Origin: Sphingorhabdus wooponensis
GTDB taxonomy: Bacteria > Pseudomonadota > Alphaproteobacteria > Sphingomonadales > Sphingomonadaceae
Reading direction: 5' to 3'
Length of the DNA stretch: 64,000 nt
Assembly (NCBI RefSeq): GCF_003933235.1
Contig: NZ_RWJI01000001.1
Coordinates: forward strand, 378,001 to 442,000
The stretch's first letter is position 1; each line of letters opens with the position of its first letter. The translations under genes and the position numbers were made by a program. The notes under the pieces were generated by a model. It was not told the DNA's origin. It did no database searches and worked only from the letters and a program-made list of their open reading frames with translations. Below, piece by piece: positions 1 through 64,000 of the stretch.

Positions 1-858
1 GATTATTCAGGGCGCAAACGTCTTGTCGATGCGCCGATGCGGTTGATTTTATCGCGTACGATTAAGCCCAAAATCCGTGCGCGCTTTGGCGGCAGGATGA
101 AGGCAATGGTATCGGGTGGCGCGCCGCTGAACCCTGATATTGGCGTGTTCTTCCAATCCTTGGGCATTACGCTGCTGCAAGGTTATGGCCAGACCGAGTC
201 CGGCCCTGTCATCAGCTGCAACCGGCCGAGTGCAGGCATCAAAATGGACACCGTTGGCCCGCCGTTGAAAAACACCGAGGTTAAAATCGCTGAGGATGGC
301 GAAATCTTGGTGCGCGGACCTTTGGTGATGAAGGGATATTGGCGCAACCAAGCCGAAACCGACCGTGTTCTGATAGATGGTTGGCTGCATACGGGCGATA
401 TCGGGCATATTGACGACGGTGGCCGCATTGCGATTACCGATCGCAAGAAAGACCTCATCGTCAACGACAAGGGGGACAATATCGCGCCGCAAAAAATCGA
501 AGGCATGCTGACGCTTCAGCCCGAGATATTGCAGGCGATGGTGTCCGGCGACAAAAGACCCTATATCGTCGGTCTCGTCGTGCCAGACCCCGAATGGGCG
601 TTGGAATGGGCGCAGGCGCAAGATATGAAATATGATTTTGCCGAGCTGCAAGCCAATCCGCAATTCCGCGCCGCAGTGCGCGCGGCTGTGGATCGCGTAA
701 ATGCGGATGTTTCGGTCACCGAAAAAGTGCGGCAGTTCGAATTTGCGGACGAACCTTTTTCCATCGAAAATGGCGAGATGACGCCCAGCATGAAAATTCG
801 CCGGCATGTTATACGTGAGCGTTACGCCGCGCGGGTCAACGGGATGTATAAGGTTTAG
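1..858 (+). CDS. Long-chain acyl-CoA synthetase (AMP-forming), C-terminal part
   Basis: This is the C-terminal part of an AMP-dependent acyl-CoA ligase; the frame is open to the first base, so the N-terminus lies outside the window. The family activates fatty acids to acyl-adenylates and then to CoA thioesters. The visible part holds the adenylate-forming core motif GYGQTESGP, the motif GWLHTGDIG with the ribose-binding Asp, and the hinge segment DRKKDLIV before the mobile C-terminal domain. The spacing GDNIAPQKIE (usually GENIxPxxIE) fits FadD15-like long-chain ligases. The next gene is convergent, so no operon partner is visible here. Exact chain-length preference cannot be read from this fragment. 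Confidence 0.9.
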   Translation, partial: DYSGRKRLVDAPMRLILSRTIKPKIRARFGGRMKAMVSGGAPLNPDIGVFFQSLGITLLQGYGQTESGPVISCNRPSAGIKMDTVGPPLKNTEVKIAEDGEILVRGPLVMKGYWRNQAETDRVLIDGWLHTGDIGHIDDGGRIAITDRKKDLIVNDKGDNIAPQKIEGMLTLQPEILQAMVSGDKRPYIVGLVVPDPEWALEWAQAQDMKYDFAELQANPQFRAAVRAAVDRVNADVSVTEKVRQFEFADEPFSIENGEMTPSMKIRRHVIRERYAARVNGMYKV

Positions 859-900
859 GGGCAGAACCCCGAAAAGGTCGTTGTGACTGGGATATGGGCG

Positions 901-1641
901 CTAAGCGTTTTGCGCCCATATTAGAAACTCGACATTGCCTTGCGGCCCGGTAATCGGGCTGGTGGTTAGGCCGAGCACTGTCCAATTTTGGCTCGTGAGC
1001 CATGCCTTTATTTCGTCACAGACGCGTGTGTGCACGTCTGCGTCCCGGACAACGCCGCCTTTACCGACTTCGTCGCGGCCAGCCTCAAATTGCGGCTTAA
1101 TGAGCGCGATGAGTTGCGCCTTGCTTTTGGCGAAGGATAAGGGCCGCTCAAGTACTTTGGCTAAGCCAATGAAGCTCGCGTCGCAAACGATGAGGTCAAC
1201 TGGCTCATCTATGTGGGCGTCGGTCAAGATGCGCGCGCTTGTTTGTTCATGCACAATGACGCGGGAATCTTGGCGCAGCTTCCATGCCAGCTGATTTGTG
1301 CCGCTATCGACGGCGTAGACGCGTTTTGCGCCATGGGTCAGCAGCACATCTGTAAAGCCGCCCGTCGATGACCCTACATCGATGGCGATATTGTCGGTGA
1401 CATCAATTTCAAACACCTCGAGCGCATGTGCAAGCTTAATGCCGCCGCGGGACACCCAAGGATGATCGCTGCCGCGCACGCTGATGTCCGCATCTTCGGC
1501 GATTTGCTGTCCCGGCTTTTGCGCCTTGGAATCGCCAATAAAGACATGGCCTGCCATAACCAGCGCCTGTGCGCGGGTCTTGCTTTCGGCCAGGCCGCGA
1601 TCAAGGATGAGTTGATCTAATCGTATTTTTTTGGTCGCCAT
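901..1641 (-). CDS. tlyA: TlyA family rRNA (cytidine-2'-O)-methyltransferase
   Basis: The protein has an N-terminal S4 RNA-binding domain (about residues 5-65, IRLDQLILDRG start) followed by an FtsJ-like Rossmann methyltransferase domain with the SAM motif DVGSSTGGFTD and a later KPQFEAGR segment typical of TlyA. The family 2'-O-methylates 16S and/or 23S rRNA; the hemolysin name is historical. The ATG at 1641 gives a normal 246-residue protein beginning MATKKIRLDQ. An in-frame TTG 45 bases upstream is possible but adds a tail with no S4 similarity, so the ATG was chosen. It is divergent from the lipoprotein at 1691 with only 49 bases between the starts, so the two promoters must be close or overlap. 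Confidence 0.93.
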   Translation of the reverse strand: MATKKIRLDQLILDRGLAESKTRAQALVMAGHVFIGDSKAQKPGQQIAEDADISVRGSDHPWVSRGGIKLAHALEVFEIDVTDNIAIDVGSSTGGFTDVLLTHGAKRVYAVDSGTNQLAWKLRQDSRVIVHEQTSARILTDAHIDEPVDLIVCDASFIGLAKVLERPLSFAKSKAQLIALIKPQFEAGRDEVGKGGVVRDADVHTRVCDEIKAWLTSQNWTVLGLTTSPITGPQGNVEFLIWAQNA

Positions 1642-1690
1642 GCCGCAACGCGCTAGCGGAGCGTGGACGATTTGGCCATAAGGCAAAGCG

Positions 1691-2215
1691 ATGCAAACTC
1701 GTTACATATCCCTAGTCGCCCTTCTTGCTCTCGCCGCCTGCGTTGCGCCGTCTGCGCCACCCGCGCCAAAAGCTGTGTCGGCACCGCCACCAGTGGCTGT
1801 TGCGCCGCCACCGCGATTGACGGGTGATTGGAATGACTGGCCCTTTACCCCCGGCAATTGGACCTACCGCCGCGATGGCCGCACTTCGGTTGCCCAGTTC
1901 GGCACGCCTGGGCGCAATGCGATCGTCAACTTTCGCTGCGATGCTGAGAGCCGCCGGGTTACATTATCGCGTGAAGCATCGGCGCCCGGCACGCGCATGG
2001 TTATCCGTACATCCTCCATGACAAAAACAATGGCGGCGACGGCAAGTGACGCAAATCCCGCATATCTGGCGGCCGACATCGCAGCCTCAGATCCCATTTT
2101 GGATGCTATGGCCTTTAGCCGCGGTCGCGTGTTGGTTGAAATGGAAGGGCAGCAGCCCGTTATTCTGCCGTCATGGGCGGAAATCACACGCATAGTTGAA
2201 GATTGTCGGGGATGA
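1691..2215 (+). CDS. Proline/alanine-rich lipoprotein of unknown function
   Basis: A 174-residue protein with a short signal peptide and a lipobox LAAC, with the lipidated Cys near residue 17. It is followed by a Pro/Ala-rich linker (about 18-43) and a compact C-terminal domain beginning GDWNDWPFTPGNW. This layout indicates an envelope lipoprotein with a flexible tether. The C-terminal domain has a conserved-looking W-x3-P-F-x-P-G-x-W segment and two Cys (FRCD and EDCRG), probably a disulfide. I do not recognise a function. The protein is divergent from tlyA and followed by the small structured transcription unit at 2362. Confidence 0.85.
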   Translation: MQTRYISLVALLALAACVAPSAPPAPKAVSAPPPVAVAPPPRLTGDWNDWPFTPGNWTYRRDGRTSVAQFGTPGRNAIVNFRCDAESRRVTLSREASAPGTRMVIRTSSMTKTMAATASDANPAYLAADIAASDPILDAMAFSRGRVLVEMEGQQPVILPSWAEITRIVEDCRG

Positions 2216-2361
2216 AGGCGTTGCGATTTGTCGCGGCGCAGAACCATAATTTTTGCCAGAATAAAAATTAATTACAAGACTTGTTTGTACGCGCCGTTTG
2301 ATTCAACTTTGCCCCTGCGGAGGGCAGATAAATGTTTGATGCAAGCAAATTCCATTCAACG

Positions 2362-2375
2362 AAAGGAGGTGATCC
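2362..2375 (+). promoter_or_regulatory. Unusually long Shine-Dalgarno sequence
   Basis: The 14 bases AAAGGAGGTGATCC are exactly complementary to the canonical bacterial 16S rRNA 3' tail (GGATCACCTCCTTT). They end one base before an ATG; the GGAGG core is 7 bases from it, ideal spacing. No other start in this window has such a long match. This site is the main reason for calling the 18-codon ORF at 2377. Confidence 0.75.
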
Positions 2376-2376
2376 G

Positions 2377-2433
2377 ATGTCTCATGGTTCAGTTAAGAGG
2401 TCGGACAATTCCGTTCGGGAGATCGGCCGCTGA
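2377..2433 (+). CDS. Candidate 18-residue small protein or leader peptide
   Basis: An ATG directly behind a 14-base perfect Shine-Dalgarno sequence opens an 18-codon frame, MSHGSVKRSDNSVREIGR, then TGA. It is basic and hydrophilic with no membrane segment. The 70 bases after it fold into two hairpins and then an intrinsic terminator at 2508-2533, so the whole unit is a short transcript of roughly 180 bases with no larger gene behind it. I do not recognise the peptide. It could be a small protein, or the coding part of a dual-function RNA. A second ATG 7 bases downstream opens a 45-codon alternative frame, but its spacing to the Shine-Dalgarno is poorer (14 bases). Confidence 0.5.
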   Translation: MSHGSVKRSDNSVREIGR

Positions 2434-2504
2434 GCAAATCGGCGATGCCGCTCACGGCATGAAAGCAACTTCCGGCAGCGGGCGTCCGACCGCTGACCCA
2501 TGTT
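2434..2504 (+). ncRNA. Structured 3' region of small transcript (candidate sRNA)
   Basis: Between the 18-codon ORF and the terminator lie two hairpins that I can draw by hand: ATGCCG-CTCA-CGGCAT at 2445-2460, a perfect 6-bp stem with a 4-base loop, and CAGCGG...CCGCTG at 2476-2495. With the terminator stem this gives three stems in about 100 bases. A regulatory RNA or a stabilised 3' UTR are both possible. No family was recognised. Confidence 0.4.
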
Positions 2505-2540
2505 TAAGGGCCGCTGGTTAAATCCAGTGGCCCTTTTCTG
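2505..2540 (+). terminator. Intrinsic terminator of the small transcript
   Basis: A 10-bp stem, GGGCCGCTGG (2508-2517) with CCAGTGGCCC (2524-2533), one G-T wobble and a 6-base loop, is followed by TTTTCTGTTG. It ends the 2362 unit about 110 bases before sppA starts. Confidence 0.85.
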
Positions 2541-2651
2541 TTGTAGGTCTCGCAGTCGTTTTTTGCCATATCCATGTTTTTTGTCGAACATTGGTGGCAT
2601 TTCCTTCTGAAATGCTTACATTCTTTATGAGATTTTTAAGGATGTTGAAAA

Positions 2652-4526
2652 ATGCAGTTTATGCGCGTGAGCTGGAAAATTTTGGTCGGCGTGAAGGACC
2701 TGTTTGTCCTGTTGTTTCTGGCGCTTTTCTTTGCCGCTGTTTTCGCGCTGCTGAATGCAAATCCGAACCCGGCGGTGGTCCGCGATGGTGCGTTGCTGCT
2801 TAAGCTGGATGGCGTAATCGCCGAACAACCGGCCGAAATCGACCCGCTGACGGCGCTGACCGCGTCGACGGCTCCGGTTGGTGAAATCCGGCAGCGTGAC
2901 ATCATTCGTGCGTTGAAGCTTGCCCAAAGCGACAAGCGGGTAAAGGTTGTTGTATTAGACATGGAACGCTTCATGGGGGGTGGGCAAGCAAGCCTTGCCG
3001 CCATTGGGGATAGCATCGATGCCGTCAAAAAGGCGGGCAAGCCCGTTTATGCCTTTGCAACCGCCTACACCGATGACAGCTATCAACTGGCTGCGCACGC
3101 CACGCAGATTTGGATGGACCCATTGGGCGGTGCATTATTGGCAGGCCCCGGGGGATCGCAGCCTTATTATAAGGGATTGCTCGACCAATTGGGGATAAAG
3201 GCGAACATCTACCGCGTGGGTACGTTCAAAAGCGCAGTCGAACCCTTTATGCGGTCGGACCAGTCGGCTGAATCGAAAATGGCGATCAAGGGCGTGTATG
3301 ATGAGATATGGGGCCAATGGAAAGCCGACGTCGCCAAAGCGCGCCCACAAGCGCAATTGGATCAATTGCTGAACAATCCCGCAGATGCGGTTGAGGCGGC
3401 AAAGGGCGACCTTGGCCAATTGGCGCTATCGACTAAATTAGTGGATAAATTGGGCGACAAAATCGCTTTCGGGAAATTTATCGCCAGCAAAGTAGGCGCG
3501 GATGACAAGAAAACGACGGGCGGCTTTGCACATACGCCTATGGACGCTTTGCTCGCCAGTTACGGTGCGCCATCGGCAGGAGAGCAGATTGGCGTTGTGA
3601 CGGTCGCAGGAACGATTGTTGATGGTGAGGGCGGCCCTGGATCAGCCGCGGGCGATACCATATCCGCGCTGATTTATGAGGCACTGGATAGCAAGGATTT
3701 AAAGGCGCTTGTCGTGCGTGTGGACTCGCCCGGTGGCTCCGTAACCGCATCGGAAAAAATCCGCCTTGCGATTGCTGCGGCTAAGGCAAAGGATATTCCA
3801 GTTGTCGTTTCCATGGCCAATTTGGCGGCCAGCGGCGGCTATTGGGTTTCATTGCCCGCTGATGTGATATTTGCTGACCCTTCGACCATCACGGGCTCCA
3901 TCGGTATTTTTGGGGTTATTCCCAGCGCTGAGGCGGGGCTTGCGAAAATCGGCGTGAATGCGGACGGCGTTAAGACGACGCCATTGTCCGGCGAGCCCGA
4001 TGTCCTGAACGGCTTTAGCCCTGAATTTGACCGCGTGGCACAAAGCGCGATTGAAAATGGTTATCGCCAGTTTCTGACACGCGTGGCGACAGCGCGCAAA
4101 AAGACAACAGAGCAAGTGGATACCGTTGCCCAAGGTCGTGTGTGGGCCGGTGGTACTGCGCGCAAGCTTGGCTTGGTCGACCGATCAGGCAATATGAATG
4201 ATGCTTTGGCGGAGGCAGCAAAGCGGGCAGGGCTAAAACCGGATGCTTGGCATGCGGTTTATATCGAACCACCTACCAGCTTTGCCGATACGCTGCTTCA
4301 AGGGTTGATGCCAAAGCAGGCACAATCGAACGCACCGATGGATATATTTGCCCACGCCGCATGGCAGCAAAGCCTGTTCATGCAACGCGTGGCGTCTGAT
4401 CTCGAGTTGTTGATGAGCGTAAAAGGCGTGCAGGCAAGATGTATGGAATGCGGCGACTTCGCGCCGCCTGCGCCTGCCGCAGCGGAAAAAAATTGGCTGT
4501 CGGTTCTACTGAAGGTCTTCAGCTAA
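2652..4526 (+). CDS. sppA: Signal peptide peptidase SppA, long (67K) form
   Basis: A 624-residue membrane serine protease that degrades cleaved signal peptides. It has an N-terminal transmembrane segment (about residues 16-36) and two tandem Clp/crotonase-like SppA domains. The catalytic pair fits the long form of the family: Lys193 in GTFKSAVEPF in the first domain and Ser394 in NLAASGGYW in the second. The length matches the E. coli type (about 618). The start at 2652 gives MQFMRVSWK; the internal ATG three codons later is also possible. A C-terminal extension contains two Cys (RCMEC). The next gene is convergent, with a shared hairpin between them. Confidence 0.95.
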   Translation: MQFMRVSWKILVGVKDLFVLLFLALFFAAVFALLNANPNPAVVRDGALLLKLDGVIAEQPAEIDPLTALTASTAPVGEIRQRDIIRALKLAQSDKRVKVVVLDMERFMGGGQASLAAIGDSIDAVKKAGKPVYAFATAYTDDSYQLAAHATQIWMDPLGGALLAGPGGSQPYYKGLLDQLGIKANIYRVGTFKSAVEPFMRSDQSAESKMAIKGVYDEIWGQWKADVAKARPQAQLDQLLNNPADAVEAAKGDLGQLALSTKLVDKLGDKIAFGKFIASKVGADDKKTTGGFAHTPMDALLASYGAPSAGEQIGVVTVAGTIVDGEGGPGSAAGDTISALIYEALDSKDLKALVVRVDSPGGSVTASEKIRLAIAAAKAKDIPVVVSMANLAASGGYWVSLPADVIFADPSTITGSIGIFGVIPSAEAGLAKIGVNADGVKTTPLSGEPDVLNGFSPEFDRVAQSAIENGYRQFLTRVATARKKTTEQVDTVAQGRVWAGGTARKLGLVDRSGNMNDALAEAAKRAGLKPDAWHAVYIEPPTSFADTLLQGLMPKQAQSNAPMDIFAHAAWQQSLFMQRVASDLELLMSVKGVQARCMECGDFAPPAPAAAEKNWLSVLLKVFS

Positions 4527-4530
4527 AACA

Positions 4531-4557
4531 CGCGGTGAAGCTTATGCCTTCACCGCG
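4531..4557. terminator. Convergent hairpin between sppA and lipoprotein gene
   Basis: A perfect 10-bp inverted repeat, CGCGGTGAAG (4531-4540) and CTTCACCGCG (4548-4557), separated by 7 bases. It sits just after the sppA stop and covers the last codons of the minus-strand lipoprotein gene. There is no clear T-run on either side, so it may be a bidirectional or RNA-stabilising hairpin rather than a classical terminator. Confidence 0.45.
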
Positions 4558-4853
4558 CAGATTAGTCCGGAAGATGTTGTAACACCCAATATTTCGGGGT
4601 CTTGCAAAGCACGGGTGCGCCGCAGAAATTCTTCTACGGTTATCTTACGCATATCTTGGCCGCGCAGTTTCTTCAGACCGCTCAATTTGTTCAGTTGAAT
4701 AAGCGATAGGCGGTCAACCATCCGGTCGGCCATGCACGCGGCAATGGGTTGCGAAAGTCCCGCATCCATCAATGCTGTGCGGACGCGGGTTTCGGGGGTG
4801 GCACAAGCCGAAAGCGCCAGTGCTATTATGCTAACCAGCGCTATTCGTTTCAT
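4542..4853 (-). CDS. Small lipoprotein of unknown function
   Basis: A 103-residue protein with a signal peptide and lipobox LSAC (Cys17), then a small helical domain with two further Cys residues (IAACMADR and GLICAVKA). It is encoded right behind ppa with a 4-base stop/start overlap (ATGA at 4850-4853), so it is translated from the same message as the pyrophosphatase. I recognise no family or function. The coupling to ppa may only reflect shared housekeeping expression. Confidence 0.85.
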   Translation of the reverse strand: MKRIALVSIIALALSACATPETRVRTALMDAGLSQPIAACMADRMVDRLSLIQLNKLSGLKKLRGQDMRKITVEEFLRRTRALQDPEILGVTTSSGLICAVKA

Positions 4854-5386
4854 ATACCTTTTTCCTTCGCCCGTTCAACGCACTCCATAATAATGCGTTT
4901 TGCGTCCGTTTCATCACCCCAACCATTCAGCTTGGCCCATTTTCCGGGCTCCAGATCTTTATAATGGGTGAAGAAATGTTCGATCTGTTGCAGAACGATA
5001 GGCGGCATGTCCTTGTAGGTCACGACACCTGAATAATAAGGGAAGGTTTCGTTAACAGGGACGCAGAGCAATTTTTCATCGCCGCCTTTGTCGTCTTCCA
5101 TCATGAGCACGCCAATCGGGCGGCATTTAACAACCGCGCCTGCGATGATGGGCGATCGGGCCACGACCAAAGCGTCCAAAGGATCGCCATCTTCACCTAA
5201 AGTGTGCGGCACAAAGCCATAATTGGCTGGATAGCGCATGGGCGTGTGCAGGAAGCGGTCGACGAATAATGCGCCTGATGCCTTGTCGAATTCATATTTC
5301 ACCGGCTCGCCGCCAATGGGGACTTCGATAAGGACGTTGAGGCTTTCGGGAACATTGTCGCCCGCAGGGATGAGGTCAATACGCAT
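4850..5386 (-). CDS. ppa: Inorganic pyrophosphatase
   Basis: A 178-residue class I soluble pyrophosphatase that hydrolyses PPi and so pulls biosynthetic reactions forward. The signature EDGDPLDALV with its metal-binding Asp residues is present, with upstream VDRFLHTPMRYPANYGFVP and C-terminal HYKDLEPGKWAK as in the bacterial hexameric family. The length is standard. The start at 5386 is an ATG (MRIDLIPAGDN) with GGAG-like bases upstream. It is followed by an overlapping small lipoprotein gene and is divergent from hisS. Confidence 0.96.
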   Translation of the reverse strand: MRIDLIPAGDNVPESLNVLIEVPIGGEPVKYEFDKASGALFVDRFLHTPMRYPANYGFVPHTLGEDGDPLDALVVARSPIIAGAVVKCRPIGVLMMEDDKGGDEKLLCVPVNETFPYYSGVVTYKDMPPIVLQQIEHFFTHYKDLEPGKWAKLNGWGDETDAKRIIMECVERAKEKGI

Positions 5387-5697
5387 GGGAGAATGCTTTC
5401 ACGTTGTTATTATTGGGGCCGTCGCAGGTTGAGCAGACAATTCATCGCCGTCTGGCCTTTGCCTGTGACTTCGCGGTGCGGATAGCGCAAACTTCACAAA
5501 TAGGCGATGCCTATTTGCGCAAAAAATGCGTTTCAGCTTACCCACAATCAAACTGGCGTTTTCTACTCTTTCTACTCTTTTGTCCCGCGTCTGCGTGACA
5601 ATATGCGAATGTGCATCGTCGCAGATGTCGCGCGAAAGCACGGCGCGGCGTCCAGCCCTATTCCACTCACAGCAATTAGCCGCTAGGGCGCTTTGTT
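5387..5697. other. Intergenic region between ppa and hisS
   Basis: This 311-base stretch must hold the divergent promoters of ppa and hisS. I see no convincing gene in it. The one clear structure is a perfect 9-bp inverted repeat with a 3-base spacer, CAAATAGGC-GAT-GCCTATTTG at 5497-5517, which is not followed by a T-run and so looks more like a protein-binding site than a terminator. A tandem TTTCTACTC repeat lies near 5560. No -10/-35 pair stood out with confidence. Confidence 0.5.
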
Positions 5698-6933
5698 ATG
5701 GCAAAGATACAAACACCCCAAGCCGTGCGCGGCACGCAAGACATGTTCGGTGAGACCGAGGAGCGCTTTGCGCATGTGGTCGCTACCTTCGAACGCGTGC
5801 GCAGACTATATGGCTTTAAGGGCCTGCAACTGCCGGTCATTGAGCCCACAGCGGTGTTTTCGCGCAGCCTGGGTGAGGCGACCGATGTTGTGTCGAAGGA
5901 AATGTATACCTTCGAAGATCGCGGCGGTGATTCCATCACGTTGCGTCCCGAATTTACGGCTGGGATTGCGCGCGCTTATTTGACCAATGGTTGGCAGCAA
6001 TTTGCGCCGATGAAGCTTTCCGTGCACGGGCCATTGTTTCGCTATGAGCGCCCACAAAAGGGGCGTTATCGTCAATTTCACCAAATTGACGCCGAAATCA
6101 TTGGCGCGGCGGAACCAGCGGCGGATGTAGAATTGCTCGTCATGGCGGACCAGTTGCTGAAAGAGCTTGGCATAAATGACGGCGTGACGCTTCAGTTGAA
6201 TACGCTAGGTGACACGCCAAGCCGCGATGCATGGCGCGCGGCGTTGGTTGGCTATTTCAACGACCATAAGAACGCGTTGTCCGAAGACAGCCTCGCGCGG
6301 TTGGAGAAAAATCCGCTGCGTATCTTGGACAGTAAAGACCCCAAGGACCGGTCAATTGCCGATGCGGCGCCCGTGATTGATGATTATCTGTCAGGCGAAG
6401 CGCAGGATTTCTTCGGCGCGGTGACCGCGGGCCTTGATGCTGCCGGCGTCGCGTGGACCCGCAATGCGGCATTGGTGCGCGGTCTCGATTATTACCGCCA
6501 TACGGCGTTTGAATTTGTGACCGACAGGCTCGGTGCGCAAGGGACGGTGCTTGGCGGCGGGCGTTATGACGGCTTGATCGAAAATTTGGGTGGCCCTGCC
6601 ACACCAGCAGTCGGCTGGGCCGCCGGTATTGAACGGTTGGCGATGTTATTGGAACATGTCTCGCAGGATAAATTTGATGCCATCATTGTTGTCGAGAATG
6701 ATGCGCGCTTAAGTGATGCCATTCGTTTAGCGCGTCAACTGCGCGCTGCTCAATTCGTCACTGAAATTGCTGCGACAGGTTCGCCGCGCAAGCGTTTTGA
6801 CAAAGCTGCTAAATTGCCGTCGCACACGTTGATTTCTTTATCCGTGGCTGACGGTGCTCCTGCGATGCGCATTCGTGGCGAAGGCAGTGACATAGCAGCG
6901 CGGGTGGAAGCCTTTATCGTGGACGCAAATTGA
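5698..6933 (+). CDS. hisS: Histidyl-tRNA synthetase
   Basis: A 411-residue class II aminoacyl-tRNA synthetase that charges tRNA-His. Motif 2 region ([13 protein letters not shown], then [16 protein letters not shown]) and the histidine-binding signature [13 protein letters not shown] are intact, as is motif 3 ([14 protein letters not shown]). The C-terminal anticodon-binding domain is present. It starts at an ATG 30 bases behind no obvious terminator and its stop overlaps the start of prfA (TTGA), giving a translationally coupled pair. Confidence 0.97.
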
Positions 6934-8006
6934 AAATCTCCCCGCACCGTATCGCGCAAATTGAATCGCGTTTTTCCGAGCTTGAGGCGCGGATGGCTTC
7001 GGGGCAGTTGGAGGGCGACGCTTTTGTCGCCGCCTCCCGCGAATATGCCGAGCTGGAGCCTGTGGCCAAGGCTGCCGCCGAAGTCCGGCGCTTGCGTGCA
7101 GAAATCGAAACGCTTGGTGCTATGGCGCAGGATACTTCTGACCCTGATTTGCATGCGATGGCGGTCGAGGAGCTGGATGTTGTAACGCAGCAGCTATCCG
7201 ATGCGGAAACATCGCTCGCCATTTCGTTGTTGCCGCGCGATTCTGCGGATGACAGACCCGCGATGCTGGAAATTCGTGCCGGCACGGGCGGCGATGAAGC
7301 TGCTTTGTTCGCGGGCGATCTCTACCGCATGTATGAACGTTATGCCGCGGGGCAGGGTTGGAAGATTGAACCAATTTCGGTCAGCGCCTCCGACGTGGGC
7401 GGCTATAAAGAAGTGGTCGTCGCGATTAAGGGCACAGGCGTGTTCGCCAAGCTGAAATATGAAAGCGGCGTCCATCGCGTGCAGCGCGTGCCCGTGACGG
7501 AGAGCGGCGGACGCATTCACACCAGCGCGGCAACGGTGGCGGTTCTGCCGGAGCCGACGGAAGTGGATATCCAGATTGAGGCTCGCGACCTGAAAATCGA
7601 CGTGTATCGTGCGTCGGGTGCGGGCGGGCAGCATGTTAACACCACAGACTCAGCCGTGCGCATTACCCACTTACCCACGGGTATTGTGGTGACATGTCAG
7701 GACGGGCGTAGCCAGCACAAGAACAAGGAGCAGGCGATGCAGGTCCTGCGCGCCCGCATGTATGAAAAAGAGCGTGAGGAGGCCCAAGGTGCCGAAGCCG
7801 AAGCGCGCAAGGCGATGGTTGGCTCCGGCGATCGTTCCGAACGCATCCGCACCTATAACTTTCCCCAAGGCCGTGTGACCGACCACCGGATCAACCTGAC
7901 GCTACATAAGCTGCCCGAGATATTGGAGGGCGGTGGCTTGGGCGAACTGGTTGACGCCTTGATTGCCGAGGATCAGGCCGAGCGTATGGCTGGGTTGGGG
8001 GAATAA
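6930..8006 (+). CDS. prfA: Peptide chain release factor 1
   Basis: A 358-residue class I release factor for UAA and UAG codons. The peptidyl-tRNA hydrolysis motif GGQ lies in [13 protein letters not shown]. The tripeptide codon-recognition motif is P-V-T (in RVPVTES), which marks RF1 rather than RF2 (S-P-F). Start is a TTG that overlaps the hisS stop by 4 bases; the next in-frame ATG would remove the N-terminal helix, so TTG is preferred. The methyltransferase gene prmC, which often follows prfA, is not here; a convergent gene follows instead. Confidence 0.96.
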
Positions 8007-8010
8007 GCGC

Positions 8011-8041
8011 TTCTCCCCTGCCGAAAGACGGGAGGGGAGCT
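8011..8041. terminator. Convergent GC-rich hairpin after prfA
   Basis: CTCCCC (8013-8018) pairs with GGGGAG (8034-8039), extended imperfectly on both sides, with GAAAGA in the loop. It lies just behind the prfA stop and just before the end of the convergent monooxygenase gene. There is no T-run, so termination is only suggested. Confidence 0.4.
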
Positions 8042-8049
8042 GGCTCCGT

Positions 8050-9117
8050 CTAAACCTCTAACCGTCCATGTTCCAGCTTCGGCAACACATAACGCGCAAA
8101 CATGTCGCATTCGTTGATGTGCGGATAGCCCGACAATATGAACGCCTCGATGCCTACGTCGCGATAGGCGTTAATCTTGGCAAGCACTTGGTCAGGGTCG
8201 CCGACGATAGCAGCGCCGCAACCTGAACGGGCGCGGCCAATGCCGGTCCACAGATTATCTTCCAGATATCCGTCATTTGCCGCAGCTTGCGCCCGCAATT
8301 CGGCCTGATGCGCAACGCCGAATGTTTGGGTGTCGAGCGATTTGTTGCGGATGGCCTCGCCCTGATCGGCATCAAGCTTGGACAGCAAACGGTCGGCATA
8401 AGCGCGGGCCTCTGCTTCGGTGTCGCGGACAATAACATGCGCGCGGAAACCATATTTCAGCGTGCGGCCAAACTTAGCAGCGCGGGCGGTCATGTCTTCG
8501 ACCAAGTCCTTGGCACCCTGCACCGTTTCGGGCCACATGAGATAGACGTCACAACCTTCGGCAGCAGCGTCCTTTGCGGCTGGCGACAGGCCACCAAAAT
8601 AAAGCGGCGGGCATTTACCGCTGACCGTTTTCATACGTGGCGGGTCGATGTCGATCTTGTAATGCTCTCCATCGATCGACAGATGTTCGCCGTTCAGCAA
8701 AGTCTTCAATATGTGCATCGCCTCAACGGTGCGGCGGTAGCGGGGTTCGGAAGCCATCTTATCGCCGGGCAAATCCGACGAGATGATGTTCACATTCAAC
8801 CGTCCGCCCGAAATCTGGTCCAGCGTTGCGATCTGCCGTGCAAGCTGGGGAGGCCAGCTTTCCCCGATACGCACAGCCATCAGTAATTTGATCCGCGAGG
8901 TTAGCGCCGCAATCGCACTGGCGAAAGCGGTGGTGTCAAGGCCAAGGGTATAGCCCGATGGCAGCAAAATATTGTCAAACCCGCCTTTTTCGGCAGCTAA
9001 AACGATATTGCGGCAATGTTCCCAGCTGGAGGCCAGATTGGAGTCGGGGACGCCCAAAAATTCATAGTCATCATCGCAAAGCGCGGAGAACCAGCTCACT
9101 TCGACAGGCTTGTTCAT
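8050..9117 (-). CDS. smoC: SsuD-like flavin-dependent sulfonate monooxygenase, probable sulfoquinovose monooxygenase (SmoC-like)
   Basis: A 355-residue two-component FMNH2-dependent monooxygenase of the luciferase/SsuD family. The alignment to E. coli SsuD that I can recall is close: the segment FRAHVIVR supplies Arg225 and His227, GIGRARSG supplies Arg297, and SGYPH supplies Tyr331, matching SsuD Arg226, His228, Arg297 and Tyr331. SsuD Cys54 is not conserved. These residues bind flavin and the sulfonate and drive C-S cleavage to sulfite and an aldehyde. As last gene of the sulfoquinovosidase operon its likely substrate is sulfoquinovose, giving 6-oxo-glucose. ATG at 9117 overlaps the upstream stop (ATGA), deciding the start. 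The flavin reductase partner is not encoded nearby. A general alkanesulfonate role cannot be excluded. Confidence 0.82.
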   Translation of the reverse strand: MNKPVEVSWFSALCDDDYEFLGVPDSNLASSWEHCRNIVLAAEKGGFDNILLPSGYTLGLDTTAFASAIAALTSRIKLLMAVRIGESWPPQLARQIATLDQISGGRLNVNIISSDLPGDKMASEPRYRRTVEAMHILKTLLNGEHLSIDGEHYKIDIDPPRMKTVSGKCPPLYFGGLSPAAKDAAAEGCDVYLMWPETVQGAKDLVEDMTARAAKFGRTLKYGFRAHVIVRDTEAEARAYADRLLSKLDADQGEAIRNKSLDTQTFGVAHQAELRAQAAANDGYLEDNLWTGIGRARSGCGAAIVGDPDQVLAKINAYRDVGIEAFILSGYPHINECDMFARYVLPKLEHGRLEV

Positions 9118-10016
9118 GGCAGCGGCACTCCTCTTGCGGCGACAAGTACGCTGTACCAATCGGTGCGGGTCCATTGGATTTTGAAGGCATCAGCGGCTTC
9201 GGCAATCCGCGCCGGGTTTTGTGAACCGACAATCGGGATTGGCCGGGCGGGGTGCGCCATGATCCAGCTATAGGCAGCCGCCGTGCGCGAAACGCCGTGT
9301 GCGTCCGCAACCGCCGAAAGGGCCGCAGCGACATTTTGTTCACGCGCATTTTGTGGATCCCCAATGCGTCCGCCGCCCAATGGCGACCATGCCATCACGG
9401 CCAAGTCCATCGCTATCGCTTGATCGAGCTCGCCATTCTCAACGGTGTCAATCCGCAGGGGTGACAGTTCGGGTTGTGTTGAGACAATGGGAACGGAGCT
9501 AAATTGCGCCAGCGTCGCAATTTGCGCTTGTGTAAAGTTGGACACGCCGAACGCGCGGATTTTGCCTGCTTTATGCGCGTTTTCGATGGTGCGGGCAATT
9601 TCCTGCGGGTGCGTCAACACGTCTGGCCGGTGAATTTGCCATAGGTCGATGCGGTCCGTGCGCAAACGGGTCAGGCTGTCATCAATGGCTTTGGTCAGAT
9701 ATTCCGCGCTGCTGTCATAAGGCGTTGGCGGGGTGATGCCGCCCTTTGTCGCCAGCACCATGCGGTCCCGATATTCAGGGGCTTGCGCAAAGACATGGCC
9801 AAGCAGTTCTTCGGCCTTGCCAAAGCCTTGTTCGCCAAAACCGTAAATGTCGGCGGTATCGAAAAGGGTAATGCCAGCCTCAAACGCGGCATCAATGGCG
9901 GCGCGCGCGGCGGACAATTCAAGCCCAGCAAAGCGCCACATGCCCCATGCGAGGGACGAAATTTCTATGCCACTTTTGCCCAATGGACGGGTGCGTGACG
10001 GGGAAGGAAGGGTCAT
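9114..10016 (-). CDS. smoB: Aldo/keto reductase, probable 6-oxo-glucose reductase (SmoB-like)
   Basis: A 300-residue NADPH-dependent aldo/keto reductase of the YdhF-like branch. The catalytic tetrad is visible: Asp53, Tyr58 (FDTADIYGFG), Lys91 (LATKGG) and His129 (DLWQIHRPD). The C-terminal cofactor-binding segment IPIVGSQNPARI is also present. In the sulfo-SMO pathway of Agrobacterium a reductase of this branch turns 6-oxo-glucose into glucose after sulfonate removal; here the gene overlaps by 4 bases both the LacI-type regulator gene before it and the sulfonate monooxygenase gene after it, which supports the same role. Without context it would only be called an aldo/keto reductase. Confidence 0.8.
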   Translation of the reverse strand: MTLPSPSRTRPLGKSGIEISSLAWGMWRFAGLELSAARAAIDAAFEAGITLFDTADIYGFGEQGFGKAEELLGHVFAQAPEYRDRMVLATKGGITPPTPYDSSAEYLTKAIDDSLTRLRTDRIDLWQIHRPDVLTHPQEIARTIENAHKAGKIRAFGVSNFTQAQIATLAQFSSVPIVSTQPELSPLRIDTVENGELDQAIAMDLAVMAWSPLGGGRIGDPQNAREQNVAAALSAVADAHGVSRTAAAYSWIMAHPARPIPIVGSQNPARIAEAADAFKIQWTRTDWYSVLVAARGVPLP

Positions 10017-11044
10017 GATTTTTTGCTCTTTTTTGGTGAGGGAAAATAAGGAGGAGCTACGGATTCGCGGCTGATAAGTTCGTGGGGCAGGCGACGATGC
10101 TCAATTCCGCCTTCGCCAAACAACAGGTCAGCGGCAGTGGAGGCAAGGTCGCGTACGGGCTGGCGCACCGTCGTCAAGGGTGGCCAGACAACGCGGGCTA
10201 GTGTCGTATCGTCAAAGCCCGCAACCGAAAGCTGTTCGGGGATTTGAATGCCGCGCCGATGCGCGACCGCAAGTACGCCTGATGCCATGTCGTCGTTGGA
10301 TGCGAAAATCGCGGTGGGTGGCTGCTTTAGCGATAGGAACTGCTCCGTCGCCGCTACGCCGCTTTCGAAATCAAACCGTCCCTCGGCAATCAAGGCAGTA
10401 TCAACCGATATGCCGACGCGTCCCAAGGCGCGTTCGTAACCGGCTTGTCGTTCGGTACTCGCCTTATGATTTGGGTGGCCCTTGATAAAGCCAATCCGCC
10501 GATGGCCGATGTTGATCAGCTTCGTCGTCATGTCGTCAGCGGCTTGCATATCATCCATGAAGACCGAGCTGGTTAGTGCATGGTTGGTGCCCGGCGAGAT
10601 ACGCACAAAAGGAATGTTGAGCGCCTCAAGCGCATTCAGCACAGGCACGCAATCGGTGACGGGTGAGGAGAGTATTGCCCCATCGACATGCGTTTGTCGG
10701 ACCATGCCGCGCACTTGTTCACCGACGTCTGGGTCGGCCACATCCACCGGCTGCGCGATCAAGCGCATGCCTTCTTGGTGGCATCGGTCCCAGCATCCCT
10801 GCATGATTTGGTGCATATAATATGGGCTGTGATTGTCGTAGATAAGGGCAATCTGCCCCGACTTGGTGCCCGCAAGAATGCGCGCGGCAATGCTTGGGCT
10901 AAAGCCAAGCTCCGACATGGCGGCGTCCACTTTTGCCTTAGTCGCTGCGCTCACATACGGATGGTCGTTCAGCACGCGGCTGACGGTTTTGACCGCCACG
11001 CCAGCCAGCTTTGCGACATCGCGTATGTTCGCGCGTGGGTTCAT
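10013..11044 (-). CDS. LacI family regulator of the sulfoquinovose operon
   Basis: A 343-residue LacI/GalR-type repressor. The N-terminal helix-turn-helix is at about residues 6-27 (IRDVAKLAGVAVKTVSRVLN), then a hinge helix (AARILAG, about 53-59) and a periplasmic-binding-protein-like sensor domain. It is the second gene of the operon and overlaps both neighbours by 4 bases, so it is probably autoregulated. A perfect AACCGGTT palindrome with the central CG typical of this family lies between the operon start and the divergent TonB receptor gene. The inducer is likely sulfoquinovose or a glycoside of it, by context only. Confidence 0.92.
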   Translation of the reverse strand: MNPRANIRDVAKLAGVAVKTVSRVLNDHPYVSAATKAKVDAAMSELGFSPSIAARILAGTKSGQIALIYDNHSPYYMHQIMQGCWDRCHQEGMRLIAQPVDVADPDVGEQVRGMVRQTHVDGAILSSPVTDCVPVLNALEALNIPFVRISPGTNHALTSSVFMDDMQAADDMTTKLINIGHRRIGFIKGHPNHKASTERQAGYERALGRVGISVDTALIAEGRFDFESGVAATEQFLSLKQPPTAIFASNDDMASGVLAVAHRRGIQIPEQLSVAGFDDTTLARVVWPPLTTVRQPVRDLASTAADLLFGEGGIEHRRLPHELISRESVAPPYFPSPKKSKKS

Positions 11045-13053
11045 GCAGAAAAGGCCCTGCGGATGGCTGCGAATAGGTCTGCATATGCGCTGTCGGCGCG
11101 GGTGAAGACAGGTGGCTGACCATGGGGTGCAGCAATATCATGCGTGCCTTTGCCATAGGCCTTGCCGGACCAGAGATGGATCCAATCGCCATCGGGTATT
11201 ACCACCGGCCGGCTGTCTTGGCCTTCCGTAATCACCGGTGCGACAATCATGTCAGCGCCATAAAGATATTGGTCCTGAATATCGAAATATGCAGGGTCAT
11301 CATAATGCAGGAATATGGGCCGTTGCAGCGGAAGGCCAGTCGCCACCGCCTCGTTGCAAAGCGCGCGAACATAAGGCGCAAGCTGTGCATGCACTTGGCT
11401 CATCCGCGCAAAGTGGCTCAGAATTTCGGGGCTGCTGTCCAGTTGCAAATTGTCCGCGGGGCGGTTGCCTTCATGGCTGCGCATCACAGGGGCAAAGGCG
11501 GCAAGGTCAATCCAGCGGTGCATGAGCTCCGCCGTCCGCACCACGCCGTGCAGGCTCGTATATCCGCCCAAGTCGCTATGATGATAGGCGTTACCCAACA
11601 GGCCAGATGACAAAGCGGCCGTTATCACCGTGTTGATGCCATCATGGCGCGTGAAATCGACACATTGGTCGCCCGCCCATAATAAGGGGCAATGTCCCTG
11701 AACGCCCGAAAAACCGGCGCGCATGAAGAAGGTTGCGTCATGGGTCTTGCCGCGTGAGGCTATCGCATCAGCGTTTACCTTCGCCCATAAAACGGGCCAG
11801 CGATTATGCGCCTCCATTGGATCGGATCCGTCGAATAAGCGCACATCGGTCGGCAGATATTCGCCAAAGTCGGCCATCCACCCTGAAAGACCGAAATCGA
11901 GCATTTCCTGACCAATGATGCGGTCGGCAAACCAATTGGCCGCGTCAGGATTGGTGAAGTCCACTACGCCTGCGTCAAATTCACCGAAGTCGACGGCATA
12001 GGCGTCGTTACTGTCTTGCCGCAGCGCGAGATAATTATGGGCCAGCGCTTCTTGATAGAGTGCGCCATCCACCGCCAGATAGGGGTTCACATAACCCAAA
12101 AAGCGAATGCCCCTTTTGGCGAGCGAAGCTATCTGGTCGGGCAGTTCGGGATAGCGTGCGGCGTTCCATTTCCAGTCCCAAAACAAGCGTTTGCCAAAAC
12201 TGGTTTGGCGGATGCCCACCCAATCTTCGCACCACAGACCCGTAATGGCCGCGCCAGAGGCGGCTATGGTCTCGAAGCGATCAAATGTATCCACGCCGTC
12301 TTTCAGGCCGACAATCGCGCCGGAAATTGCCCAGTCGGGCAAAGGCGGTTGGCGCCCAAAACGATCGGATAATTTCGTAACCAGAGCAGGCAAAGAGGCT
12401 GCATCGAAAAGCTCTAAATCGACATTTTCCGACCAGCATTCGATACCCACTCTGCCTGCTTCTGTCAGATCCAGCACGGCATAAGCCGCCGTCTCGAGGT
12501 GCACTGCATAACGCGCACTGCTCACCCATGTTGGCTGCGGATAATTGGTCGTCCAATAATCACCGCCCGCCAAGCCATCTGCATCCATGGTCTGTGTAAG
12601 CGCGGTCGATTTATCGCGGCCAACCCCAGGCTCCGATGTCCAGAATGGAAATCGCCGTCCGTTCAGCCGCAAATAAGACATTTGCTCTCCGCCGCCCCAA
12701 AAGGCTTCGGTCGTTGCGCACTGCATATCTAACCAAAGCCGGTTGAAGGCTGGATCGCTACAGCGAAATTTGAGGATGGATTGCGGCGCTTTTTCCTCAA
12801 ACTGCAGCGTTGCGACGACGTCGGGTTGGTTTGCGTTCCAAAGCCGGATGCAGCCATCATCTTGGGCAAAGCAGTCTAGCTTTAATCTCGTTTCAACGAT
12901 GTCGTCGATACGAAAATTGCCGCGCACCATTTCCAAATCAGGCGAACCAATGCCAATACGGATAGCAGGGGTGCCAGCGCGATGCGACAGAATGCATTTG
13001 TCATCGTGCAGCAGGTCGAAGCCGTCTGATTGCATGATGACTCTAAATGGCAA
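11041..13053 (-). CDS. smoI: GH31 sulfoquinovosidase (YihQ/SmoI-like)
   Basis: A 670-residue glycoside hydrolase family 31 protein. The nucleophile is Asp395 (GWMADFGEYLP) and the acid/base is Asp462 (WAGDQCVDF), 67 residues apart as in E. coli YihQ (405/472). The sulfonate-recognition set known from sulfoquinovosidases is present: Lys251, Glu276, Arg289, Trp292 and Tyr498, the K-E-R-W-Y version reported for the Agrobacterium enzyme, with 13, 3 and 36-residue spacings conserved. This argues against an ordinary alpha-glucosidase. It would cleave sulfoquinovosyl glycerol and related glycosides. No signal peptide is visible, so it is probably cytoplasmic. The TTG at 13053 has a good GAGAGGGA ribosome-binding site 6 bases upstream; an ATG at 13035 is the alternative. 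First gene of a four-gene overlapping operon. Confidence 0.88.
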   Translation of the reverse strand: MPFRVIMQSDGFDLLHDDKCILSHRAGTPAIRIGIGSPDLEMVRGNFRIDDIVETRLKLDCFAQDDGCIRLWNANQPDVVATLQFEEKAPQSILKFRCSDPAFNRLWLDMQCATTEAFWGGGEQMSYLRLNGRRFPFWTSEPGVGRDKSTALTQTMDADGLAGGDYWTTNYPQPTWVSSARYAVHLETAAYAVLDLTEAGRVGIECWSENVDLELFDAASLPALVTKLSDRFGRQPPLPDWAISGAIVGLKDGVDTFDRFETIAASGAAITGLWCEDWVGIRQTSFGKRLFWDWKWNAARYPELPDQIASLAKRGIRFLGYVNPYLAVDGALYQEALAHNYLALRQDSNDAYAVDFGEFDAGVVDFTNPDAANWFADRIIGQEMLDFGLSGWMADFGEYLPTDVRLFDGSDPMEAHNRWPVLWAKVNADAIASRGKTHDATFFMRAGFSGVQGHCPLLWAGDQCVDFTRHDGINTVITAALSSGLLGNAYHHSDLGGYTSLHGVVRTAELMHRWIDLAAFAPVMRSHEGNRPADNLQLDSSPEILSHFARMSQVHAQLAPYVRALCNEAVATGLPLQRPIFLHYDDPAYFDIQDQYLYGADMIVAPVITEGQDSRPVVIPDGDWIHLWSGKAYGKGTHDIAAPHGQPPVFTRADSAYADLFAAIRRAFSA

Positions 13054-13059
13054 CTTCTG

Positions 13060-13068
13060 TCCCTCTCG
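13060..13068 (-). promoter_or_regulatory. Ribosome-binding site supporting TTG start of sulfoquinovosidase gene
   Basis: On the minus strand GAGAGGGAC lies 6 bases before the TTG at 13053. The ATG at 13035 has only a weak TAGAG upstream. This favours the TTG start. Confidence 0.55.
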
Positions 13069-13076
13069 TCGTATCG

Positions 13077-13084
13077 AACCGGTT
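13077..13084. promoter_or_regulatory. Candidate LacI-family operator
   Basis: A perfect 8-base palindrome AACCGGTT with a central CG, the typical core of LacI/GalR operators, 24-31 bases upstream of the sulfoquinovosidase start and between its ribosome-binding site and any promoter. Position and core fit repression by the operon's own LacI-type protein. Confidence 0.5.
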
Positions 13085-13198
13085 ACTATGGCAGTAATGC
13101 AACAGTCATAGCTTAAATAATGTCGCTATATGACACCGCTAGACATAACAAGACGGTTTGGTTACATCAACCCCGTTATCAACGAAGTTATACCGACC

Positions 13199-13210
13199 TG
13201 AAACGTTCCG
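13199..13210. promoter_or_regulatory. Second candidate operator, near TonB receptor gene
   Basis: TGAAACGTTCCG is an imperfect palindrome (4 of 6 half-site positions pair) around a central AACGTT, about 60 bases upstream of the TonB receptor start. It could be a second site for the LacI-type repressor, but the match to AACCGGTT is partial. Confidence 0.3.
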
Positions 13211-13269
13211 CTAGGCAATAATGTCTGCGGAATTTTTACAAACAGGCGGTATTTTTAGGGAGGCACAAG

Positions 13270-15600
13270 ATGCGTAATTCCACATGTAATAAGTCGAAAT
13301 TTGTCCGCGCGGCACTGCTGGGTAGCAGCGCCTTGGCGCTCGGAATTTCTGCTCCTGCATTTGCGCAGGTTGAAGAAATCGTCGTCACTGCGCAGAAGGT
13401 AGAAGAAAATTTGCAGGATGTGCCAATCGCGATCACTGCGGTTTCTGGTGATACGCTGACGGCGTCTGGCACTAATAGCCTCGAAAATTTGAGCCAGTTG
13501 GTTCCATCGGTAACGTTCCGCAAGGGCACAACAAATGCTAACTCGGCAGTTGTGTTGCGCGGCGTCGGAACGATTTCGTTCTCAATCGCAGCAGAACCAA
13601 GTGTTTCGACCGTTGTCGACGGTGTCGTGCTCAGCCGCTCAGGTCAGGCATTTGCCGATCTGGTGGAAATCGAGCGCCTCGAAGTATTGCGCGGGCCACA
13701 AGGCACCTTGTTTGGCAAGAACGCGTCGGCTGGTCTTATCAACGTCGTTTCCAAAGGTGGTACCGACACGCTTGAGGGTGAAGTTACCGTAGAGGGTTTT
13801 GAAGGTGGCGAATATCGCGGCCGTGCAACCGTTTCCGGCCCAGTCGCAGAGAGTCTGACATTCCGCGCAAACGCATTTTACGGCACATATGAAGGCAATA
13901 TCACCAACATTTTGGGCGGTAACAAAAATAAGATCAATGGTTATGAGCATGTCGGCTTCCGCGGATTGCTTGATTTTGACAATGGTCCCGCACGGATCAA
14001 GCTCATCGCTGATTATTATGAAGCGGATGATGATTGCTGCGGCGAAGTCACTGGCGTGTCACGCGGTGCTGCGCTGGACGCAGAGTTGAACCTGCCATTG
14101 GGCGTGGCCCAAGGTGAAAATCAGCGTTTTGTGAACCATAATCTGGTGACGGAGTCGTTGGATCGTCAAGTCGGCATCACAATAAACGCAGATTTCGATG
14201 TATTTTCCGATCATACGTTGAGCGCGATTTACGGTTATCGTGATTGGAATAATACAGAAATCCGCGAAGGCGATTTCTTGCCTCGTGCTGTTGTGGGCAC
14301 ACCACAATTGCATGACCGTGGTCTTGTCGAAACCAACCAAAGCTCGCTTGAAGTACGTTTGGCCTCAGACCAAAGCAAAGCGTTCAAATATCAGGTCGGT
14401 GCGTTTTACTGGAACTCGGAAAATACGCAGGACTTCACACGTGAGGTTATCACATGTGCAACATCCACTTCGGCTGTTGATGCGCGAACGGGTGCTCGTC
14501 CCTGTAACCTTACAGATACGGTCAATACATTGTTCCCGACTGCCACATCAAGAAGCTTAGTTGATATTGAAAATTATGCTGTTTTCGGTCAGGCAACTTA
14601 TGATTTCACCGACCGCGTCGGTTTAACCGTTGGTATGCGCTGGACGCATGACTCCATCGATTATACCCACAACCGTGCACCAGGCGTAAACCGCACCAAT
14701 GGCGCAGCGGCAACGGGTGCTGGTATCTCGGGTTCGCCTGCTGGTGGCACAGTTGCAACGGGCGGTAACGGTACAGCGCTGTCAACCGGATCGTCCAGTA
14801 ACAGCAATTTCTCCGGCAAGGCAGTGCTGACTGTGAAGCCAACTGACGATGTCATGGTCTATGGCAGCTATACGCGCGGCTATAAGGGCCCAGCGTTCAA
14901 CGTCTTCTTCAACCACACTGCTCCCACCAATGCGGTGCCGATTGATGAAGAAACATCGGATTCGTTCGAAGCCGGTATTAAGAGCCAGTTTGCCGACAAC
15001 CGCATCCAATTGAATGCGTCGGTATTCCAAGTGACCTATGACGGGTTCCAGGCGAACAACTTCGTGCTGTTGAATGGTGCAGTAGTTACCAACCTGACCA
15101 ATGCTGGCCAAGTGCGCAGCACAGGTTTTGAACTGGATGCAGTGGCAAATCCTGCTGAGGGCCTCGATCTGTTCGGAAGCGTTGCTTATGCGGATGCCAA
15201 GGTTCGCAAGTTCAACGCGAACCCGCTGACCAACGCACCAGATGCACGTAACGGCACAAAACTGCCTTTGGCGCCAGCGTGGAGCTGGAACATTGGCGCG
15301 GCTTATGAAGCCCCGTTCAAGATGTTTGGTCGTGATGACAAGGTCTATCTGCGGACAAGCTTCAACCATGTTGGCAAGCAGTTTTCAGATCTGGGTCAAA
15401 GCGGCCCAATCGATAGCTATGGCTTGTGGAATGCGAGCATTGGTTATTCGGACGCCGAAGATAATTGGCGCCTGACGTTCATGGTGCGTAACATTACGGA
15501 CGAAAGCTATGTGCTGCTGAATACCAGCGCAGGCCAGCGTTTGCATATCCCGCGTGATGCCGATCGCTACATGGGTGCAAGCTTGCGCTTCCGCTTCTAA
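13270..15600 (+). CDS. TonB-dependent outer-membrane receptor, probably for sulfoquinovosyl compounds
   Basis: A 776-residue TonB-dependent receptor. It has a signal peptide cleaved after AFA (about residue 33), a TonB box-like EEIVVTAQK at about 35-43, a plug domain (about 50-165, with LRGVGT and VLRGPQGTLFGKNASAG) and a C-terminal beta-barrel ending in the aromatic LRFRF. A strong AGGGAGG ribosome-binding site precedes the ATG. It is divergent from the sulfoquinovosidase operon and shares its 216-base control region, so co-regulation is likely and the substrate may be sulfoquinovosyl glycerol or sulfolipid fragments. The substrate is inference from context; receptors of this type also carry other oligosaccharides or siderophores. 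Confidence 0.93.
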   Translation: MRNSTCNKSKFVRAALLGSSALALGISAPAFAQVEEIVVTAQKVEENLQDVPIAITAVSGDTLTASGTNSLENLSQLVPSVTFRKGTTNANSAVVLRGVGTISFSIAAEPSVSTVVDGVVLSRSGQAFADLVEIERLEVLRGPQGTLFGKNASAGLINVVSKGGTDTLEGEVTVEGFEGGEYRGRATVSGPVAESLTFRANAFYGTYEGNITNILGGNKNKINGYEHVGFRGLLDFDNGPARIKLIADYYEADDDCCGEVTGVSRGAALDAELNLPLGVAQGENQRFVNHNLVTESLDRQVGITINADFDVFSDHTLSAIYGYRDWNNTEIREGDFLPRAVVGTPQLHDRGLVETNQSSLEVRLASDQSKAFKYQVGAFYWNSENTQDFTREVITCATSTSAVDARTGARPCNLTDTVNTLFPTATSRSLVDIENYAVFGQATYDFTDRVGLTVGMRWTHDSIDYTHNRAPGVNRTNGAAATGAGISGSPAGGTVATGGNGTALSTGSSSNSNFSGKAVLTVKPTDDVMVYGSYTRGYKGPAFNVFFNHTAPTNAVPIDEETSDSFEAGIKSQFADNRIQLNASVFQVTYDGFQANNFVLLNGAVVTNLTNAGQVRSTGFELDAVANPAEGLDLFGSVAYADAKVRKFNANPLTNAPDARNGTKLPLAPAWSWNIGAAYEAPFKMFGRDDKVYLRTSFNHVGKQFSDLGQSGPIDSYGLWNASIGYSDAEDNWRLTFMVRNITDESYVLLNTSAGQRLHIPRDADRYMGASLRFRF

Positions 15601-15625
15601 ATTCGCCTTAAAAGGCATATAGAAA

Positions 15626-15658
15626 GGGCCGGATCCGCAGGGATTCCGGCCCTTTTTT
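15626..15658 (+). terminator. Intrinsic terminator of TonB receptor gene
   Basis: An 8-bp stem GGGCCGGA (15626-15633) and TCCGGCCC (15645-15652) is followed by a run of six T. Confidence 0.9.
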
Positions 15659-15748
15659 ATCGATTATGTCGCAAATCACTAAAAATGGCGGCTTCGAGAT
15701 AATCAGTAACCCAGTTCGACGAATATCTCACACGCGATGACCAACGAC

Positions 15749-15764
15749 GTTTACATCTGTAATC
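15749..15764. promoter_or_regulatory. BlaI/MecI-type operator 1
   Basis: TTACATCTGTAA at 15751-15762, with partly paired flanks, has the TACA-N2-TGTA dyad typical of BlaI/MecI operators. It is 34 bases upstream of the blaI-like start. Confidence 0.7.
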
Positions 15765-15769
15765 GAATC

Positions 15770-15785
15770 GACTACAGATGTAGTC
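15770..15785. promoter_or_regulatory. BlaI/MecI-type operator 2
   Basis: GACTACAGATGTAGTC is a perfect 7-bp dyad with a 2-base spacer, containing TACA-N2-TGTA. It lies 12 bases before the blaI-like ATG, over the leader. Dyad centres of the two sites are 21 bases apart, which puts both on the same face of the helix. Confidence 0.8.
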
Positions 15786-15797
15786 GGAGATTGAAGC

Positions 15798-16169
15798 ATG
15801 TCATCAGAGCGTATCAGCGACGCTGAATTAACGATTATGGAAATATTGTGGGAACGCGCGCCGCTGACGGCTACCGACGTGGCCGCACGTTTGCCGGATG
15901 ACCGCGCATGGTCTCTGCCCACGGTCAAAACCTTGCTGTCGCGATTGCTTGGTAAGGCAGCGGTTGAGCATCACGTCGATGGCCGTCGTTTTCTGTATTC
16001 GCCGCTTATTGGCCGTGAGGATTATGTCGCGCATGAATCAAAGCGGCTCGTAGATCGCCTTTTTGGCGGCAAGTTCATGCCATTGTTCGCGCATTTGGCG
16101 GAACAGGAAAATCTCAGCGCCGATGACATATCCGAAATCGAAAGATTATTGCAGGAGATGAAATCATGA
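15798..16169 (+). CDS. blaI: BlaI/MecI/CopY family repressor
   Basis: A 123-residue winged-helix repressor. The N-terminal domain (ISDAELTIMEILWE, then the recognition-helix region PTVKTLLSRLLGKAAV) is typical of BlaI/MecI, followed by a small dimerisation domain. Such repressors hold their own operon off until the partner membrane metalloprotease signals and triggers their cleavage. The stop overlaps the start of the BlaR-like gene (ATGA), and two dyads of the right type precede the gene. No beta-lactamase gene is adjacent, so the regulon lies elsewhere or the system controls something other than beta-lactamase. Confidence 0.93.
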   Translation: MSSERISDAELTIMEILWERAPLTATDVAARLPDDRAWSLPTVKTLLSRLLGKAAVEHHVDGRRFLYSPLIGREDYVAHESKRLVDRLFGGKFMPLFAHLAEQENLSADDISEIERLLQEMKS

Positions 16170-17734
16170 GCATGGATTTCATGGGGGCATGGCTGTTCGA
16201 TACCTTTGTGGTGACCAGTATCTTGATGTTGGCGGTTTTGCTGCTGCGGGGACCTGTGGCGCGGCATTTTGGTCCAGGCGTTGCATATGCACTTTGGTGT
16301 ATTCCAGCTGCCCGTGTTTTGATGCCATCGCTAGAGGGGGCGCCCGCACCTGTTTTGGGGAGTGGGGCGACAATACAGGACAATGTGCGCGACGCTATCC
16401 TCGCAGTGATATACGCACCGGAAACTGCCGTTGCAGCCCAGCAAATGGCGGCCGCGCCATCGGTCAATTATGCTGTGCTTGGCTTGACAGTATGGCTTGG
16501 CGGCGCAGCATTGCTATTCATCATTCAGATGATCCGCTACGCCTCTATGCGCGACGAGCTTTTGTCTGAGGCAACCGAAGTCGCAAATATCAACGGCGTC
16601 AGAGTTGTGGCCTCGGATCAGGTGGCTGGGCCGCTCGCCTTCGGCCTGTTCAAACGCTATATTGCTGTGCCGCAGGATTTTAGCAAAAATTATTCACCGG
16701 CCGAACGCGAACTCGCCATCGCCCATGAAATGGCACATCACAAATCGGGTGACCTGTTCGCCAATCTGGCTGCATTCTTCATACTGTGCCTTTTCTGGTT
16801 CAACCCGGTCGCTTGGTTGAGCTGGAACGCCTTTCGCGTTGACCAAGAAGCCGCGTGCGACGCGCGCGTATTGGCAGGCAAATGTTCCGAAGAGCGCGCT
16901 ATTTATGGACGGGCATTGGCGCGCACGGCGTTTGACGGTGTGCCAACTTTTGCCACTGCACTGAATTCCCCAAAAACTATCATCGAACGATTGAGGAGAC
17001 TGAATATGAAAAACGCCAGCACGAAACGGCGCTTGTTTGGCAAAATCGGTGTCATCGCCGCTGCCGCTGTTGTCCTGCCACTGACCGCAACTGTAGTGCC
17101 CGCCGTGGTCGCGCAGGATGATACTGCTGCCGATAGTAAGTCGGAAACCGTCAAGCGCGATGTTCGGATCATCAAGATAAAGCGCGACGGTAAAGAGATC
17201 GATATCGTCGGCCATGACGGGGATAACAAAGATGTCACTAAGGTCGAACGTGACGGTAAGATCTTCATCTTCCGTACCGACAAAAAGCTGACGGAGGAGG
17301 AAGTCGAAAAAATGGTCGGCAAGGCTGAAGCGTCTCGCAAAGCGGCTGATGCGGCTATGGCCGACGGCGATAAATCGGCGATGGAATCAACCGATGTTGC
17401 GCGCGGTACGCCACAGACTAAGCGGATCATCATAAAATCCGCCGCCGACATACCTGAGATCGATATTCAAGGAATGACCGAAAACTGCACTTCCGCTGCG
17501 CAACCCGTCACCACGGATGTCGAAGGCGTGGATGGCACGCGCAAGGCGCGCGTTCGCCTTGTAATGTGTGGTAAGGGGCAAGCACAGATTGCACGGATTG
17601 AAGCAATAAAGGGCTTGCGCGAGGCACGTAGTGAGATTGCTTCGGAAAAAGACATGCCCAAAGCTGTGCGCAAAGATGTGATCGAAAAGCTGGATCAAGA
17701 GATCCGTAAGCTTGAGGCGCAAGCCGACAAGTAA
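16166..17734 (+). CDS. BlaR1/MecR1-like M56 membrane metallopeptidase with unusual C-terminal domain
   Basis: A 522-residue protein with N-terminal transmembrane helices (about 13-28 and 103-123), a cytosolic M56 zinc protease with HEMAH (His187, Glu188, His191) and a third ligand Glu228 (QEAACD), a helix near 200-220, and a further transmembrane segment about 305-327. After it comes a charged extracytoplasmic region of about 190 residues, rich in Lys/Asp with repeats such as IKRDGKEIDIVGHDG. This is not the penicillin-binding transpeptidase sensor of true BlaR1. It should sense a different envelope signal and release BlaI by proteolysis. It starts within the blaI stop codon and ends at a terminator. 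Confidence 0.88.
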   Translation: MSMDFMGAWLFDTFVVTSILMLAVLLLRGPVARHFGPGVAYALWCIPAARVLMPSLEGAPAPVLGSGATIQDNVRDAILAVIYAPETAVAAQQMAAAPSVNYAVLGLTVWLGGAALLFIIQMIRYASMRDELLSEATEVANINGVRVVASDQVAGPLAFGLFKRYIAVPQDFSKNYSPAERELAIAHEMAHHKSGDLFANLAAFFILCLFWFNPVAWLSWNAFRVDQEAACDARVLAGKCSEERAIYGRALARTAFDGVPTFATALNSPKTIIERLRRLNMKNASTKRRLFGKIGVIAAAAVVLPLTATVVPAVVAQDDTAADSKSETVKRDVRIIKIKRDGKEIDIVGHDGDNKDVTKVERDGKIFIFRTDKKLTEEEVEKMVGKAEASRKAADAAMADGDKSAMESTDVARGTPQTKRIIIKSAADIPEIDIQGMTENCTSAAQPVTTDVEGVDGTRKARVRLVMCGKGQAQIARIEAIKGLREARSEIASEKDMPKAVRKDVIEKLDQEIRKLEAQADK

Positions 17735-17785
17735 ATTAGCAGGCAAATTATTACAGAACCCTCAGCTCCCCTTTTCGGTTCTGTC

Positions 17786-17814
17786 GGGGCGGTTTTTACG
17801 GGCCGCCCCTTTCT
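17786..17814 (+). terminator. Intrinsic terminator of blaI/blaR-like operon
   Basis: GGGGCGG (17786-17792) pairs with CCGCCCC (17803-17809) with a 10-base T-rich loop, then TTTCTCTTTG. Confidence 0.75.
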
Positions 17815-17826
17815 CTTTGTTCCGTA

Positions 17827-18759
17827 ATGCGCCATATCGCCGGAATGAAATGGCCCGACACCATCACAGCAGGCGAGATTGAGCAGCATGAGCCGCTTGT
17901 GCGGCGTGTTTTAGCGCCCAATGCGTCGCCTTATACTTATACGGGCACGCAGACCTGGATTGTTGGCAATCAGACCGACGTTGCCATTATCGACCCTGGT
18001 CCTGTGGGAAGCGGGCAAAGCGCTGGTGATCCCGCGGACATTCATGGCGAGGGCCATGTGGAGGCGATTTTACGCGCAGTTGGCGATGCAAAAGTCACCG
18101 CGATCCTGTGCACACATACCCATCGCGACCATTCGCCCGCAGCCGCGCCTTTGAAAGTCGCCACGGGTGCGCCGATAATTGGTTGCGCGCCATTAGTGCT
18201 GCGTGATGATGGGCCGCGTGCCGATAGTGCCTTTGACCCGGATTACCGTCCAGATCGCGTTCTAGGAGACGCAGAGGCCATTTCGGGCGATGGGTGGACG
18301 TTGGAGGCGGTGGCGACGCCGGGGCATACCAGCAACCATCTCTGCTTTGCTTTGCGCGAAAGCGGCGCGTTGTTCACGGGCGACCATGTGATGAAATGGT
18401 CGACCAGCGTTGTCAGCCCACCAGACGGCGATATGAGCGACTATCTGGCGAGTTTGCAGAAATTATATGATCGCGACGACCGCGTTTATTATCCGGCGCA
18501 TGGCCCAGCGGTACACAACCCGCGTCAATTGGTGCGCGGCATGATTGGTCATCGCCGTCAACGCGAGCGCCAGATCGTGACGCTGCTGGAGGGCGGGGAG
18601 GGGCATGTCCCCAATATGGTCGCGGCGATGTATAAGGGGCTGGACCCACGCCTGATCGGCGCGGCGGGGCGTTCTGTCCTTGCGCATCTTATCGATTTAC
18701 AAAATCAGGGCCGTGTGGCGACGCACGGGGATGGCTGGCATCTAATTGGTCAAGCTTGA
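17827..18759 (+). CDS. MBL-fold metallo-hydrolase (LACTB2-like)
   Basis: A 310-residue metallo-beta-lactamase-fold protein. The metal-binding signature is THTHRDHSP, with His97, His99, Asp101 and His102; later ligands are in ATPGHTSNH and FTGDHVM. A C-terminal winged-helix-like domain (about 240-310) matches the LACTB2/ArnB-like group, whose mammalian member is an endoribonuclease; many bacterial ones are hydrolases of unknown substrate. The ORF starts at an ATG 12 bases behind the terminator; an internal ATG at residue 7 (MKWPDT) is an equally plausible start. Not a beta-lactamase by evidence, despite following a blaI-type operon. Confidence 0.88.
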   Translation: MRHIAGMKWPDTITAGEIEQHEPLVRRVLAPNASPYTYTGTQTWIVGNQTDVAIIDPGPVGSGQSAGDPADIHGEGHVEAILRAVGDAKVTAILCTHTHRDHSPAAAPLKVATGAPIIGCAPLVLRDDGPRADSAFDPDYRPDRVLGDAEAISGDGWTLEAVATPGHTSNHLCFALRESGALFTGDHVMKWSTSVVSPPDGDMSDYLASLQKLYDRDDRVYYPAHGPAVHNPRQLVRGMIGHRRQRERQIVTLLEGGEGHVPNMVAAMYKGLDPRLIGAAGRSVLAHLIDLQNQGRVATHGDGWHLIGQA

Positions 18760-18828
18760 AGCTCACTTAAAAGCGTGATATATCAAGAAGATTGTTGTGA
18801 AGCCGCTATTCCGGGGGGAAGACGTCGC

Positions 18829-19608
18829 ATGGCTACTGTGGTTGGGACACAATCGCGCGCGCAGGGCGCCGATCATTTTTTCCGCATACTTGCAATAATC
18901 ATGGCCTTTACGGTCGTTGCCGGCTTTTCGGTTCAATATCTTGCCGGACGATCCAGCTTTGGTGCGCGCACGCTTGTGCATATACATGGCCTTGCCTTCA
19001 TGGCTTGGGTTGGCCTGTTTGTCGCGCAGGCGTGGCTTGCGACGCATGGACCGATTTCCCTCCACCGGCGCTTGGGCTGGATTGGCGCAGGCTGGATAAT
19101 CGTTCTGCTGTTATTGGGCAGCCTCATCACCATTGACGTTGTTCAACGCGGGATGACGCCATTCTTCTTTCAACCGCAGAATTTCCTTATTGCGAACCCG
19201 TTTTCCGCAATTATGTTTGCGGCGCTTGCATGGACCGCCATCCGCCTTCGCCGGCAGACCGAATGGCATATGCGCCTGCATATTTGTGCGATGACGACCA
19301 TCATTGGCCCAGCATTTGGCCGTTTGTTGCCGATGCCCTTGCTGGTCCCTTATGCATTTGAGATTGCCGGGATCGTTAGCCTTATATTTCCCATTGCCGG
19401 AATGGTCCATGATCTGCGCAAGCATGGCCGGGTGCATCCGGCATGGTATTGGGGCATCGCGGCGACCCTGTCGGTCATTCCGGTGTCGCATATCATTGCG
19501 AATTCGGCATTGGGTGACGCAATTTATGCTGCGGTCACGGCGGGACATGCCGGTGCGGGCGTTCCCGGCATGGAATTTGGCCCGCCACCACAAATGCCGC
19601 CAAGCTAG
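18829..19608 (+). CDS. Seven-helix membrane protein of unknown function
   Basis: A 259-residue integral membrane protein with about seven transmembrane segments. It has conserved-looking His residues at helix ends (VHIHG, SLHRRLGW and EWHMRLHI), which might bind haem or metal, as in some cytochrome-like or DUF membrane families, but I recognise no function. The ATG at 18829 follows GGGGGGAAG at a usable distance; the longer frame from 18775 adds 18 residues with no membrane character, so the shorter form was chosen. The C-terminus is rich in Pro and Gly. Confidence 0.8.
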   Translation: MATVVGTQSRAQGADHFFRILAIIMAFTVVAGFSVQYLAGRSSFGARTLVHIHGLAFMAWVGLFVAQAWLATHGPISLHRRLGWIGAGWIIVLLLLGSLITIDVVQRGMTPFFFQPQNFLIANPFSAIMFAALAWTAIRLRRQTEWHMRLHICAMTTIIGPAFGRLLPMPLLVPYAFEIAGIVSLIFPIAGMVHDLRKHGRVHPAWYWGIAATLSVIPVSHIIANSALGDAIYAAVTAGHAGAGVPGMEFGPPPQMPPS

Positions 19609-19691
19609 CCTTGTTTCACGCGCCCAAATCGACCACATAGGCGTTTCATTCAGGTGCCGGAACAGGTTCGGCATGGCAAAGGTATGATTAT

Positions 19692-20684
19692 ATGAACGCC
19701 CCGACGCTCCGCGAAAACTTGCAAGGCCTTGATTTATTAGAAGAAATCAAGCGACTGAAAAAAGAACGCAATGCCGTCATCCTTGCGCATTATTATCAAA
19801 AGCCCGAGATTCAGGATCTGGCCGATTTTGTGGGTGATAGCCTTGAGCTGAGCAAGCGTGCGGCAGAGACTGATGCGGACGTCATCGCCTTTTGCGGCGT
19901 AAAATTCATGGCCGAAACGGCAAAGATTTTAAGTCCGCAGAAAACCGTCATATTGCCGGATATGGCCGCAGGTTGTTCATTGGAGGATGCGTGCCCGCCG
20001 GGTAAGTTCAAGGCGTTTCGTGCGGCCCATCCTGATCATATCGCGCTGACCTACATCAATTGTTCCGCTGAAGTGAAGGCGCTGTCCGATATCATCGTGA
20101 CTAGTAGCAGCGCCGAAACAATCCTGAGCCAAATTCCGCCAGAGCAGAAAATTATTTTTGGTCCAGACCGACATCTTGGCGGCTATCTTGCCCGCAAGTT
20201 CAACCGTGAGATGCTGTTGTGGCCGGGTGTATGCATTGTGCATGAGGCATTTTCGGAAACCGAGCTTTTGAAGTTGAAGGCGCAATATCCCGGCGTTCCT
20301 GTTGCCGCCCACCCCGAATGTCCGCCGCATATCATCGACCATGCGGATTATGTCGGCAGCACCAGCGGTATCTTGCAATATGCGCAGACGATGGACGGCG
20401 ATACCTTGATCGTCGCTACGGAGCCGCACATCATCCATCAGATGGAAAAGGCGGAGCCAAGCAAGGCATTTATCGGCGCACCGGGTGCAGACGGTAACTG
20501 CGCGTGTAATATCTGCCCTTATATGGCGCTTAATACGATGGAGAAGCTGTATCTTGCGCTACGCGATTTGACACCGCAGATTGAACTTGATGAAACAGTT
20601 CGATTGGGCGCAAAGAAAAGCCTTGATCGGATGTTAGAGATGGCAAGCGGAACAGTCGGTAAGGGCGATCTCGGTCGGGCCTAA
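19692..20684 (+). CDS. nadA: Quinolinate synthase
   Basis: A 330-residue NadA, which condenses iminoaspartate with dihydroxyacetone phosphate to quinolinate, the second step of de novo NAD synthesis. The start region with HYYQKPEIQDLADFVGDSL is characteristic. Cys residues that can hold the [4Fe-4S] cluster are present in AGCSLEDACPPG, NCSAEVK and the C-terminal GNCACNICPY. nadB and nadC are in the same window but at 45.9 and 27 kb, so the pathway is not an operon here. Confidence 0.97.
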   Translation: MNAPTLRENLQGLDLLEEIKRLKKERNAVILAHYYQKPEIQDLADFVGDSLELSKRAAETDADVIAFCGVKFMAETAKILSPQKTVILPDMAAGCSLEDACPPGKFKAFRAAHPDHIALTYINCSAEVKALSDIIVTSSSAETILSQIPPEQKIIFGPDRHLGGYLARKFNREMLLWPGVCIVHEAFSETELLKLKAQYPGVPVAAHPECPPHIIDHADYVGSTSGILQYAQTMDGDTLIVATEPHIIHQMEKAEPSKAFIGAPGADGNCACNICPYMALNTMEKLYLALRDLTPQIELDETVRLGAKKSLDRMLEMASGTVGKGDLGRA

Positions 20685-20754
20685 TTGGTTGATGACGCGG
20701 TGTATCAAATATCTACTCGCCTTCACCGTTATATCGATATAATACAGCCGCAAT

Positions 20755-22860
20755 ATGCTTTTCTGGCGATCTTCTTCTAATAAAAAAACGGATATCGACA
20801 GTCGGCTTGCCGCTTTTGATGATAATTATGCGCAGCAATTTCCCGACGATCCGCAGCCATGGAATGATGCTGCCCCGATACCGGCCAAGCGCCTGTTTTT
20901 AGGCAAGACGCGCTGCTGGTGGTTCGGGCGCACGGTTGCGGCCTTGATCGCAATATTTGTTCTCTTGTTGCTTTGGCTCGCAGTTACGGCCCCCTTGTCG
21001 AAATCGCTTCAGCCGATTGCACCGCCGCGGATTACATTGCTGGCGTCTGACGGCACACCTATCGCGCGCAACGGCGCAATCGTTGATCGACCTGTCGACG
21101 TTACTGAATTGCCGCCGCATGTGGTGCAGGCCTTTTTGTCGATTGAGGATCGGCGTTTTTATTCGCATTGGGGCATTGATCCACGCGGCCTCGCGCGCGC
21201 GGCATGGTCAAACGCTTTTGGCAGCGGGATTACCCAAGGCGGCAGCACGATTACGCAGCAGCTTGCCAAATTCACCTTTCTAACGCCGGAACGCAGCCTT
21301 ACCCGCAAGGCACGTGAAATGCTCATCGCCTTTTGGCTTGAGGGGCGCCTGACGAAAGATGAAATCCTCGGTCGTTATCTGTCGAACGTTTATTTTGGGG
21401 ACAATGTCTACGGCTTGCGCGCTGCATCGCTGCATTATTTTTATCGTCAACCTGAGCGTTTAACGCTGAGCCAAGCAGCCATGCTGGCTGGCCTTGTGCA
21501 AGCGCCGTCACGTCTGGCCCCGACCAAGAATCCCGAACGTGCCGCAAAGCGTGCCAAGCTTGTTCTCAAGGCGATGGTGGCGAATAAGGCCATTACACAA
21601 GCCAAGGCCGATGCCACCCCCGTAGCGCGGCTGGACGTGCGTGTCCGGGAGACATTGCCGACAGGGACATATTTCGCCGACTGGGCCATTCCGCAGGCGC
21701 GGCTCCTCACCGAAAGCGGCTATTCCGATGTGCGGATTACCACAACCCTCGACGCCCGCTTACAGAATATTGCCCGCAAGGTTGTCGCCAGCGCAGGCGT
21801 TGGTGACGCGCAAATTGCATTGGTCGCGATGCGTCCAAATGGTGAGGTTGTCGCCATGGTTGGTGGCAAAAGCTACAAGCAATCCGCCTTTAACCGCGTA
21901 ACGCAGGCCAAAAGACAGCCTGGATCGACATTCAAACTGTTTGTGTATCTGGCGGCGCTTCGTTCTGGCATGACGCCGCAGTCGATGATTGCCGATACCC
22001 CCATTAATGAAGGCAGTTATCGCCCCAAAAACTCCGGCTTACGCTATCGGGGTGATATCACTTTGGAGCAAGCATTCGCCCAATCAAGCAATGTCGCCGC
22101 TGTGCGCCTGTATCAAAAAGTAGATGGCAAAGAGGTGGAGCAAGCGGCGAAAGACCTTGGCATCCGTAGCCCGCTCACCTTGGACCCAAGCCTTGCTTTG
22201 GGCAGTTCAGGCATCACTTTGTTAGAATTGACGGCGGCTTATGCCGGTGTCGCGGGAAACCAATGGCCTGTTGAACCGCACGCCTTTAAACAAGAGGAGC
22301 AAGGCTGGATTGAATGGTTGTTCTCAGGCCCACGATCTTTCAGTGGACGTATGCACGGGATGTTGCTGGAATTATTAGGGGCATCGGTGAAGCAAGGCAC
22401 GGGACGGGCCGCGCGGCTTTCCATACCGGCTTATGGTAAAACAGGTACCAGTCAGGATAATCGTGATGCTTTGTTTGTTGGCTTTGCTGGCGATTTGGTC
22501 GTTGGGGTATGGATCGGCAATGACAACAACACACCGCTAAGGGGCATTAACGGTGGCGGCTTGCCAGCGCGTATCTGGCGGGATTTCATGTCGCAGTCTA
22601 TTCGTAATGCAGCGCCGGTCAACAGGCCAAAAACTACGCAGACTCCAGATCCAGAAGGCCCAATCGAACCATTTGACTTGCCTGAGTTGCAGGAATTGCC
22701 AATCGATATTAGCAATTCGGAAATACGTGTCGATCAGGGGCAGGGCGTGACTGTGAATACAGACGTAAATGGTGTTCCGTTTGAAATTACACTTGATCGT
22801 GATGGCGCCAATGTTCAGCCGACCCCATCTGTGCAGCGCCCCGCGCCGGAACCGCGTTGA
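20755..22860 (+). CDS. Class A penicillin-binding protein (PBP1 type)
   Basis: A 701-residue bifunctional peptidoglycan synthase. It has a cytoplasmic N-terminus, one transmembrane helix (about 62-82), a GT51 glycosyltransferase domain (catalytic Glu131 in LSIEDRRFY, QGGSTITQQLAK) and a transpeptidase domain with the SxxK serine Ser391 (PGSTFKL), SxN at 444-446 and KTG at 562-564. The sequence ends with a Pro-rich tail. A 701-residue length is shorter than PBP1a of Gram-negatives and close to PBP1c-like or short class A proteins; no OB insert is obvious. It polymerises and crosslinks cell-wall peptidoglycan at the inner membrane. Confidence 0.95.
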   Translation: MLFWRSSSNKKTDIDSRLAAFDDNYAQQFPDDPQPWNDAAPIPAKRLFLGKTRCWWFGRTVAALIAIFVLLLLWLAVTAPLSKSLQPIAPPRITLLASDGTPIARNGAIVDRPVDVTELPPHVVQAFLSIEDRRFYSHWGIDPRGLARAAWSNAFGSGITQGGSTITQQLAKFTFLTPERSLTRKAREMLIAFWLEGRLTKDEILGRYLSNVYFGDNVYGLRAASLHYFYRQPERLTLSQAAMLAGLVQAPSRLAPTKNPERAAKRAKLVLKAMVANKAITQAKADATPVARLDVRVRETLPTGTYFADWAIPQARLLTESGYSDVRITTTLDARLQNIARKVVASAGVGDAQIALVAMRPNGEVVAMVGGKSYKQSAFNRVTQAKRQPGSTFKLFVYLAALRSGMTPQSMIADTPINEGSYRPKNSGLRYRGDITLEQAFAQSSNVAAVRLYQKVDGKEVEQAAKDLGIRSPLTLDPSLALGSSGITLLELTAAYAGVAGNQWPVEPHAFKQEEQGWIEWLFSGPRSFSGRMHGMLLELLGASVKQGTGRAARLSIPAYGKTGTSQDNRDALFVGFAGDLVVGVWIGNDNNTPLRGINGGGLPARIWRDFMSQSIRNAAPVNRPKTTQTPDPEGPIEPFDLPELQELPIDISNSEIRVDQGQGVTVNTDVNGVPFEITLDRDGANVQPTPSVQRPAPEPR

Positions 22861-22878
22861 TGCGCGTTCTTTTCTGCC

Positions 22879-24426
22879 ATGACTAAACTCATGCGATATT
22901 TTGCGGTGCTGTGCCTATTGCTGTCTCCGTTATGGGCTGTACCCGCACTTGGCGATGCAAGTGATATCAGCGCTGCATCACGCAGCGTTGTGCGGGTCAT
23001 TGTATATAGCACTGCCGAAGGACAGCAGAGCATCGTTAGTATTGGGTCTGGCGTGGCCGTTGCGCGGGATAAAATCGTCACCAATGCTCATGTCGTTGAA
23101 ATGGCGAGTTTTGACGACAGCGTGCAGATTGTCATCGTGCCTTCAGATGGCACGCAAAGCTATCGCGCCAGAGTTTCCGCCAGCCTGCCGCGTAAAGACC
23201 TTGCCCTATTGCAACTGACGTCTGGCACGCTCGTGCCTGCAAGTATTTTCGCAGGAGCGCCAGAAGATGGCGCAGATGTTTTTGCCATTGGCTATCCCGC
23301 GAGTGTCGATGTCGCGTTAGAGCAGAGCGAAGCCGATGTGCTGCGCCCACAGCAGCCCGTCAAAACGCGGGGAACGGTCTCCTCCGGACGAACGTCGAAG
23401 TCGGTGGAATCGCTTTTGCATACGGCGCCTATTGCCCCGGGGAATAGCGGCGGGCCAATTGTGGATGCCTGCGGACGCGTGCTGGGCATCAACAGTTTCG
23501 GTTCGGTCCCTACGGATGGCGGTGCGGAATTTTACTTCGCGATATCTGCGCGAGAGCTGTCGGCATTTCTTGCCAATCGCGGGGTCGCGTTCCGCTCCGT
23601 GCGGGGCGATTGCCGGTCGGTCGCTGAGTTGACGCGCGCCGAGGCGGAACTTGAGGCATCTACACGCGCCAAGATAGAGCAAGAAGCGCGTGTTGCCACT
23701 GAACTGCAACGCAGCCGTGAAGGCAAGGTACGCAGTGACGCCGAACATGCCGTCATTGGTGAACGGGAAAACCATTTGGCCTTAGCGGGGCTGTTGCTCG
23801 TGTTAAGCGCTGTCGCCGGCGGTGCTGCATGGCAGTTTTCCGAACGTGAGCAGCGGGAGAGATTCAAAGCTGCAGCCGCGGCTGGCGCTGTGCTTTTTGT
23901 CATGGCGGTGGGAATTTTTGCGGCGCGCCCCTCATTCGATGAAGTCGATGCGCGCGTTCGGGCGGCATTGACCGCCGATACGCCAGACGATCCCGTTGCC
24001 CAAAAGCGCGCTATTACTGCCGAACCGCAGACGAAAATCTGTGTGTTGCAGCCCCAACGCAGCCGCGTCACGATGTCCGACACAACAGACGTCGAATTTA
24101 CGTGGCAGCCCGATGGATGCGTCAACGGACGCACACAATATGTCGAAAGCGGTGGCCGTTGGGTGCGCAGCTTTGTCCCCAATAATGACGCGCAAATTTC
24201 GATTATCAGCTACGCCCCGGAAACGGATATTTACCGTATTGAACGGTTCCTGCCAGGCAATGACGCCATGCAAGCCGCCCGTGCGGCACGGCAACTCTAT
24301 GACGTGAAAACCTGCACTGCGGACCAAGGGCAACTGACCAATATCGAAAATATGAACAAGACCATATTGGCGCAATTGTCGCCCACGCCGAACGAGATTT
24401 TATTGTTCACATGTTCTGACCGCTGA
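22879..24426 (+). CDS. Secreted/membrane trypsin-like serine protease with C-terminal domain of unknown function
   Basis: A 515-residue protein with a signal peptide (about 1-25) and a DegP-like chymotrypsin-fold domain: catalytic His71 (TNAHVV), Asp107 (KDLAL) and Ser190 (APGNSGGP). A Glu/Arg-rich coiled coil (about 215-290), two hydrophobic segments (about 298-318 and 328-348) and a C-terminal domain (about 370-515) follow, with paired Cys (KICVLQ, DGCVNG, KTCTAD, FTCSDR). There is no PDZ domain, so this is not HtrA. Substrate unknown. It starts 18 bases after the PBP gene and is followed by an orphan solute-binding lipoprotein. Confidence 0.86.
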   Translation: MTKLMRYFAVLCLLLSPLWAVPALGDASDISAASRSVVRVIVYSTAEGQQSIVSIGSGVAVARDKIVTNAHVVEMASFDDSVQIVIVPSDGTQSYRARVSASLPRKDLALLQLTSGTLVPASIFAGAPEDGADVFAIGYPASVDVALEQSEADVLRPQQPVKTRGTVSSGRTSKSVESLLHTAPIAPGNSGGPIVDACGRVLGINSFGSVPTDGGAEFYFAISARELSAFLANRGVAFRSVRGDCRSVAELTRAEAELEASTRAKIEQEARVATELQRSREGKVRSDAEHAVIGERENHLALAGLLLVLSAVAGGAAWQFSEREQRERFKAAAAAGAVLFVMAVGIFAARPSFDEVDARVRAALTADTPDDPVAQKRAITAEPQTKICVLQPQRSRVTMSDTTDVEFTWQPDGCVNGRTQYVESGGRWVRSFVPNNDAQISIISYAPETDIYRIERFLPGNDAMQAARAARQLYDVKTCTADQGQLTNIENMNKTILAQLSPTPNEILLFTCSDR

Positions 24427-24468
24427 ATCTTGGATTGTGCGTCAGGACTTAGGGCTTATGGTGGCGTC

Positions 24469-25923
24469 ATGATCCGTTCGCTGTCGATTTTGTTGTTGCT
24501 ATTGTCCGCAACACTTGCCGGATGCTCCGAAGGCGTTGATAATGAACGCGTCCGGGTTGATGTGATTGAAAGCCGTCCCCGCCCTCTAAATATATCCGCA
24601 TCACCGCTGCCCTTGGCGTCAGCTTATCTGCGCGCGGCAACGGCGCAAGGTTTGGTGACCTTTGATGAAAAAGGACGGGTCGCGCCCGGCCTCGCTAATC
24701 GCTGGATCGTCACTGACGATGGCATGAGTTATATCTTCCGCCTCAATAAAGGGCGCTGGAATGACGGGCGGGAGGTAGAGTCGAGAGAGGTTGCACGTCT
24801 TTTGACTGCGCGCATTCGGGAATTGCGTAAGGGGCGTCTTGGTTCCGAATTGGGTGTCATTGACCGTGTCGTCGCCATGACGGGTCAGGTGGTGGAAATC
24901 AGGTTGAATGCCCCGATGCCTTATCTGTTAGAATTACTGGCCTTGCCCGAGTTCGGGTTGCTCAGCAAAGGCGCCGGATCTGGCCCTATGCAAGCCAAAA
25001 AATTTGGACAGGCTATGCAGTTGCGGCGCAATGAAACCGATGATGAAGGCGCGCAAGTCTTGGGCAATGCGATTGTAACTTTGCGGCGTGGTGAGGCATC
25101 CACGGTGATTGCCCGTTATGCGCTGGGACAAAGTGACCTTGTCGAAGGCGGCCGGTTCGAAAGCTTTCCTTTGCTCGACGCGGCGAAAATTCGGGCGGAT
25201 CAAATCCAGTTTGACGCGGTTCCTGGGCTATTCGGTTTGCACATAGTGAATAACGCTCCGTTTTTGTCGGATACCGCCAATCGAACGGCAATCGCCATGG
25301 CTATTGATCGCCCCAAATTGCTGACGGCGTTTGACATTGTGGCGTGGCAGGAAACGGTTACTTTGGTTCCCGAAAGCTTGCCAAATCGGGCGGACATACA
25401 ACGGCCAGCATGGTCAACGCCATCTATGGAAGAACGCAGAACAATGGCGCGGGACACTATCGCCAAATGGAAAAATGCCAATGGCGCAATTCGGCCATTA
25501 CGCGTTGCCTTGCCACGTGGTTATGGCAGCCGGATATTCTTTGCGCGCTTGCGCGCGGATCTTGCAACAATCGGTATTGATGTTGAGCGTGTGACCATGG
25601 ACCGGCCGCATGACCTACTGCTCATTGACCGCACCGCCCAACAATCGAGCCCCATATGGTATCTGGATCAGCTATCATGTAAATTTGCGCCATTATGCAG
25701 CGCGCGGGCGGACGAGATTGTGGCCAAAGCGCGCCGCACGAGCGATAGCGCACTGCGCGCGCAGTTATTGGGTGAGGCAGAAGCCGAATTGCAGGCCAGC
25801 GTCGCCTTCATCCCCATTGCAAATCCTTTGCGTTGGTCGCTCGTCCGACCAGGTCTATTGGGGCATTTTGCCAATGGCCGTGGGTGGCACCTGTTGCAAT
25901 ATCTCGGGCGTGACCCGACATAG
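24469..25923 (+). CDS. Family 5 extracellular solute-binding lipoprotein (peptide-type), orphan
   Basis: A 484-residue protein with a signal peptide and lipobox LAGC, then the fold of ABC family 5 (oligopeptide-type) binding proteins: GLANRWIVTDDGMSYIFRL and the N-terminal YLRAATAQGLVTFDEKG are the usual entry segments. The ATG at 24469 puts a clean signal peptide in place; the longer frame from 24430 adds 13 residues without one. No permease or ATPase gene is nearby, so a role in sensing or in a transporter encoded elsewhere is possible. Many conserved contact residues of well-known OppA proteins cannot be judged here. Confidence 0.82.
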   Translation: MIRSLSILLLLLSATLAGCSEGVDNERVRVDVIESRPRPLNISASPLPLASAYLRAATAQGLVTFDEKGRVAPGLANRWIVTDDGMSYIFRLNKGRWNDGREVESREVARLLTARIRELRKGRLGSELGVIDRVVAMTGQVVEIRLNAPMPYLLELLALPEFGLLSKGAGSGPMQAKKFGQAMQLRRNETDDEGAQVLGNAIVTLRRGEASTVIARYALGQSDLVEGGRFESFPLLDAAKIRADQIQFDAVPGLFGLHIVNNAPFLSDTANRTAIAMAIDRPKLLTAFDIVAWQETVTLVPESLPNRADIQRPAWSTPSMEERRTMARDTIAKWKNANGAIRPLRVALPRGYGSRIFFARLRADLATIGIDVERVTMDRPHDLLLIDRTAQQSSPIWYLDQLSCKFAPLCSARADEIVAKARRTSDSALRAQLLGEAEAELQASVAFIPIANPLRWSLVRPGLLGHFANGRGWHLLQYLGRDPT

Positions 25924-25942
25924 GCACAAAGGAGTAACTGCA

Positions 25943-26365
25943 GTGCCGATTTCGCAGGAACAATTTGCGCGTATTGCCAAGGATTTGCCAGCTATGGGTA
26001 ATGACCCACATGCCGTTCGCGCGCGCGTAGAGGCGCTTGAGAAAATATTGGAGCGTGCCTTCGTTATTCCGGGCACGAAAATTCCCTTTGGCCTGGATAG
26101 TGTGATTGGTTTTGTCCCTGTTTTGGGTGACTTGGTAACCGCGGCCATGGGCGCCTATATTGTATGGGAAGGCCGCAATTTGGGCATGTCCAAATGGCAG
26201 CTTATCCGCATGAGCGCGAATATCGGTGTGGATACTGCGATTGGCGCAATCCCTTTTGTCGGCGATGCTTTTGACCTTGTCTGGCGTTCGAACAGCCGAA
26301 ATCTCAGGATAATCAAAAAACATCTCGATAAACATCACCCCGCAACGCGGATTATTGAGGGCTAG
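25943..26365 (+). CDS. DUF4112 membrane-associated protein
   Basis: A 140-residue protein with the conserved PGTKIPFGLDSVIGFVP and GVDTAIGAIPFVGDAFDLVWRSN segments of the DUF4112 family, usually a small membrane or membrane-associated protein; two amphipathic hydrophobic stretches span about 45-65 and 90-112. The start is a GTG at 25943, decided by AAAGGAG 8 bases upstream; a longer frame from 25610 runs through the upstream gene and is not credible. Function unknown. Confidence 0.88.
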   Translation: MPISQEQFARIAKDLPAMGNDPHAVRARVEALEKILERAFVIPGTKIPFGLDSVIGFVPVLGDLVTAAMGAYIVWEGRNLGMSKWQLIRMSANIGVDTAIGAIPFVGDAFDLVWRSNSRNLRIIKKHLDKHHPATRIIEG

Positions 26366-26367
26366 GC

Positions 26368-27099
26368 CTAACGCCCACGCCAAATTTTGATTTGCGCTGT
26401 AGTCGGGGCGCGGCGCGTAAATATCGGACAGCGGCGGGGTTTGAAATCCTTGCCAAGGCAAATATGCACTTCTTGTAACCAGCCTTTGGCATTGGTCTTC
26501 ACGGTTATGGCGTCGGTTGGCAGGCCATCATTCAGATCGGCCATTCGTTCAGCCAGCACTTGCGCCGTCAAAGGCGTCCCGCGTTCTGGTTCGCGAGATA
26601 GCCGCGCCATGTCGGGAAATTCAATTGTATTGAACAGCAACCGCGCTGCCCCGAAATAAGTGTCCGGCCTATTGGCCATGCAACTGCCATGCTTTGCCCA
26701 TTGATGTTGCAGCAATTGGGGGGAGGGGCTGAGGCAGATATTGTCCCTGACCGCTCGCCGAGGCAGCACGCCAACCGCGCGGCAATATTGCGGGTAGTTG
26801 GCCCCTTTGGTTTCAGGCCACAGGCCATGCAGGATAAAGCCAAAGTCGCCCATTTCGCCTGAACATTGGAACCGTGCCGCAGGGTCGCGCATCCGCCCTC
26901 GGCAATATTCCGGACTCCAACTGAGTGCCAGCACATAGCCGTCTATTGCCGTGCGCCTTGCTTGGCCGGAGGGCGGCAATTCCAAGGCCGGGCGGGGTAG
27001 AAAGCGCGGCGGCTGGCATTGCCAAGCTTGTGCCATTAGCGGGGTAGGATGGGAGAAAGCCACGGCGCCTATAAAAGTGAGGAGTTTAAACCTGCGCAA
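26368..27099 (-). CDS. Ribonuclease T2 family protein
   Basis: A 243-residue secreted RNase T2. Catalytic segments are present: CAS-1 FILHGLWPE (His91) and CAS-2 HQWAKHGSC (His132, Lys136, His137). Paired Cys residues suit a periplasmic enzyme (RNase I type), which cuts RNA nonspecifically through a 2',3'-cyclic phosphate. An N-terminal hydrophobic segment ending near LMAQA is probably a signal peptide. The reading frame starts at a TTG at 27099, overlapping nadC by 14 bases; no better start exists upstream, and an ATG at codon 22 would lose the signal peptide. The first base of the start is therefore uncertain. Confidence 0.85.
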   Translation of the reverse strand: MRRFKLLTFIGAVAFSHPTPLMAQAWQCQPPRFLPRPALELPPSGQARRTAIDGYVLALSWSPEYCRGRMRDPAARFQCSGEMGDFGFILHGLWPETKGANYPQYCRAVGVLPRRAVRDNICLSPSPQLLQHQWAKHGSCMANRPDTYFGAARLLFNTIEFPDMARLSREPERGTPLTAQVLAERMADLNDGLPTDAITVKTNAKGWLQEVHICLGKDFKPRRCPIFTRRAPTTAQIKIWRGR

Positions 27100-27934
27100 A
27101 ATCCAACCCGATGTCCGCCGCAGGCGCGCTTTGGGTCAGGCGGCCAACCGAGATATAGGTGACGCCAGTTTCCGCCTTGGCGCGGATCGTTTCCAACGTC
27201 ACCCCGCCCGAAGCCTCAGTCGGCACACGGCCTGCAATGCGCGCCACCGCTTCGCGCAACATATCGGCGTCCATATTGTCGAGCAGCAAATGGCTTGCCC
27301 CCGCCGCGAGGCCGGGTTCAATTTGGGCGATGCTGTCGACCTCAAGGATGATGCGTTCAACCCCTGCATTTTTGGCGCGGGCGACGGCTTCTGCTACGCC
27401 GCCTGCAACGGCAACATGATTGTCCTTAATCATCGCTGCATCCCATAGGCCCATACGATGGTTCGTAGCGCCGCCTATGCGCGTTGCGTATTTTTCCAGC
27501 AGCCGAAGGCCGGGAATGGTTTTTCGCGTATCCAAAAGGGTGCAACCCGTTCCAGCGATGGCATCGACATATTGCCGTGTCATTGTCGCAATACCCGAGA
27601 GATGCTGCACGGTATTAAGCGCCGAGCGTTCTGCGGTGAGCATGGCGCGGGCATTGCCCTTTAAGCGCATCAGCTCTGTGCCCGCAGGCACTTGCGCGCC
27701 TTCCTCAACCAATAAATCAATTTCCATCAACGGGTCGAGCGCTTGGAAAAATGCGACCGCGATTGGCAAGCCAGCGGCGGTGATGGCATCGCGACTGTCC
27801 ATAACCCCGTTGAAACGGACATCGGCCGGAATAACGCTTTCCGACGTGACATCCTTGCCCGTCGGTCCCAAATCTTCGGCCAATGTCGCATGGACGAAGG
27901 CGTCCATATCAAAAAAGGGAATTTCAAAAGGCAT
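27086..27934 (-). CDS. nadC: Nicotinate-nucleotide pyrophosphorylase (carboxylating)
   Basis: A 282-residue quinolinate phosphoribosyltransferase that makes nicotinate mononucleotide. Motifs seen: GTGCTLLDTRKTIPGLR, RIGGATNHRMGLWDAAMIKDNH and a C-terminal SGGVTLETIRAKAETGVTYISVG, all conserved in NadC. ATG at 27934 (MPFEIPFFD) gives the usual length; the TTG at 28003 would add 23 residues of no family match. Downstream RNase T2 overlaps by 14 bases, so both share a message. It completes the de novo NAD set with nadA and nadB. Confidence 0.95.
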   Translation of the reverse strand: MPFEIPFFDMDAFVHATLAEDLGPTGKDVTSESVIPADVRFNGVMDSRDAITAAGLPIAVAFFQALDPLMEIDLLVEEGAQVPAGTELMRLKGNARAMLTAERSALNTVQHLSGIATMTRQYVDAIAGTGCTLLDTRKTIPGLRLLEKYATRIGGATNHRMGLWDAAMIKDNHVAVAGGVAEAVARAKNAGVERIILEVDSIAQIEPGLAAGASHLLLDNMDADMLREAVARIAGRVPTEASGGVTLETIRAKAETGVTYISVGRLTQSAPAADIGLDFAQV

Positions 27935-28029
27935 TTTGCTGATTTCCGGCGTGACTATGGGGGGTATTCCCCCAAATATAGGTAAGTTCGCTTTAGCCAG
28001 CAATCGCTGAAAACATCAAACCGAAGGGG

Positions 28030-28665
28030 TCAGTAACCCATCAGGCTCATGACTTCCTTACGGCTCGATTGATCGTCGAGAAAACAGCCAATCAGCTTTG
28101 ATGTCACCATACCAACGCCGTGTACTTTTACACCGCGTCCGGTCATGCAACCATGTTGCGCCTCAATGACAACCGCAACACCCTCTGGCTTCAGATTTTC
28201 CCAGATGCAGTTCGCAACCTCGGCCGTCAGGCGTTCCTGCACCTGAAGGCGCTGGGCAAAGCCGTGTAAGACGCGCGCAAGTTTCGAAATGCCTACAACC
28301 TTGTCAGTTGGCATATAGGCAATCGACGCCTTGCCGATGATGGGTGCCATGTGATGCTCACAATGTGACTGAAAGGGAATGTCCTTAAGTAGCACGAGCT
28401 CATGATAGCCGCCCACTTCTTGAAAGGTGCGCGACAAATGCGCTGCGGGATCTTCGGCATAGCCTGCGCAATATTCACGCCAAGCACGGCCAACGCGCGC
28501 AGGTGTGTCGAGCAAGCCTTCGCGCTCAGGATTATCGCCTGACCAGCGGATGAGTGTACGAATGGCATCTTGAACGTCATCAGGAACGACAATTTTGCCA
28601 TTCTCACCGATTTCGTCTTCATAATGAATATGGGCGATAGGAAATACCTTTTCGTGCTTGGTCAT
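28030..28665 (-). CDS. folE: GTP cyclohydrolase I
   Basis: A 211-residue FolE that opens GTP to dihydroneopterin triphosphate for folate synthesis. The zinc site is visible in FQSHCEHHMAPI and in HGCMTGRGV. Start ATG at 28665 gives a standard-length protein. It lies upstream of nadC on the same strand with 95 bases between. Confidence 0.96.
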   Translation of the reverse strand: MTKHEKVFPIAHIHYEDEIGENGKIVVPDDVQDAIRTLIRWSGDNPEREGLLDTPARVGRAWREYCAGYAEDPAAHLSRTFQEVGGYHELVLLKDIPFQSHCEHHMAPIIGKASIAYMPTDKVVGISKLARVLHGFAQRLQVQERLTAEVANCIWENLKPEGVAVVIEAQHGCMTGRGVKVHGVGMVTSKLIGCFLDDQSSRKEVMSLMGY

Positions 28666-28819
28666 CTTTAGGCTCCGGCAGGCAAAGTGCCCGCGACTTT
28701 AAGCTTAAAGATATGCCGGTCCGCCTTTAAAAACTATACGGACAATAGCCTATAGGCGCTGCATCGCAATATATGACGATATAACCCCAGAAGCAGGAAT
28801 GCTGGTTTGTAGCTGAAAA

Positions 28820-29473
28820 TCAACCAATTGCCTGACCAGTTTTGGCCCAATCGGCCAAAAAGCCCTCAATGCCTTTATCTGTCAGAATATGCTTGAATAG
28901 GCCTTTGATGACCGACGGCGGTGCGGTCATGACATCAGCACCAATTTTCGCGGCTTCAAGAACATGGACACCGTGACGAACGCTGGCGACGAGGATTTCT
29001 GTGTCAAAAGCGTAATTGTCGTAAATCAGACGAATGTCGCTGATAAGCTGCATACCATCAAAGCCATTGTCGTCATGGCGACCAACAAAGGGCGATACGA
29101 ATGTCGCGCCGGCCTTTGCAGCCAAAAGCGCTTGATTGGCAGAGAAACATAAGGTCACATTGACCAATGTGCCCTCAGAGGTAAGCGCCTTGCACGTTTT
29201 CAGTCCGTCGATGGTCAATGGCACCTTGATGCAGACATTGTCGGCAATTTTCCGCAGAATTTCGGCTTCCTTCATCATCGTCGCATGATCAAGCGCAACG
29301 ACTTCTGCCGACACCGGACCATCTGTCAGGGCGCAGATTTCGCGGGTGACTTCAATGAAATCTCTACCAGATTTGGCGATCAACGATGGGTTAGTGGTCA
29401 CGCCGTCAAGCAAACCCGTCGCTGCCAGATCCTTAATGTCTGCAATGTCAGCGGTATCGGCAAAGAATTTCAT
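28820..29473 (-). CDS. tal: Transaldolase, short (TalC/fructose-6-phosphate aldolase-like)
   Basis: A 217-residue class I aldolase of the transaldolase family, short subtype. The Schiff-base Lys is in CIKVPLT (about residue 84) and the N-terminal motif [13 protein letters not shown] is typical. The ATG at 29473 fits; the longer frame to 29578 adds a non-conserved 35-residue tail. Short forms act as transaldolases or as fructose-6-phosphate aldolases; this cannot be told apart from sequence inspection alone. It is divergent from priA. Confidence 0.9.
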
Positions 29474-29611
29474 TGGACTTTTCCCTGATTGGAGATTCGA
29501 TTTCATGTCTCTTGGCAAAATATCGGGCAAAGTAACAGGCTTATTGGAACTAGATTTGCGATCGTTGGGGATGATCATCCAGATGGTGACGTTCGCTGCA
29601 TCATTGCCTAT

Positions 29612-31798
29612 ATGCGCTTCATGAGCTTGCCCAATAACCGCGTCCGCGTTGTCTTATTGACACAAGCGATTGGTCCGCTCGATTACCGGCTGCCCGACGA
29701 TATGGTCGCAGGACCTGGCAATGTGGTGATGGTGCCCCTTGGCCCACGCAAATTGCCGGGGGTCATCTGGGATGATGATGTTTTTGGTGATGAGGCGATA
29801 GATTCGAGCAAGCTGCGCGCGGTGCTTGAGCTGGTGGAATGTCCGCCGGTTGCGCTGGGCTTGCGCCGCCTAATCAACTGGGTCGCGGATTATTATCTCA
29901 CGAGTCATGCGGCTGTCTTGCGCATGGTATTGTCGTCTTCGGCGGCGTTCACGGCGACAGGAACCATTATCGAATATCGCCGCACAGGTTTTGAGCCTGC
30001 ACGGTTGACCCCCCAACGCGCCGCGGCGCTGGACGCCTTGGAAGGTGCGCAAGGCCTTGTGCGTGAACTGGCGGCAGAGGCTGGCGTCAGTGACGCCGTC
30101 ATTCGCGGGCTCATCAAAGCAGGGGCGTTTGAAGCCGTCACCATCAGTGTCGATTCGCCTTTGCCCGAACCGCTGGCGGATTTTGACACGCCAAAACTGA
30201 ACGACGCGCAGCAATTGGCCGCAAACAGCATGGTGGAGGCTGTGCGCGCGGGCGGCTTCGACACCTTCGTCCTTGATGGCGTTACGGGTTCAGGCAAAAC
30301 CGAAACCTATTTTGAGGCGGTGGCTGAGGCGATACGGCTCGGCAAACAGGTTCTGGTGCTACTTCCGGAAATCGCGCTGACCGCGCCGTTCCTTGCCCGC
30401 TTCGAAGCGCGATTTGGTGTCGAGCCAGCGGTGTGGCACAGCAACCTGCGATCCACACAACGCCGCCGTGTCTGGCGCGCAGTCGCCGATGGCAGCGCAA
30501 AGGTGCTGGTGGGGGCGCGTTCAGCGCTTTTCCTGCCCTTTGCCAATTTGCGCTTGATCATCGTCGATGAAGCGCACGAGACCAGTTTCAAGCAGGAAGA
30601 CGGCGTGCGCTATCACGCCCGCGACGTTGCCGTCATGCGTGGCCATTTTGAAGGATTCCCTGTGGTGCTGGCATCGGCAACGCCAGCGTTGGAATCGCGG
30701 CATATGGTTACCATTGGTCGCTATAAAGGCCTTGAAATTCCGTCGCGCTTTGGTGCGGCGAAGATGCCGGAGATCAAGGCGATTGACTTGACGCTCGACG
30801 CGCCGGACGCGCAGCATTGGATAGCCCCGACATTACTCAAGGCGCTGGAAGAACGGGTCGAGCGCGGCGAACAAAGCTTGTTGTTCCTCAACCGGCGTGG
30901 CTATGCACCTCTGACCTTGTGTCGCACCTGTGGCCACCGGTTCCAATGCCCCAACTGCACAAGTTGGATGGTCGAACACCGCCTCGTACGGCGGCTCGCT
31001 TGCCACCATTGCGGCCATGTCATGCCGCCGCCGGAGCAATGCCCTGAATGCGGCGAGAGCGATACTCTGGTTGCCTGCGGTCCTGGCGTTGAACGCATCA
31101 GCGATGAGGTGAATCGCCTATTACCCAATGCGCGGACCATCGTTGCCACATCGGACACTTTATGGTCGCCGGAAAAGGCGGCGGAGTTCGTGTCACGTGT
31201 CGAGAACAAGGCGGTGGATATCATCATCGGCACCCAATTGGTAACGAAAGGCTATCATTTTCCCGAACTGACTTTGGTTGGGGTGATCGACGCCGATCTG
31301 GGGCTTGAGGGCGGGGATTTGCGCGCCGCCGAACGCACATTTCAGCAAATTGCGCAGGCTGCTGGCCGGGCAGGGCGCGGTGAAAAGCCCGGCGAGGTCT
31401 TTATCCAGACGCGCAACCCCAATCATCCCGTCATTGCGGCTTTGGTCGCGGGTGACCGCGATGCGTTTTATGACGCCGAGACAGAGCAACGCAAATCTGC
31501 TGGCGCACCACCGTTCGGACGTTTCGCCGCTATCATTATTTCTTCTGAAGATGAGCGCGAAGCCATTGAGGCGGCGCGCGCCGTCGGTGGCGCAGCGCCG
31601 CAGGTGGACGGCATGCATGTCTATGGCCCAGCGCCAGCGCCGCTCGCTATGTTGCGTGGCCGCCATCGACAACGTCTTTTGGTGCACGCACAGCGCTCGG
31701 TAGAGGTGCAGAATATCATTCGCGAATGGCTAGGCAGCCTACAATTTCCCCGCGGTGTGCGGGTAGGGATCGACGTCGATCCCTACAGTTTCCTGTAA
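29612..31798 (+). CDS. priA: Primosomal protein N' (replication restart helicase)
   Basis: A 728-residue PriA, the helicase that reloads the replisome at stalled forks. The helicase core has Walker [10 protein letters not shown] and the DEAH box VDEAHE. The C-terminal zinc domain has the eight-Cys pattern beginning [13 protein letters not shown]. Start ATG at 29612 or the one at 29621 are both possible; neither has a strong ribosome-binding site. A longer frame back to 29489 would overlap the transaldolase leader and is not supported. Confidence 0.94.
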
Positions 31799-31882
31799 TA
31801 GCCCGTTCGAGCCTCAAATAGCGGATTTACCTGATGCGCCTAATGTTGCATCTTACCGTTAAATTATTCGGGGGAGGACAAG

Positions 31883-33829
31883 ATGCACAAAATTTTATGG
31901 GCAGCGTTATTGAGCACTGCATCGGCAACAAGCGCATTTGCGCAAGACGCAAAGCCAGCCTCAGATGCGACCGTCGCCGCGCAACGCAGCGTTGCGACGC
32001 AGCTTCCCGCCGAAGATGGTCGTGACCTTGATTTTGCCGACAGGGGCTTTTTGGGCTCTTTGTCCGACCCCATCATCACCAATAAAGATGGCAAACCTGT
32101 CTGGAACCTGGGCGCTTATGACTGGATGGCCGATGGGCAATCCCCCGATACAGTGAACCCCAGCCTGTGGCGGCATATGGGCCTTTTGCGTAAACATGGT
32201 TTGTACGCTTTGACGGACAATGTCTGGCAGGTGCGCGGTTTTGATGTGTCGAACATGACGGTGATTAAAGGCCAAACGGGCTGGATCATCATTGACCCAC
32301 TCACCAGCCGGGACACCGCAGCAGCGGCACTGAAGCTTGTGAACGAAAAGCTGGGTACTCGGCCTGTCACGGCGGTCATTTATAGCCACAGCCACGGCGA
32401 CCATTTTGGCGGTGTGCGCGGGATCATCAATGAGGCCGACGTTAAAGCAGGCAAGGTTCAAATCATTGCGCCCGAGCATTTTCTGGCCGAGACAGCGTCT
32501 GAAAATGTCATGGCGGGTCCTGCGATGGGTAGGCGCGCGACGTTTCAATTTGGCAGTAATCTAACACCCGGCCCGCAGGGGCAAATGGGCAGTGGTATTG
32601 GTAAAGGCATTGGCGGAGGTGACATAACGCTGATCCCACCCACAATCGACATACGTAAAACAGGCGAGTTGCGCGAAGTCGACGGTGTGACTTTGGAGTT
32701 CCAAATGGTGCCGCATACCGAAGCACCAGCCGAAATGAACGTCTATATGCCAGCGGCGCGGACATTTCTGGCAGCTGAAATTGCGACGTGCAGTCTGCAT
32801 AATATCCTGACCCCGCGCGGGGCGAAGGTACGTGATGCGTTGAGTTGGTCCGTTTTTCTGAATGAAGCCGTCAACCTGTACGGCGAGCGGAGCGATGTTA
32901 TCGCATCTAGTCATTGCTGGCCGCGATTTGGCCAGTCGGAGGTTAAAGGCTGGCTCGCGGGGCAGCGTGACAATTATCGGTATCTGCACGACCAAACGGT
33001 CCGCATGATGAACAATGGCATGACTCAAGCTGAGATCGCAGAGGTGCTAAAAGCGCCTCCCGCAATTGGTGATCAGTGGTTCAACAAGGGCTATTACGGC
33101 ACGTACAGCCATAATTCGAAGGCGATTTATCAATATTACCTGGGTTGGTATGATGCCGTACCTGCTAATCTCAATCCGCATCCGCCGGAGGTTCGCGCGG
33201 CCAAGATGGTCGCAGCATTGGGCGGTGCAAAGAAGGTATTGGCAGAAGCAAGAAAGGCGATGAAGGCAGGCGATTATCGCTGGTCATCAGACCTTTTGAA
33301 TCAACTTGTCTTTGCAGAACCCAAAAATGCTGAGGGGCGGGCCTTGCTTGCCGACAGCTATGAACAGCAGGGCTATCAGTCGGAATCCGCGATCTGGCGC
33401 AATATGTTCCTGACGGGCGCGCGTGAACTACGTGCCGGCATGAAGGCGGGCATTAACGCGCAAAGCATCGATATGATTTCGGCTATACCAACGGGCTTGT
33501 TGCTGGATTCCGTTTCGACCCGGCTGGACCCCAATGTCATTGGTAATGCCACGCTGGCGCTGAATTTTGTGATTTCTGACCGAAAAGAAACCGCGAAAGT
33601 CACGGTTGGCAATTCGGTGATGTTCAGCGAAATGGGGCAGGTCCATGCCGCACCGATGGTAACGGTTACAGGCCCACGGCAATTGTTTCTGGCCTTATTG
33701 TTCCTGAAAATGCCGGCGGCGCAGTTGCAGGCCGCTGGACTGAAGATTGAAGGCGACAGGGCGGCAATTGAAAAGCTTCAGGCTGCGCTTGACCCGATGC
33801 CGGGCGCCTTCAACATTGTGGAGCCGTGA
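31883..33829 (+). CDS. SdsA-type linear alkyl/aryl sulfatase
   Basis: A 648-residue secreted metallo-sulfatase. It has a signal peptide cleaved near FAQDAK and the MBL zinc motif HSHGDH (His169, His171, Asp173, His174), and a SdsA1-like region AEMNVYMPAARTFLAAE, then a C-terminal SCP2-like part. SdsA enzymes release sulfate from alkyl sulfates such as dodecyl sulfate. A strong GGGGGAGGA ribosome-binding site precedes the ATG. It adds a second, separate organosulfur enzyme to the window, away from the sulfoquinovose cluster, and has no visible link to it. Confidence 0.9.
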   Translation: MHKILWAALLSTASATSAFAQDAKPASDATVAAQRSVATQLPAEDGRDLDFADRGFLGSLSDPIITNKDGKPVWNLGAYDWMADGQSPDTVNPSLWRHMGLLRKHGLYALTDNVWQVRGFDVSNMTVIKGQTGWIIIDPLTSRDTAAAALKLVNEKLGTRPVTAVIYSHSHGDHFGGVRGIINEADVKAGKVQIIAPEHFLAETASENVMAGPAMGRRATFQFGSNLTPGPQGQMGSGIGKGIGGGDITLIPPTIDIRKTGELREVDGVTLEFQMVPHTEAPAEMNVYMPAARTFLAAEIATCSLHNILTPRGAKVRDALSWSVFLNEAVNLYGERSDVIASSHCWPRFGQSEVKGWLAGQRDNYRYLHDQTVRMMNNGMTQAEIAEVLKAPPAIGDQWFNKGYYGTYSHNSKAIYQYYLGWYDAVPANLNPHPPEVRAAKMVAALGGAKKVLAEARKAMKAGDYRWSSDLLNQLVFAEPKNAEGRALLADSYEQQGYQSESAIWRNMFLTGARELRAGMKAGINAQSIDMISAIPTGLLLDSVSTRLDPNVIGNATLALNFVISDRKETAKVTVGNSVMFSEMGQVHAAPMVTVTGPRQLFLALLFLKMPAAQLQAAGLKIEGDRAAIEKLQAALDPMPGAFNIVEP

Positions 33830-33833
33830 AGGA

Positions 33834-34832
33834 CTACATTTCCCCGCGCTGGCGGCGGATGGCGTACCATTTTGCGACGTTGGCGTTGTGCTCTTGCAAC
33901 GTGTCAGCAAAAATATGTCCGCCTTTCCCGTCGGCGACGAAATAAAATGCGTTGGTCTTTTGCGGGTTTAGCACGGCGGCAATGGCGGCGCGCGATGGGT
34001 TGGCGATGGGGCCTTTCGGTAGGCCCGCCATGGCATAAGTATTATAGTCGTTCACGTCCCGGATTTCTGACTTGCGAATGCGCCGACCAAGCGACTTACC
34101 CTTTGTTATGGGGTAAATAATCGTCGGGTCGGCTTGCAGCCGCATGCCCGTGCGTAAGCGATTGGAATATACGCCAGAGACCATACGCAATTCGGATTTA
34201 AGCGCCGTTTCCTTTTCAACAATGGATGCGAGTGTCAGCGCCTCTAACGGTGTTTTAACCATCGTGTTCGCGCTGCGCTCTTGCCACAGCTCGGCTATCG
34301 TTTTTGTCATGGCATCCTGCATGCGTTTCAAGACAGCAGCGCGCGGTTCGTTTTTGTCAAAGGCGTAGCTGTCAGGCAAAACCGAGCCCTCTGCCGGTAC
34401 GGAAATGCTTCCGGTAAGCTGGTCATTGGCCATGAGGCGCTCATACACCATAATCGACGGCATGCCCTCGGGAATGGTGACCATGCGTTGCACGGTTTTT
34501 CCCTCTGCCAGGATCGATAAAATATCGGAATTGGATGACTTGGCCGGAATGACAAATTCACCTGCCTTGATGGTATTGGACGCGCCAAAAATCTTTGCCC
34601 GGCTCACAAATGCGTCAGCGGATTTGATTGCGCCGCTTTTTTCAAGTTGCCGTGCAGCCGATACCATACTTGACCCCGGCTTTATAATGACGGTCGTCTC
34701 ACGCTCCAGCGGTCCAGGTGCTGTCCATCCGTGAATGAAGTTACCGGCGATTATTGCCAGCAGCAATGCTGCTACAACGACCGCCCATTTAGCGATGCTT
34801 CGGTTTGACTGTTTTCCATACCGTTTCGCCAC
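33834..34832 (-). CDS. mltG: Endolytic transglycosylase MltG
   Basis: A 332-residue YceG/MltG family protein with one N-terminal transmembrane helix (about 15-33), a LysM-like region and the catalytic domain (LASIVEKET, catalytic Glu near residue 206; MRLQADPTIIYP). MltG cleaves nascent peptidoglycan strands and sets their length. GTG start at 34832, supported by GAAGGG upstream. It sits at the end of the fatty-acid operon behind fabF, the usual alphaproteobacterial order. Confidence 0.94.
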   Translation of the reverse strand: MAKRYGKQSNRSIAKWAVVVAALLLAIIAGNFIHGWTAPGPLERETTVIIKPGSSMVSAARQLEKSGAIKSADAFVSRAKIFGASNTIKAGEFVIPAKSSNSDILSILAEGKTVQRMVTIPEGMPSIMVYERLMANDQLTGSISVPAEGSVLPDSYAFDKNEPRAAVLKRMQDAMTKTIAELWQERSANTMVKTPLEALTLASIVEKETALKSELRMVSGVYSNRLRTGMRLQADPTIIYPITKGKSLGRRIRKSEIRDVNDYNTYAMAGLPKGPIANPSRAAIAAVLNPQKTNAFYFVADGKGGHIFADTLQEHNANVAKWYAIRRQRGEM

Positions 34833-34916
34833 AATTAACCCTTCTCATTCCCGCCGTCGCTTCGCGCCTGTGCAGGGAAGACAGGCTGGGGTAAGTTACG
34901 GCATCACCACGTGCGG

Positions 34917-36176
34917 TTAGTCAGCCAACTTCATAATGAGGCTGGCGTTTGTCCCGCCAAAACCAAAGCTATTGTTCAAAACAGCCTTCACTTCGCGTTT
35001 TTTGGCGACATGTGGGACAAGGTCAACGCCTTCGGTGCCTTCATCTGGATTGTCGAGATTGAGCGTTGGCGGCACAATTTGGTCACGCAGCGCAAGGATG
35101 CAGAAAATGCTCTCCACTGCACCAGCGCCACCGAGCAAATGGCCGATGGCGGACTTGGTTGAACTCATCGACACATTTGCCATAGCATCACCAAATAAGC
35201 GCTTTACCGCGCCCAACTCAATCGTATCGGCCATGGTCGATGTGCCATGTGCGTTGATATAATCAATATCGGATGGCGTCATGCCAGCCTTTTTCAGTGC
35301 CATCTGCATCGACCGAAACGCGCCGTCACCTTCGGGGTGCGGTGCGGTGACGTGATAGGCATCACCTGACAAGCCATAACCAACGACTTCGGCATAGATT
35401 TTTGCGCCGCGCGCCTTGGCATGTTCATATTCTTCCAACACGACAACGCCTGCGCCTTCGCCCATCACAAAACCATCGCGGTCCTTGTCATAAGGGCGGC
35501 TGGCGGCCTCTGGACGGTCGTTGTAGCTCATATTCAATGCACGCGCCTGCGCGAAACCTGCAATGCCCAGCGGGTTCACAGTGCCCTCTGCGCCGCCGGC
35601 CACCATGATGTCGGCATCATCGTCACGGATCATGCGTGCTGCATCGCCAATCGAGTGTGCGCCTGTGGAGCAAGCTGTGACGACGGCGTGGTTAGGGCCT
35701 TTGAGGCCATATTTGATGCTGACTTGGCCCGAGATCAAATTGATCAAGCGGCCATGGACGAAATGTGGGCTGACGCGGCCTGGGCCTTTTTCCGCGAGCA
35801 GCAACGCTTCGCTTTCAATACCGGGTAGTCCGCCGATTCCTGAACCAATCGAGCAACCCGCGCGGAGTTTTTGTTCTTCGCTCAATTCGGTTAGGCCAGC
35901 ATCTTCCAATGCCTGGCCGGCTGCATCAATACCGTAAATGATGAAAGGATCGACTTGACGTTGGACCTTTTGGTCCACGCGTTTGTCGGGGTCAAAGCCC
36001 CATGGATGTTCCTTGCTCTTCACTTCGCACGCAATCAGACATTTCTGGTTGCTGGCGTCGAAATGCGTAATCATGCCAGCACCCGATTTTCCGGCAATCA
36101 GGTTGGACCAAGTGGTTTCAACATCTGCACCTAAGGGTGTAACCAGACCTAATCCAGTGACCACGACACGACGCAT
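34917..36176 (-). CDS. fabF: 3-oxoacyl-ACP synthase II
   Basis: A 419-residue condensing enzyme for fatty-acid elongation. The Cys-His-His triad is Cys169 (TACSTGAHS), His310 (NAHGTST) and His346 (SAIGHLLGG). Length and N-terminal MRRVVVTGLG are standard. It is separated from acpP by a long inverted repeat that may lower its expression relative to ACP. mltG follows on the same strand. Confidence 0.97.
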   Translation of the reverse strand: MRRVVVTGLGLVTPLGADVETTWSNLIAGKSGAGMITHFDASNQKCLIACEVKSKEHPWGFDPDKRVDQKVQRQVDPFIIYGIDAAGQALEDAGLTELSEEQKLRAGCSIGSGIGGLPGIESEALLLAEKGPGRVSPHFVHGRLINLISGQVSIKYGLKGPNHAVVTACSTGAHSIGDAARMIRDDDADIMVAGGAEGTVNPLGIAGFAQARALNMSYNDRPEAASRPYDKDRDGFVMGEGAGVVVLEEYEHAKARGAKIYAEVVGYGLSGDAYHVTAPHPEGDGAFRSMQMALKKAGMTPSDIDYINAHGTSTMADTIELGAVKRLFGDAMANVSMSSTKSAIGHLLGGAGAVESIFCILALRDQIVPPTLNLDNPDEGTEGVDLVPHVAKKREVKAVLNNSFGFGGTNASLIMKLAD

Positions 36177-36235
36177 TGCGTTATCTCCAAAATCTAATCT
36201 TTACGGCCCATTACTGCGAATGGGGCCCAAAAAGC

Positions 36236-36284
36236 AAACGGCTTTCCGACGGAAGCGCACTAAACGCTGGTCGGAAAGCCGTTT
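36236..36284 (-). terminator. Long inverted repeat between acpP and fabF, possible attenuator
   Basis: AAACGGCTTTCCGAC (36236-36250) and GTCGGAAAGCCGTTT (36270-36284) are a perfect 15-bp inverted repeat with a 19-base loop. On the acpP strand it is followed by GCTTTTTGG. It is probably a partial terminator that lets acpP be made in excess over fabF. A read-through strength cannot be judged by eye. Confidence 0.65.
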
Positions 36285-36322
36285 AAATTTTTATCTAGCC
36301 GCGCATCATCGCGCGTAACGGC

Positions 36323-36556
36323 TTAGCCGTTGCTGTTGATGAAATCGATCGCGTCCTTGACGGTCGCAATCTTTTCAGCAGCATCGTCAGGAATTTCAAC
36401 GTTGAATTCTTCTTCAAACGCCATCACGAGTTCAACGATATCAAGGCTGTCTGCGCCCAGATCATCAATGAAACTTGCCGCTTCTGTGACCTTGTCGGCT
36501 TCAACGCCCAGATGTTCAACGACGATCTTTTTGACCCGTTCTGCGGTATCGCTCAT
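36323..36556 (-). CDS. acpP: Acyl carrier protein
   Basis: A 77-residue ACP. The phosphopantetheine serine is Ser37 in [11 protein letters not shown]. It is acidic and helical as expected. It lies between fabG and fabF, as in many Gram-negatives, and carries the growing fatty acid. Confidence 0.97.
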
Positions 36557-36650
36557 TTTTTGTGCCCCTTATTTGGTTGGGAGGATGAATTTCAGTTATT
36601 GCCCTAATGTGCAGATTAGCCGCTGGCAAGTGGCAAGCGATGCTTATCCA

Positions 36651-37388
36651 CTAAAGCATCGCCATGCCGCCATTTACATGGATTGTTTGGCCCGTAACAT
36701 AACCAGCCTCTCTTGAGGCAAGATAGGCAACAGCGGCACCAATGTCGGCGCCTTCGCCCATGCGGCCCATCGGAATACGTGCATTCAGCGCCTCTTTTTG
36801 GGCGTCAGGTAAGCTTTCGGTCATCGCGGTGGCGATGAATCCGGGTGCGACGCAATTGGCGGTCACATTGCGGCTGGCAAGTTCTTGCGCGATCGCTTTG
36901 GTCATTGCCGTAAGGCCGCCTTTGGATGCGGCGTAATTGGCTTGCCCGGGGTTGCCCGTGGTGCCGACAACGCTGGTGATGGTGATGATGCGACCAAAGC
37001 GCGCCTTCATCATGGGTTTCGTGGCGGCGCGCATGAGACGAAATGTGGCCTCAAGATTGATACGGATGACGTCATCCCATTCTTCATCCTTCATACGCAT
37101 CGTCAAATTGTCCCGCGTAACGCCGGCGTTGTTTACCAAGATGTCGATTTGGCCGAGTTTTTCGAGCGCAGCGGGGACCAGCGCCTCAACGCTATCCTTG
37201 TCGCCTAAGTTGCAGGGTATCGCCACATGGTCGCCGCCTAAGGATGCCCGGAATGCTTCCAGCTTTTCCTCGTTCGAGCCGGATACCGCAAGGCGCGCGC
37301 CTTGGGCCGCAAGCGCCTGACAGATCGCGCTGCCAATTCCGCCCGATGCGCCTGTGACGAGCGCGGTCATGCCGGTTAGATCAAACAT
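36651..37388 (-). CDS. fabG: 3-oxoacyl-ACP reductase
   Basis: A 245-residue short-chain dehydrogenase. It has TGASGGIGSAI at the NADPH site, NNAGVTRD, catalytic Ser139 and Tyr152-Lys156 (YAASK) and the C-terminal VTGQTIHVNGGMAML, as in FabG. Neighbours fabD, acpP and fabF support the assignment over a general SDR. The start lies one base behind the stop of the enoyl-CoA hydratase gene. Confidence 0.97.
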   Translation of the reverse strand: MFDLTGMTALVTGASGGIGSAICQALAAQGARLAVSGSNEEKLEAFRASLGGDHVAIPCNLGDKDSVEALVPAALEKLGQIDILVNNAGVTRDNLTMRMKDEEWDDVIRINLEATFRLMRAATKPMMKARFGRIITITSVVGTTGNPGQANYAASKGGLTAMTKAIAQELASRNVTANCVAPGFIATAMTESLPDAQKEALNARIPMGRMGEGADIGAAVAYLASREAGYVTGQTIHVNGGMAML

Positions 37389-37389
37389 T

Positions 37390-38193
37390 TCATTCTCCCT
37401 TAAATTCGGGTGCGCGCTTTTCCAAAAACGCAGTTATGGCTTCATCATTGTCCGCAGTGGCATGCGCAAGGCTCTGCATCGCGGCGGACATTTCGAGGAT
37501 ATTTTTGAGATCCGCTGTTTGCCCTTCGCGCAACAAGCGCTTGGTCATGCGGACGGCATGTGGTGGGTTTGCCGCGATTTTGTCCGCAATCATGCGTGCG
37601 GCGGCCATAAGGTCGGCATCCTCTACCACTTGCGTAACCAGCCCGATACGCAAGGCTTCGGCAGCGTCGATGGTTTCGCCGGTTAGGGCGAGCTCAGTGG
37701 CTTTTGAAAACCCGACGATGCGCGGCAACAACCATGCGCCGCCGTCGCCGGGCGTGATGCCCAATCGCACAAAGCTCTCGGCGAACTTAGCCGAAGACGC
37801 AGCGATCCGAATGTCGCACATTGTTGTAAGGTCAAGCCCTGCGCCAATGGCTGCACCGTTGACCGCAGCGATGACAGGGACCTCAAGCGCTTGAAACATC
37901 AAGGGCAGACGCTGGATACCATATTTGTAATTACGGCGGGTTTCGGCAGGCAATCCTGCCCGCAAGCCGCCGCTATCCGGACGCATTTGTTTCAAATCAC
38001 CGCCGGAGGAAAACACCGTTCCTGCACCCGTCAGTATGACGCAGCGTACCGACATATCTTGATCAGCCGCCATGAACGCGTCGCATATTTGTTCAACGAC
38101 AGACACATCGGAAATCGGGTTGCGCTTTTCGGGCATATTCAGTGTGATGGTCAGTATGCCGCCATCGCGCGACTGGATAATTTGGTCGGTCAT
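37390..38193 (-). CDS. Enoyl-CoA hydratase/isomerase inserted in the fab operon
   Basis: A 267-residue crotonase-family protein (MTDQIIQSRDGGILTITLN start, then oxyanion-hole segments SSGGDLKQM and NGAAIGAGLDLT). The catalytic Glu pair common to hydratases is partly changed around GITPGDGGAWLLPRIVG, so a hydratase, isomerase or other crotonase activity is possible. It sits between fabD and fabG with 1-base overlap and 1-base spacing, so it is expressed with fatty-acid synthesis. That position is unusual for a beta-oxidation-type enzyme. Confidence 0.88.
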   Translation of the reverse strand: MTDQIIQSRDGGILTITLNMPEKRNPISDVSVVEQICDAFMAADQDMSVRCVILTGAGTVFSSGGDLKQMRPDSGGLRAGLPAETRRNYKYGIQRLPLMFQALEVPVIAAVNGAAIGAGLDLTTMCDIRIAASSAKFAESFVRLGITPGDGGAWLLPRIVGFSKATELALTGETIDAAEALRIGLVTQVVEDADLMAAARMIADKIAANPPHAVRMTKRLLREGQTADLKNILEMSAAMQSLAHATADNDEAITAFLEKRAPEFKGE

Positions 38194-39131
38194 TAAATAT
38201 CTTTCAACAAGGCTTCGATGTCATCCATGCTAATGACAGTTGATGTGTTAATGTCTTCACCGGCACTGCGCTTTACCATCGGCGACAGCACTTTCCCTCC
38301 AAATTCCACGAAATGGGTGACGCCAGCCTCCGCCATGGCAATTGCCGACTCCCGCCAGCGGACTCGGCCAGTGACCTGCTCCACCAATTGCCGGGATATA
38401 GTCGCTGGGTCGGACACGGGCGCGGCGGTCACGTTGGCGAACAAGGGTACTAATGGCGCCTGGATATTGGTGGTCGCCAACGCGTTTTGCATTTCGTCGG
38501 CGGCGGGTTGCATCAATGGACAATGAAATGGGGCGGATACGGGCAACAATAAACCACGCTTGATGCCATGGTCCTTCGCCAGTGCAATAGCGCGATCAAT
38601 CGCGCCTTTATGACCGGAAATTACGACTTGTGACGGGTCATTATCATTGGCCACGGTGCAGGTTTCGCTTTCTGCAGCAGCAGCGGCCAAGCTCTCCGCT
38701 TTTTCGATATCCGCGCCAAGCAAAGCAGCCATTGCGCCTACGCCAACAGGCACTGCGGCCTGCATAGCGCGGCCACGCAGCTTCAGCAGCGCAGCCGTCA
38801 CCGACAAAGACAATGCGCCAGCAGCACATAAAGCCGTATATTCGCCTAAGGAATGCCCAGCGACAAAATTGCATTTTTCCGACAACCGAACGCCGCCTTC
38901 TTTTTCCAGCACGCGCAAGGTAGCGATGGCATTGGCCATGATCGCAGGCTGCGCATTTTCGGTCAGTGTCAAATCGCTTTCTGGGCCTTCGCACATCAGA
39001 CGGAACAGGTGCTGGCCCAAGGCTTCATCGACCTCTTCAAACACCGCGCGCGCGATTGGGCTGGCTTCGGCAAGTGCCTTGCCCATGCCAACGGCTTGGC
39101 TGCCTTGCCCGGGGAAAATGAATGCGCGCAT
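38193..39131 (-). CDS. fabD: Malonyl-CoA:ACP transacylase
   Basis: A 312-residue FabD. N-terminal FIFPGQGSQ, nucleophile Ser94 in GHSLGEY and the downstream FHCPLM His are present. The ATG at 39131 has AGGAG upstream; the longer frame to 39161 was rejected. First gene of the fab operon, which runs fabD, ECH, fabG, acpP, fabF, mltG. Confidence 0.96.
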   Translation of the reverse strand: MRAFIFPGQGSQAVGMGKALAEASPIARAVFEEVDEALGQHLFRLMCEGPESDLTLTENAQPAIMANAIATLRVLEKEGGVRLSEKCNFVAGHSLGEYTALCAAGALSLSVTAALLKLRGRAMQAAVPVGVGAMAALLGADIEKAESLAAAAAESETCTVANDNDPSQVVISGHKGAIDRAIALAKDHGIKRGLLLPVSAPFHCPLMQPAADEMQNALATTNIQAPLVPLFANVTAAPVSDPATISRQLVEQVTGRVRWRESAIAMAEAGVTHFVEFGGKVLSPMVKRSAGEDINTSTVISMDDIEALLKDI

Positions 39132-39167
39132 AACTGCTCCTGTTGGTCGGTGTTCGTGCAAATTCGC

Positions 39168-40004
39168 CTATGGCGCAGCGCTGGATGTTGCAAGCCCGAA
39201 CGGAACAATGCGATTGTCAGCATCATGACCAATGTCTGCGCGGCCCAAATACTTTATGCCCATTTTCGCGCACCATCTTTGAGCAATTTCTTCGGCATCT
39301 TCGCCAAAGGGGCGGTCATTTTCGGGGACATCACTGACGCGGCCAAGCCGCAATCCGGCCAGCCCTGCGGACTGTAAATGGCTCGTGACGTGGAAAAAGG
39401 CGCGGTCATAACCGTAGAGATATTCGCTGACTTCTTCGACCATCAATACATGGTCTTTTAGGTCAGGCATTAACGGCGTGCCGACTATCATCGCTAAGGT
39501 CATCAGATTGAACGCCGCGTATTTTGTGCCTGACTGTACATGCGGTTCAAGCGATTGCGGTGAACTATGTAGCATCCAGTTGAGTGCGCGCAGGACCGCG
39601 GCCTCACCACCATCACGCCGGATATCGGCTGGCATAGGCCCATGGCAGACACGGCCAATTTTGGCGCCATACAGCGCGCCGAGCAGATTGCCAGCGTCGC
39701 TATATCCCATATAGATTTTATCTGCCGCCGCTGACGTTAGCGCGGCAACGGCATCTTGTGCGATCCGGCAAGCCCCATAGCCACCGCGCACGAACCAGAC
39801 CGCATCAAAGCTTGGGTCATTGGCAACGTCCACAAACGCGGCGCAGCGCACATCGTCTAGTCCAGCGAAATGGCCAGCTTCGGCAAAACATTGGTCGTGA
39901 AAGACGAGTTCAGCGGTCGGGTGGGCAGTGGCGGCAAGCGCAGAAACGCGCGCGGCGTCTTCGCGCGTAAATGGCGTTGATGGCGCGCAGATAGCTATCC
40001 GCAT
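39168..40004 (-). CDS. ldcA: Muramoyltetrapeptide LD-carboxypeptidase
   Basis: A 278-residue S66 serine peptidase of the cytoplasmic recycling pathway. The nucleophile Ser102 is in GYSDAGNLL, the acid is Glu190/191 (VEEVSEY) and His260 closes the triad (ADIGHDAD). It removes the terminal D-Ala from recycled tetrapeptides. It is divergent from an Mpl-type ligase, and both serve peptidoglycan recycling, so shared control in the 113-base gap is plausible. Confidence 0.93.
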   Translation of the reverse strand: MRIAICAPSTPFTREDAARVSALAATAHPTAELVFHDQCFAEAGHFAGLDDVRCAAFVDVANDPSFDAVWFVRGGYGACRIAQDAVAALTSAAADKIYMGYSDAGNLLGALYGAKIGRVCHGPMPADIRRDGGEAAVLRALNWMLHSSPQSLEPHVQSGTKYAAFNLMTLAMIVGTPLMPDLKDHVLMVEEVSEYLYGYDRAFFHVTSHLQSAGLAGLRLGRVSDVPENDRPFGEDAEEIAQRWCAKMGIKYLGRADIGHDADNRIVPFGLATSSAAP

Positions 40005-40117
40005 ATTTCACTCTTTCCTTCGTTTGTCGCATCCGCCTTCGCTGGTGCGACGTGGTTTTGAAACAGAGCGTTCAGCGTCCCATTGCAAAAACTCGCGCCA
40101 ACTCATAACCGCCACTT

Positions 40118-41512
40118 ATGCACAAAAACAAATCCTATTTCTTTTGCGGCATTGGTGGTTCGGGCATGTTGCCCTTGGCCAATATCGTCCGCGATGCAGG
40201 CGCAAACGTCGCCGGTTCCGACCGCGCGCTGGACCAAGGCCGCTTGGGGCCGAAATTTGCATGGCTGCAAAGCCTTGGCATCGACCTTTTTCCGCAAGAT
40301 GGCAGCGGCCTTATGAACGGCGACCAAATTCTGATCGCGTCCGCCGCGATTGAGGATAGCGTGCCGGACATTGCCAAGGCAAACGCGCTTGGCTGCGCCC
40401 GCATGACGCGGGCCGAGCTCCTCGCTAACCTGTTCAACACCGCCCCGCGCAGCGTTGCTATTGGCGGAACCAGCGGCAAATCAACGGTTACGGGCATGAT
40501 TGGCTGGATATTGACCGATGCAGGCCTTGATCCGACGATCATGAACGGTGCGGTGATGAAAAACTTTGTCGCTGATAACGCGCCCTTTGCAAGCGCGCGT
40601 GTGGGGCAGGGCGAAGTCTTTGTTTCCGAAGTCGACGAAAGCGATGGCTCCATAGCTCTTTTCGCGCCCGAAGTTGCGGTACTCAACAATGTCAGTCTTG
40701 ATCACAAAAGCCTTGAAGAATTACGGCAGCTATTCGGTGACTTTGCCAAAAAGGCGAAAGTCTGTGTTTGGAATGCCGATGATGCGGAGACTGCGGCATT
40801 GGTCGCGCCAATGGCATTGCAAGACGCCGTCAGCTTTGGCTTTTCCGCTGAAGCAAGTTTTCGCCCCAGCAATGTCACGGACCTTCCGCTCGGCAGCCGC
40901 TTTACCTTGCATGCCATGGGCGACGCTTATCCCGTGACGCTGATCGTCCCGGGCAGGCATAATATCGCCAATGCCCTTGCCGCAATCGCCGCCAGCGTCG
41001 CGCTTGGCGTGTCCGTTGCGCAAGCCGTGCGCAGCGTGGAACGCTTTAATGGCCTCGCCCGCCGTTTCGACATCGTGGGCACGGCCAATAACATCACCGT
41101 GATTGACGATTTTGGTCACAACCCGGACAAAATCGCCGCAACTCTTGCGACGTTAAAGGCCTTTCCCGGTCGCATCATCGCCTTTTTCCAACCCCATGGC
41201 TATGGCCCCATCCGCGTTATGGGTTCTGAACTGGCTGGCGTCTTTGCGGATAACTTGGGTGTGGATGACCATCTTATTCTCTGCGATCCTGTCTATTTCG
41301 GCGGCACAGTGGACAAAAGCATCGGCAGCCAAAGCATTACCGGCGCAGCGGCCAAAGCTGGCCGCAACGCCGAATATATTCCGACCCGCGAAGACTGCGG
41401 TAACCGCATCGTCGAATTGGCACGGCCTGGTGACCGGATTGTCATCATGGGCGCGCGCGATGATACGCTAAGCGCGTTTGCGGCGGACATCTTAGAGCGG
41501 TTAAAGCTTTAG
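40118..41512 (+). CDS. mpl: Mpl-type Mur ligase (murein peptide recycling)
   Basis: A 464-residue Mur ligase. The N-terminal Rossmann GIGGSGMLPLA and the ATP site GGTSGKSTVTGM are intact. Absent is a clear murC operon context; instead the LD-carboxypeptidase is its divergent neighbour, and an Mpl activity, UDP-MurNAc plus recycled peptide, is the best fit. MurC itself is the alternative; the two cannot be separated by motif alone. ATG at 40118. Confidence 0.82.
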   Translation: MHKNKSYFFCGIGGSGMLPLANIVRDAGANVAGSDRALDQGRLGPKFAWLQSLGIDLFPQDGSGLMNGDQILIASAAIEDSVPDIAKANALGCARMTRAELLANLFNTAPRSVAIGGTSGKSTVTGMIGWILTDAGLDPTIMNGAVMKNFVADNAPFASARVGQGEVFVSEVDESDGSIALFAPEVAVLNNVSLDHKSLEELRQLFGDFAKKAKVCVWNADDAETAALVAPMALQDAVSFGFSAEASFRPSNVTDLPLGSRFTLHAMGDAYPVTLIVPGRHNIANALAAIAASVALGVSVAQAVRSVERFNGLARRFDIVGTANNITVIDDFGHNPDKIAATLATLKAFPGRIIAFFQPHGYGPIRVMGSELAGVFADNLGVDDHLILCDPVYFGGTVDKSIGSQSITGAAAKAGRNAEYIPTREDCGNRIVELARPGDRIVIMGARDDTLSAFAADILERLKL

Positions 41513-41675
41513 GGGCGGCTAGCGCATTTTCGCAAACCCGCGAATCGCTTGCATTCCGCACCAATCCCTCCTAAGCGCGCCACTTCGCTCAGGTTCGCCT
41601 GACTGAAATAGAAGAAGGCCGGAGGGGCGTATGCATGGTGCTGCGTCAGCGATCGGTAGGAACAAGGAAACGCCC

Positions 41676-42107
41676 ATGCCGCTGTACGAGCATGTATTTT
41701 TGGCGCGTCAGGACCTTTCACAGGCCCAAGTTGATGCGCTGGCAGAAACTGCCACCAAGATTGTAGAAGACAATAAGGGCAAGGTCGTAAAGACCGAAAC
41801 CTGGGGTCTTCGTACATTGACCTACAAAATTCAAAAGAACCGCAAAGCGCATTTCGTGATGCTCGACATTGAAGCTTCGGGCGACACCATCGCTGAGCTT
41901 GAGCGTCAGACACGCATGAACGAAGATGTGATCCGTTACATGACCGTCCGCGTTGACGCGCATGAAAAGGGCCCATCGGTCATGATGCGCAAGAGCGACC
42001 GTCCAGAGCGCAGCGAGCGCGGTGAGCGCGGCGGTTTTGGTGGCGGCGACCGTGATCGTGGCGCCCCTCGTCCAGACCGCGCACCACGCGCAGAGCAGGA
42101 GGCTTAA
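41676..42107 (+). CDS. rpsF: 30S ribosomal protein S6
   Basis: A 143-residue S6. The start [28 protein letters not shown] and later [13 protein letters not shown] match the family. The C-terminal extension rich in Arg, Gly and Glu (after about 95) is longer than the E. coli tail. ATG at 41676 follows AAGGAAA; the frame to 41631 adds 15 residues with no match. First gene of the rpsF-rpsR-rplI operon. Confidence 0.96.
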
Positions 42108-42110
42108 AAC

Positions 42111-42335
42111 ATGGCACGTCCGTTTTTCCGTCGCCGCAAGTCCTGCCCATTCCAGGGTAAAGATGCGCCGCAAATCGATTATAAAGATGTACGCCTGTTG
42201 CAAGGTTACATTTCAGAGCGCGGCAAGATTGTCCCATCGCGCATCACCGCCGTTTCGGCCAAGAAGCAGCGTGAGCTGGGTCAAGCTATCAAGCGCGCCC
42301 GTCACATCGGCCTTCTGCCGTACATCGTGAAGTAA
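42111..42335 (+). CDS. rpsR: 30S ribosomal protein S18
   Basis: A 74-residue S18 with [11 protein letters not shown] start and [22 protein letters not shown], both typical. AGGAGG upstream ends inside rpsF. It partners S6 in the 30S platform. Confidence 0.97.
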
Positions 42336-42346
42336 GGAGCCGAAAC

Positions 42347-43024
42347 ATGGATATCATACTTCTCGAACGCGTTGAAAAGCTTGGTGCAATTGGTGACGTT
42401 GTCACCGTGAAGGACGGCTATGCCCGTAACTTCTTGCTGCCAAACAAAAAAGCGCTCCGTGCAAATGAAGCTAACCGTAAGGTTTTCGAAGCTAACCGCG
42501 CGAAAATCGAAAGCGATAACGCAAGCCGTCGTGACGAAGCCCAAAAGGCATCGGGCAGTGTTGAAGGTAAGCAGATCGTTCTGATCCGCGCCGCTTCACA
42601 AACTGGCCAGCTTTATGGTTCGGTCTCGGTCAAGGACATCGTTGACGGTCTGGGCGCCCAAGACGCAAAGGTTACCAAGAGCATGATCGTTCTTGAGCGC
42701 CCAATCAAAACGCTTGGCGTATTTGGCGTTAAGGTTGTTCTGCACCCCGAAGTTACCGTCAATGTTCAGGTCAATGTGGCCCGTTCGGATGACGAAGCCG
42801 AGTTGCAGAAGGATGGCGTCAACGTTCTCGACCAAATGTTCGAAGCCGAACAAGCCGAGATCGCTGCTGAAGCCATCGAAGCACAGGTTGAAGCTGAAGT
42901 TGCAGCTGACGCAGCTGATGCTGCCGAAGCCGCTGCCAATGCAAAGCGCCGCGAAGAGCAAGCTGCCGCCAAGGCTGCTGCCGAAGCCGCTGGCCTTTCA
43001 GCTGAAGTAAGCGACGACGCATAA
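42347..43024 (+). CDS. rplI: 50S ribosomal protein L9 with long C-terminal extension
   Basis: A 225-residue L9. N-terminal domain MDIILLERVEKLGAIGDVV through YARNFLLPNKKALRA and the C-terminal L9 domain to about residue 150 are standard. A further 75 residues, rich in Ala, Glu and Lys, form a probable charged helix beyond the usual 149 residues. AAGGAG precedes the ATG. A strong terminator follows. Confidence 0.95.
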   Translation: MDIILLERVEKLGAIGDVVTVKDGYARNFLLPNKKALRANEANRKVFEANRAKIESDNASRRDEAQKASGSVEGKQIVLIRAASQTGQLYGSVSVKDIVDGLGAQDAKVTKSMIVLERPIKTLGVFGVKVVLHPEVTVNVQVNVARSDDEAELQKDGVNVLDQMFEAEQAEIAAEAIEAQVEAEVAADAADAAEAAANAKRREEQAAAKAAAEAAGLSAEVSDDA

Positions 43025-43044
43025 AGCATTCTATTGCTACATAC

Positions 43045-43081
43045 AAAAAGCCGCCTTGTTGCAAAACAGGGCGGCTTTTTT
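43045..43081 (+). terminator. Intrinsic terminator of the rpsF-rpsR-rplI operon
   Basis: AAAAAGCCGCCTTGTT (43045-43060) and AACAGGGCGGCTTTTTT (43065-43081) with one G-T wobble, ending in TTTTTT. Confidence 0.93.
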
Positions 43082-43085
43082 GTGC

Positions 43086-43130
43086 CACCACTACATGTCA
43101 TCCTGAAACTAGTTCAGGGTGACATGTGGT
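43086..43130. repeat. REP-like palindromic element
   Basis: ACATGTCATCCTGAA (43093-43107) and TTCAGGGTGACATGT (43113-43127) form a nearly perfect 15-bp stem with one wobble, and the central ACTAG is itself palindromic. The TCATCCTGAA/TTCAGGGTGA core recalls short intergenic palindromes that are repeated in sphingomonad genomes. Only one copy was seen here. Confidence 0.5.
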
Positions 43131-43177
43131 TCTAATGTGCTGTTTCATTGCTAGGAACACGTGCTAGCACTCACCCC

Positions 43178-43684
43178 ATGACCGCGCCGATCATCATCAC
43201 CGCCGACATGGGCAAGGCCGACCAAGCATGGGCCAACGGTCTGCGTCGCGCGCATTATCCGCCAGAGCGAAATTATATTGATGCGCATATCACTTTGTTT
43301 CACCATTTGCCGCCAAGCCATTTGCCAGAGATAAAATCGCGGCTGGCGGGGTTGGTGAAGGACTATCCTGCGCCAGCCGCGTATCTCCGTGATGTGGTGT
43401 TGCTTGGTAAAGCTGTAGCGTTCCGTATCGATAGTCCTGAGCTGCTTGCTATGCGCGACGAGCTGGCTGACAGTTTTTGTGGGCTATTGATTCCGCAAGA
43501 TCAGGCACCACCCAAATTGCATATAACGGTCCAGAACAAGGTCGCGCCGCCTGTCGCCAAGGCGCTGCATGCGCAATTATTGGGCAGCTTCCACCCGCGC
43601 CCGCTCGCTATTTCTGCCCTGTCGGCGCATTATTATCGCGATGGACCGTGGGAGCATATCGGAAGATGGGCATTTCGCGGCTGA
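43178..43684 (+). CDS. 2'-5' RNA ligase/2H phosphoesterase family protein
   Basis: A 168-residue LigT/2H-fold protein with two H-x-T-x motifs, HITLF (about residue 37) and HITVQ (about 115), which form the catalytic pair of 2H phosphoesterases. Such proteins cleave or join 2',3'-cyclic phosphate RNA ends; the exact role varies. ATG at 43178 was chosen over a start 30 bases earlier because the leader residues are not conserved-looking. It lies alone, followed by tRNA-Met. Confidence 0.85.
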   Translation: MTAPIIITADMGKADQAWANGLRRAHYPPERNYIDAHITLFHHLPPSHLPEIKSRLAGLVKDYPAPAAYLRDVVLLGKAVAFRIDSPELLAMRDELADSFCGLLIPQDQAPPKLHITVQNKVAPPVAKALHAQLLGSFHPRPLAISALSAHYYRDGPWEHIGRWAFRG

Positions 43685-43760
43685 CAATGCTTGACCCATA
43701 TAAGCGCCGCGCTTATAGCGCCGCGTGCTTCCCCGCAAATGCAGGGATTCACGCATGGAT

Positions 43761-43837
43761 GGCGAAGTAGCTCAGCTGGTTAGAGCGGTGGAATCATAAT
43801 CCATAGGTCGGGGGTTCAAGTCCCTCCTTCGCTACCA
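43761..43837 (+). tRNA. Elongator tRNA-Met (anticodon CAT)
   Basis: A 77-nt cloverleaf with the acceptor stem GGCGAAG pairing CTTCGCT, D-arm GCTCAGCTGGTTAGAGC, anticodon CAT at 43795-43797 and T-arm GGGGGTTCAAGTCCCT, and encoded CCA. Sequence details fit alphaproteobacterial elongator methionine tRNA. It is not the initiator form, because the acceptor-stem end pairs (initiator has a 1-72 mismatch). Confidence 0.94.
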
Positions 43838-43961
43838 TCCTTGCGCGCAATTGGGGCAATTTCCCCTCAGTTGCACAAGCTGCATATCTACATCAGCGTA
43901 ACAGATCCTGCCAACCGCTTGCGCGGTTGCCGCGCTTTGCTGCGTGGGCTACAATAAGGAC

Positions 43962-44663
43962 ATGAAAGATTGTTCCCAATGCATTGTACGGAACCGTGCA
44001 ATTTGCTCCGGCCTCGACATACACGAGCTGGATCTGCTGGGTCGGCAAGGCCGAAAGCAAAAAATTGCCAAGGGTCAGACCGTATTTTGGGAAGGCGATG
44101 ACGTCGTTGTCGTCGCAAATGTCATAGAAGGCGTGCTGAAGGTTTCGATGAGCATGTCCGATGGCCGAGAGCAGATTGTCGGAATTGTTTTTTCATCTGA
44201 CTTTATTGGCCGGCCCTTTGGGCAGCAAAGCCCGTATAGCGTGACCGCCTTAACCGATGCCGAACTGTGCATTTTTTCGCGATCCACCTTTGACAGCTTC
44301 GCGCGCCAACATCCTGAGCTAGAACATAAGTTGCTGCGCCGGACATTGACTGAACTTGACCGTGCCCATGAATGGATGCTGCTGCTGGGAAAGAAAAGTG
44401 CGACCGAACGGGTTGCGACTTTGTTGCTCGAAATGTCTGTTCGTCTTGGCGAAACGGGCTGCACGGTTGATAATGGCGCATTGGACACATTTGAATTGCC
44501 ACTTGATCGCCAGCAAATTGGCGACGTTTTGGGGCTAACGATTGAAACCGTCAGTCGTCAGTTTTCTAAATTGAAAGCTGATGGCGTTATCCATCTGCCA
44601 GATCGCCGGACAGTGAGCATCCTTAACCGTGCGCGGCTTCAAGATATTTCGGCGGCTGCCTGA
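43962..44663 (+). CDS. fnrL: FNR-type oxygen-sensing regulator (Crp family)
   Basis: A 233-residue Crp/Fnr protein. N-terminal Cys4, Cys7, Cys15 (CSQCIVRNRAIC) and internal Cys103 (ELCIF) form the four-Cys set for an oxygen-labile [4Fe-4S] cluster, C-x2-C-x7-C as in FnrL/FnrN. The C-terminal helix-turn-helix is LDRQQIGDVLGLTIETVSRQFSKL. It would activate microoxic genes. ATG at 43962 has AAGGAC close upstream; GTG at 43944 is possible but less likely. No FNR box was found next to it. Confidence 0.92.
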   Translation: MKDCSQCIVRNRAICSGLDIHELDLLGRQGRKQKIAKGQTVFWEGDDVVVVANVIEGVLKVSMSMSDGREQIVGIVFSSDFIGRPFGQQSPYSVTALTDAELCIFSRSTFDSFARQHPELEHKLLRRTLTELDRAHEWMLLLGKKSATERVATLLLEMSVRLGETGCTVDNGALDTFELPLDRQQIGDVLGLTIETVSRQFSKLKADGVIHLPDRRTVSILNRARLQDISAAA

Positions 44664-44682
44664 ACGGTGCTATAGGAACGTT

Positions 44683-44877
44683 TTAGTTTGGAGTAATATC
44701 CGCCGGGCCGCCGATGAGGACAAAATGCCGGTCGCAATAGCCGCAATCGACATAGCCTTTTTCATCAATTTGAAGCCAGACGCGGGGATGGCCCAATGCG
44801 GCTGGAATATCTCCACTGCCGTCGCAAGCGACACGCGGTTCGCGGACTCGGATTGTTTCGGGGACGTTGTTGTTCAT
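44683..44877 (-). CDS. Small CHCC zinc-finger protein (NDUFS6-like domain)
   Basis: A 64-residue protein with His/Cys zinc ligands: CDG near residue 19, the central ALGHPRVWL and the C-terminal GYVDCGYCDRHFVL. This is the zf-CHCC domain of the complex I NDUFS6-type family; bacterial members are small conserved proteins of unclear role. Complete and a real gene despite its length. It stands alone between the FNR-type regulator and the ABC ATPase. Confidence 0.88.
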   Translation of the reverse strand: MNNNVPETIRVREPRVACDGSGDIPAALGHPRVWLQIDEKGYVDCGYCDRHFVLIGGPADITPN

Positions 44878-45015
44878 GTGGGCCGCTTAGCAAAGCCGCA
44901 ACCTAGCTGCAACGACTGAGAAATAGTGAAGTAACGATAATCGTGCGGTCACGAAATTCCAGCAGATGGCTTCCATGTGATTGCGCTGGCACCATGCGTT
45001 CGCTATCGCAACAAT

Positions 45016-45933
45016 ATGTCCGAACAAGCTATCTCGATCCAAAACCTCTCCAAAAAATATGCAGGAGGGAAGCAAGCGTTAAACGATGTCAGTTTTGACG
45101 TCGCGCAAGGGTCGATTTTCGGCCTTCTTGGGCCCAATGGCGCCGGTAAATCCACGTTGATTAATATCCTGGCTGGGCTGGTGATGAAGACATCGGGCAG
45201 TGCATCGATATGGGGATTCGACATCGACGCCCATCCGCGCAATGCCAAGGCGTCTATCGGCATTGTGCCACAGGAAATTATGTTCGACCCTTTCTTTACA
45301 CCGAAAGAAGCGCTTGAATTGCAAGCGGGTCTATATGGTGTGCCCAAGTCGAAACGCCGGACAATGGAATTGTTGAAAGCCGTGCGGCTTGAGGACAAGG
45401 CTGATGCCTATGCGCGGACGCTATCGGGCGGGATGAAACGTCGCTTGCTGGTGGCGAAAGCCATGGTCCATGCGCCGCCGGTCATTGTCCTCGATGAACC
45501 AACGGCTGGCGTCGATATCGAGCTGCGTCAGCAATTATGGGATTATGTGCAGGAACTGAACCGCCAAGGCGTCACGGTTGTGCTTACCACACATTATCTC
45601 GAAGAAGCAGAGCAGTTGTGCGACCGGATTGCTATCATCAATCATGGGCAGTTGATTGCCAACAAACCGACACGTGAACTGGTTGGCATGGCGCGCGAAA
45701 AAGCGGTGGTTTTGACGCTGGATCGCGATGTAACCACTGCGCCTACGCATGAAGCCTTTGAAAAAACGGAGATGGTGGGCGAGCGCACGGTTGAAATTAC
45801 TTACAACAAAGACCGTATGAATGCTGGCGAAGTGCTTTCGGTCGTTCAAGGCCTTGGATTGGGTATCATCGACGTAACCACAAAGGAGGCCGACCTCGAA
45901 GATGTCTTCCTCCGTTTGACAAGCGCCCCTTGA
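45016..45933 (+). CDS. ABC transporter ATP-binding protein (ABC-2 type, YadG-like)
   Basis: A 305-residue ATPase subunit with Walker A GPNGAGKST, signature LSGGMKR and Walker B VIVLDEPTAG, plus a C-terminal tail beyond about 230. It couples ATP hydrolysis to a membrane permease. No permease lies behind it; its stop overlaps the nadB start (TGATG). The partner must be elsewhere on the genome. ATG at 45016 was chosen over the longer frame to 44977. Confidence 0.9.
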   Translation: MSEQAISIQNLSKKYAGGKQALNDVSFDVAQGSIFGLLGPNGAGKSTLINILAGLVMKTSGSASIWGFDIDAHPRNAKASIGIVPQEIMFDPFFTPKEALELQAGLYGVPKSKRRTMELLKAVRLEDKADAYARTLSGGMKRRLLVAKAMVHAPPVIVLDEPTAGVDIELRQQLWDYVQELNRQGVTVVLTTHYLEEAEQLCDRIAIINHGQLIANKPTRELVGMAREKAVVLTLDRDVTTAPTHEAFEKTEMVGERTVEITYNKDRMNAGEVLSVVQGLGLGIIDVTTKEADLEDVFLRLTSAP

Positions 45934-47507
45934 TGGAAACGGATGTCCTGATCATTGGGTCGGGCGCTGCGGGTTTGACGGCGGCGTTACAATTGGCAGC
46001 GACGCGTAAGGTGGTGGTGCTGGCCAAGGGAGCGATTTCCGATGGCGCAACCGCATGGGCGCAGGGCGGGATTGCAGCGGTTCTTGAACCTGGCGATAAT
46101 TTTGCGAACCATATCGAAGATACGATGATCGCAGGCGCGGGGCTGAATAACCGCGCCACGGTTGAATTTGTCGTGGAAAATGCGCCACTCGCGATCGAGC
46201 GGCTGGCAAAGCTTGGCGTGCCGTTCAATCTGGAGGGTAATGACTGGCACCTAACCCGCGAAGGCGGGCATAGCCATCGGCGTATCGTCCATGTTGACGA
46301 TGCCACCGGGTGGGCTGTGCAACAAGCGTTGGAAGCGGCAGCCAGAGCGCATCCGAATATCAGCTTGGTTCCGGACATGGTCGCAGTTGATCTGATTTTG
46401 GGTAGAAATCAGGAGCGCTTTTCAACGTCAGGGCGCATCCATGGCGTTTATGCGTTGAACCGCAAAACGGGCCAGGTCGAGACCTTCACTGCGCGCGCGA
46501 CCATTCTCGCGAGCGGCGGCGCCGGTCGGACATATCTATATTCCACAGCGCCTCGCGGCGCGACGGGTGACGGCATTGCTATGGCGTGGCGCGCCGGGTG
46601 CCGCGTATCGAATATGGAGTTCATGCAATTCCACCCGACCTGCCTCTATAATCTGGAGGTTAAAAATTTCCTGATAACGGAGGCGGTGCGCGGCGAGGGC
46701 GGCATCCTAAAAAACCCGAAAACTGGGCATCGGTATATGCCTGATTATGACAATCGTGCCGAGCTTGCGCCGCGCGACATTGTCGCCCGTGCCAATGACG
46801 CTGAAATCAAACGCGATGGTCTGGATTATGTCCATCTCGATATCAGCCACAAGCCACCCGAATTTGTGAAAACGCATTTTCCAAATATTTATGAAAAGCT
46901 GCTTGGTCTTGGCATCGACATCACGCGCGAACCAATCCCCGTCGTCCCAGCGCAGCATTATACCTGCGGCGGAGTGATTGTGGATCTGGACGGCAGGACT
47001 GATGCGCCGGGCCTATATGCGGCGGGCGAAGTAACGCAAAGCGGCTTGCATGGTGCAAATCGTCTGGCCTCCAATTCCTTGCTTGAATGCTTCGTCTTTG
47101 GTGATGCTTGCGCCCGTCATATCGATGCCAATTGGGATAGCCTGCCACCCCCGCCGCCGATTAGGCAGTGGGATGAAAGCCGTGTGATCGACAGCGACGA
47201 AGAGGTCGTGATTGCCCAATGCTGGCGCGAAATTCGGCAGTTCATGTGGAACTTTGTGGGTATTGTCCGGACGACCAAGCGGTTGGAGCGCGCGCAGCAT
47301 CGTATCGATTTGCTGCGCAGCGAAGTCGAGGATTATTACAGCCATTTCCGTGTCACCCCTGACCTAATCGAACTGCGGAATTTGGTCGAGGTTGCAGCCT
47401 TGATTATCCGTTCAGCGCTGGCGCGGCATGAGAGCCGCGGACTGCACTTTACGCTCGATTATCCGGAAATGGCAGATGAGGCGCGCGACACGATTTTGAT
47501 GCCATAG
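45933..47507 (+). CDS. nadB: L-aspartate oxidase
   Basis: A 524-residue FAD enzyme that oxidises aspartate to iminoaspartate, the first step of de novo NAD synthesis. The FAD-binding GSGAAGLTAALQLA, HSHRRIVHVDDATG and HYTCGG segments match NadB and separate it from fumarate reductase subunits only partly; the length and lack of partner subunits favour NadB. ATG at 45933 overlaps the ABC ATPase stop. The TTG at 45930 was not preferred. Confidence 0.93.
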   Translation: METDVLIIGSGAAGLTAALQLAATRKVVVLAKGAISDGATAWAQGGIAAVLEPGDNFANHIEDTMIAGAGLNNRATVEFVVENAPLAIERLAKLGVPFNLEGNDWHLTREGGHSHRRIVHVDDATGWAVQQALEAAARAHPNISLVPDMVAVDLILGRNQERFSTSGRIHGVYALNRKTGQVETFTARATILASGGAGRTYLYSTAPRGATGDGIAMAWRAGCRVSNMEFMQFHPTCLYNLEVKNFLITEAVRGEGGILKNPKTGHRYMPDYDNRAELAPRDIVARANDAEIKRDGLDYVHLDISHKPPEFVKTHFPNIYEKLLGLGIDITREPIPVVPAQHYTCGGVIVDLDGRTDAPGLYAAGEVTQSGLHGANRLASNSLLECFVFGDACARHIDANWDSLPPPPPIRQWDESRVIDSDEEVVIAQCWREIRQFMWNFVGIVRTTKRLERAQHRIDLLRSEVEDYYSHFRVTPDLIELRNLVEVAALIIRSALARHESRGLHFTLDYPEMADEARDTILMP

Positions 47508-47573
47508 CCACAAAACACTTTCCTAGAGATGGCAAACTAAGGCAATGTTGCATCTGGTTATTTGGAGGCTTTC

Positions 47574-48815
47574 ATGGACGTTAGAAATCAAGTTGCAGCT
47601 TTTCAGCTACGTAAATTCTTACGTCTTCCAGCCTTGGCGCTGCTGGCGGCCATGGCAATGCCCGCCGCCGCCGCGACGCCCGAGGAAACCGCGCGCGAAG
47701 TGCTGGCCAAATCGCCCATCATCGATGGTCATAATGACACGCCGCACCAAATTGCCGAGTTGTTTGACCGTGATTTTTCAAAGTTTGATCTAGCTGCTTT
47801 GCCAGCGGACGTGCTCGCCAAAACGCATACTGATATAAAAATGGCGCGCGCCGGATATTTGGGCGGGCAATATTGGTCGGTCTACGTTGCTGCGGCTTTG
47901 CCTAAGCATGAGGCGGTAACGCGCACAATTCAGCAAATCGATGTCGTGCGGCAGATGATGGCGCGCTACCCGGATACGTTCACCTATGCCGCAACGGCGG
48001 CAGAGGTTGAGGCGGCGATGAAACAGGGCAAGATCGCGTCGCTTATTGGTATGGAAGGCGGGCATTCGATCGGTGGTTCGCTGGAAATCCTACGGCAGAC
48101 TTATGCGCTTGGCGCGCGTTACATGACCCTCACACACAGCCTGACCACCGATTGGGCGGACAGCGCAACCGACGTGCCAAGGCATGACGGATTGTCGCCC
48201 TTTGGTTTTGAAGTTCTCGCCGAAATGAACCGTCTAGGCATGATTGCAGATATCAGCCATGTGTCAGAGGCAACGATGCACGATGTGTTGGACAAGAGCA
48301 CGGCGCCCGTCTTGTTTACCCACAGCAATGCACGCGCAATTACGCCGCACCCACGCAACGTGCCAGATTCGGTGCTGAAGCGTTTGCCACAAAATGGCGG
48401 CGTGGTGATGGTGACCTTCGTCCCTGGATTTACGTCGGCCGAGCGGCGTCAGTGGGAATTTGAGCGTTCGGCTGTCGCAGGGCGCGCGAAGACCGAATTT
48501 TCTGGAAATCCTGTCGGCGAAAAGGCGGCTCTCGACGCATGGATTGCCGCTAACCCGCAACCAAAGGCAACGCTGGCGCAAGTCGCCGATCATATTGACC
48601 ATATCCGCAGAGTTGCAGGGATTGACCATATCGGCATTGGCGGTGACTTTGGCGGCGTGGACGAATTGCCGGTTGGCCTAGAAAATGTTTCAACCTATCC
48701 CGCCTTATTCGCAGAACTCGTCCGCCGTGGCTATTCGAAGGCGGACCTGGCCAAAATTGCCCAAGGCAATGTCCTGCGCGTGATGCGCGGAGTCGAGAAA
48801 GCCGCGCGCAAATAG
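47574..48815 (+). CDS. Membrane dipeptidase, M19 family
   Basis: A 413-residue renal-dipeptidase-type enzyme. The metal-binding HNDTP, GMEGGHS, HVSEATMH and FTHSNARAI segments are intact. The N-terminus is hydrophobic (LPALALLAAMAMPAAAA), so the mature form is secreted. TTTGGAGG precedes the ATG at 47574; the frame to 47562 is longer by four residues. It hydrolyses dipeptides and may act in peptide or cell-wall turnover. Confidence 0.93.
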   Translation: MDVRNQVAAFQLRKFLRLPALALLAAMAMPAAAATPEETAREVLAKSPIIDGHNDTPHQIAELFDRDFSKFDLAALPADVLAKTHTDIKMARAGYLGGQYWSVYVAAALPKHEAVTRTIQQIDVVRQMMARYPDTFTYAATAAEVEAAMKQGKIASLIGMEGGHSIGGSLEILRQTYALGARYMTLTHSLTTDWADSATDVPRHDGLSPFGFEVLAEMNRLGMIADISHVSEATMHDVLDKSTAPVLFTHSNARAITPHPRNVPDSVLKRLPQNGGVVMVTFVPGFTSAERRQWEFERSAVAGRAKTEFSGNPVGEKAALDAWIAANPQPKATLAQVADHIDHIRRVAGIDHIGIGGDFGGVDELPVGLENVSTYPALFAELVRRGYSKADLAKIAQGNVLRVMRGVEKAARK

Positions 48816-48816
48816 T

Positions 48817-50022
48817 TTAGGCGGCAAATCCTTCGGCCAGATATCGTTCCGTAATATCGGCGTGCACGGCGGCACCCCGCGCCATCACGCTGTCGTCAAG
48901 GACCATACGGTTTGAGTGCAGGCCACAGCATGTACGCCAGTCGTCGCCTTCATGTGACGCCCCAAGGAAGAACATTGCGCCGGGAACTTTTTCGAGGACA
49001 TAGGCAAAGTCCTCCGCACCCATGATGGGTGTATCGAGCGTGATCCAGCTTTCGGGACCGAACATATCCTCGACCACTGTTTTGCCGAATTGGACGGCGC
49101 GGTCATCGCAGATGGTCACCGGAAAGCCTTGTTCAATATGAACCTCAGCGCTGCAGCCATGGGCGGCGGCAATGCCGGGAGCAAGGCGGTGCAGTTCCTC
49201 GGCTACCCGTGCGCGTGACTGCGACGACAATGTACGAATGGTGCCAAGCAAGTGCGCGGTTTCTGGAATTATGTTGTTGGTCGTGCCCGCCGATATCTTG
49301 GCGATGGTGATGACCGCCGGGTTGAATACCGAAATCTTGCGTGTGACCATCGTTTGAATGGCGGACACAATTTCGCAGGCGACGGGGATGGGATCAATCG
49401 CATCGTGCGGCATAGAGGCATGGCCGCCAGCGCCCTTGACGGTGATGGTCAACACGTCTGACGATGCCATCAATGGCCCACTTCGTCCGCTAAACACGCC
49501 GCGCGGTGCGTTCGGCATGATGTGCAAGGCAAAGGCGGCGTCGGGCAAGGGATCAATCAGGCCGTCATCCAGCATGAAGCGCGCGCCGTGATGGCCCTCT
49601 TCGCCGGGCTGAAACATGAATTGAACGGTACCGGCCAATTGGTCGCGTTTGGCGCATAGCATCTTGGCCGCGCCAACGAGCATTGCGACATGGGTGTCAT
49701 GTCCACAGGCATGCATCGCGCCATCGGTGAGCGAGCTATACTCAAGTCCGGTATCTTCATGCAGTGGCAAGGCGTCCATATCGCCACGCAGAAGCACCGT
49801 ACGCCCATTGGCAGGGCCTTTGAGGGTCGCTATGAGACCAGTGGTTGACGGCCCCTCACGCAGCTCCAGCGGAAGGCCAGCGAGAGCGGCCTTTATTTTT
49901 GCCAAGGTTTTTGGATTTTGCAGACCTAATTCTGGTTCGGCGTGAATCGCGCGACGCAGATCAATAAGGTCGGGAAGGATATGTTCGGCGTCGGCGCGCC
50001 AGTCGGTGCTGATTAAGTCCAT
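48817..50022 (-). CDS. M20 family amidohydrolase (hippurate/N-acyl amino acid type)
   Basis: A 401-residue M20D peptidase-like amidohydrolase. Metal ligands are seen in ACGHDTHVAML and PGEEGHHGA, with a later IMGAEDFAY. Length and the N-terminal DLRRAIHAEPELG fit the HipO/indole-3-acetyl-amino-acid hydrolase group. The substrate is an N-acyl amino acid or peptide not predictable here. Convergent with the dipeptidase gene, one base apart. Confidence 0.92.
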   Translation of the reverse strand: MDLISTDWRADAEHILPDLIDLRRAIHAEPELGLQNPKTLAKIKAALAGLPLELREGPSTTGLIATLKGPANGRTVLLRGDMDALPLHEDTGLEYSSLTDGAMHACGHDTHVAMLVGAAKMLCAKRDQLAGTVQFMFQPGEEGHHGARFMLDDGLIDPLPDAAFALHIMPNAPRGVFSGRSGPLMASSDVLTITVKGAGGHASMPHDAIDPIPVACEIVSAIQTMVTRKISVFNPAVITIAKISAGTTNNIIPETAHLLGTIRTLSSQSRARVAEELHRLAPGIAAAHGCSAEVHIEQGFPVTICDDRAVQFGKTVVEDMFGPESWITLDTPIMGAEDFAYVLEKVPGAMFFLGASHEGDDWRTCCGLHSNRMVLDDSVMARGAAVHADITERYLAEGFAA

Positions 50023-50062
50023 AGCTTAACTAGCACCAGCCTGGCGCAACCGACAACAGTCT

Positions 50063-51559
50063 TTACTTGTCCAAACGCACGGTCACATATTGCGTTGCCG
50101 CACCGCGACGCTTTACGCCAAGCAAAATCGCGCCACGACCAGCCGTTTGTGCATCCCTAACGGCAGCGGCTAGTGCTGCGGCCGAGTTCAAGTCCCGGTA
50201 ATTTGCGGACACGATGACATCACCGCGCCGCAATCCGACCTGCGCGCCAGTGCCGGAGCCCGGTACGTCGATGACCACGCCCTTTACATCGGCCGTTAGG
50301 CCGAGCGCTCGTGCGATTTCGGCATCCAACGGAATGACGCTAAGCCCAAGTGCATCACGAATGACCTTGGAATCGGGCGTGTCGGTTTGTTTGTCGAAGT
50401 CTTTATTCTCTTCCGGGTTGAAGTTGCGTTGGGCTAGCTTCTCTTCGGGCGGACGGGCGCCAACCGTTGCGGTCAGCTTCATCGGCTTACCTTCGCGCAA
50501 AATATCTAGGGGAATGCGTGTCCCGGGTTTGATGTTCGCAACAATGTAAGACAAAGTCTCTTCCGGCGTCACTTCGCGGTCATTGACGCGGAGCACAATA
50601 TCGCCTTCTTTCAGACCAGCCTTATCGGCGGCCTCACCTGCAACAATACGCGCGACAAATTCGCCACGATTCTTTTCAAGGCCAAGGGCGTCGGCAAGAT
50701 CCTCACTCACAGGCGTAATGCTGATGCCAAGATAGCCACGCTCAGGACGAACACCCTTTTTCAGGGACTCAATAACCGGAATGGCTTCCTCGGCCGGAAT
50801 GGCAAAGCCAACACCGATATTCGCGCCGACAGGTGAAATTAGGCGGTTGTTGATGCCGACAACCTCACCCTTCAGGTTGAACAATGGGCCACCCGAATTG
50901 CCTGGGTTAATTGCGGTGTCGGTTTGAATGAAGCGGTCATAAGCGCCGCCAGCGCCGATATTACGCTGAAGCGCCGATATGATCCCTGCGGTCACTGTAT
51001 TGCCGAGGCCAAGCGGGTTACCAATAGCGATCACCCAATCGCCCACGCGGCTTTTCTGCGATTCTACCATTTTTACAAAAGGCAGACCCGATGCACGGAT
51101 CTTCAGCAAAGCAATGTCCGATGATGGGTCACGACCAACTATTTCGGCCTGATATTCTTTACCATCGAAAAGGGTTACGGTCACACGGTCTACCGCGTCA
51201 CCAGTCGGGCCACCAGCTACAACATGGTTGTTGGTGACGATGTAGCCGTCGGACGAGATCAGAAAGCCTGAGCCGCCACTTGCTTGTTCTTGCGTCACAG
51301 GGCGGCGTTCGCCCGTCATAGGGTTGAAGCTGGTTGCGACCTGCACCTTTTGCCGTGTGGCGATGTTGACCACCGCAGGTTGCAATTGCGCGGCAAGATC
51401 CGCGAAACTTGACGGCGCGCCGCCGGGAGCAAGGTTGGCTTGTTCCGAGACCGATAGGCCGGTTTGCGCGGTGACGGGGTTGCCGTTCACCAAAGCAACT
51501 GTGCCGCCAGCCATCAAAAGCGCGGTGGTAACTGCATAAGCGTAACGCACGGATTTCAT
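50063..51559 (-). CDS. degP: DegP/DegQ-like Do family serine protease
   Basis: A 498-residue periplasmic HtrA protease. Signal peptide at about 1-32; catalytic triad His112 (TNNHVV), Asp148 (SSDIALL) and Ser222 (NPGNSGGP). Two PDZ domains follow (about 275-370 and 395-490). It is encoded downstream of hflK-hflC with 118 bases between; both serve membrane protein quality control, the typical alphaproteobacterial arrangement. Confidence 0.95.
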   Translation of the reverse strand: MKSVRYAYAVTTALLMAGGTVALVNGNPVTAQTGLSVSEQANLAPGGAPSSFADLAAQLQPAVVNIATRQKVQVATSFNPMTGERRPVTQEQASGGSGFLISSDGYIVTNNHVVAGGPTGDAVDRVTVTLFDGKEYQAEIVGRDPSSDIALLKIRASGLPFVKMVESQKSRVGDWVIAIGNPLGLGNTVTAGIISALQRNIGAGGAYDRFIQTDTAINPGNSGGPLFNLKGEVVGINNRLISPVGANIGVGFAIPAEEAIPVIESLKKGVRPERGYLGISITPVSEDLADALGLEKNRGEFVARIVAGEAADKAGLKEGDIVLRVNDREVTPEETLSYIVANIKPGTRIPLDILREGKPMKLTATVGARPPEEKLAQRNFNPEENKDFDKQTDTPDSKVIRDALGLSVIPLDAEIARALGLTADVKGVVIDVPGSGTGAQVGLRRGDVIVSANYRDLNSAAALAAAVRDAQTAGRGAILLGVKRRGAATQYVTVRLDK

Positions 51560-51677
51560 TCCTCTCGTCTATTCAATTGGGCACATAGCCCTGAAAATTT
51601 GTTCATCTTTGGCGTGGTAAAGCTGAACACCAATTGAATGGATGCCTTTCAACTGGCCATCATTATGTGTCCGTCAA

Positions 51678-52523
51678 TTAAATGCCTTTACGGAATTTTT
51701 CCAGATAGGCGTTCTGCGGTGACAAGATGATATTACTTGCACCTTCACCATTTTGGAATGTCTGACGATAGCTCTGCATCGCGCGGTAGAAATCGTAGAA
51801 TGCGGGATCCTTACCATAACTTATTGCATAGATGCGGGCGGCTTCGGCCTCAGCGTCAGCGCGGATAATTTGCGCTTCCTTTTGGCCTTCTGCGTCAATG
51901 GCAATCGCTTCCTGATTTCGGGCGCTGCGCATACGATTATAAGCCGATTGTAAGGTTGCCGCTGGCAAGTCGGCGCGCTTGATGCGCACGTCAATAACTT
52001 CGGCCCCATATTTGCGCGCTTCACGGTTTAACGCGGTCTGGATATTCTCCATGACTTCGCCGCGCTCGGCGCTCAACAATGCGGCAAAGGTTCGCTTGCC
52101 AAGCTCGTTACGCAGCGATGAACCCAAAATTGTCCGCAATTGGTCACGCAGACGATCTTCGGTGCGGATGGTTCGGTACATTTTTGCGGGTTTGGTAATA
52201 CGGAAACGGGCGAAGGCATCGACCTGTAACCGCAACTGGTCGGTGGATAGCACTTCCTGCTGCTCCATCTGGACGCTCAACACGCGCTTGTCGATCATTT
52301 GGATTTGTTCGACAAAAGGAATGCGGAACGTAAGCCCGGCGCGCGTTCTGCCGAACTCCTCGCCCGGTTCATACGGGTTCACAATCCGGTCAACCTTACC
52401 ATAGCTGCTGATAATGGCCTGTTGCGTTTCAGGAACAACGTTCACCGACATGCTCATCAAGATGAGCGCGCCAATTGCGCCAACCGCGAGATAAATCGGA
52501 TTGCGAAGAAGGTTGCTGGTCAT
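51678..52523 (-). CDS. hflC: HflC membrane protease modulator
   Basis: A 281-residue SPFH/band-7 protein with one N-terminal helix and MSVNVVPETQQAIISSYGKVD. It forms a complex with HflK that holds FtsH. Its start codon overlaps the hflK stop (ATGA). Confidence 0.95.
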   Translation of the reverse strand: MTSNLLRNPIYLAVGAIGALILMSMSVNVVPETQQAIISSYGKVDRIVNPYEPGEEFGRTRAGLTFRIPFVEQIQMIDKRVLSVQMEQQEVLSTDQLRLQVDAFARFRITKPAKMYRTIRTEDRLRDQLRTILGSSLRNELGKRTFAALLSAERGEVMENIQTALNREARKYGAEVIDVRIKRADLPAATLQSAYNRMRSARNQEAIAIDAEGQKEAQIIRADAEAEAARIYAISYGKDPAFYDFYRAMQSYRQTFQNGEGASNIILSPQNAYLEKFRKGI

Positions 52524-53638
52524 TTCTTGGTCCCTGTAACGGTCACGGGTTCGGCCTTTGGAGCCGTTCTTTTCTGGAATTCGGGGATAGGAAGGTAAGG
52601 CGTTACGCCGCCCGTTTCGACAATGGTTTTGTCAACCTTACCCAGCACTTGTTCCATGGTTTCATAATATAACCGGCGCTTGGTAACCTCAGGCGCGGCA
52701 CGATATTGCACATAAATTTTATCAAACTCTGCCGTTTCACCCAAGGCAAGCTCGGTCACGCGGCTGGCATAAGCGCGGGCATCGTTCAGATAGCTTTCAC
52801 GCCGTTGTTGCGCCGCGTTTACTTCGCGGAAGGCGTCATTAACCTCGGCTGGCGGGTCAGACTGGCGGATCGAAATGCTCTGAATCAACACGCCCGCCCG
52901 ATATTCATCGAGCACCTGTTGCATCCTACTACGCACTTGAAGTTCGATTTCGCCACGGCCAGGGCCAATGGCTTGTGTTAGATCAAAATTCGCAACCGCC
53001 GCGCGCATGGCGCTTTCCGCAACTTCTTTGACAGTTTCCTGCGGGCTGTCGAGTTGAAACAGATACAGCTTCGGTTCTTTAATTGACCAGCGGACGTCAT
53101 AGGCCATGTCGATGATACTTTGGTCTTTTGTTAGGACTAAATTCTCGCTGCTTGCCTTTGGGGAGCCTACAGACGTCGTTTGAATTTGTTGCGTATCGAT
53201 TTTCGTGATGCTTTGCAGTGGCGCAGGCAAAGTGAACTGGATCCCAGGCTTCACTGTGCGGTAATATTTCCCCAATTGTGTCACAACACCTTCTTGTTCA
53301 GGTCCAATCCGGTGCACGCTCGTCCAGACGATCCACAATGCTACCAAGGCGCCAATAATCAACGGGAACCAACTTTTGCCGTCTGGGCGTTGCGGTAATC
53401 CGCCAAATCCGCCGCCTTTTCTGCGCAGTAGTTCCTCAATCGATGGGCCGCGCGAACGCGCCCGTGCGCCGGGTTCGGGTGTAGGATCCCACGGATTCAC
53501 GGGGTCGGGCTTCGATCCGCCGCCGCGTCCCGTTGTGTTGCTTGGGCCGCTTGTATCCCCAGAATCCGGGGAATCCCAAGGGCCTTTGTTATCTGCTGCC
53601 AAGATTACGGGTCCTTGCTTATCAAATTTGGTGCTCAT
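52520..53638 (-). CDS. hflK: HflK membrane protease modulator
   Basis: A 372-residue SPFH protein: a proline/glycine-rich N-terminus (about 1-80), one transmembrane helix (about 92-108) and the band-7 domain. It pairs with HflC to regulate FtsH. ATG at 53638 is divergent from mrp. Confidence 0.95.
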   Translation of the reverse strand: MSTKFDKQGPVILAADNKGPWDSPDSGDTSGPSNTTGRGGGSKPDPVNPWDPTPEPGARARSRGPSIEELLRRKGGGFGGLPQRPDGKSWFPLIIGALVALWIVWTSVHRIGPEQEGVVTQLGKYYRTVKPGIQFTLPAPLQSITKIDTQQIQTTSVGSPKASSENLVLTKDQSIIDMAYDVRWSIKEPKLYLFQLDSPQETVKEVAESAMRAAVANFDLTQAIGPGRGEIELQVRSRMQQVLDEYRAGVLIQSISIRQSDPPAEVNDAFREVNAAQQRRESYLNDARAYASRVTELALGETAEFDKIYVQYRAAPEVTKRRLYYETMEQVLGKVDKTIVETGGVTPYLPIPEFQKRTAPKAEPVTVTGTKK

Positions 53639-53709
53639 AAAACCTTTATAGGAACGGTTTTTCAGAAAAACAGTGTCAATCCCGCAATTCTGAATCTATT
53701 CGGCATCTT

Positions 53710-54684
53710 ATGTCTGATTTTACCATAATTTCTGATGCTATCGCTGCTGTCGTAGGAAGCCGCGCCAGTGGTTTAAAAGTCGCCGATAATGCAGTCTCGC
53801 TGATGCTTGACGTGTCTGGCTTAAATGCTAATCAGCGTGCTGAAATTGAAGCCGATGTCCGCAATGCAGCCACGCAGGCGGGCGCGCAATCCGTGCGTGT
53901 CATGTTGACCGCCGAACGCATCACGCCGCGCTTGATTGCGGTGGCAAGTGGCAAAGGCGGCGTAGGTAAATCTACTCTGTCGACAAATCTTGCCATTGCC
54001 ATGGCGCGCGCTGGCCGTTCGGTTGGTCTGGTAGACGCAGATATTTATGGTCCGTCGCAACCAAGATTGATGGGTGTGGAGGGCGTGAAGCCGGAAGCTG
54101 AAGGCAAGATGATGATCCCGGTGATGGGCGCAGGCGGTGTGCCATTCCTGTCGATGGGGCAGTTGGTCAATCCGGGGCAAGCCATTGCGTGGCGCGGGCC
54201 AATGGCGGGTAATGCGCTGTCGCAACTTGTCGATGCCAAATGGGACAATGTCCGTGACATCGTCGTTGATATGCCGCCCGGCACTGGTGATATTCAACTT
54301 TCGATGATCCAGAAGCACAAGCCGATCGGCGCCGTGATTATATCGACGCCGCAGGACCTTGCCCTGATTGACGCGATGCGCGCCATAAGCTTTTTTGATA
54401 CGGCAAAAGTGCCGATTATTGGCCTGGTTGAAAACATGGCCGGGTATCTGTGTCCGAATTGCGGGGAAATGAGTGATCCTTTCGGTTCCGGTGGAGCCGA
54501 GGCGGCGGCGAAGGAATTGGGCATTCCGTTCTTGGGACGGATACCACTCGACATCAAAATTCGCGTTGAAAGCGATGCTGGAACGCCGCCTGCAATGGGG
54601 GAGGGGCCAATCAGCGACGCTTATGGTGCAATTGCGCAAATGGTGGCGACTTGGCTTGATTCGCCGAAAGACAACGCCGTATGA
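53710..54684 (+). CDS. mrp: Mrp/NBP35-type iron-sulfur carrier ATPase
   Basis: A 324-residue P-loop protein. Deviant Walker A GKGGVGKST at 81-89 and CxxC (CPNCGE) in the C-terminal part for a bridging [4Fe-4S] cluster. An N-terminal DUF59-like region is present but short. It carries Fe-S clusters to apoproteins. Its stop overlaps the following gene by 4 bases, so it is co-translated with a molybdopterin enzyme subunit. Confidence 0.95.
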   Translation: MSDFTIISDAIAAVVGSRASGLKVADNAVSLMLDVSGLNANQRAEIEADVRNAATQAGAQSVRVMLTAERITPRLIAVASGKGGVGKSTLSTNLAIAMARAGRSVGLVDADIYGPSQPRLMGVEGVKPEAEGKMMIPVMGAGGVPFLSMGQLVNPGQAIAWRGPMAGNALSQLVDAKWDNVRDIVVDMPPGTGDIQLSMIQKHKPIGAVIISTPQDLALIDAMRAISFFDTAKVPIIGLVENMAGYLCPNCGEMSDPFGSGGAEAAAKELGIPFLGRIPLDIKIRVESDAGTPPAMGEGPISDAYGAIAQMVATWLDSPKDNAV

Positions 54685-56957
54685 ATGATGCGCCAGCGGC
54701 AAAGGACGGCATAAGCCGCCGAAAGCTGTTGGTCGGCGGCGGCGCAGGTGTAGGACTTTTGGTTGCATGGGGGCTATGGCCGCGCCGTTATGCGCCAAAT
54801 ATGCGTGCTGCGGATGGCGAGCATGTTTTTGGTCCATGGCTCAAGATCGCGGAGGATGGCAAAGTCATCGTCGCTATCCCGCAAAGCGAGTCTGGCCAAG
54901 GCGTATACACCGCGCTGGCGCAAATTGTCGCTGGTGAGTTGGGGGCGGACTGGCGCTCGGTTGCTGTGCAGCCAGTTTCCGCTAGTCCGATCTTTGCCAA
55001 CACATTGCTGGCGCGCGCATGGGCCCCTGCATTTTTATCAGAAAACATCGCTATAGATGCGGATATTGGCCCCGTTGCCCGCAGCATAAGCGAAATCGCT
55101 CGTCGTAACATGTTTGTAGTGACAGGTGGGTCATCCTCTATCCGGCAGTTCGAAAGACCGTGCCGCGAAGCTGGCGCAGCCGCGAGGACTTTATTATGTC
55201 AAGCAGCGGCAGCGCGATGGGGTATTGCATGGGAGCAATGCGAGACTGAACGTGGTTTTGTCATTGCCGGGCAACGGCGCTTGTCCTTTGCAGAATTGGT
55301 GGTGGAAGCATCGGCACTTGATCTGCCGTCGCCCATTCCGCTCAACCCTTCGGCGCGTAACCGGCTGTCGGGACGCGATGCACCGCGCCTTGATCTATCG
55401 GCCAAGGTTGATGGCAGCGTCAGTTTTGCCGGTGATGTGCGTTTGCCCGATATGGTGTTCGCGTCGGTTCGCGCCGGTCCAGCAGGCAACACGAGACTTT
55501 TGTCTGCGGATGAGAAAGCGGGACTGAATATTCGTGGTGTCCTGCAGGTGGTTAAGACCGAAAACTGGGTCGCGGCGGTGGCAAGCAATTGGTGGGCGGC
55601 AAACAATGCCCTCGATGCCATGGCACCTGTGTTCCGCACCAAAGGCCGGATGGCAGATAGCACGGAAATCGGACAGTCCTTGTCTGATGCCATTGCCAAA
55701 GGTCCTGGTTTTCGCGCGACCACATTTGGGGATATTGATAGCGCCATGGCGCCGGAAACAGGCGCGCGGATATTCAAGGCAGATTATACCGTGGGCGCTG
55801 CGGTGCACGCGCCGATTGAGACACGCTCGGCAACAGCTGACTTTCGGGATGGGCGCTTACAATTGTGGTTCGCGACCCAAGCGCCGCAAGCGGCGCGTAT
55901 AGCTGCTGCTAAAGCTATTGGAATTAGTGTGGATGATGTCGTGCATCATCCCATGATGGCGGGTGGTAGCTTTGATCGAAATTTCGATAACAGCATAGCT
56001 GCGCAAGTGGCGGTGATTGCGAAGGCCGTGGGCAGGCCTGTTCAATTGACATGGTCACGTCCAGAAGATTTCCTTCGCGATCATGTGCGCAGTCCAGCAC
56101 TGGGAAGGCTTTCGGCGGCCATAAATGCGAAGGGCGCAGTGACGGGCTTAACCGTTCGTGTCGCCGCAGCATCCACGATGCGTGAGCTTGCCAACCGGAT
56201 AGACGGACAATCAACGGACGAGGCGCGTAAGGCAGCATCCGGTCAATATGATGTGCTGGCGCTGGAAGGCGCACAAATTCCTTACGCGATACCAAATGTC
56301 ACAATCGACCATTTTCCTGTATCCATGCCCATGCCCACGGGCCCATGGCGCGGCCTTGCCAACAGCTATAATTGTTTCTTCATCGAAGGATTTATCGATG
56401 AATTGGCGCATAAGGCAGGGCTTGAACCATTGTCGTTCCGTATGCAGATGCTGGCTGGGCAGCCACGTTTGGCGCAATGCCTCACAGGTGTGGCTAACAT
56501 GGTTGGCTCGAATGGCGGCGTTTTGGGCAGCGGGCGTGGCATTGCGTGCCACAGCATGCGCGGTAGTCATATCGCTGTCATTGTGACTGCCAGCAATAGC
56601 GAGACTGGCGTGCGAGTGGACAGCATTCATGCCATGGCCGATTGTGGTCGCTTGATTAACCCCGACCTTGCGCGCCAGCAGATTGAAGGCGGCATCGTGT
56701 TTGGATTGGCGCAAGCCTTGGGATCCGCTACGGACTTTGAAAGCGGGCTACCTACCGCAAGGAGGTTGCGCGATATCGATCTACCCAAATTAGCAGATGT
56801 GCCTGAAATCACCGTTGAACTTGCGCGAAATGATGAAGCGCCGGGCGGCGTTTCTGAATTGGGCGTTCCCGCGGTCGCGCCTGCTATTGCCAATGCCATT
56901 TTCTCCGCCGCCGGCATTAGGCTGCGCGAATTACCCTTATTGTCCAGAGGACTATGA
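54681..56957 (+). CDS. Molybdopterin-binding subunit of a xanthine dehydrogenase-family enzyme (IorB-like)
   Basis: A 758-residue protein with a Tat-type signal (SRRKLLVGGGAGVG, Arg13-Arg14) and two aldehyde-oxidoreductase-type molybdopterin domains; the conserved catalytic Glu lies in the C-terminal GGVSELGVPAVAPAI. It resembles the large subunit of isoquinoline 1-oxidoreductase (IorB). The usual small 2Fe-2S subunit (IorA) is missing on both sides. Its start overlaps the mrp stop, and its stop overlaps the hemH start, a mrp-hemH sandwich. The substrate is unknown. Confidence 0.9.
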   Translation: MNDAPAAKDGISRRKLLVGGGAGVGLLVAWGLWPRRYAPNMRAADGEHVFGPWLKIAEDGKVIVAIPQSESGQGVYTALAQIVAGELGADWRSVAVQPVSASPIFANTLLARAWAPAFLSENIAIDADIGPVARSISEIARRNMFVVTGGSSSIRQFERPCREAGAAARTLLCQAAAARWGIAWEQCETERGFVIAGQRRLSFAELVVEASALDLPSPIPLNPSARNRLSGRDAPRLDLSAKVDGSVSFAGDVRLPDMVFASVRAGPAGNTRLLSADEKAGLNIRGVLQVVKTENWVAAVASNWWAANNALDAMAPVFRTKGRMADSTEIGQSLSDAIAKGPGFRATTFGDIDSAMAPETGARIFKADYTVGAAVHAPIETRSATADFRDGRLQLWFATQAPQAARIAAAKAIGISVDDVVHHPMMAGGSFDRNFDNSIAAQVAVIAKAVGRPVQLTWSRPEDFLRDHVRSPALGRLSAAINAKGAVTGLTVRVAAASTMRELANRIDGQSTDEARKAASGQYDVLALEGAQIPYAIPNVTIDHFPVSMPMPTGPWRGLANSYNCFFIEGFIDELAHKAGLEPLSFRMQMLAGQPRLAQCLTGVANMVGSNGGVLGSGRGIACHSMRGSHIAVIVTASNSETGVRVDSIHAMADCGRLINPDLARQQIEGGIVFGLAQALGSATDFESGLPTARRLRDIDLPKLADVPEITVELARNDEAPGGVSELGVPAVAPAIANAIFSAAGIRLRELPLLSRGL

Positions 56958-57955
56958 TGACATTACCGATTGACCACCCCCAAGTAGCCACACCAAAAAT
57001 TGGCGTATTGCTTGTAAATTTGGGTACGCCCGACGCGCCGACGACGTCTGCCGTGAAACGCTACCTTAAGCAGTTTCTATCCGACCGCCGCGTCGTCGAA
57101 ATCCCACCAATCATCTGGCAACCAATCTTGCGCGGGATCATTTTGAATACACGTCCGCAGAAATCTGCAAAAGCTTATGCAAAAGTGTGGACAGACAAGG
57201 GGTCACCTCTGGCATTTTTTACGGCTGGACAGGCTGAGGCGCTGCAGGCGCGTATGGGCGATAGTGCCGATGTCCGTTACGCCATGCGTTATGGCAACCC
57301 ATCGGTCGCTGACCAGCTTTCGGCCATGAAAACCGCGGGCTGCAACCGCATCTTGATTGCGCCGATGTATCCGCAATATTCCGGCGCAACGACGGGGACT
57401 GTTTTGGATGAGGCCTATGCCGCATTGACCGCGATGCGCTGGCACCCCGCAATACGGACGCTACCTGCCTATCATGATGATAGGGCCTATATTGGTGCAC
57501 TGAAAACGTCGATTGAGGCGTCGCTTGCTGGACTTGATTTCGAACCCGAAGCTATCGTTATCAGCTTCCACGGCATGCCAGAGCGCACATTGCACTTGGG
57601 TGACCCCTATCATTGCCATTGCCAGAAAACGGCGCGTTTGCTGTCAGAGGCAATGGGGCGCGAATTGGTTGTCAGTTTCCAGTCACGTTTCGGTCGTGCC
57701 AAATGGCTTGAGCCCGCAACGGACGACACCCTAATGCGGTTGGCGCGCGAAGGCACCAAAAAGGTCGCAATTTTTGCGCCAGGCTTCTCCGTTGATTGCC
57801 TCGAAACGCTGGAAGAATTGGCCATGCAGGGCCATGAGCAGTTCGAAGAAGCTGGCGGCACCCATTACGCCTATATGCCATGCTTGAACGACAGCAATGT
57901 CGGCATGGACATGGTGGAACGCATCGTCCGACGCGAACTTGCTGGCTGGATTTGA
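56954..57955 (+). CDS. hemH: Ferrochelatase
   Basis: A 333-residue HemH that inserts Fe(II) into protoporphyrin IX. The N-terminal LLVNLGTPD, the catalytic ISFHGMPERT and the C-terminal CLETLEEL segment are present. ATG at 56954 overlaps the previous stop by 4 bases. It ends the mrp-to-hemH run. Confidence 0.95.
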   Translation: MMTLPIDHPQVATPKIGVLLVNLGTPDAPTTSAVKRYLKQFLSDRRVVEIPPIIWQPILRGIILNTRPQKSAKAYAKVWTDKGSPLAFFTAGQAEALQARMGDSADVRYAMRYGNPSVADQLSAMKTAGCNRILIAPMYPQYSGATTGTVLDEAYAALTAMRWHPAIRTLPAYHDDRAYIGALKTSIEASLAGLDFEPEAIVISFHGMPERTLHLGDPYHCHCQKTARLLSEAMGRELVVSFQSRFGRAKWLEPATDDTLMRLAREGTKKVAIFAPGFSVDCLETLEELAMQGHEQFEEAGGTHYAYMPCLNDSNVGMDMVERIVRRELAGWI

Positions 57956-58062
57956 CATCTGATACAGCAGGTTATGAATTTTTTAGACTAACGTTTACGG
58001 CAACTTGCGCTTGCCGACGTGCGCGGTAATCATCGTAAAGAATTGAGCGAGGAGAGCGGCGC

Positions 58063-58785
58063 ATGACAAGGATTGCAGTGGTTACCGGCGGAACCAGAGG
58101 CATTGGCGAAGCGATTAGCTTAAAACTACAAGAAAAGGGCCGTCTGGTTATCGCCAATTATGGCGGAAATGATGCTGCAGCCATGGCTTTTTCAGAGCGT
58201 ACCGGCATTGCCGTTCGCAAATGGGATGTCGGCGACCATAAAAGTTGCATGGATACCTGTGCCGCTATTGAGGCTGAATTTGGCCAAATAGATATCATGG
58301 TCAACAATGCGGGCATTACGCGGGACGCCACGATGGTTAAAATGACCTTTGAGCAATGGGACGAGGTAATTCGCGTTGACCTTACGGGCTGCTTTAACAT
58401 GGCCAAAGCAGTGTTTACGGGCATGCGTGAGCGCAAATGGGGGCGCATTGTTAATATTGGTTCCGTCAACGGCCAAGGTGGGCAAATTGGTCAGGTGAAC
58501 TATGCCGCAGCCAAATCAGGCATACATGGTTTTACAAAATCCCTTGCGGCCGAGGGCGCACGACATGGCGTAACGGCTAACGCCATCGCGCCAGGATATA
58601 TTGGGACGGAAATGCTGTCGACGATTCCTGAAAATGTGATGGAGAAGATTGTCGCGCAAATTCCTGTCGGTCGCCTTGGGCAGCCTGAAGAAATCGCACG
58701 CGGTGTCGAATTTCTAACAAGCGATAATGCTGGCTTCATCACCGGATCGACCCTGTCGATCAACGGTGGTCAGCATATGTATTGA
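58063..58785 (+). CDS. phbB: Acetoacetyl-CoA reductase
   Basis: A 240-residue SDR with TGGTRGIGEAI, NNAGITRD, catalytic Ser134 and Tyr147-Lys151 (YAAAK) and LSINGGQHMY at the C-terminus, as in PhbB. It makes R-3-hydroxybutyryl-CoA for polyhydroxybutyrate. GAGGAGAG precedes the ATG. No phbA or phbC is in the window; a phasin gene is at the far end. Confidence 0.9.
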   Translation: MTRIAVVTGGTRGIGEAISLKLQEKGRLVIANYGGNDAAAMAFSERTGIAVRKWDVGDHKSCMDTCAAIEAEFGQIDIMVNNAGITRDATMVKMTFEQWDEVIRVDLTGCFNMAKAVFTGMRERKWGRIVNIGSVNGQGGQIGQVNYAAAKSGIHGFTKSLAAEGARHGVTANAIAPGYIGTEMLSTIPENVMEKIVAQIPVGRLGQPEEIARGVEFLTSDNAGFITGSTLSINGGQHMY

Positions 58786-58793
58786 TGACAATT

Positions 58794-59060
58794 TAGGGTC
58801 AGGACCTATTAAATGCACCTTCGCGGTTTGAGGCCATACTGTTCAGTGCAAGGCGGCAAGCGCAGGGCTTAGTGGTTCTAAGTCCAAGCTTGCCAACGCA
58901 GCAATGGACAGTATGGGTCAAATCCGAAGGACGTCAAAATGGCTTCGATCTCGAGGCAAAATGCCCTTGCAGGCAGAATAACTGCCTGCGGCGAACATTT
59001 TACCTCGATATCTTTGCCATTTTGACGCCGCGAAGGTGTTTTTAACAGGTCCTGACCCTA
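58794..59060. mobile_element. MITE-like element with 33-bp terminal inverted repeats and nested hairpins
   Basis: A 267-base element. The terminal repeats 58794-58826 and 59028-59060 match at 30 of 33 positions (start TAGGGTCAGGACCT). The ends lie within TA dinucleotides, as for Tc1/mariner or IS630 insertion, though with TA inside the repeat the duplication is not certain. Between the ends lie two further imperfect inverted repeats: 58827-58922 (TTTGAGG...GGGTCAAA, CCATACTGT...ACAGTATGG) and 58930-59029 (GCAGGCAG-AATAA-CTGCCTGC at its tip). No coding sequence is inside. It occupies the gap between phbB and the RHH gene. Confidence 0.7.
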
Positions 59061-59063
59061 GAC

Positions 59064-59291
59064 ATGAGCGATATTTATCACCCGCCTGTGAAACGCAGCA
59101 TGACCGTGGCCGGCCATCAGACGTCAATCAGTCTTGAACCATTGTTTTGGGACCGTCTTCGCGGTGTGGCGGAGGCAGATGGCCTTCCGATTAATGCTTT
59201 GGTCGCGCAGATTGATGTCGCGCGGTTGGAATCGCAAACGCCCTGTGGCCTTGCAAGCGCCATCCGCCTCTGGCTCATGGCGCGCGCATAA
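59064..59291 (+). CDS. Ribbon-helix-helix domain protein
   Basis: A 75-residue protein with the RHH_4-type pattern: GHQTSISLEPLFWDRLRGVAEADGLPINALVAQID. It is probably a small DNA-binding or related protein. The ATG is 4 bases behind the end of the MITE-like element and has no convincing ribosome-binding site, so the insertion may have cut it from its original leader, or supplied a new one. Confidence in the gene itself comes from the domain pattern. Confidence 0.75.
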   Translation: MSDIYHPPVKRSMTVAGHQTSISLEPLFWDRLRGVAEADGLPINALVAQIDVARLESQTPCGLASAIRLWLMARA

Positions 59292-59409
59292 AAACCGCCG
59301 CTTGCGCGATGTATGGGGTTTCTTGGCGCCGCTTTTTCAAGGCTGCGTCATAGGCTTATTATATGTGAAGGGTCGAAACTAGCCGCTGGTTTACACCAGT
59401 TACGTCTGA

Positions 59410-60042
59410 TCAAAGGCCCGCTTCGACGGCAATTCTTACCGCGTCAGCGGCATTTGACGTTGCAAGCTTTTTAAACATCAACATGCGGTGCATTTGAACC
59501 GTTTTTTCACTGAGTGAAAGGCGGTAGGCTATTTGTTTTGTACGGAAACCGCGCGCCATTTGCTGCAATATCTCGCGCTGGCGTGGTGAAAGACGATCCA
59601 CAATTTGTGCTGCTTGTTGTTGCCGCACGAGCCCAATGCTCTCTTCTTCTGGCAGAACCTCAATTTGCGACCCAACGAAAAGCTCCAGCTTTCCTTCATC
59701 ATCAAATAATGGCGCAATCATAACCGCATTGCGAAAGGGCGATCCGTCTTTGCGGTAGTTAATAAGTTCAGCCAAGGCAGGACGTTGTCCATAAACCGCG
59801 GATCGCAATTTCTCCGTCTGACCATTTTCGGTGTCGGGACCGCGCAAAAACCGGCAGTTGCGTCCAATTGATTCCGCCGCGGAATATCCTGTCAGCGCGC
59901 AAAAAGCATCGTTAACCGCAATCAGAGGATTATCTGCCTGTGTGGGGTCGCTAACAACTGTTGCAATTGGGCTAAAGCGAATCGACTCCAACACAGGATG
60001 TCGATTAGAAGACGTGGAATTCAGGAAAACTTTTTTTGTCAC
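59410..60042 (-). CDS. Blue-light LOV-LuxR transcription factor (EL222-like)
   Basis: A 210-residue LOV-HTH protein. The LOV domain (about 15-128) has the photoactive Cys63 in GRNCRFLRG and the flavin-sensing Gln126 (LFVGSQIEV). The C-terminal LuxR-type helix-turn-helix is at about 150-205 (LSPRQREILQQMARGFRTKQIA). The layout is that of EL222 from Erythrobacter litoralis: in the dark the LOV domain covers the HTH, and light releases it to dimerise and bind DNA. GTG start at 60042; no strong ribosome-binding site is visible. Target genes are not evident here. Confidence 0.9.
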   Translation of the reverse strand: MTKKVFLNSTSSNRHPVLESIRFSPIATVVSDPTQADNPLIAVNDAFCALTGYSAAESIGRNCRFLRGPDTENGQTEKLRSAVYGQRPALAELINYRKDGSPFRNAVMIAPLFDDEGKLELFVGSQIEVLPEEESIGLVRQQQAAQIVDRLSPRQREILQQMARGFRTKQIAYRLSLSEKTVQMHRMLMFKKLATSNAADAVRIAVEAGL

Positions 60043-60118
60043 TTAGGGATTAATACTGTAGAAAACGGCCATTGGCAACCGTTCCTACTCAAAATCTATC
60101 AATATGCAGGGTTTCGTA

Positions 60119-61399
60119 TCATTCTGCGCCGACGCGCTCAACGTCCGCGCCGACCAACTGAAGCTTTTCCTCAAGCCGTTCATATCCCCGGTCAAGATGA
60201 TAGAGCCGGCTAACATGCGTTTCGCCTTCTGCTACCAATCCCGCGATTACAAGGCTCATGGATGCCCGCAGGTCGGTTGCCATGACCGGCGCACCTGTAA
60301 GCTTTTTGACACCATGAACAATCGCCGTTCGGCCCTTGGTTTCGATATGCGCGCCCATTCGGTTGAGTTCGGGCACGTGCATATAGCGGTTTTCAAATAT
60401 GGTCTCGGTGAGCACGCTAGCACCATCTGCCATACAGAGCATTGCCATGAATTGTGCCTGCATATCAGTGGCAAAACCGGGATAAGGTGCCGTGGAAATG
60501 GTAAGCGGTTTAAGTTTTCCGTCTGAAGAGACGCGAATGCCCGTTCCCGTGTCTTCGACTTTCACGCCCGCTTGACGCAAAGCATCTAGCGTTGCGTCCA
60601 TCTCGCTAGCCTTCGCACCTACCAACTCTACATCACCGCCAGTCATGGCGGCGGCACAGGCATAACTACCTGCCTCAATACGATCGCTCATTACGCGGTA
60701 GGTTGCGCCATGTAGGCGGTCTCTGCCTTGAATGATCAAATCCGATGTACCGATGCCTTCAATTTGCGCGCCCATGGCGACAAGCAGATTGCACAGGTCG
60801 ACAATTTCTGGTTCGCGCGCGGCGTTATGCAATACGCATGTACCTTTGGCTAAGCTGGCGGCCATTAGGGCGTTTTCCGTCGCACCTACCGATACGACGG
60901 GGAAAGTATATGTCCCGCCCGGAATGCCCTTTTTGGCAATGGCTTTGACATAGCCAGCGGCCACCTCAATCTCGACGCCAAAGGCTTCAAGCGCCTTGAG
61001 GTGAAGGTCAATCGGTCGGTTGCCGATCGCACATCCACCCGGCAGAGAAACGGTTGCTTCACCAGCGCGCGCCAGCATTGGGCCAAGCACCAGGATAGAG
61101 GCGCGCATTTTGCGGACAAGGTCGTAAGGCGCGACATTGCTGGTAATCCGCGTCGCTTCCAGAGTCATTACGCGGCCGAAATCTTCGGGACGCGACCCTG
61201 CAACTGTTGTCGAAATACCGAACTGGTTCATCAGATGCTGAAAGCCGTCAATGTCAGCCAAGCGCGGTAAATTACGCAAAGTCAGTGGTTCATCCGTCAG
61301 CAGCGCGCAGGGGATCAGCGTCAATGCGCTATTCTTCGCACCTGAAATGGGAATTTTGCCTTTTAGGGCGTTGCCGCCACGTACGATTATCTTATCCAT
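60119..61399 (-). CDS. murA: UDP-N-acetylglucosamine 1-carboxyvinyltransferase
   Basis: A 426-residue MurA, the first committed enzyme of peptidoglycan synthesis and the fosfomycin target. The active-site Cys123 is in [11 protein letters not shown], so a fosfomycin-sensitive form is expected. N-terminal [10 protein letters not shown] and the repeated inside-out alpha/beta domains fit. ATG at 61399. Confidence 0.96.
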
Positions 61400-61435
61400 C
61401 GCAGTGTATTTAGCGGGAATTGGAGGCGGCGCAAC

Positions 61436-62038
61436 TTAGGATTTGGTAAGTGCCGCCTCAACCTGCCCGAGCCGTTCCTTACCCCAGAACATCTCGTCAC
61501 CCACAAAGAAGGTCGGCACGCCAAATGCACCGCGCTTTGCGGCAGCTTCGGTATTCGCCATCAGTTCCGCCTTCACCTCGGGATCTTCGGCCAAGGCAAG
61601 CAAAGCTGCGCTGTCGAGGTTAGCCTTGTCGAGAATATCGCGCACAACATTCAGATCGCCCAAGTCCGCTGTGTCATGCCACATCGCCGTCATGACGGCG
61701 TCCACATAAGGTACTAAGCAGTCCAGCCGCTGTGCTGCAACTGCACCGCGCATCACGTGTAGTGTGTTGAGAGGAAAACGAGGGTTCATGTTAAACGGTA
61801 TCCCGTGCGCTTTTACGAAGCGTTGGAATTCCAGCATTTCATATTTTTGTTTGGCGGGCGTTTCGGCATAGCGCATCATTGGCGCCTGATTATTGGTAAG
61901 CTTGAACAAACCACCGAGCAGGATGGGCACATACACAATTTCTGCGCCGGTTCGGGCGCAAAGGCCTGGCAACATTTTGTAAGCCAAATAGCTATTCGGT
62001 CCGCCAAAATCGAAAAGAAATTCAACGCGATTTGTCAT
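61436..62038 (-). CDS. 2-hydroxychromene-2-carboxylate isomerase-like protein (DsbA/GST-kappa fold)
   Basis: A 200-residue thioredoxin-fold protein. N-terminal FLFDFGGPNSYLAYKMLPG and C-terminal GAFGVPTFFVGDEMFWGKERL match the HCCA isomerase/DsbA-like group, which is glutathione-dependent. The ATG at 62038 shares one base with the stop of the SDR gene ahead of it, so the two are co-translated. The classic pathway is naphthalene degradation; without other genes the substrate is open. Confidence 0.88.
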   Translation of the reverse strand: MTNRVEFLFDFGGPNSYLAYKMLPGLCARTGAEIVYVPILLGGLFKLTNNQAPMMRYAETPAKQKYEMLEFQRFVKAHGIPFNMNPRFPLNTLHVMRGAVAAQRLDCLVPYVDAVMTAMWHDTADLGDLNVVRDILDKANLDSAALLALAEDPEVKAELMANTEAAAKRGAFGVPTFFVGDEMFWGKERLGQVEAALTKS

Positions 62039-62766
62039 TAGAAACTCTCCGTCCAAGGACGCAAATCCAATTCATGCGTCCATGCGCTGCGGTGTTGCTG
62101 GTGCAAGGCGACATATTGCAGCGCAATCGCGTCGGGCGACAATATGCCGTCTGCTGCTTTTGCAGCCTCGAAATCTGACCGGATACCGCGGATGAAAGCG
62201 GTATCGATGCCGCCGTCAATAATGACGTGGGCGACGTGAATATTTTGCGGGCCCAGTTCACGGGCCATGGACTGGGCGAGCATCCGCAGCGCGCCTTTTG
62301 CGCCGGAAAAGGCTGAGAAGCCTTTGCCACCGCGCATACTTGCCGTTGCGCCTGTGAAAATGATGGTGCCCGATTGACGCGCAACCATTCTGCGCGCGGC
62401 CTCACGACCCATTAGGAAGCCAGCAAATGCAGCCATTTCCCATACCTTGCGGTACACTTGCGCGGTCATATCGAGGATTGAGAAGTTTACGTTCGCACCG
62501 ATATTAAAGACGGCCACTTCAATTGGCCCGACGTCGCGTTCAATCGCATCGACCATTGCGACAACTTCGTCTTCTATACGGGCGTCGGCAGGGTAAGCTT
62601 GGGCTTGATAACCTTCTGCGCGTATTGATTGGGCGAGCGCTTCCAGTTGGTCGGCGTTACGTGCACGGCGGTTGACGCAAGCAACATAGCCTTCGCGCGC
62701 AAATGCCTTCGCGATTGCGCCGCCTGTGGCGTCACCTGCGCCGACGATTAGAGCTGCCTTACTCAA
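62038..62766 (-). CDS. SDR-family protein with Phe in place of the catalytic Tyr
   Basis: A 242-residue short-chain dehydrogenase-fold protein. NAD(P)-binding [15 protein letters not shown] and the usual Asn-containing fold are present, but the Tyr of Tyr-x3-Lys is Phe (AFSGAK near residue 152). It probably lacks normal SDR oxidoreduction and may act otherwise or bind only. TTG start at 62766 overlaps the clpS stop (TTGA). It sits between clpS and the HCCA isomerase-like gene. Confidence 0.86.
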
Positions 62767-63104
62767 TCTTTCTCAAGCGTGCATTGGAGCGGATGCTGGT
62801 TCTTTTGCGCGAAATCCATCACTTGCGTGACTTTCGTTTCTGCAACTTCATATGTAAAAATGCCGCAGACGCCGACGCCTTTTTGGTGGACATGCAACAT
62901 CACACGCGTCGCCTGATCCGTGTCCATCTGAAAAAACGCTTTGAGGACATGGACGACAAATTCCATCGGTGTGTAATCGTCGTTCAGCAGCAGCACTTTA
63001 TATAGGCTTGGCTTTTGTGTTTTAGGACGCGTGCGCGTAGCAAGGCCAACCCCGGGGCGACCGCCATTTTTATCGTCATCGTCTTGCGCCATCAATATTT
63101 GCAT
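62763..63104 (-). CDS. clpS: ClpS adaptor protein
   Basis: A 113-residue ClpS. The core [21 protein letters not shown] is the N-degron recognition fold that loads ClpAP. A flexible Asp/Arg-rich N-terminus follows. ATG at 63104 or the ATG 4 codons later (MAQDDDD) are both possible; upstream residues in a longer frame look random. It is the first gene of clpS-SDR-isomerase. Confidence 0.9.
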
Positions 63105-63167
63105 AAAGCTAAAATAGGATAGGGGAGGGGGACTCCGCAAGTCCCGTTTGCGATGTATTCTTATCCG

Positions 63168-63207
63168 CCAAAAAGAAACCGCCCTTTCCTTAACGGAAAG
63201 GACGGTT
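63168..63207 (-). terminator. Terminator of phasin gene
   Basis: AACCGCCCTTTCC (63177-63189) and GGAAAGGACGGTT (63195-63207) form a 13-bp stem with one wobble. On the minus strand it is followed by TTTCTTTTTGG. It separates phasin from the clpS promoter region. Confidence 0.8.
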
Positions 63208-63309
63208 GCTTTATGGAATTGCACCGGATGATCTCGACTTCCTGCCGCCAAAAGGAGGAGAGAGAGGGAGGCAGGTGCGAGACCCACCGGCGCAATATCG
63301 TTCGAAAGC

Positions 63310-63942
63310 TTATGCAGCTTTCTTGAAGAGTTCAGTCGTCGCCGCGATGCGGTTCGAGATTGGTTGGAACATTTCGCTGACCAGCTTGACCACCGCTTCA
63401 GTGTTCTTCGAACCCTGCGCAACAGCAGTATCGAAGCCCTTACGCGCCAATTCACCCTGAAGCTTAACGAAATCGGTTGGCGACTTGACCGAAGTCAGTT
63501 CCTTCACGGCAACTTGGACTTCTTCGAAATTCTTTTTGGCAAATTCCATGTTGGTCTTGCCAATTTCCTGAGCGCCCTTGGCAACAATCTTGCCAGCTTC
63601 GAAAACGGCTTCCACATTGGCTTTATTGAATTCAACGGCTTCAGCAGCAAACTTTTTGCCCTTTTCGGCAGCCTCGGTTGCCTTTTCGCGGACGTCAGCG
63701 AAAAACTCGGTTGCCTTTTCAGCAGTTTTTTCTGCAGTGGCTTTAACAGTGTCAGTCATTTTTGATACTCCTTGAGCAATCGGTGTTGTTTCAACAGACA
63801 CGGTTTTTAGGGCCGGCGAAGCAAAAGGTGTTTCCACCTTGGTCTTCACAACGGTGCTTGGAGCAGCTTTCACAGCTACACGCTTTGAAACCGCAACTTT
63901 GGCAGTTTTCGCAGGCGTGTTTGTTTCTGTCTTAGCAGTCAT
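63310..63942 (-). CDS. phaP: Phasin family protein
   Basis: A 210-residue protein with an N-terminal basic, Ala/Lys/Thr-rich region (about 1-62) and a long amphipathic helix region (about 63-195) with the phasin motif: [33 protein letters not shown]. Phasins coat polyhydroxyalkanoate granules; phbB is in the window. The ATG at 63942 ([10 protein letters not shown]) was chosen over the longer frame to 63993. It is rich in Lys and Thr at the N-terminus, which may give DNA-binding (PhaF-like), but this is not shown. Confidence 0.85.
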
Positions 63943-64000
63943 GTGTACGCACCATTTCTGTTGTGTTGCACTGCACAATAAATGCAAATGCAAACTATGT

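Follow-up and report, generated by a model that had tools for sequence, protein, structure and literature searches.

Results

Organisation of the locus

The window, meaning the whole stretch of 64,000 nucleotides analysed here from the 2.18 Mb genome of Sphingorhabdus wooponensis, carries four genes on the minus strand, a short intergenic element and a divergently oriented receptor gene:

8050..9117, minus strand: SmoC/SquD-type FMNH2-dependent sulfoquinovose monooxygenase, SsuD-like (scores nearest SmoC; Pfam Bac_luciferase)
9114..10016, minus strand: SmoB/SquF-type aldo/keto reductase, 6-dehydroglucose to glucose (mainly gene context; Pfam Aldo_ket_red)
10013..11044, minus strand: LacI-family regulator, proposed binder of the element at 13129-13145 (Pfam LacI and Peripla_BP_3)
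11041..13053, minus strand: GH31 sulfoquinovosidase, SmoI/YihQ type (sulfoquinovosidase scores, NF007746; Pfam Glyco_hydro_31)
13129..13145, minus strand: 17-bp element TGTCTAGCGGTGTCATA in the divergent intergenic region, proposed LacI operator (conserved upstream of the sulfoquinovosidase gene across genera)
13270..15600, plus strand: TonB-dependent outer-membrane receptor (TBDR), type A (Pfam Plug and barrel, Plug/TonB_dep_Rec)

The open reading frame of the monooxygenase extends over 8050-9174 on the minus strand, with an internal ATG at 9117 (M20 of P0001) as the likelier start. Given this start, the three junctions between the minus-strand genes are 4-base overlaps (ATGA) at 9114-9117, 10013-10016 and 11041-11044, while the GH31 gene has two start candidates, TTG 13053 and ATG 13035. 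Pfam and NCBIfam concur with all five gene family calls. As such, the preliminary description of this DNA, which had listed four overlapping minus-strand genes and these same five families, holds up in both respects, and the conserved synteny that it had proposed to look for was found: in Sphingorhabdus and in several further genera of sphingomonads, the genes follow in the order sulfoquinovosidase-LacI-SmoB-SmoC with the TBDR gene divergent to them, a conservation far exceeding chance. The monooxygenase has its nearest named relatives, up to 96% identical, in Sphingorhabdus genomes. Immediately downstream of the TBDR, at 15798-17734, lies a pair of genes for a BlaI-type repressor and an M56 peptidase.

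Enzymes of the cluster

Compared with solved structures, the GH31 protein scores 826-828 bits with the sulfoquinovosidase of A. tumefaciens (5ohs/5ohy), 698 with 8r56, 657 with 6pnr and 615 with E. coli YihQ (5aed), versus 145 bits with YicI, the nearest other GH31. It reaches 861 bits against NCBIfam NF007746, for which the cut-off is 553; the YihQ-type model is labelled ‘alpha-glucosidase’ by NCBIfam. Judged by these scores, the protein groups with characterised sulfoquinovosidases and not with other GH31 enzymes, so that a place among the plain alpha-glucosidases, which would have spoken against the preliminary description, is not what was found. The candidate catalytic pair D395 and D462 is present, the residue aligned with D462 being N in 5ohs but D in 5ohy, and R289, W292 and Y498 are retained as well, an Arg/Trp/Tyr set that we take to bind the sulfonate. 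Since no signal peptide is apparent, the enzyme is read as cytoplasmic.

Among solved relatives, the monooxygenase scores 372 and 365 bits with 7olf and 7oh2, chains that we take to be SmoC (their PDB molecule names are generic), versus 223 bits with 7jv3 and 195 with SsuD. It shares 52% identity with 7olf over 347 residues and is nearer to SmoC than to SsuD/MsuD. For the aldo/keto reductase, the best solved relatives are 7bbz and 7bby (162 and 161 bits), presumably SmoB, although here too the molecule names are generic. Because its identity to 7bbz is 35% and YdhF follows close behind at 150 bits, the SmoB role of this protein rests mainly on context. The oxidative set of SmoI, SmoB and SmoC types suggested earlier is thus upheld, with GH31 and SmoC carried by score and the reductase, at 162 versus 150 bits, mainly by context. 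Co-localisation of SmoB and SmoC, by which the pathway has been recognised before (PMC13372026), is seen in the window.

A TonB-dependent receptor accompanies the pathway

A related TBDR lies within 7.5 kb of SmoC in 48 of the 50 named loci with full flanks. Across the genus, SmoC was found in 37 of 45 genomes and the sulfoquinovosidase in one more (G017), which gives 38 pathway-positive and 7 pathway-negative genomes; the TBDR (E<=1e-100) occurs in 34 of the former and in none of the latter (Fisher p 7e-6, uncorrected for kinship and as such overstated, since related genomes are not independent). There is one such receptor per genome, among many TBDR candidates. The receptor is therefore a constant partner of the sulfoquinovose (SQ) cluster, and its pairing with these genes, first noted in the window, extends well beyond it. 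It is not indispensable, since an intact copy is missing from three pathway-positive genomes (G017, G067 and G034). At locus L035 of G034, a plug-less TBDR remnant (10839-12212) adjoins an intact SQ operon. That G017 might lack the pathway was considered and rejected, as its sulfoquinovosidase gene and element adjoin a contig end.

The receptor has the Pfam Plug and beta-barrel domains, and its predicted model shows the TBDR fold (pTM 0.72). Both structure and sequence searches of the PDB return metallophore/siderophore receptors such as FyuA as the nearest solved proteins. The cargo is thus not given by sequence, and the fold match carries little weight because solved TBDRs are mostly metallophore receptors; we would expect the receptor to take up sulfoquinovosyl glycerol or a similar glycoside of SQ. 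The earlier statement that a TBDR replaces the usual ABC uptake genes was inexact: the two work at different membranes, so the receptor is no substitute for an ABC importer, and the likely replacement is an MFS transporter.

A shared 17-bp element

The sequence TGTCWAGCGSTGTCATA is present in the divergent intergenic region of nearly all clusters with the gene order of the window, across genera. It was recognised by eye from intergenic regions set side by side, and is roughly palindromic (TGWCA-N5-TGWCA), with an odd and imperfect symmetry; a scan of the intergenic region for 14-bp even palindromes centred on CG or GC gave none that were shared. In the window genome, the copy at 13129-13145 is the sole match without mismatches, and two single-mismatch copies lie at C1:106527 and C1:473359. 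With up to one mismatch, all 71 matches in the 45 genomes of the genus are at SQ-linked genes: 29 at the TBDR/sulfoquinovosidase pair, 28 lie 69-141 bp ahead of an MFS gene, 11 lie 19-20 bp ahead of a flavin-reductase fusion, and the remaining three are at the sulfoquinovosidase gene of genomes without an intact TBDR. A reversed-pattern control over the same 45 genomes gave 0 matches, about 2 being expected by base composition, and the seven pathway-negative genomes hold no element with up to one mismatch. A sigma-70-like promoter was sought at the element and not found. One two-mismatch occurrence near sulfite reductase in the window genome (C1:478851) was left uncounted, since a rough estimate puts chance matches of this quality at about one per genome. 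We propose that the element may serve as operator of the adjacent LacI regulator.

The copy at C1:106527, 284 kb from the cluster, lies upstream of an MFS gene that adjoins a YeiH-family gene. Because this copy overlaps the start codon predicted for YeiH, part of the conservation at the MFS site could be coding. In other genera, the MFS and YeiH genes belong to the SQ cluster, in several cases with the element in their divergent intergenic region; most GH31-type Sphingorhabdus genomes have the two genes apart from the cluster, with the element retained. We infer the direction of transport of both proteins from their sequences. The copy at C1:473359, 82 kb from the cluster, precedes by 19-20 bp a gene for an alpha/beta hydrolase/flavin reductase fusion (C1:473395-474627; L168:8396-9631), which lies beside cysH and sulfite reductase genes; in some relatives the element at this fusion is weaker or lost. 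No flavin reductase (SmoA) was found within the window cluster, which is not disqualifying because N. aromaticivorans also has no linked flavin reductase (PMC9594981), and in some relatives a separate flavin reductase gene follows SmoC. The loci marked by the element are candidate suppliers of the parts missing from the cluster. A glucokinase gene is also present in the genome.

Exchange of receptors, transporters and sulfoquinovosidases

Two types of TBDR occupy the same site, type A with 61-94% identity to the window receptor (P0005) within the genus and type B with about 43%. The cultured relative Sphingorhabdus contaminans (L068) likewise has this cluster together with a type-A receptor. 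The MFS transporter, too, comes in types 1 and 2, and all four combinations of receptor and MFS type occur. The well-supported branches of a tree of SmoC DNA require six or more switches of TBDR type and five or more of MFS type, indicating that both have been swapped repeatedly. Compared with three type-B relatives (L033, L034 and L061), DNA homology of the core breaks off exactly at the far end of the element (13147) and returns near 16-17 kb (about 16900), within the BlaI/M56 genes or past them; this looks like exchange of the receptor together with its promoter side as one block.

The sulfoquinovosidase slot varies too. In several relatives a GH188-type (SqgA) gene stands in place of GH31; L046, L066, L076, L079, L081 and L083 hold a Gfo/Idh/MocA-type gene in this slot, the L046 copy being nearest to GH188 SqgA. 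GH188-type clusters keep a LacI relative of 62-67% identity, mostly without a close match to the element. Two pathway-negative genomes (G035 and G066) lack SmoC and encode proteins related to the SqgA-like one at 48-51%.

Discussion

Taken together, the gene families, synteny, co-occurrence and the specificity of the element observed here indicate that the locus is probably a sulfolytic SQ monooxygenase (sulfo-SMO/sulfo-ASMO) cluster that brings import genes of its own and belongs to a scattered regulon. The TBDR would pass sulfoquinovosyl glycerol, or a similar glycoside of SQ, through the outer membrane, and the MFS transporter encoded 284 kb away would take it on through the inner one. The cytoplasmic GH31 enzyme would then free SQ from the glycoside, after which the SmoC-type monooxygenase would cleave the C-S bond with reduced flavin, probably from the hydrolase/flavin-reductase fusion. 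The aldo/keto reductase would convert 6-dehydroglucose to glucose, which glucokinase could phosphorylate, and sulfite might leave via the YeiH-type exporter or enter sulfite reductase. LacI is predicted to repress the whole set through one common 17-bp operator. The more far-reaching proposal, to which we give an even chance, is that a SQ-specific TBDR clade of at least two interchangeable types gives sphingomonads a dedicated, energised outer-membrane route for the headgroups of sulfolipids, joined with the MFS transporter, a YeiH sulfite/sulfate exporter and the hydrolase/flavin-reductase fusion in one LacI regulon that is dispersed in Sphingorhabdus.

How far could the same observations be read otherwise? 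That an ordinary alpha-glucoside is the substrate of the GH31 enzyme and the proteins encoded beside it, with the SsuD-like enzyme scavenging alkanesulfonates, is highly improbable: the name ‘alpha-glucosidase’ of the NCBIfam YihQ-type model would fit it, but the GH31 scores (826/615 versus 145 bits), a monooxygenase far nearer to SmoC than to SsuD and the joint occurrence of the gene set all argue against it. It is unlikely, if less so, that the operon is sulfo-SMO and the TBDR an unrelated neighbour such as a metallophore receptor, SQ and SQ-glycerol being small enough for porins. The likeness to siderophore receptors such as FyuA in sequence and fold, and the three pathway-positive genomes without an intact receptor, point that way; however, the bias of solved TBDRs towards metallophore receptors devalues the fold match, and a co-occurrence of 34/38 versus 0/7 genomes and 48/50 clusters across genera, the divergent element common to nearly all clusters arranged like this one, and the single such TBDR per genome speak against a chance neighbour.

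The 17-bp element could be a promoter or the site of another regulator, which we regard as unlikely. The related LacI of GH188-type clusters, mostly without the element, points that way, but the element's position (in the gap of a divergent gene pair, and 19-20 bp ahead of the flavin-reductase gene), its rough palindrome at which no sigma-70-like promoter was found, and the 0 sites with up to one mismatch in the seven pathway-negative genomes favour an operator of the adjacent LacI.

The sulfo-SMO pathway, which is the same as sulfo-ASMO and whose catabolic enzymes were already known, is widespread in Sphingomonadaceae. Work on it has dealt with A. tumefaciens and, using recombinant enzymes, with the sphingomonad N. 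aromaticivorans (PMC9594981), and Novosphingobium, for which it has been predicted, is among the main freshwater and mangrove SQ assimilators (PMC13372026). The earlier suggestion that such a cluster is under-described in a sphingomonad was thus mostly wrong. For outer-membrane SQ passage and pathway regulation in sphingomonads, a search of the open-access literature by title and abstract, which is weak evidence of absence, found no paper describing a receptor or regulon. As far as that literature shows, the constant TBDR partner, the unlinked genes sharing the 17-bp element and the repeated swaps of receptor and MFS types appear to be new. The conserved receptor and helper genes under one control site offer a testable picture of how a freshwater Sphingorhabdus could take up this plant sulfosugar, which the pathway splits into glucose and sulfite; the common element names specific candidates for the missing importer, exporter and flavin reductase, and makes it easy to look for these in further sphingomonad genomes. 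Furthermore, the receptor-type swaps at a fixed site make it practicable to follow how transport genes are exchanged while the catabolic core stays stable.

Among known systems, the sulfo-ASMO pathway of N. aromaticivorans (SquD, SquF and a sulfoquinovosidase) shares the sphingomonad host, oxygenolytic C-S cleavage, reduction to glucose and a cluster without flavin reductase, whereas the text describing it (PMC9594981) does not mention the TBDR, MFS/YeiH module or operator of the window locus; the cluster of N. aromaticivorans DSM 12444 lies outside the set of loci compared here. With the sulfo-SMO pathway of A. tumefaciens (SmoI, SmoB, SmoC and SmoA), the GH31, monooxygenase and reductase steps are common (sulfoquinovosidase 826 bits, SmoC 52%, SmoB 35%), yet that organism has an SQ-glycerol ABC importer and a linked flavin reductase where Sphingorhabdus has a TBDR, a distant MFS transporter and a distant flavin-reductase fusion. 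GH188 sulfo-SMO clusters hold SqgA, whose listed members include that of Sphingomonas sp. Leaf17 and for which structures are named (PMC10755693), in the same slot beside TBDR, LacI, SmoB and SmoC in several sphingomonads; their sulfoquinovosidase is an NAD-dependent enzyme of the Gfo/Idh/MocA fold, whereas that of the window cluster belongs to GH31.
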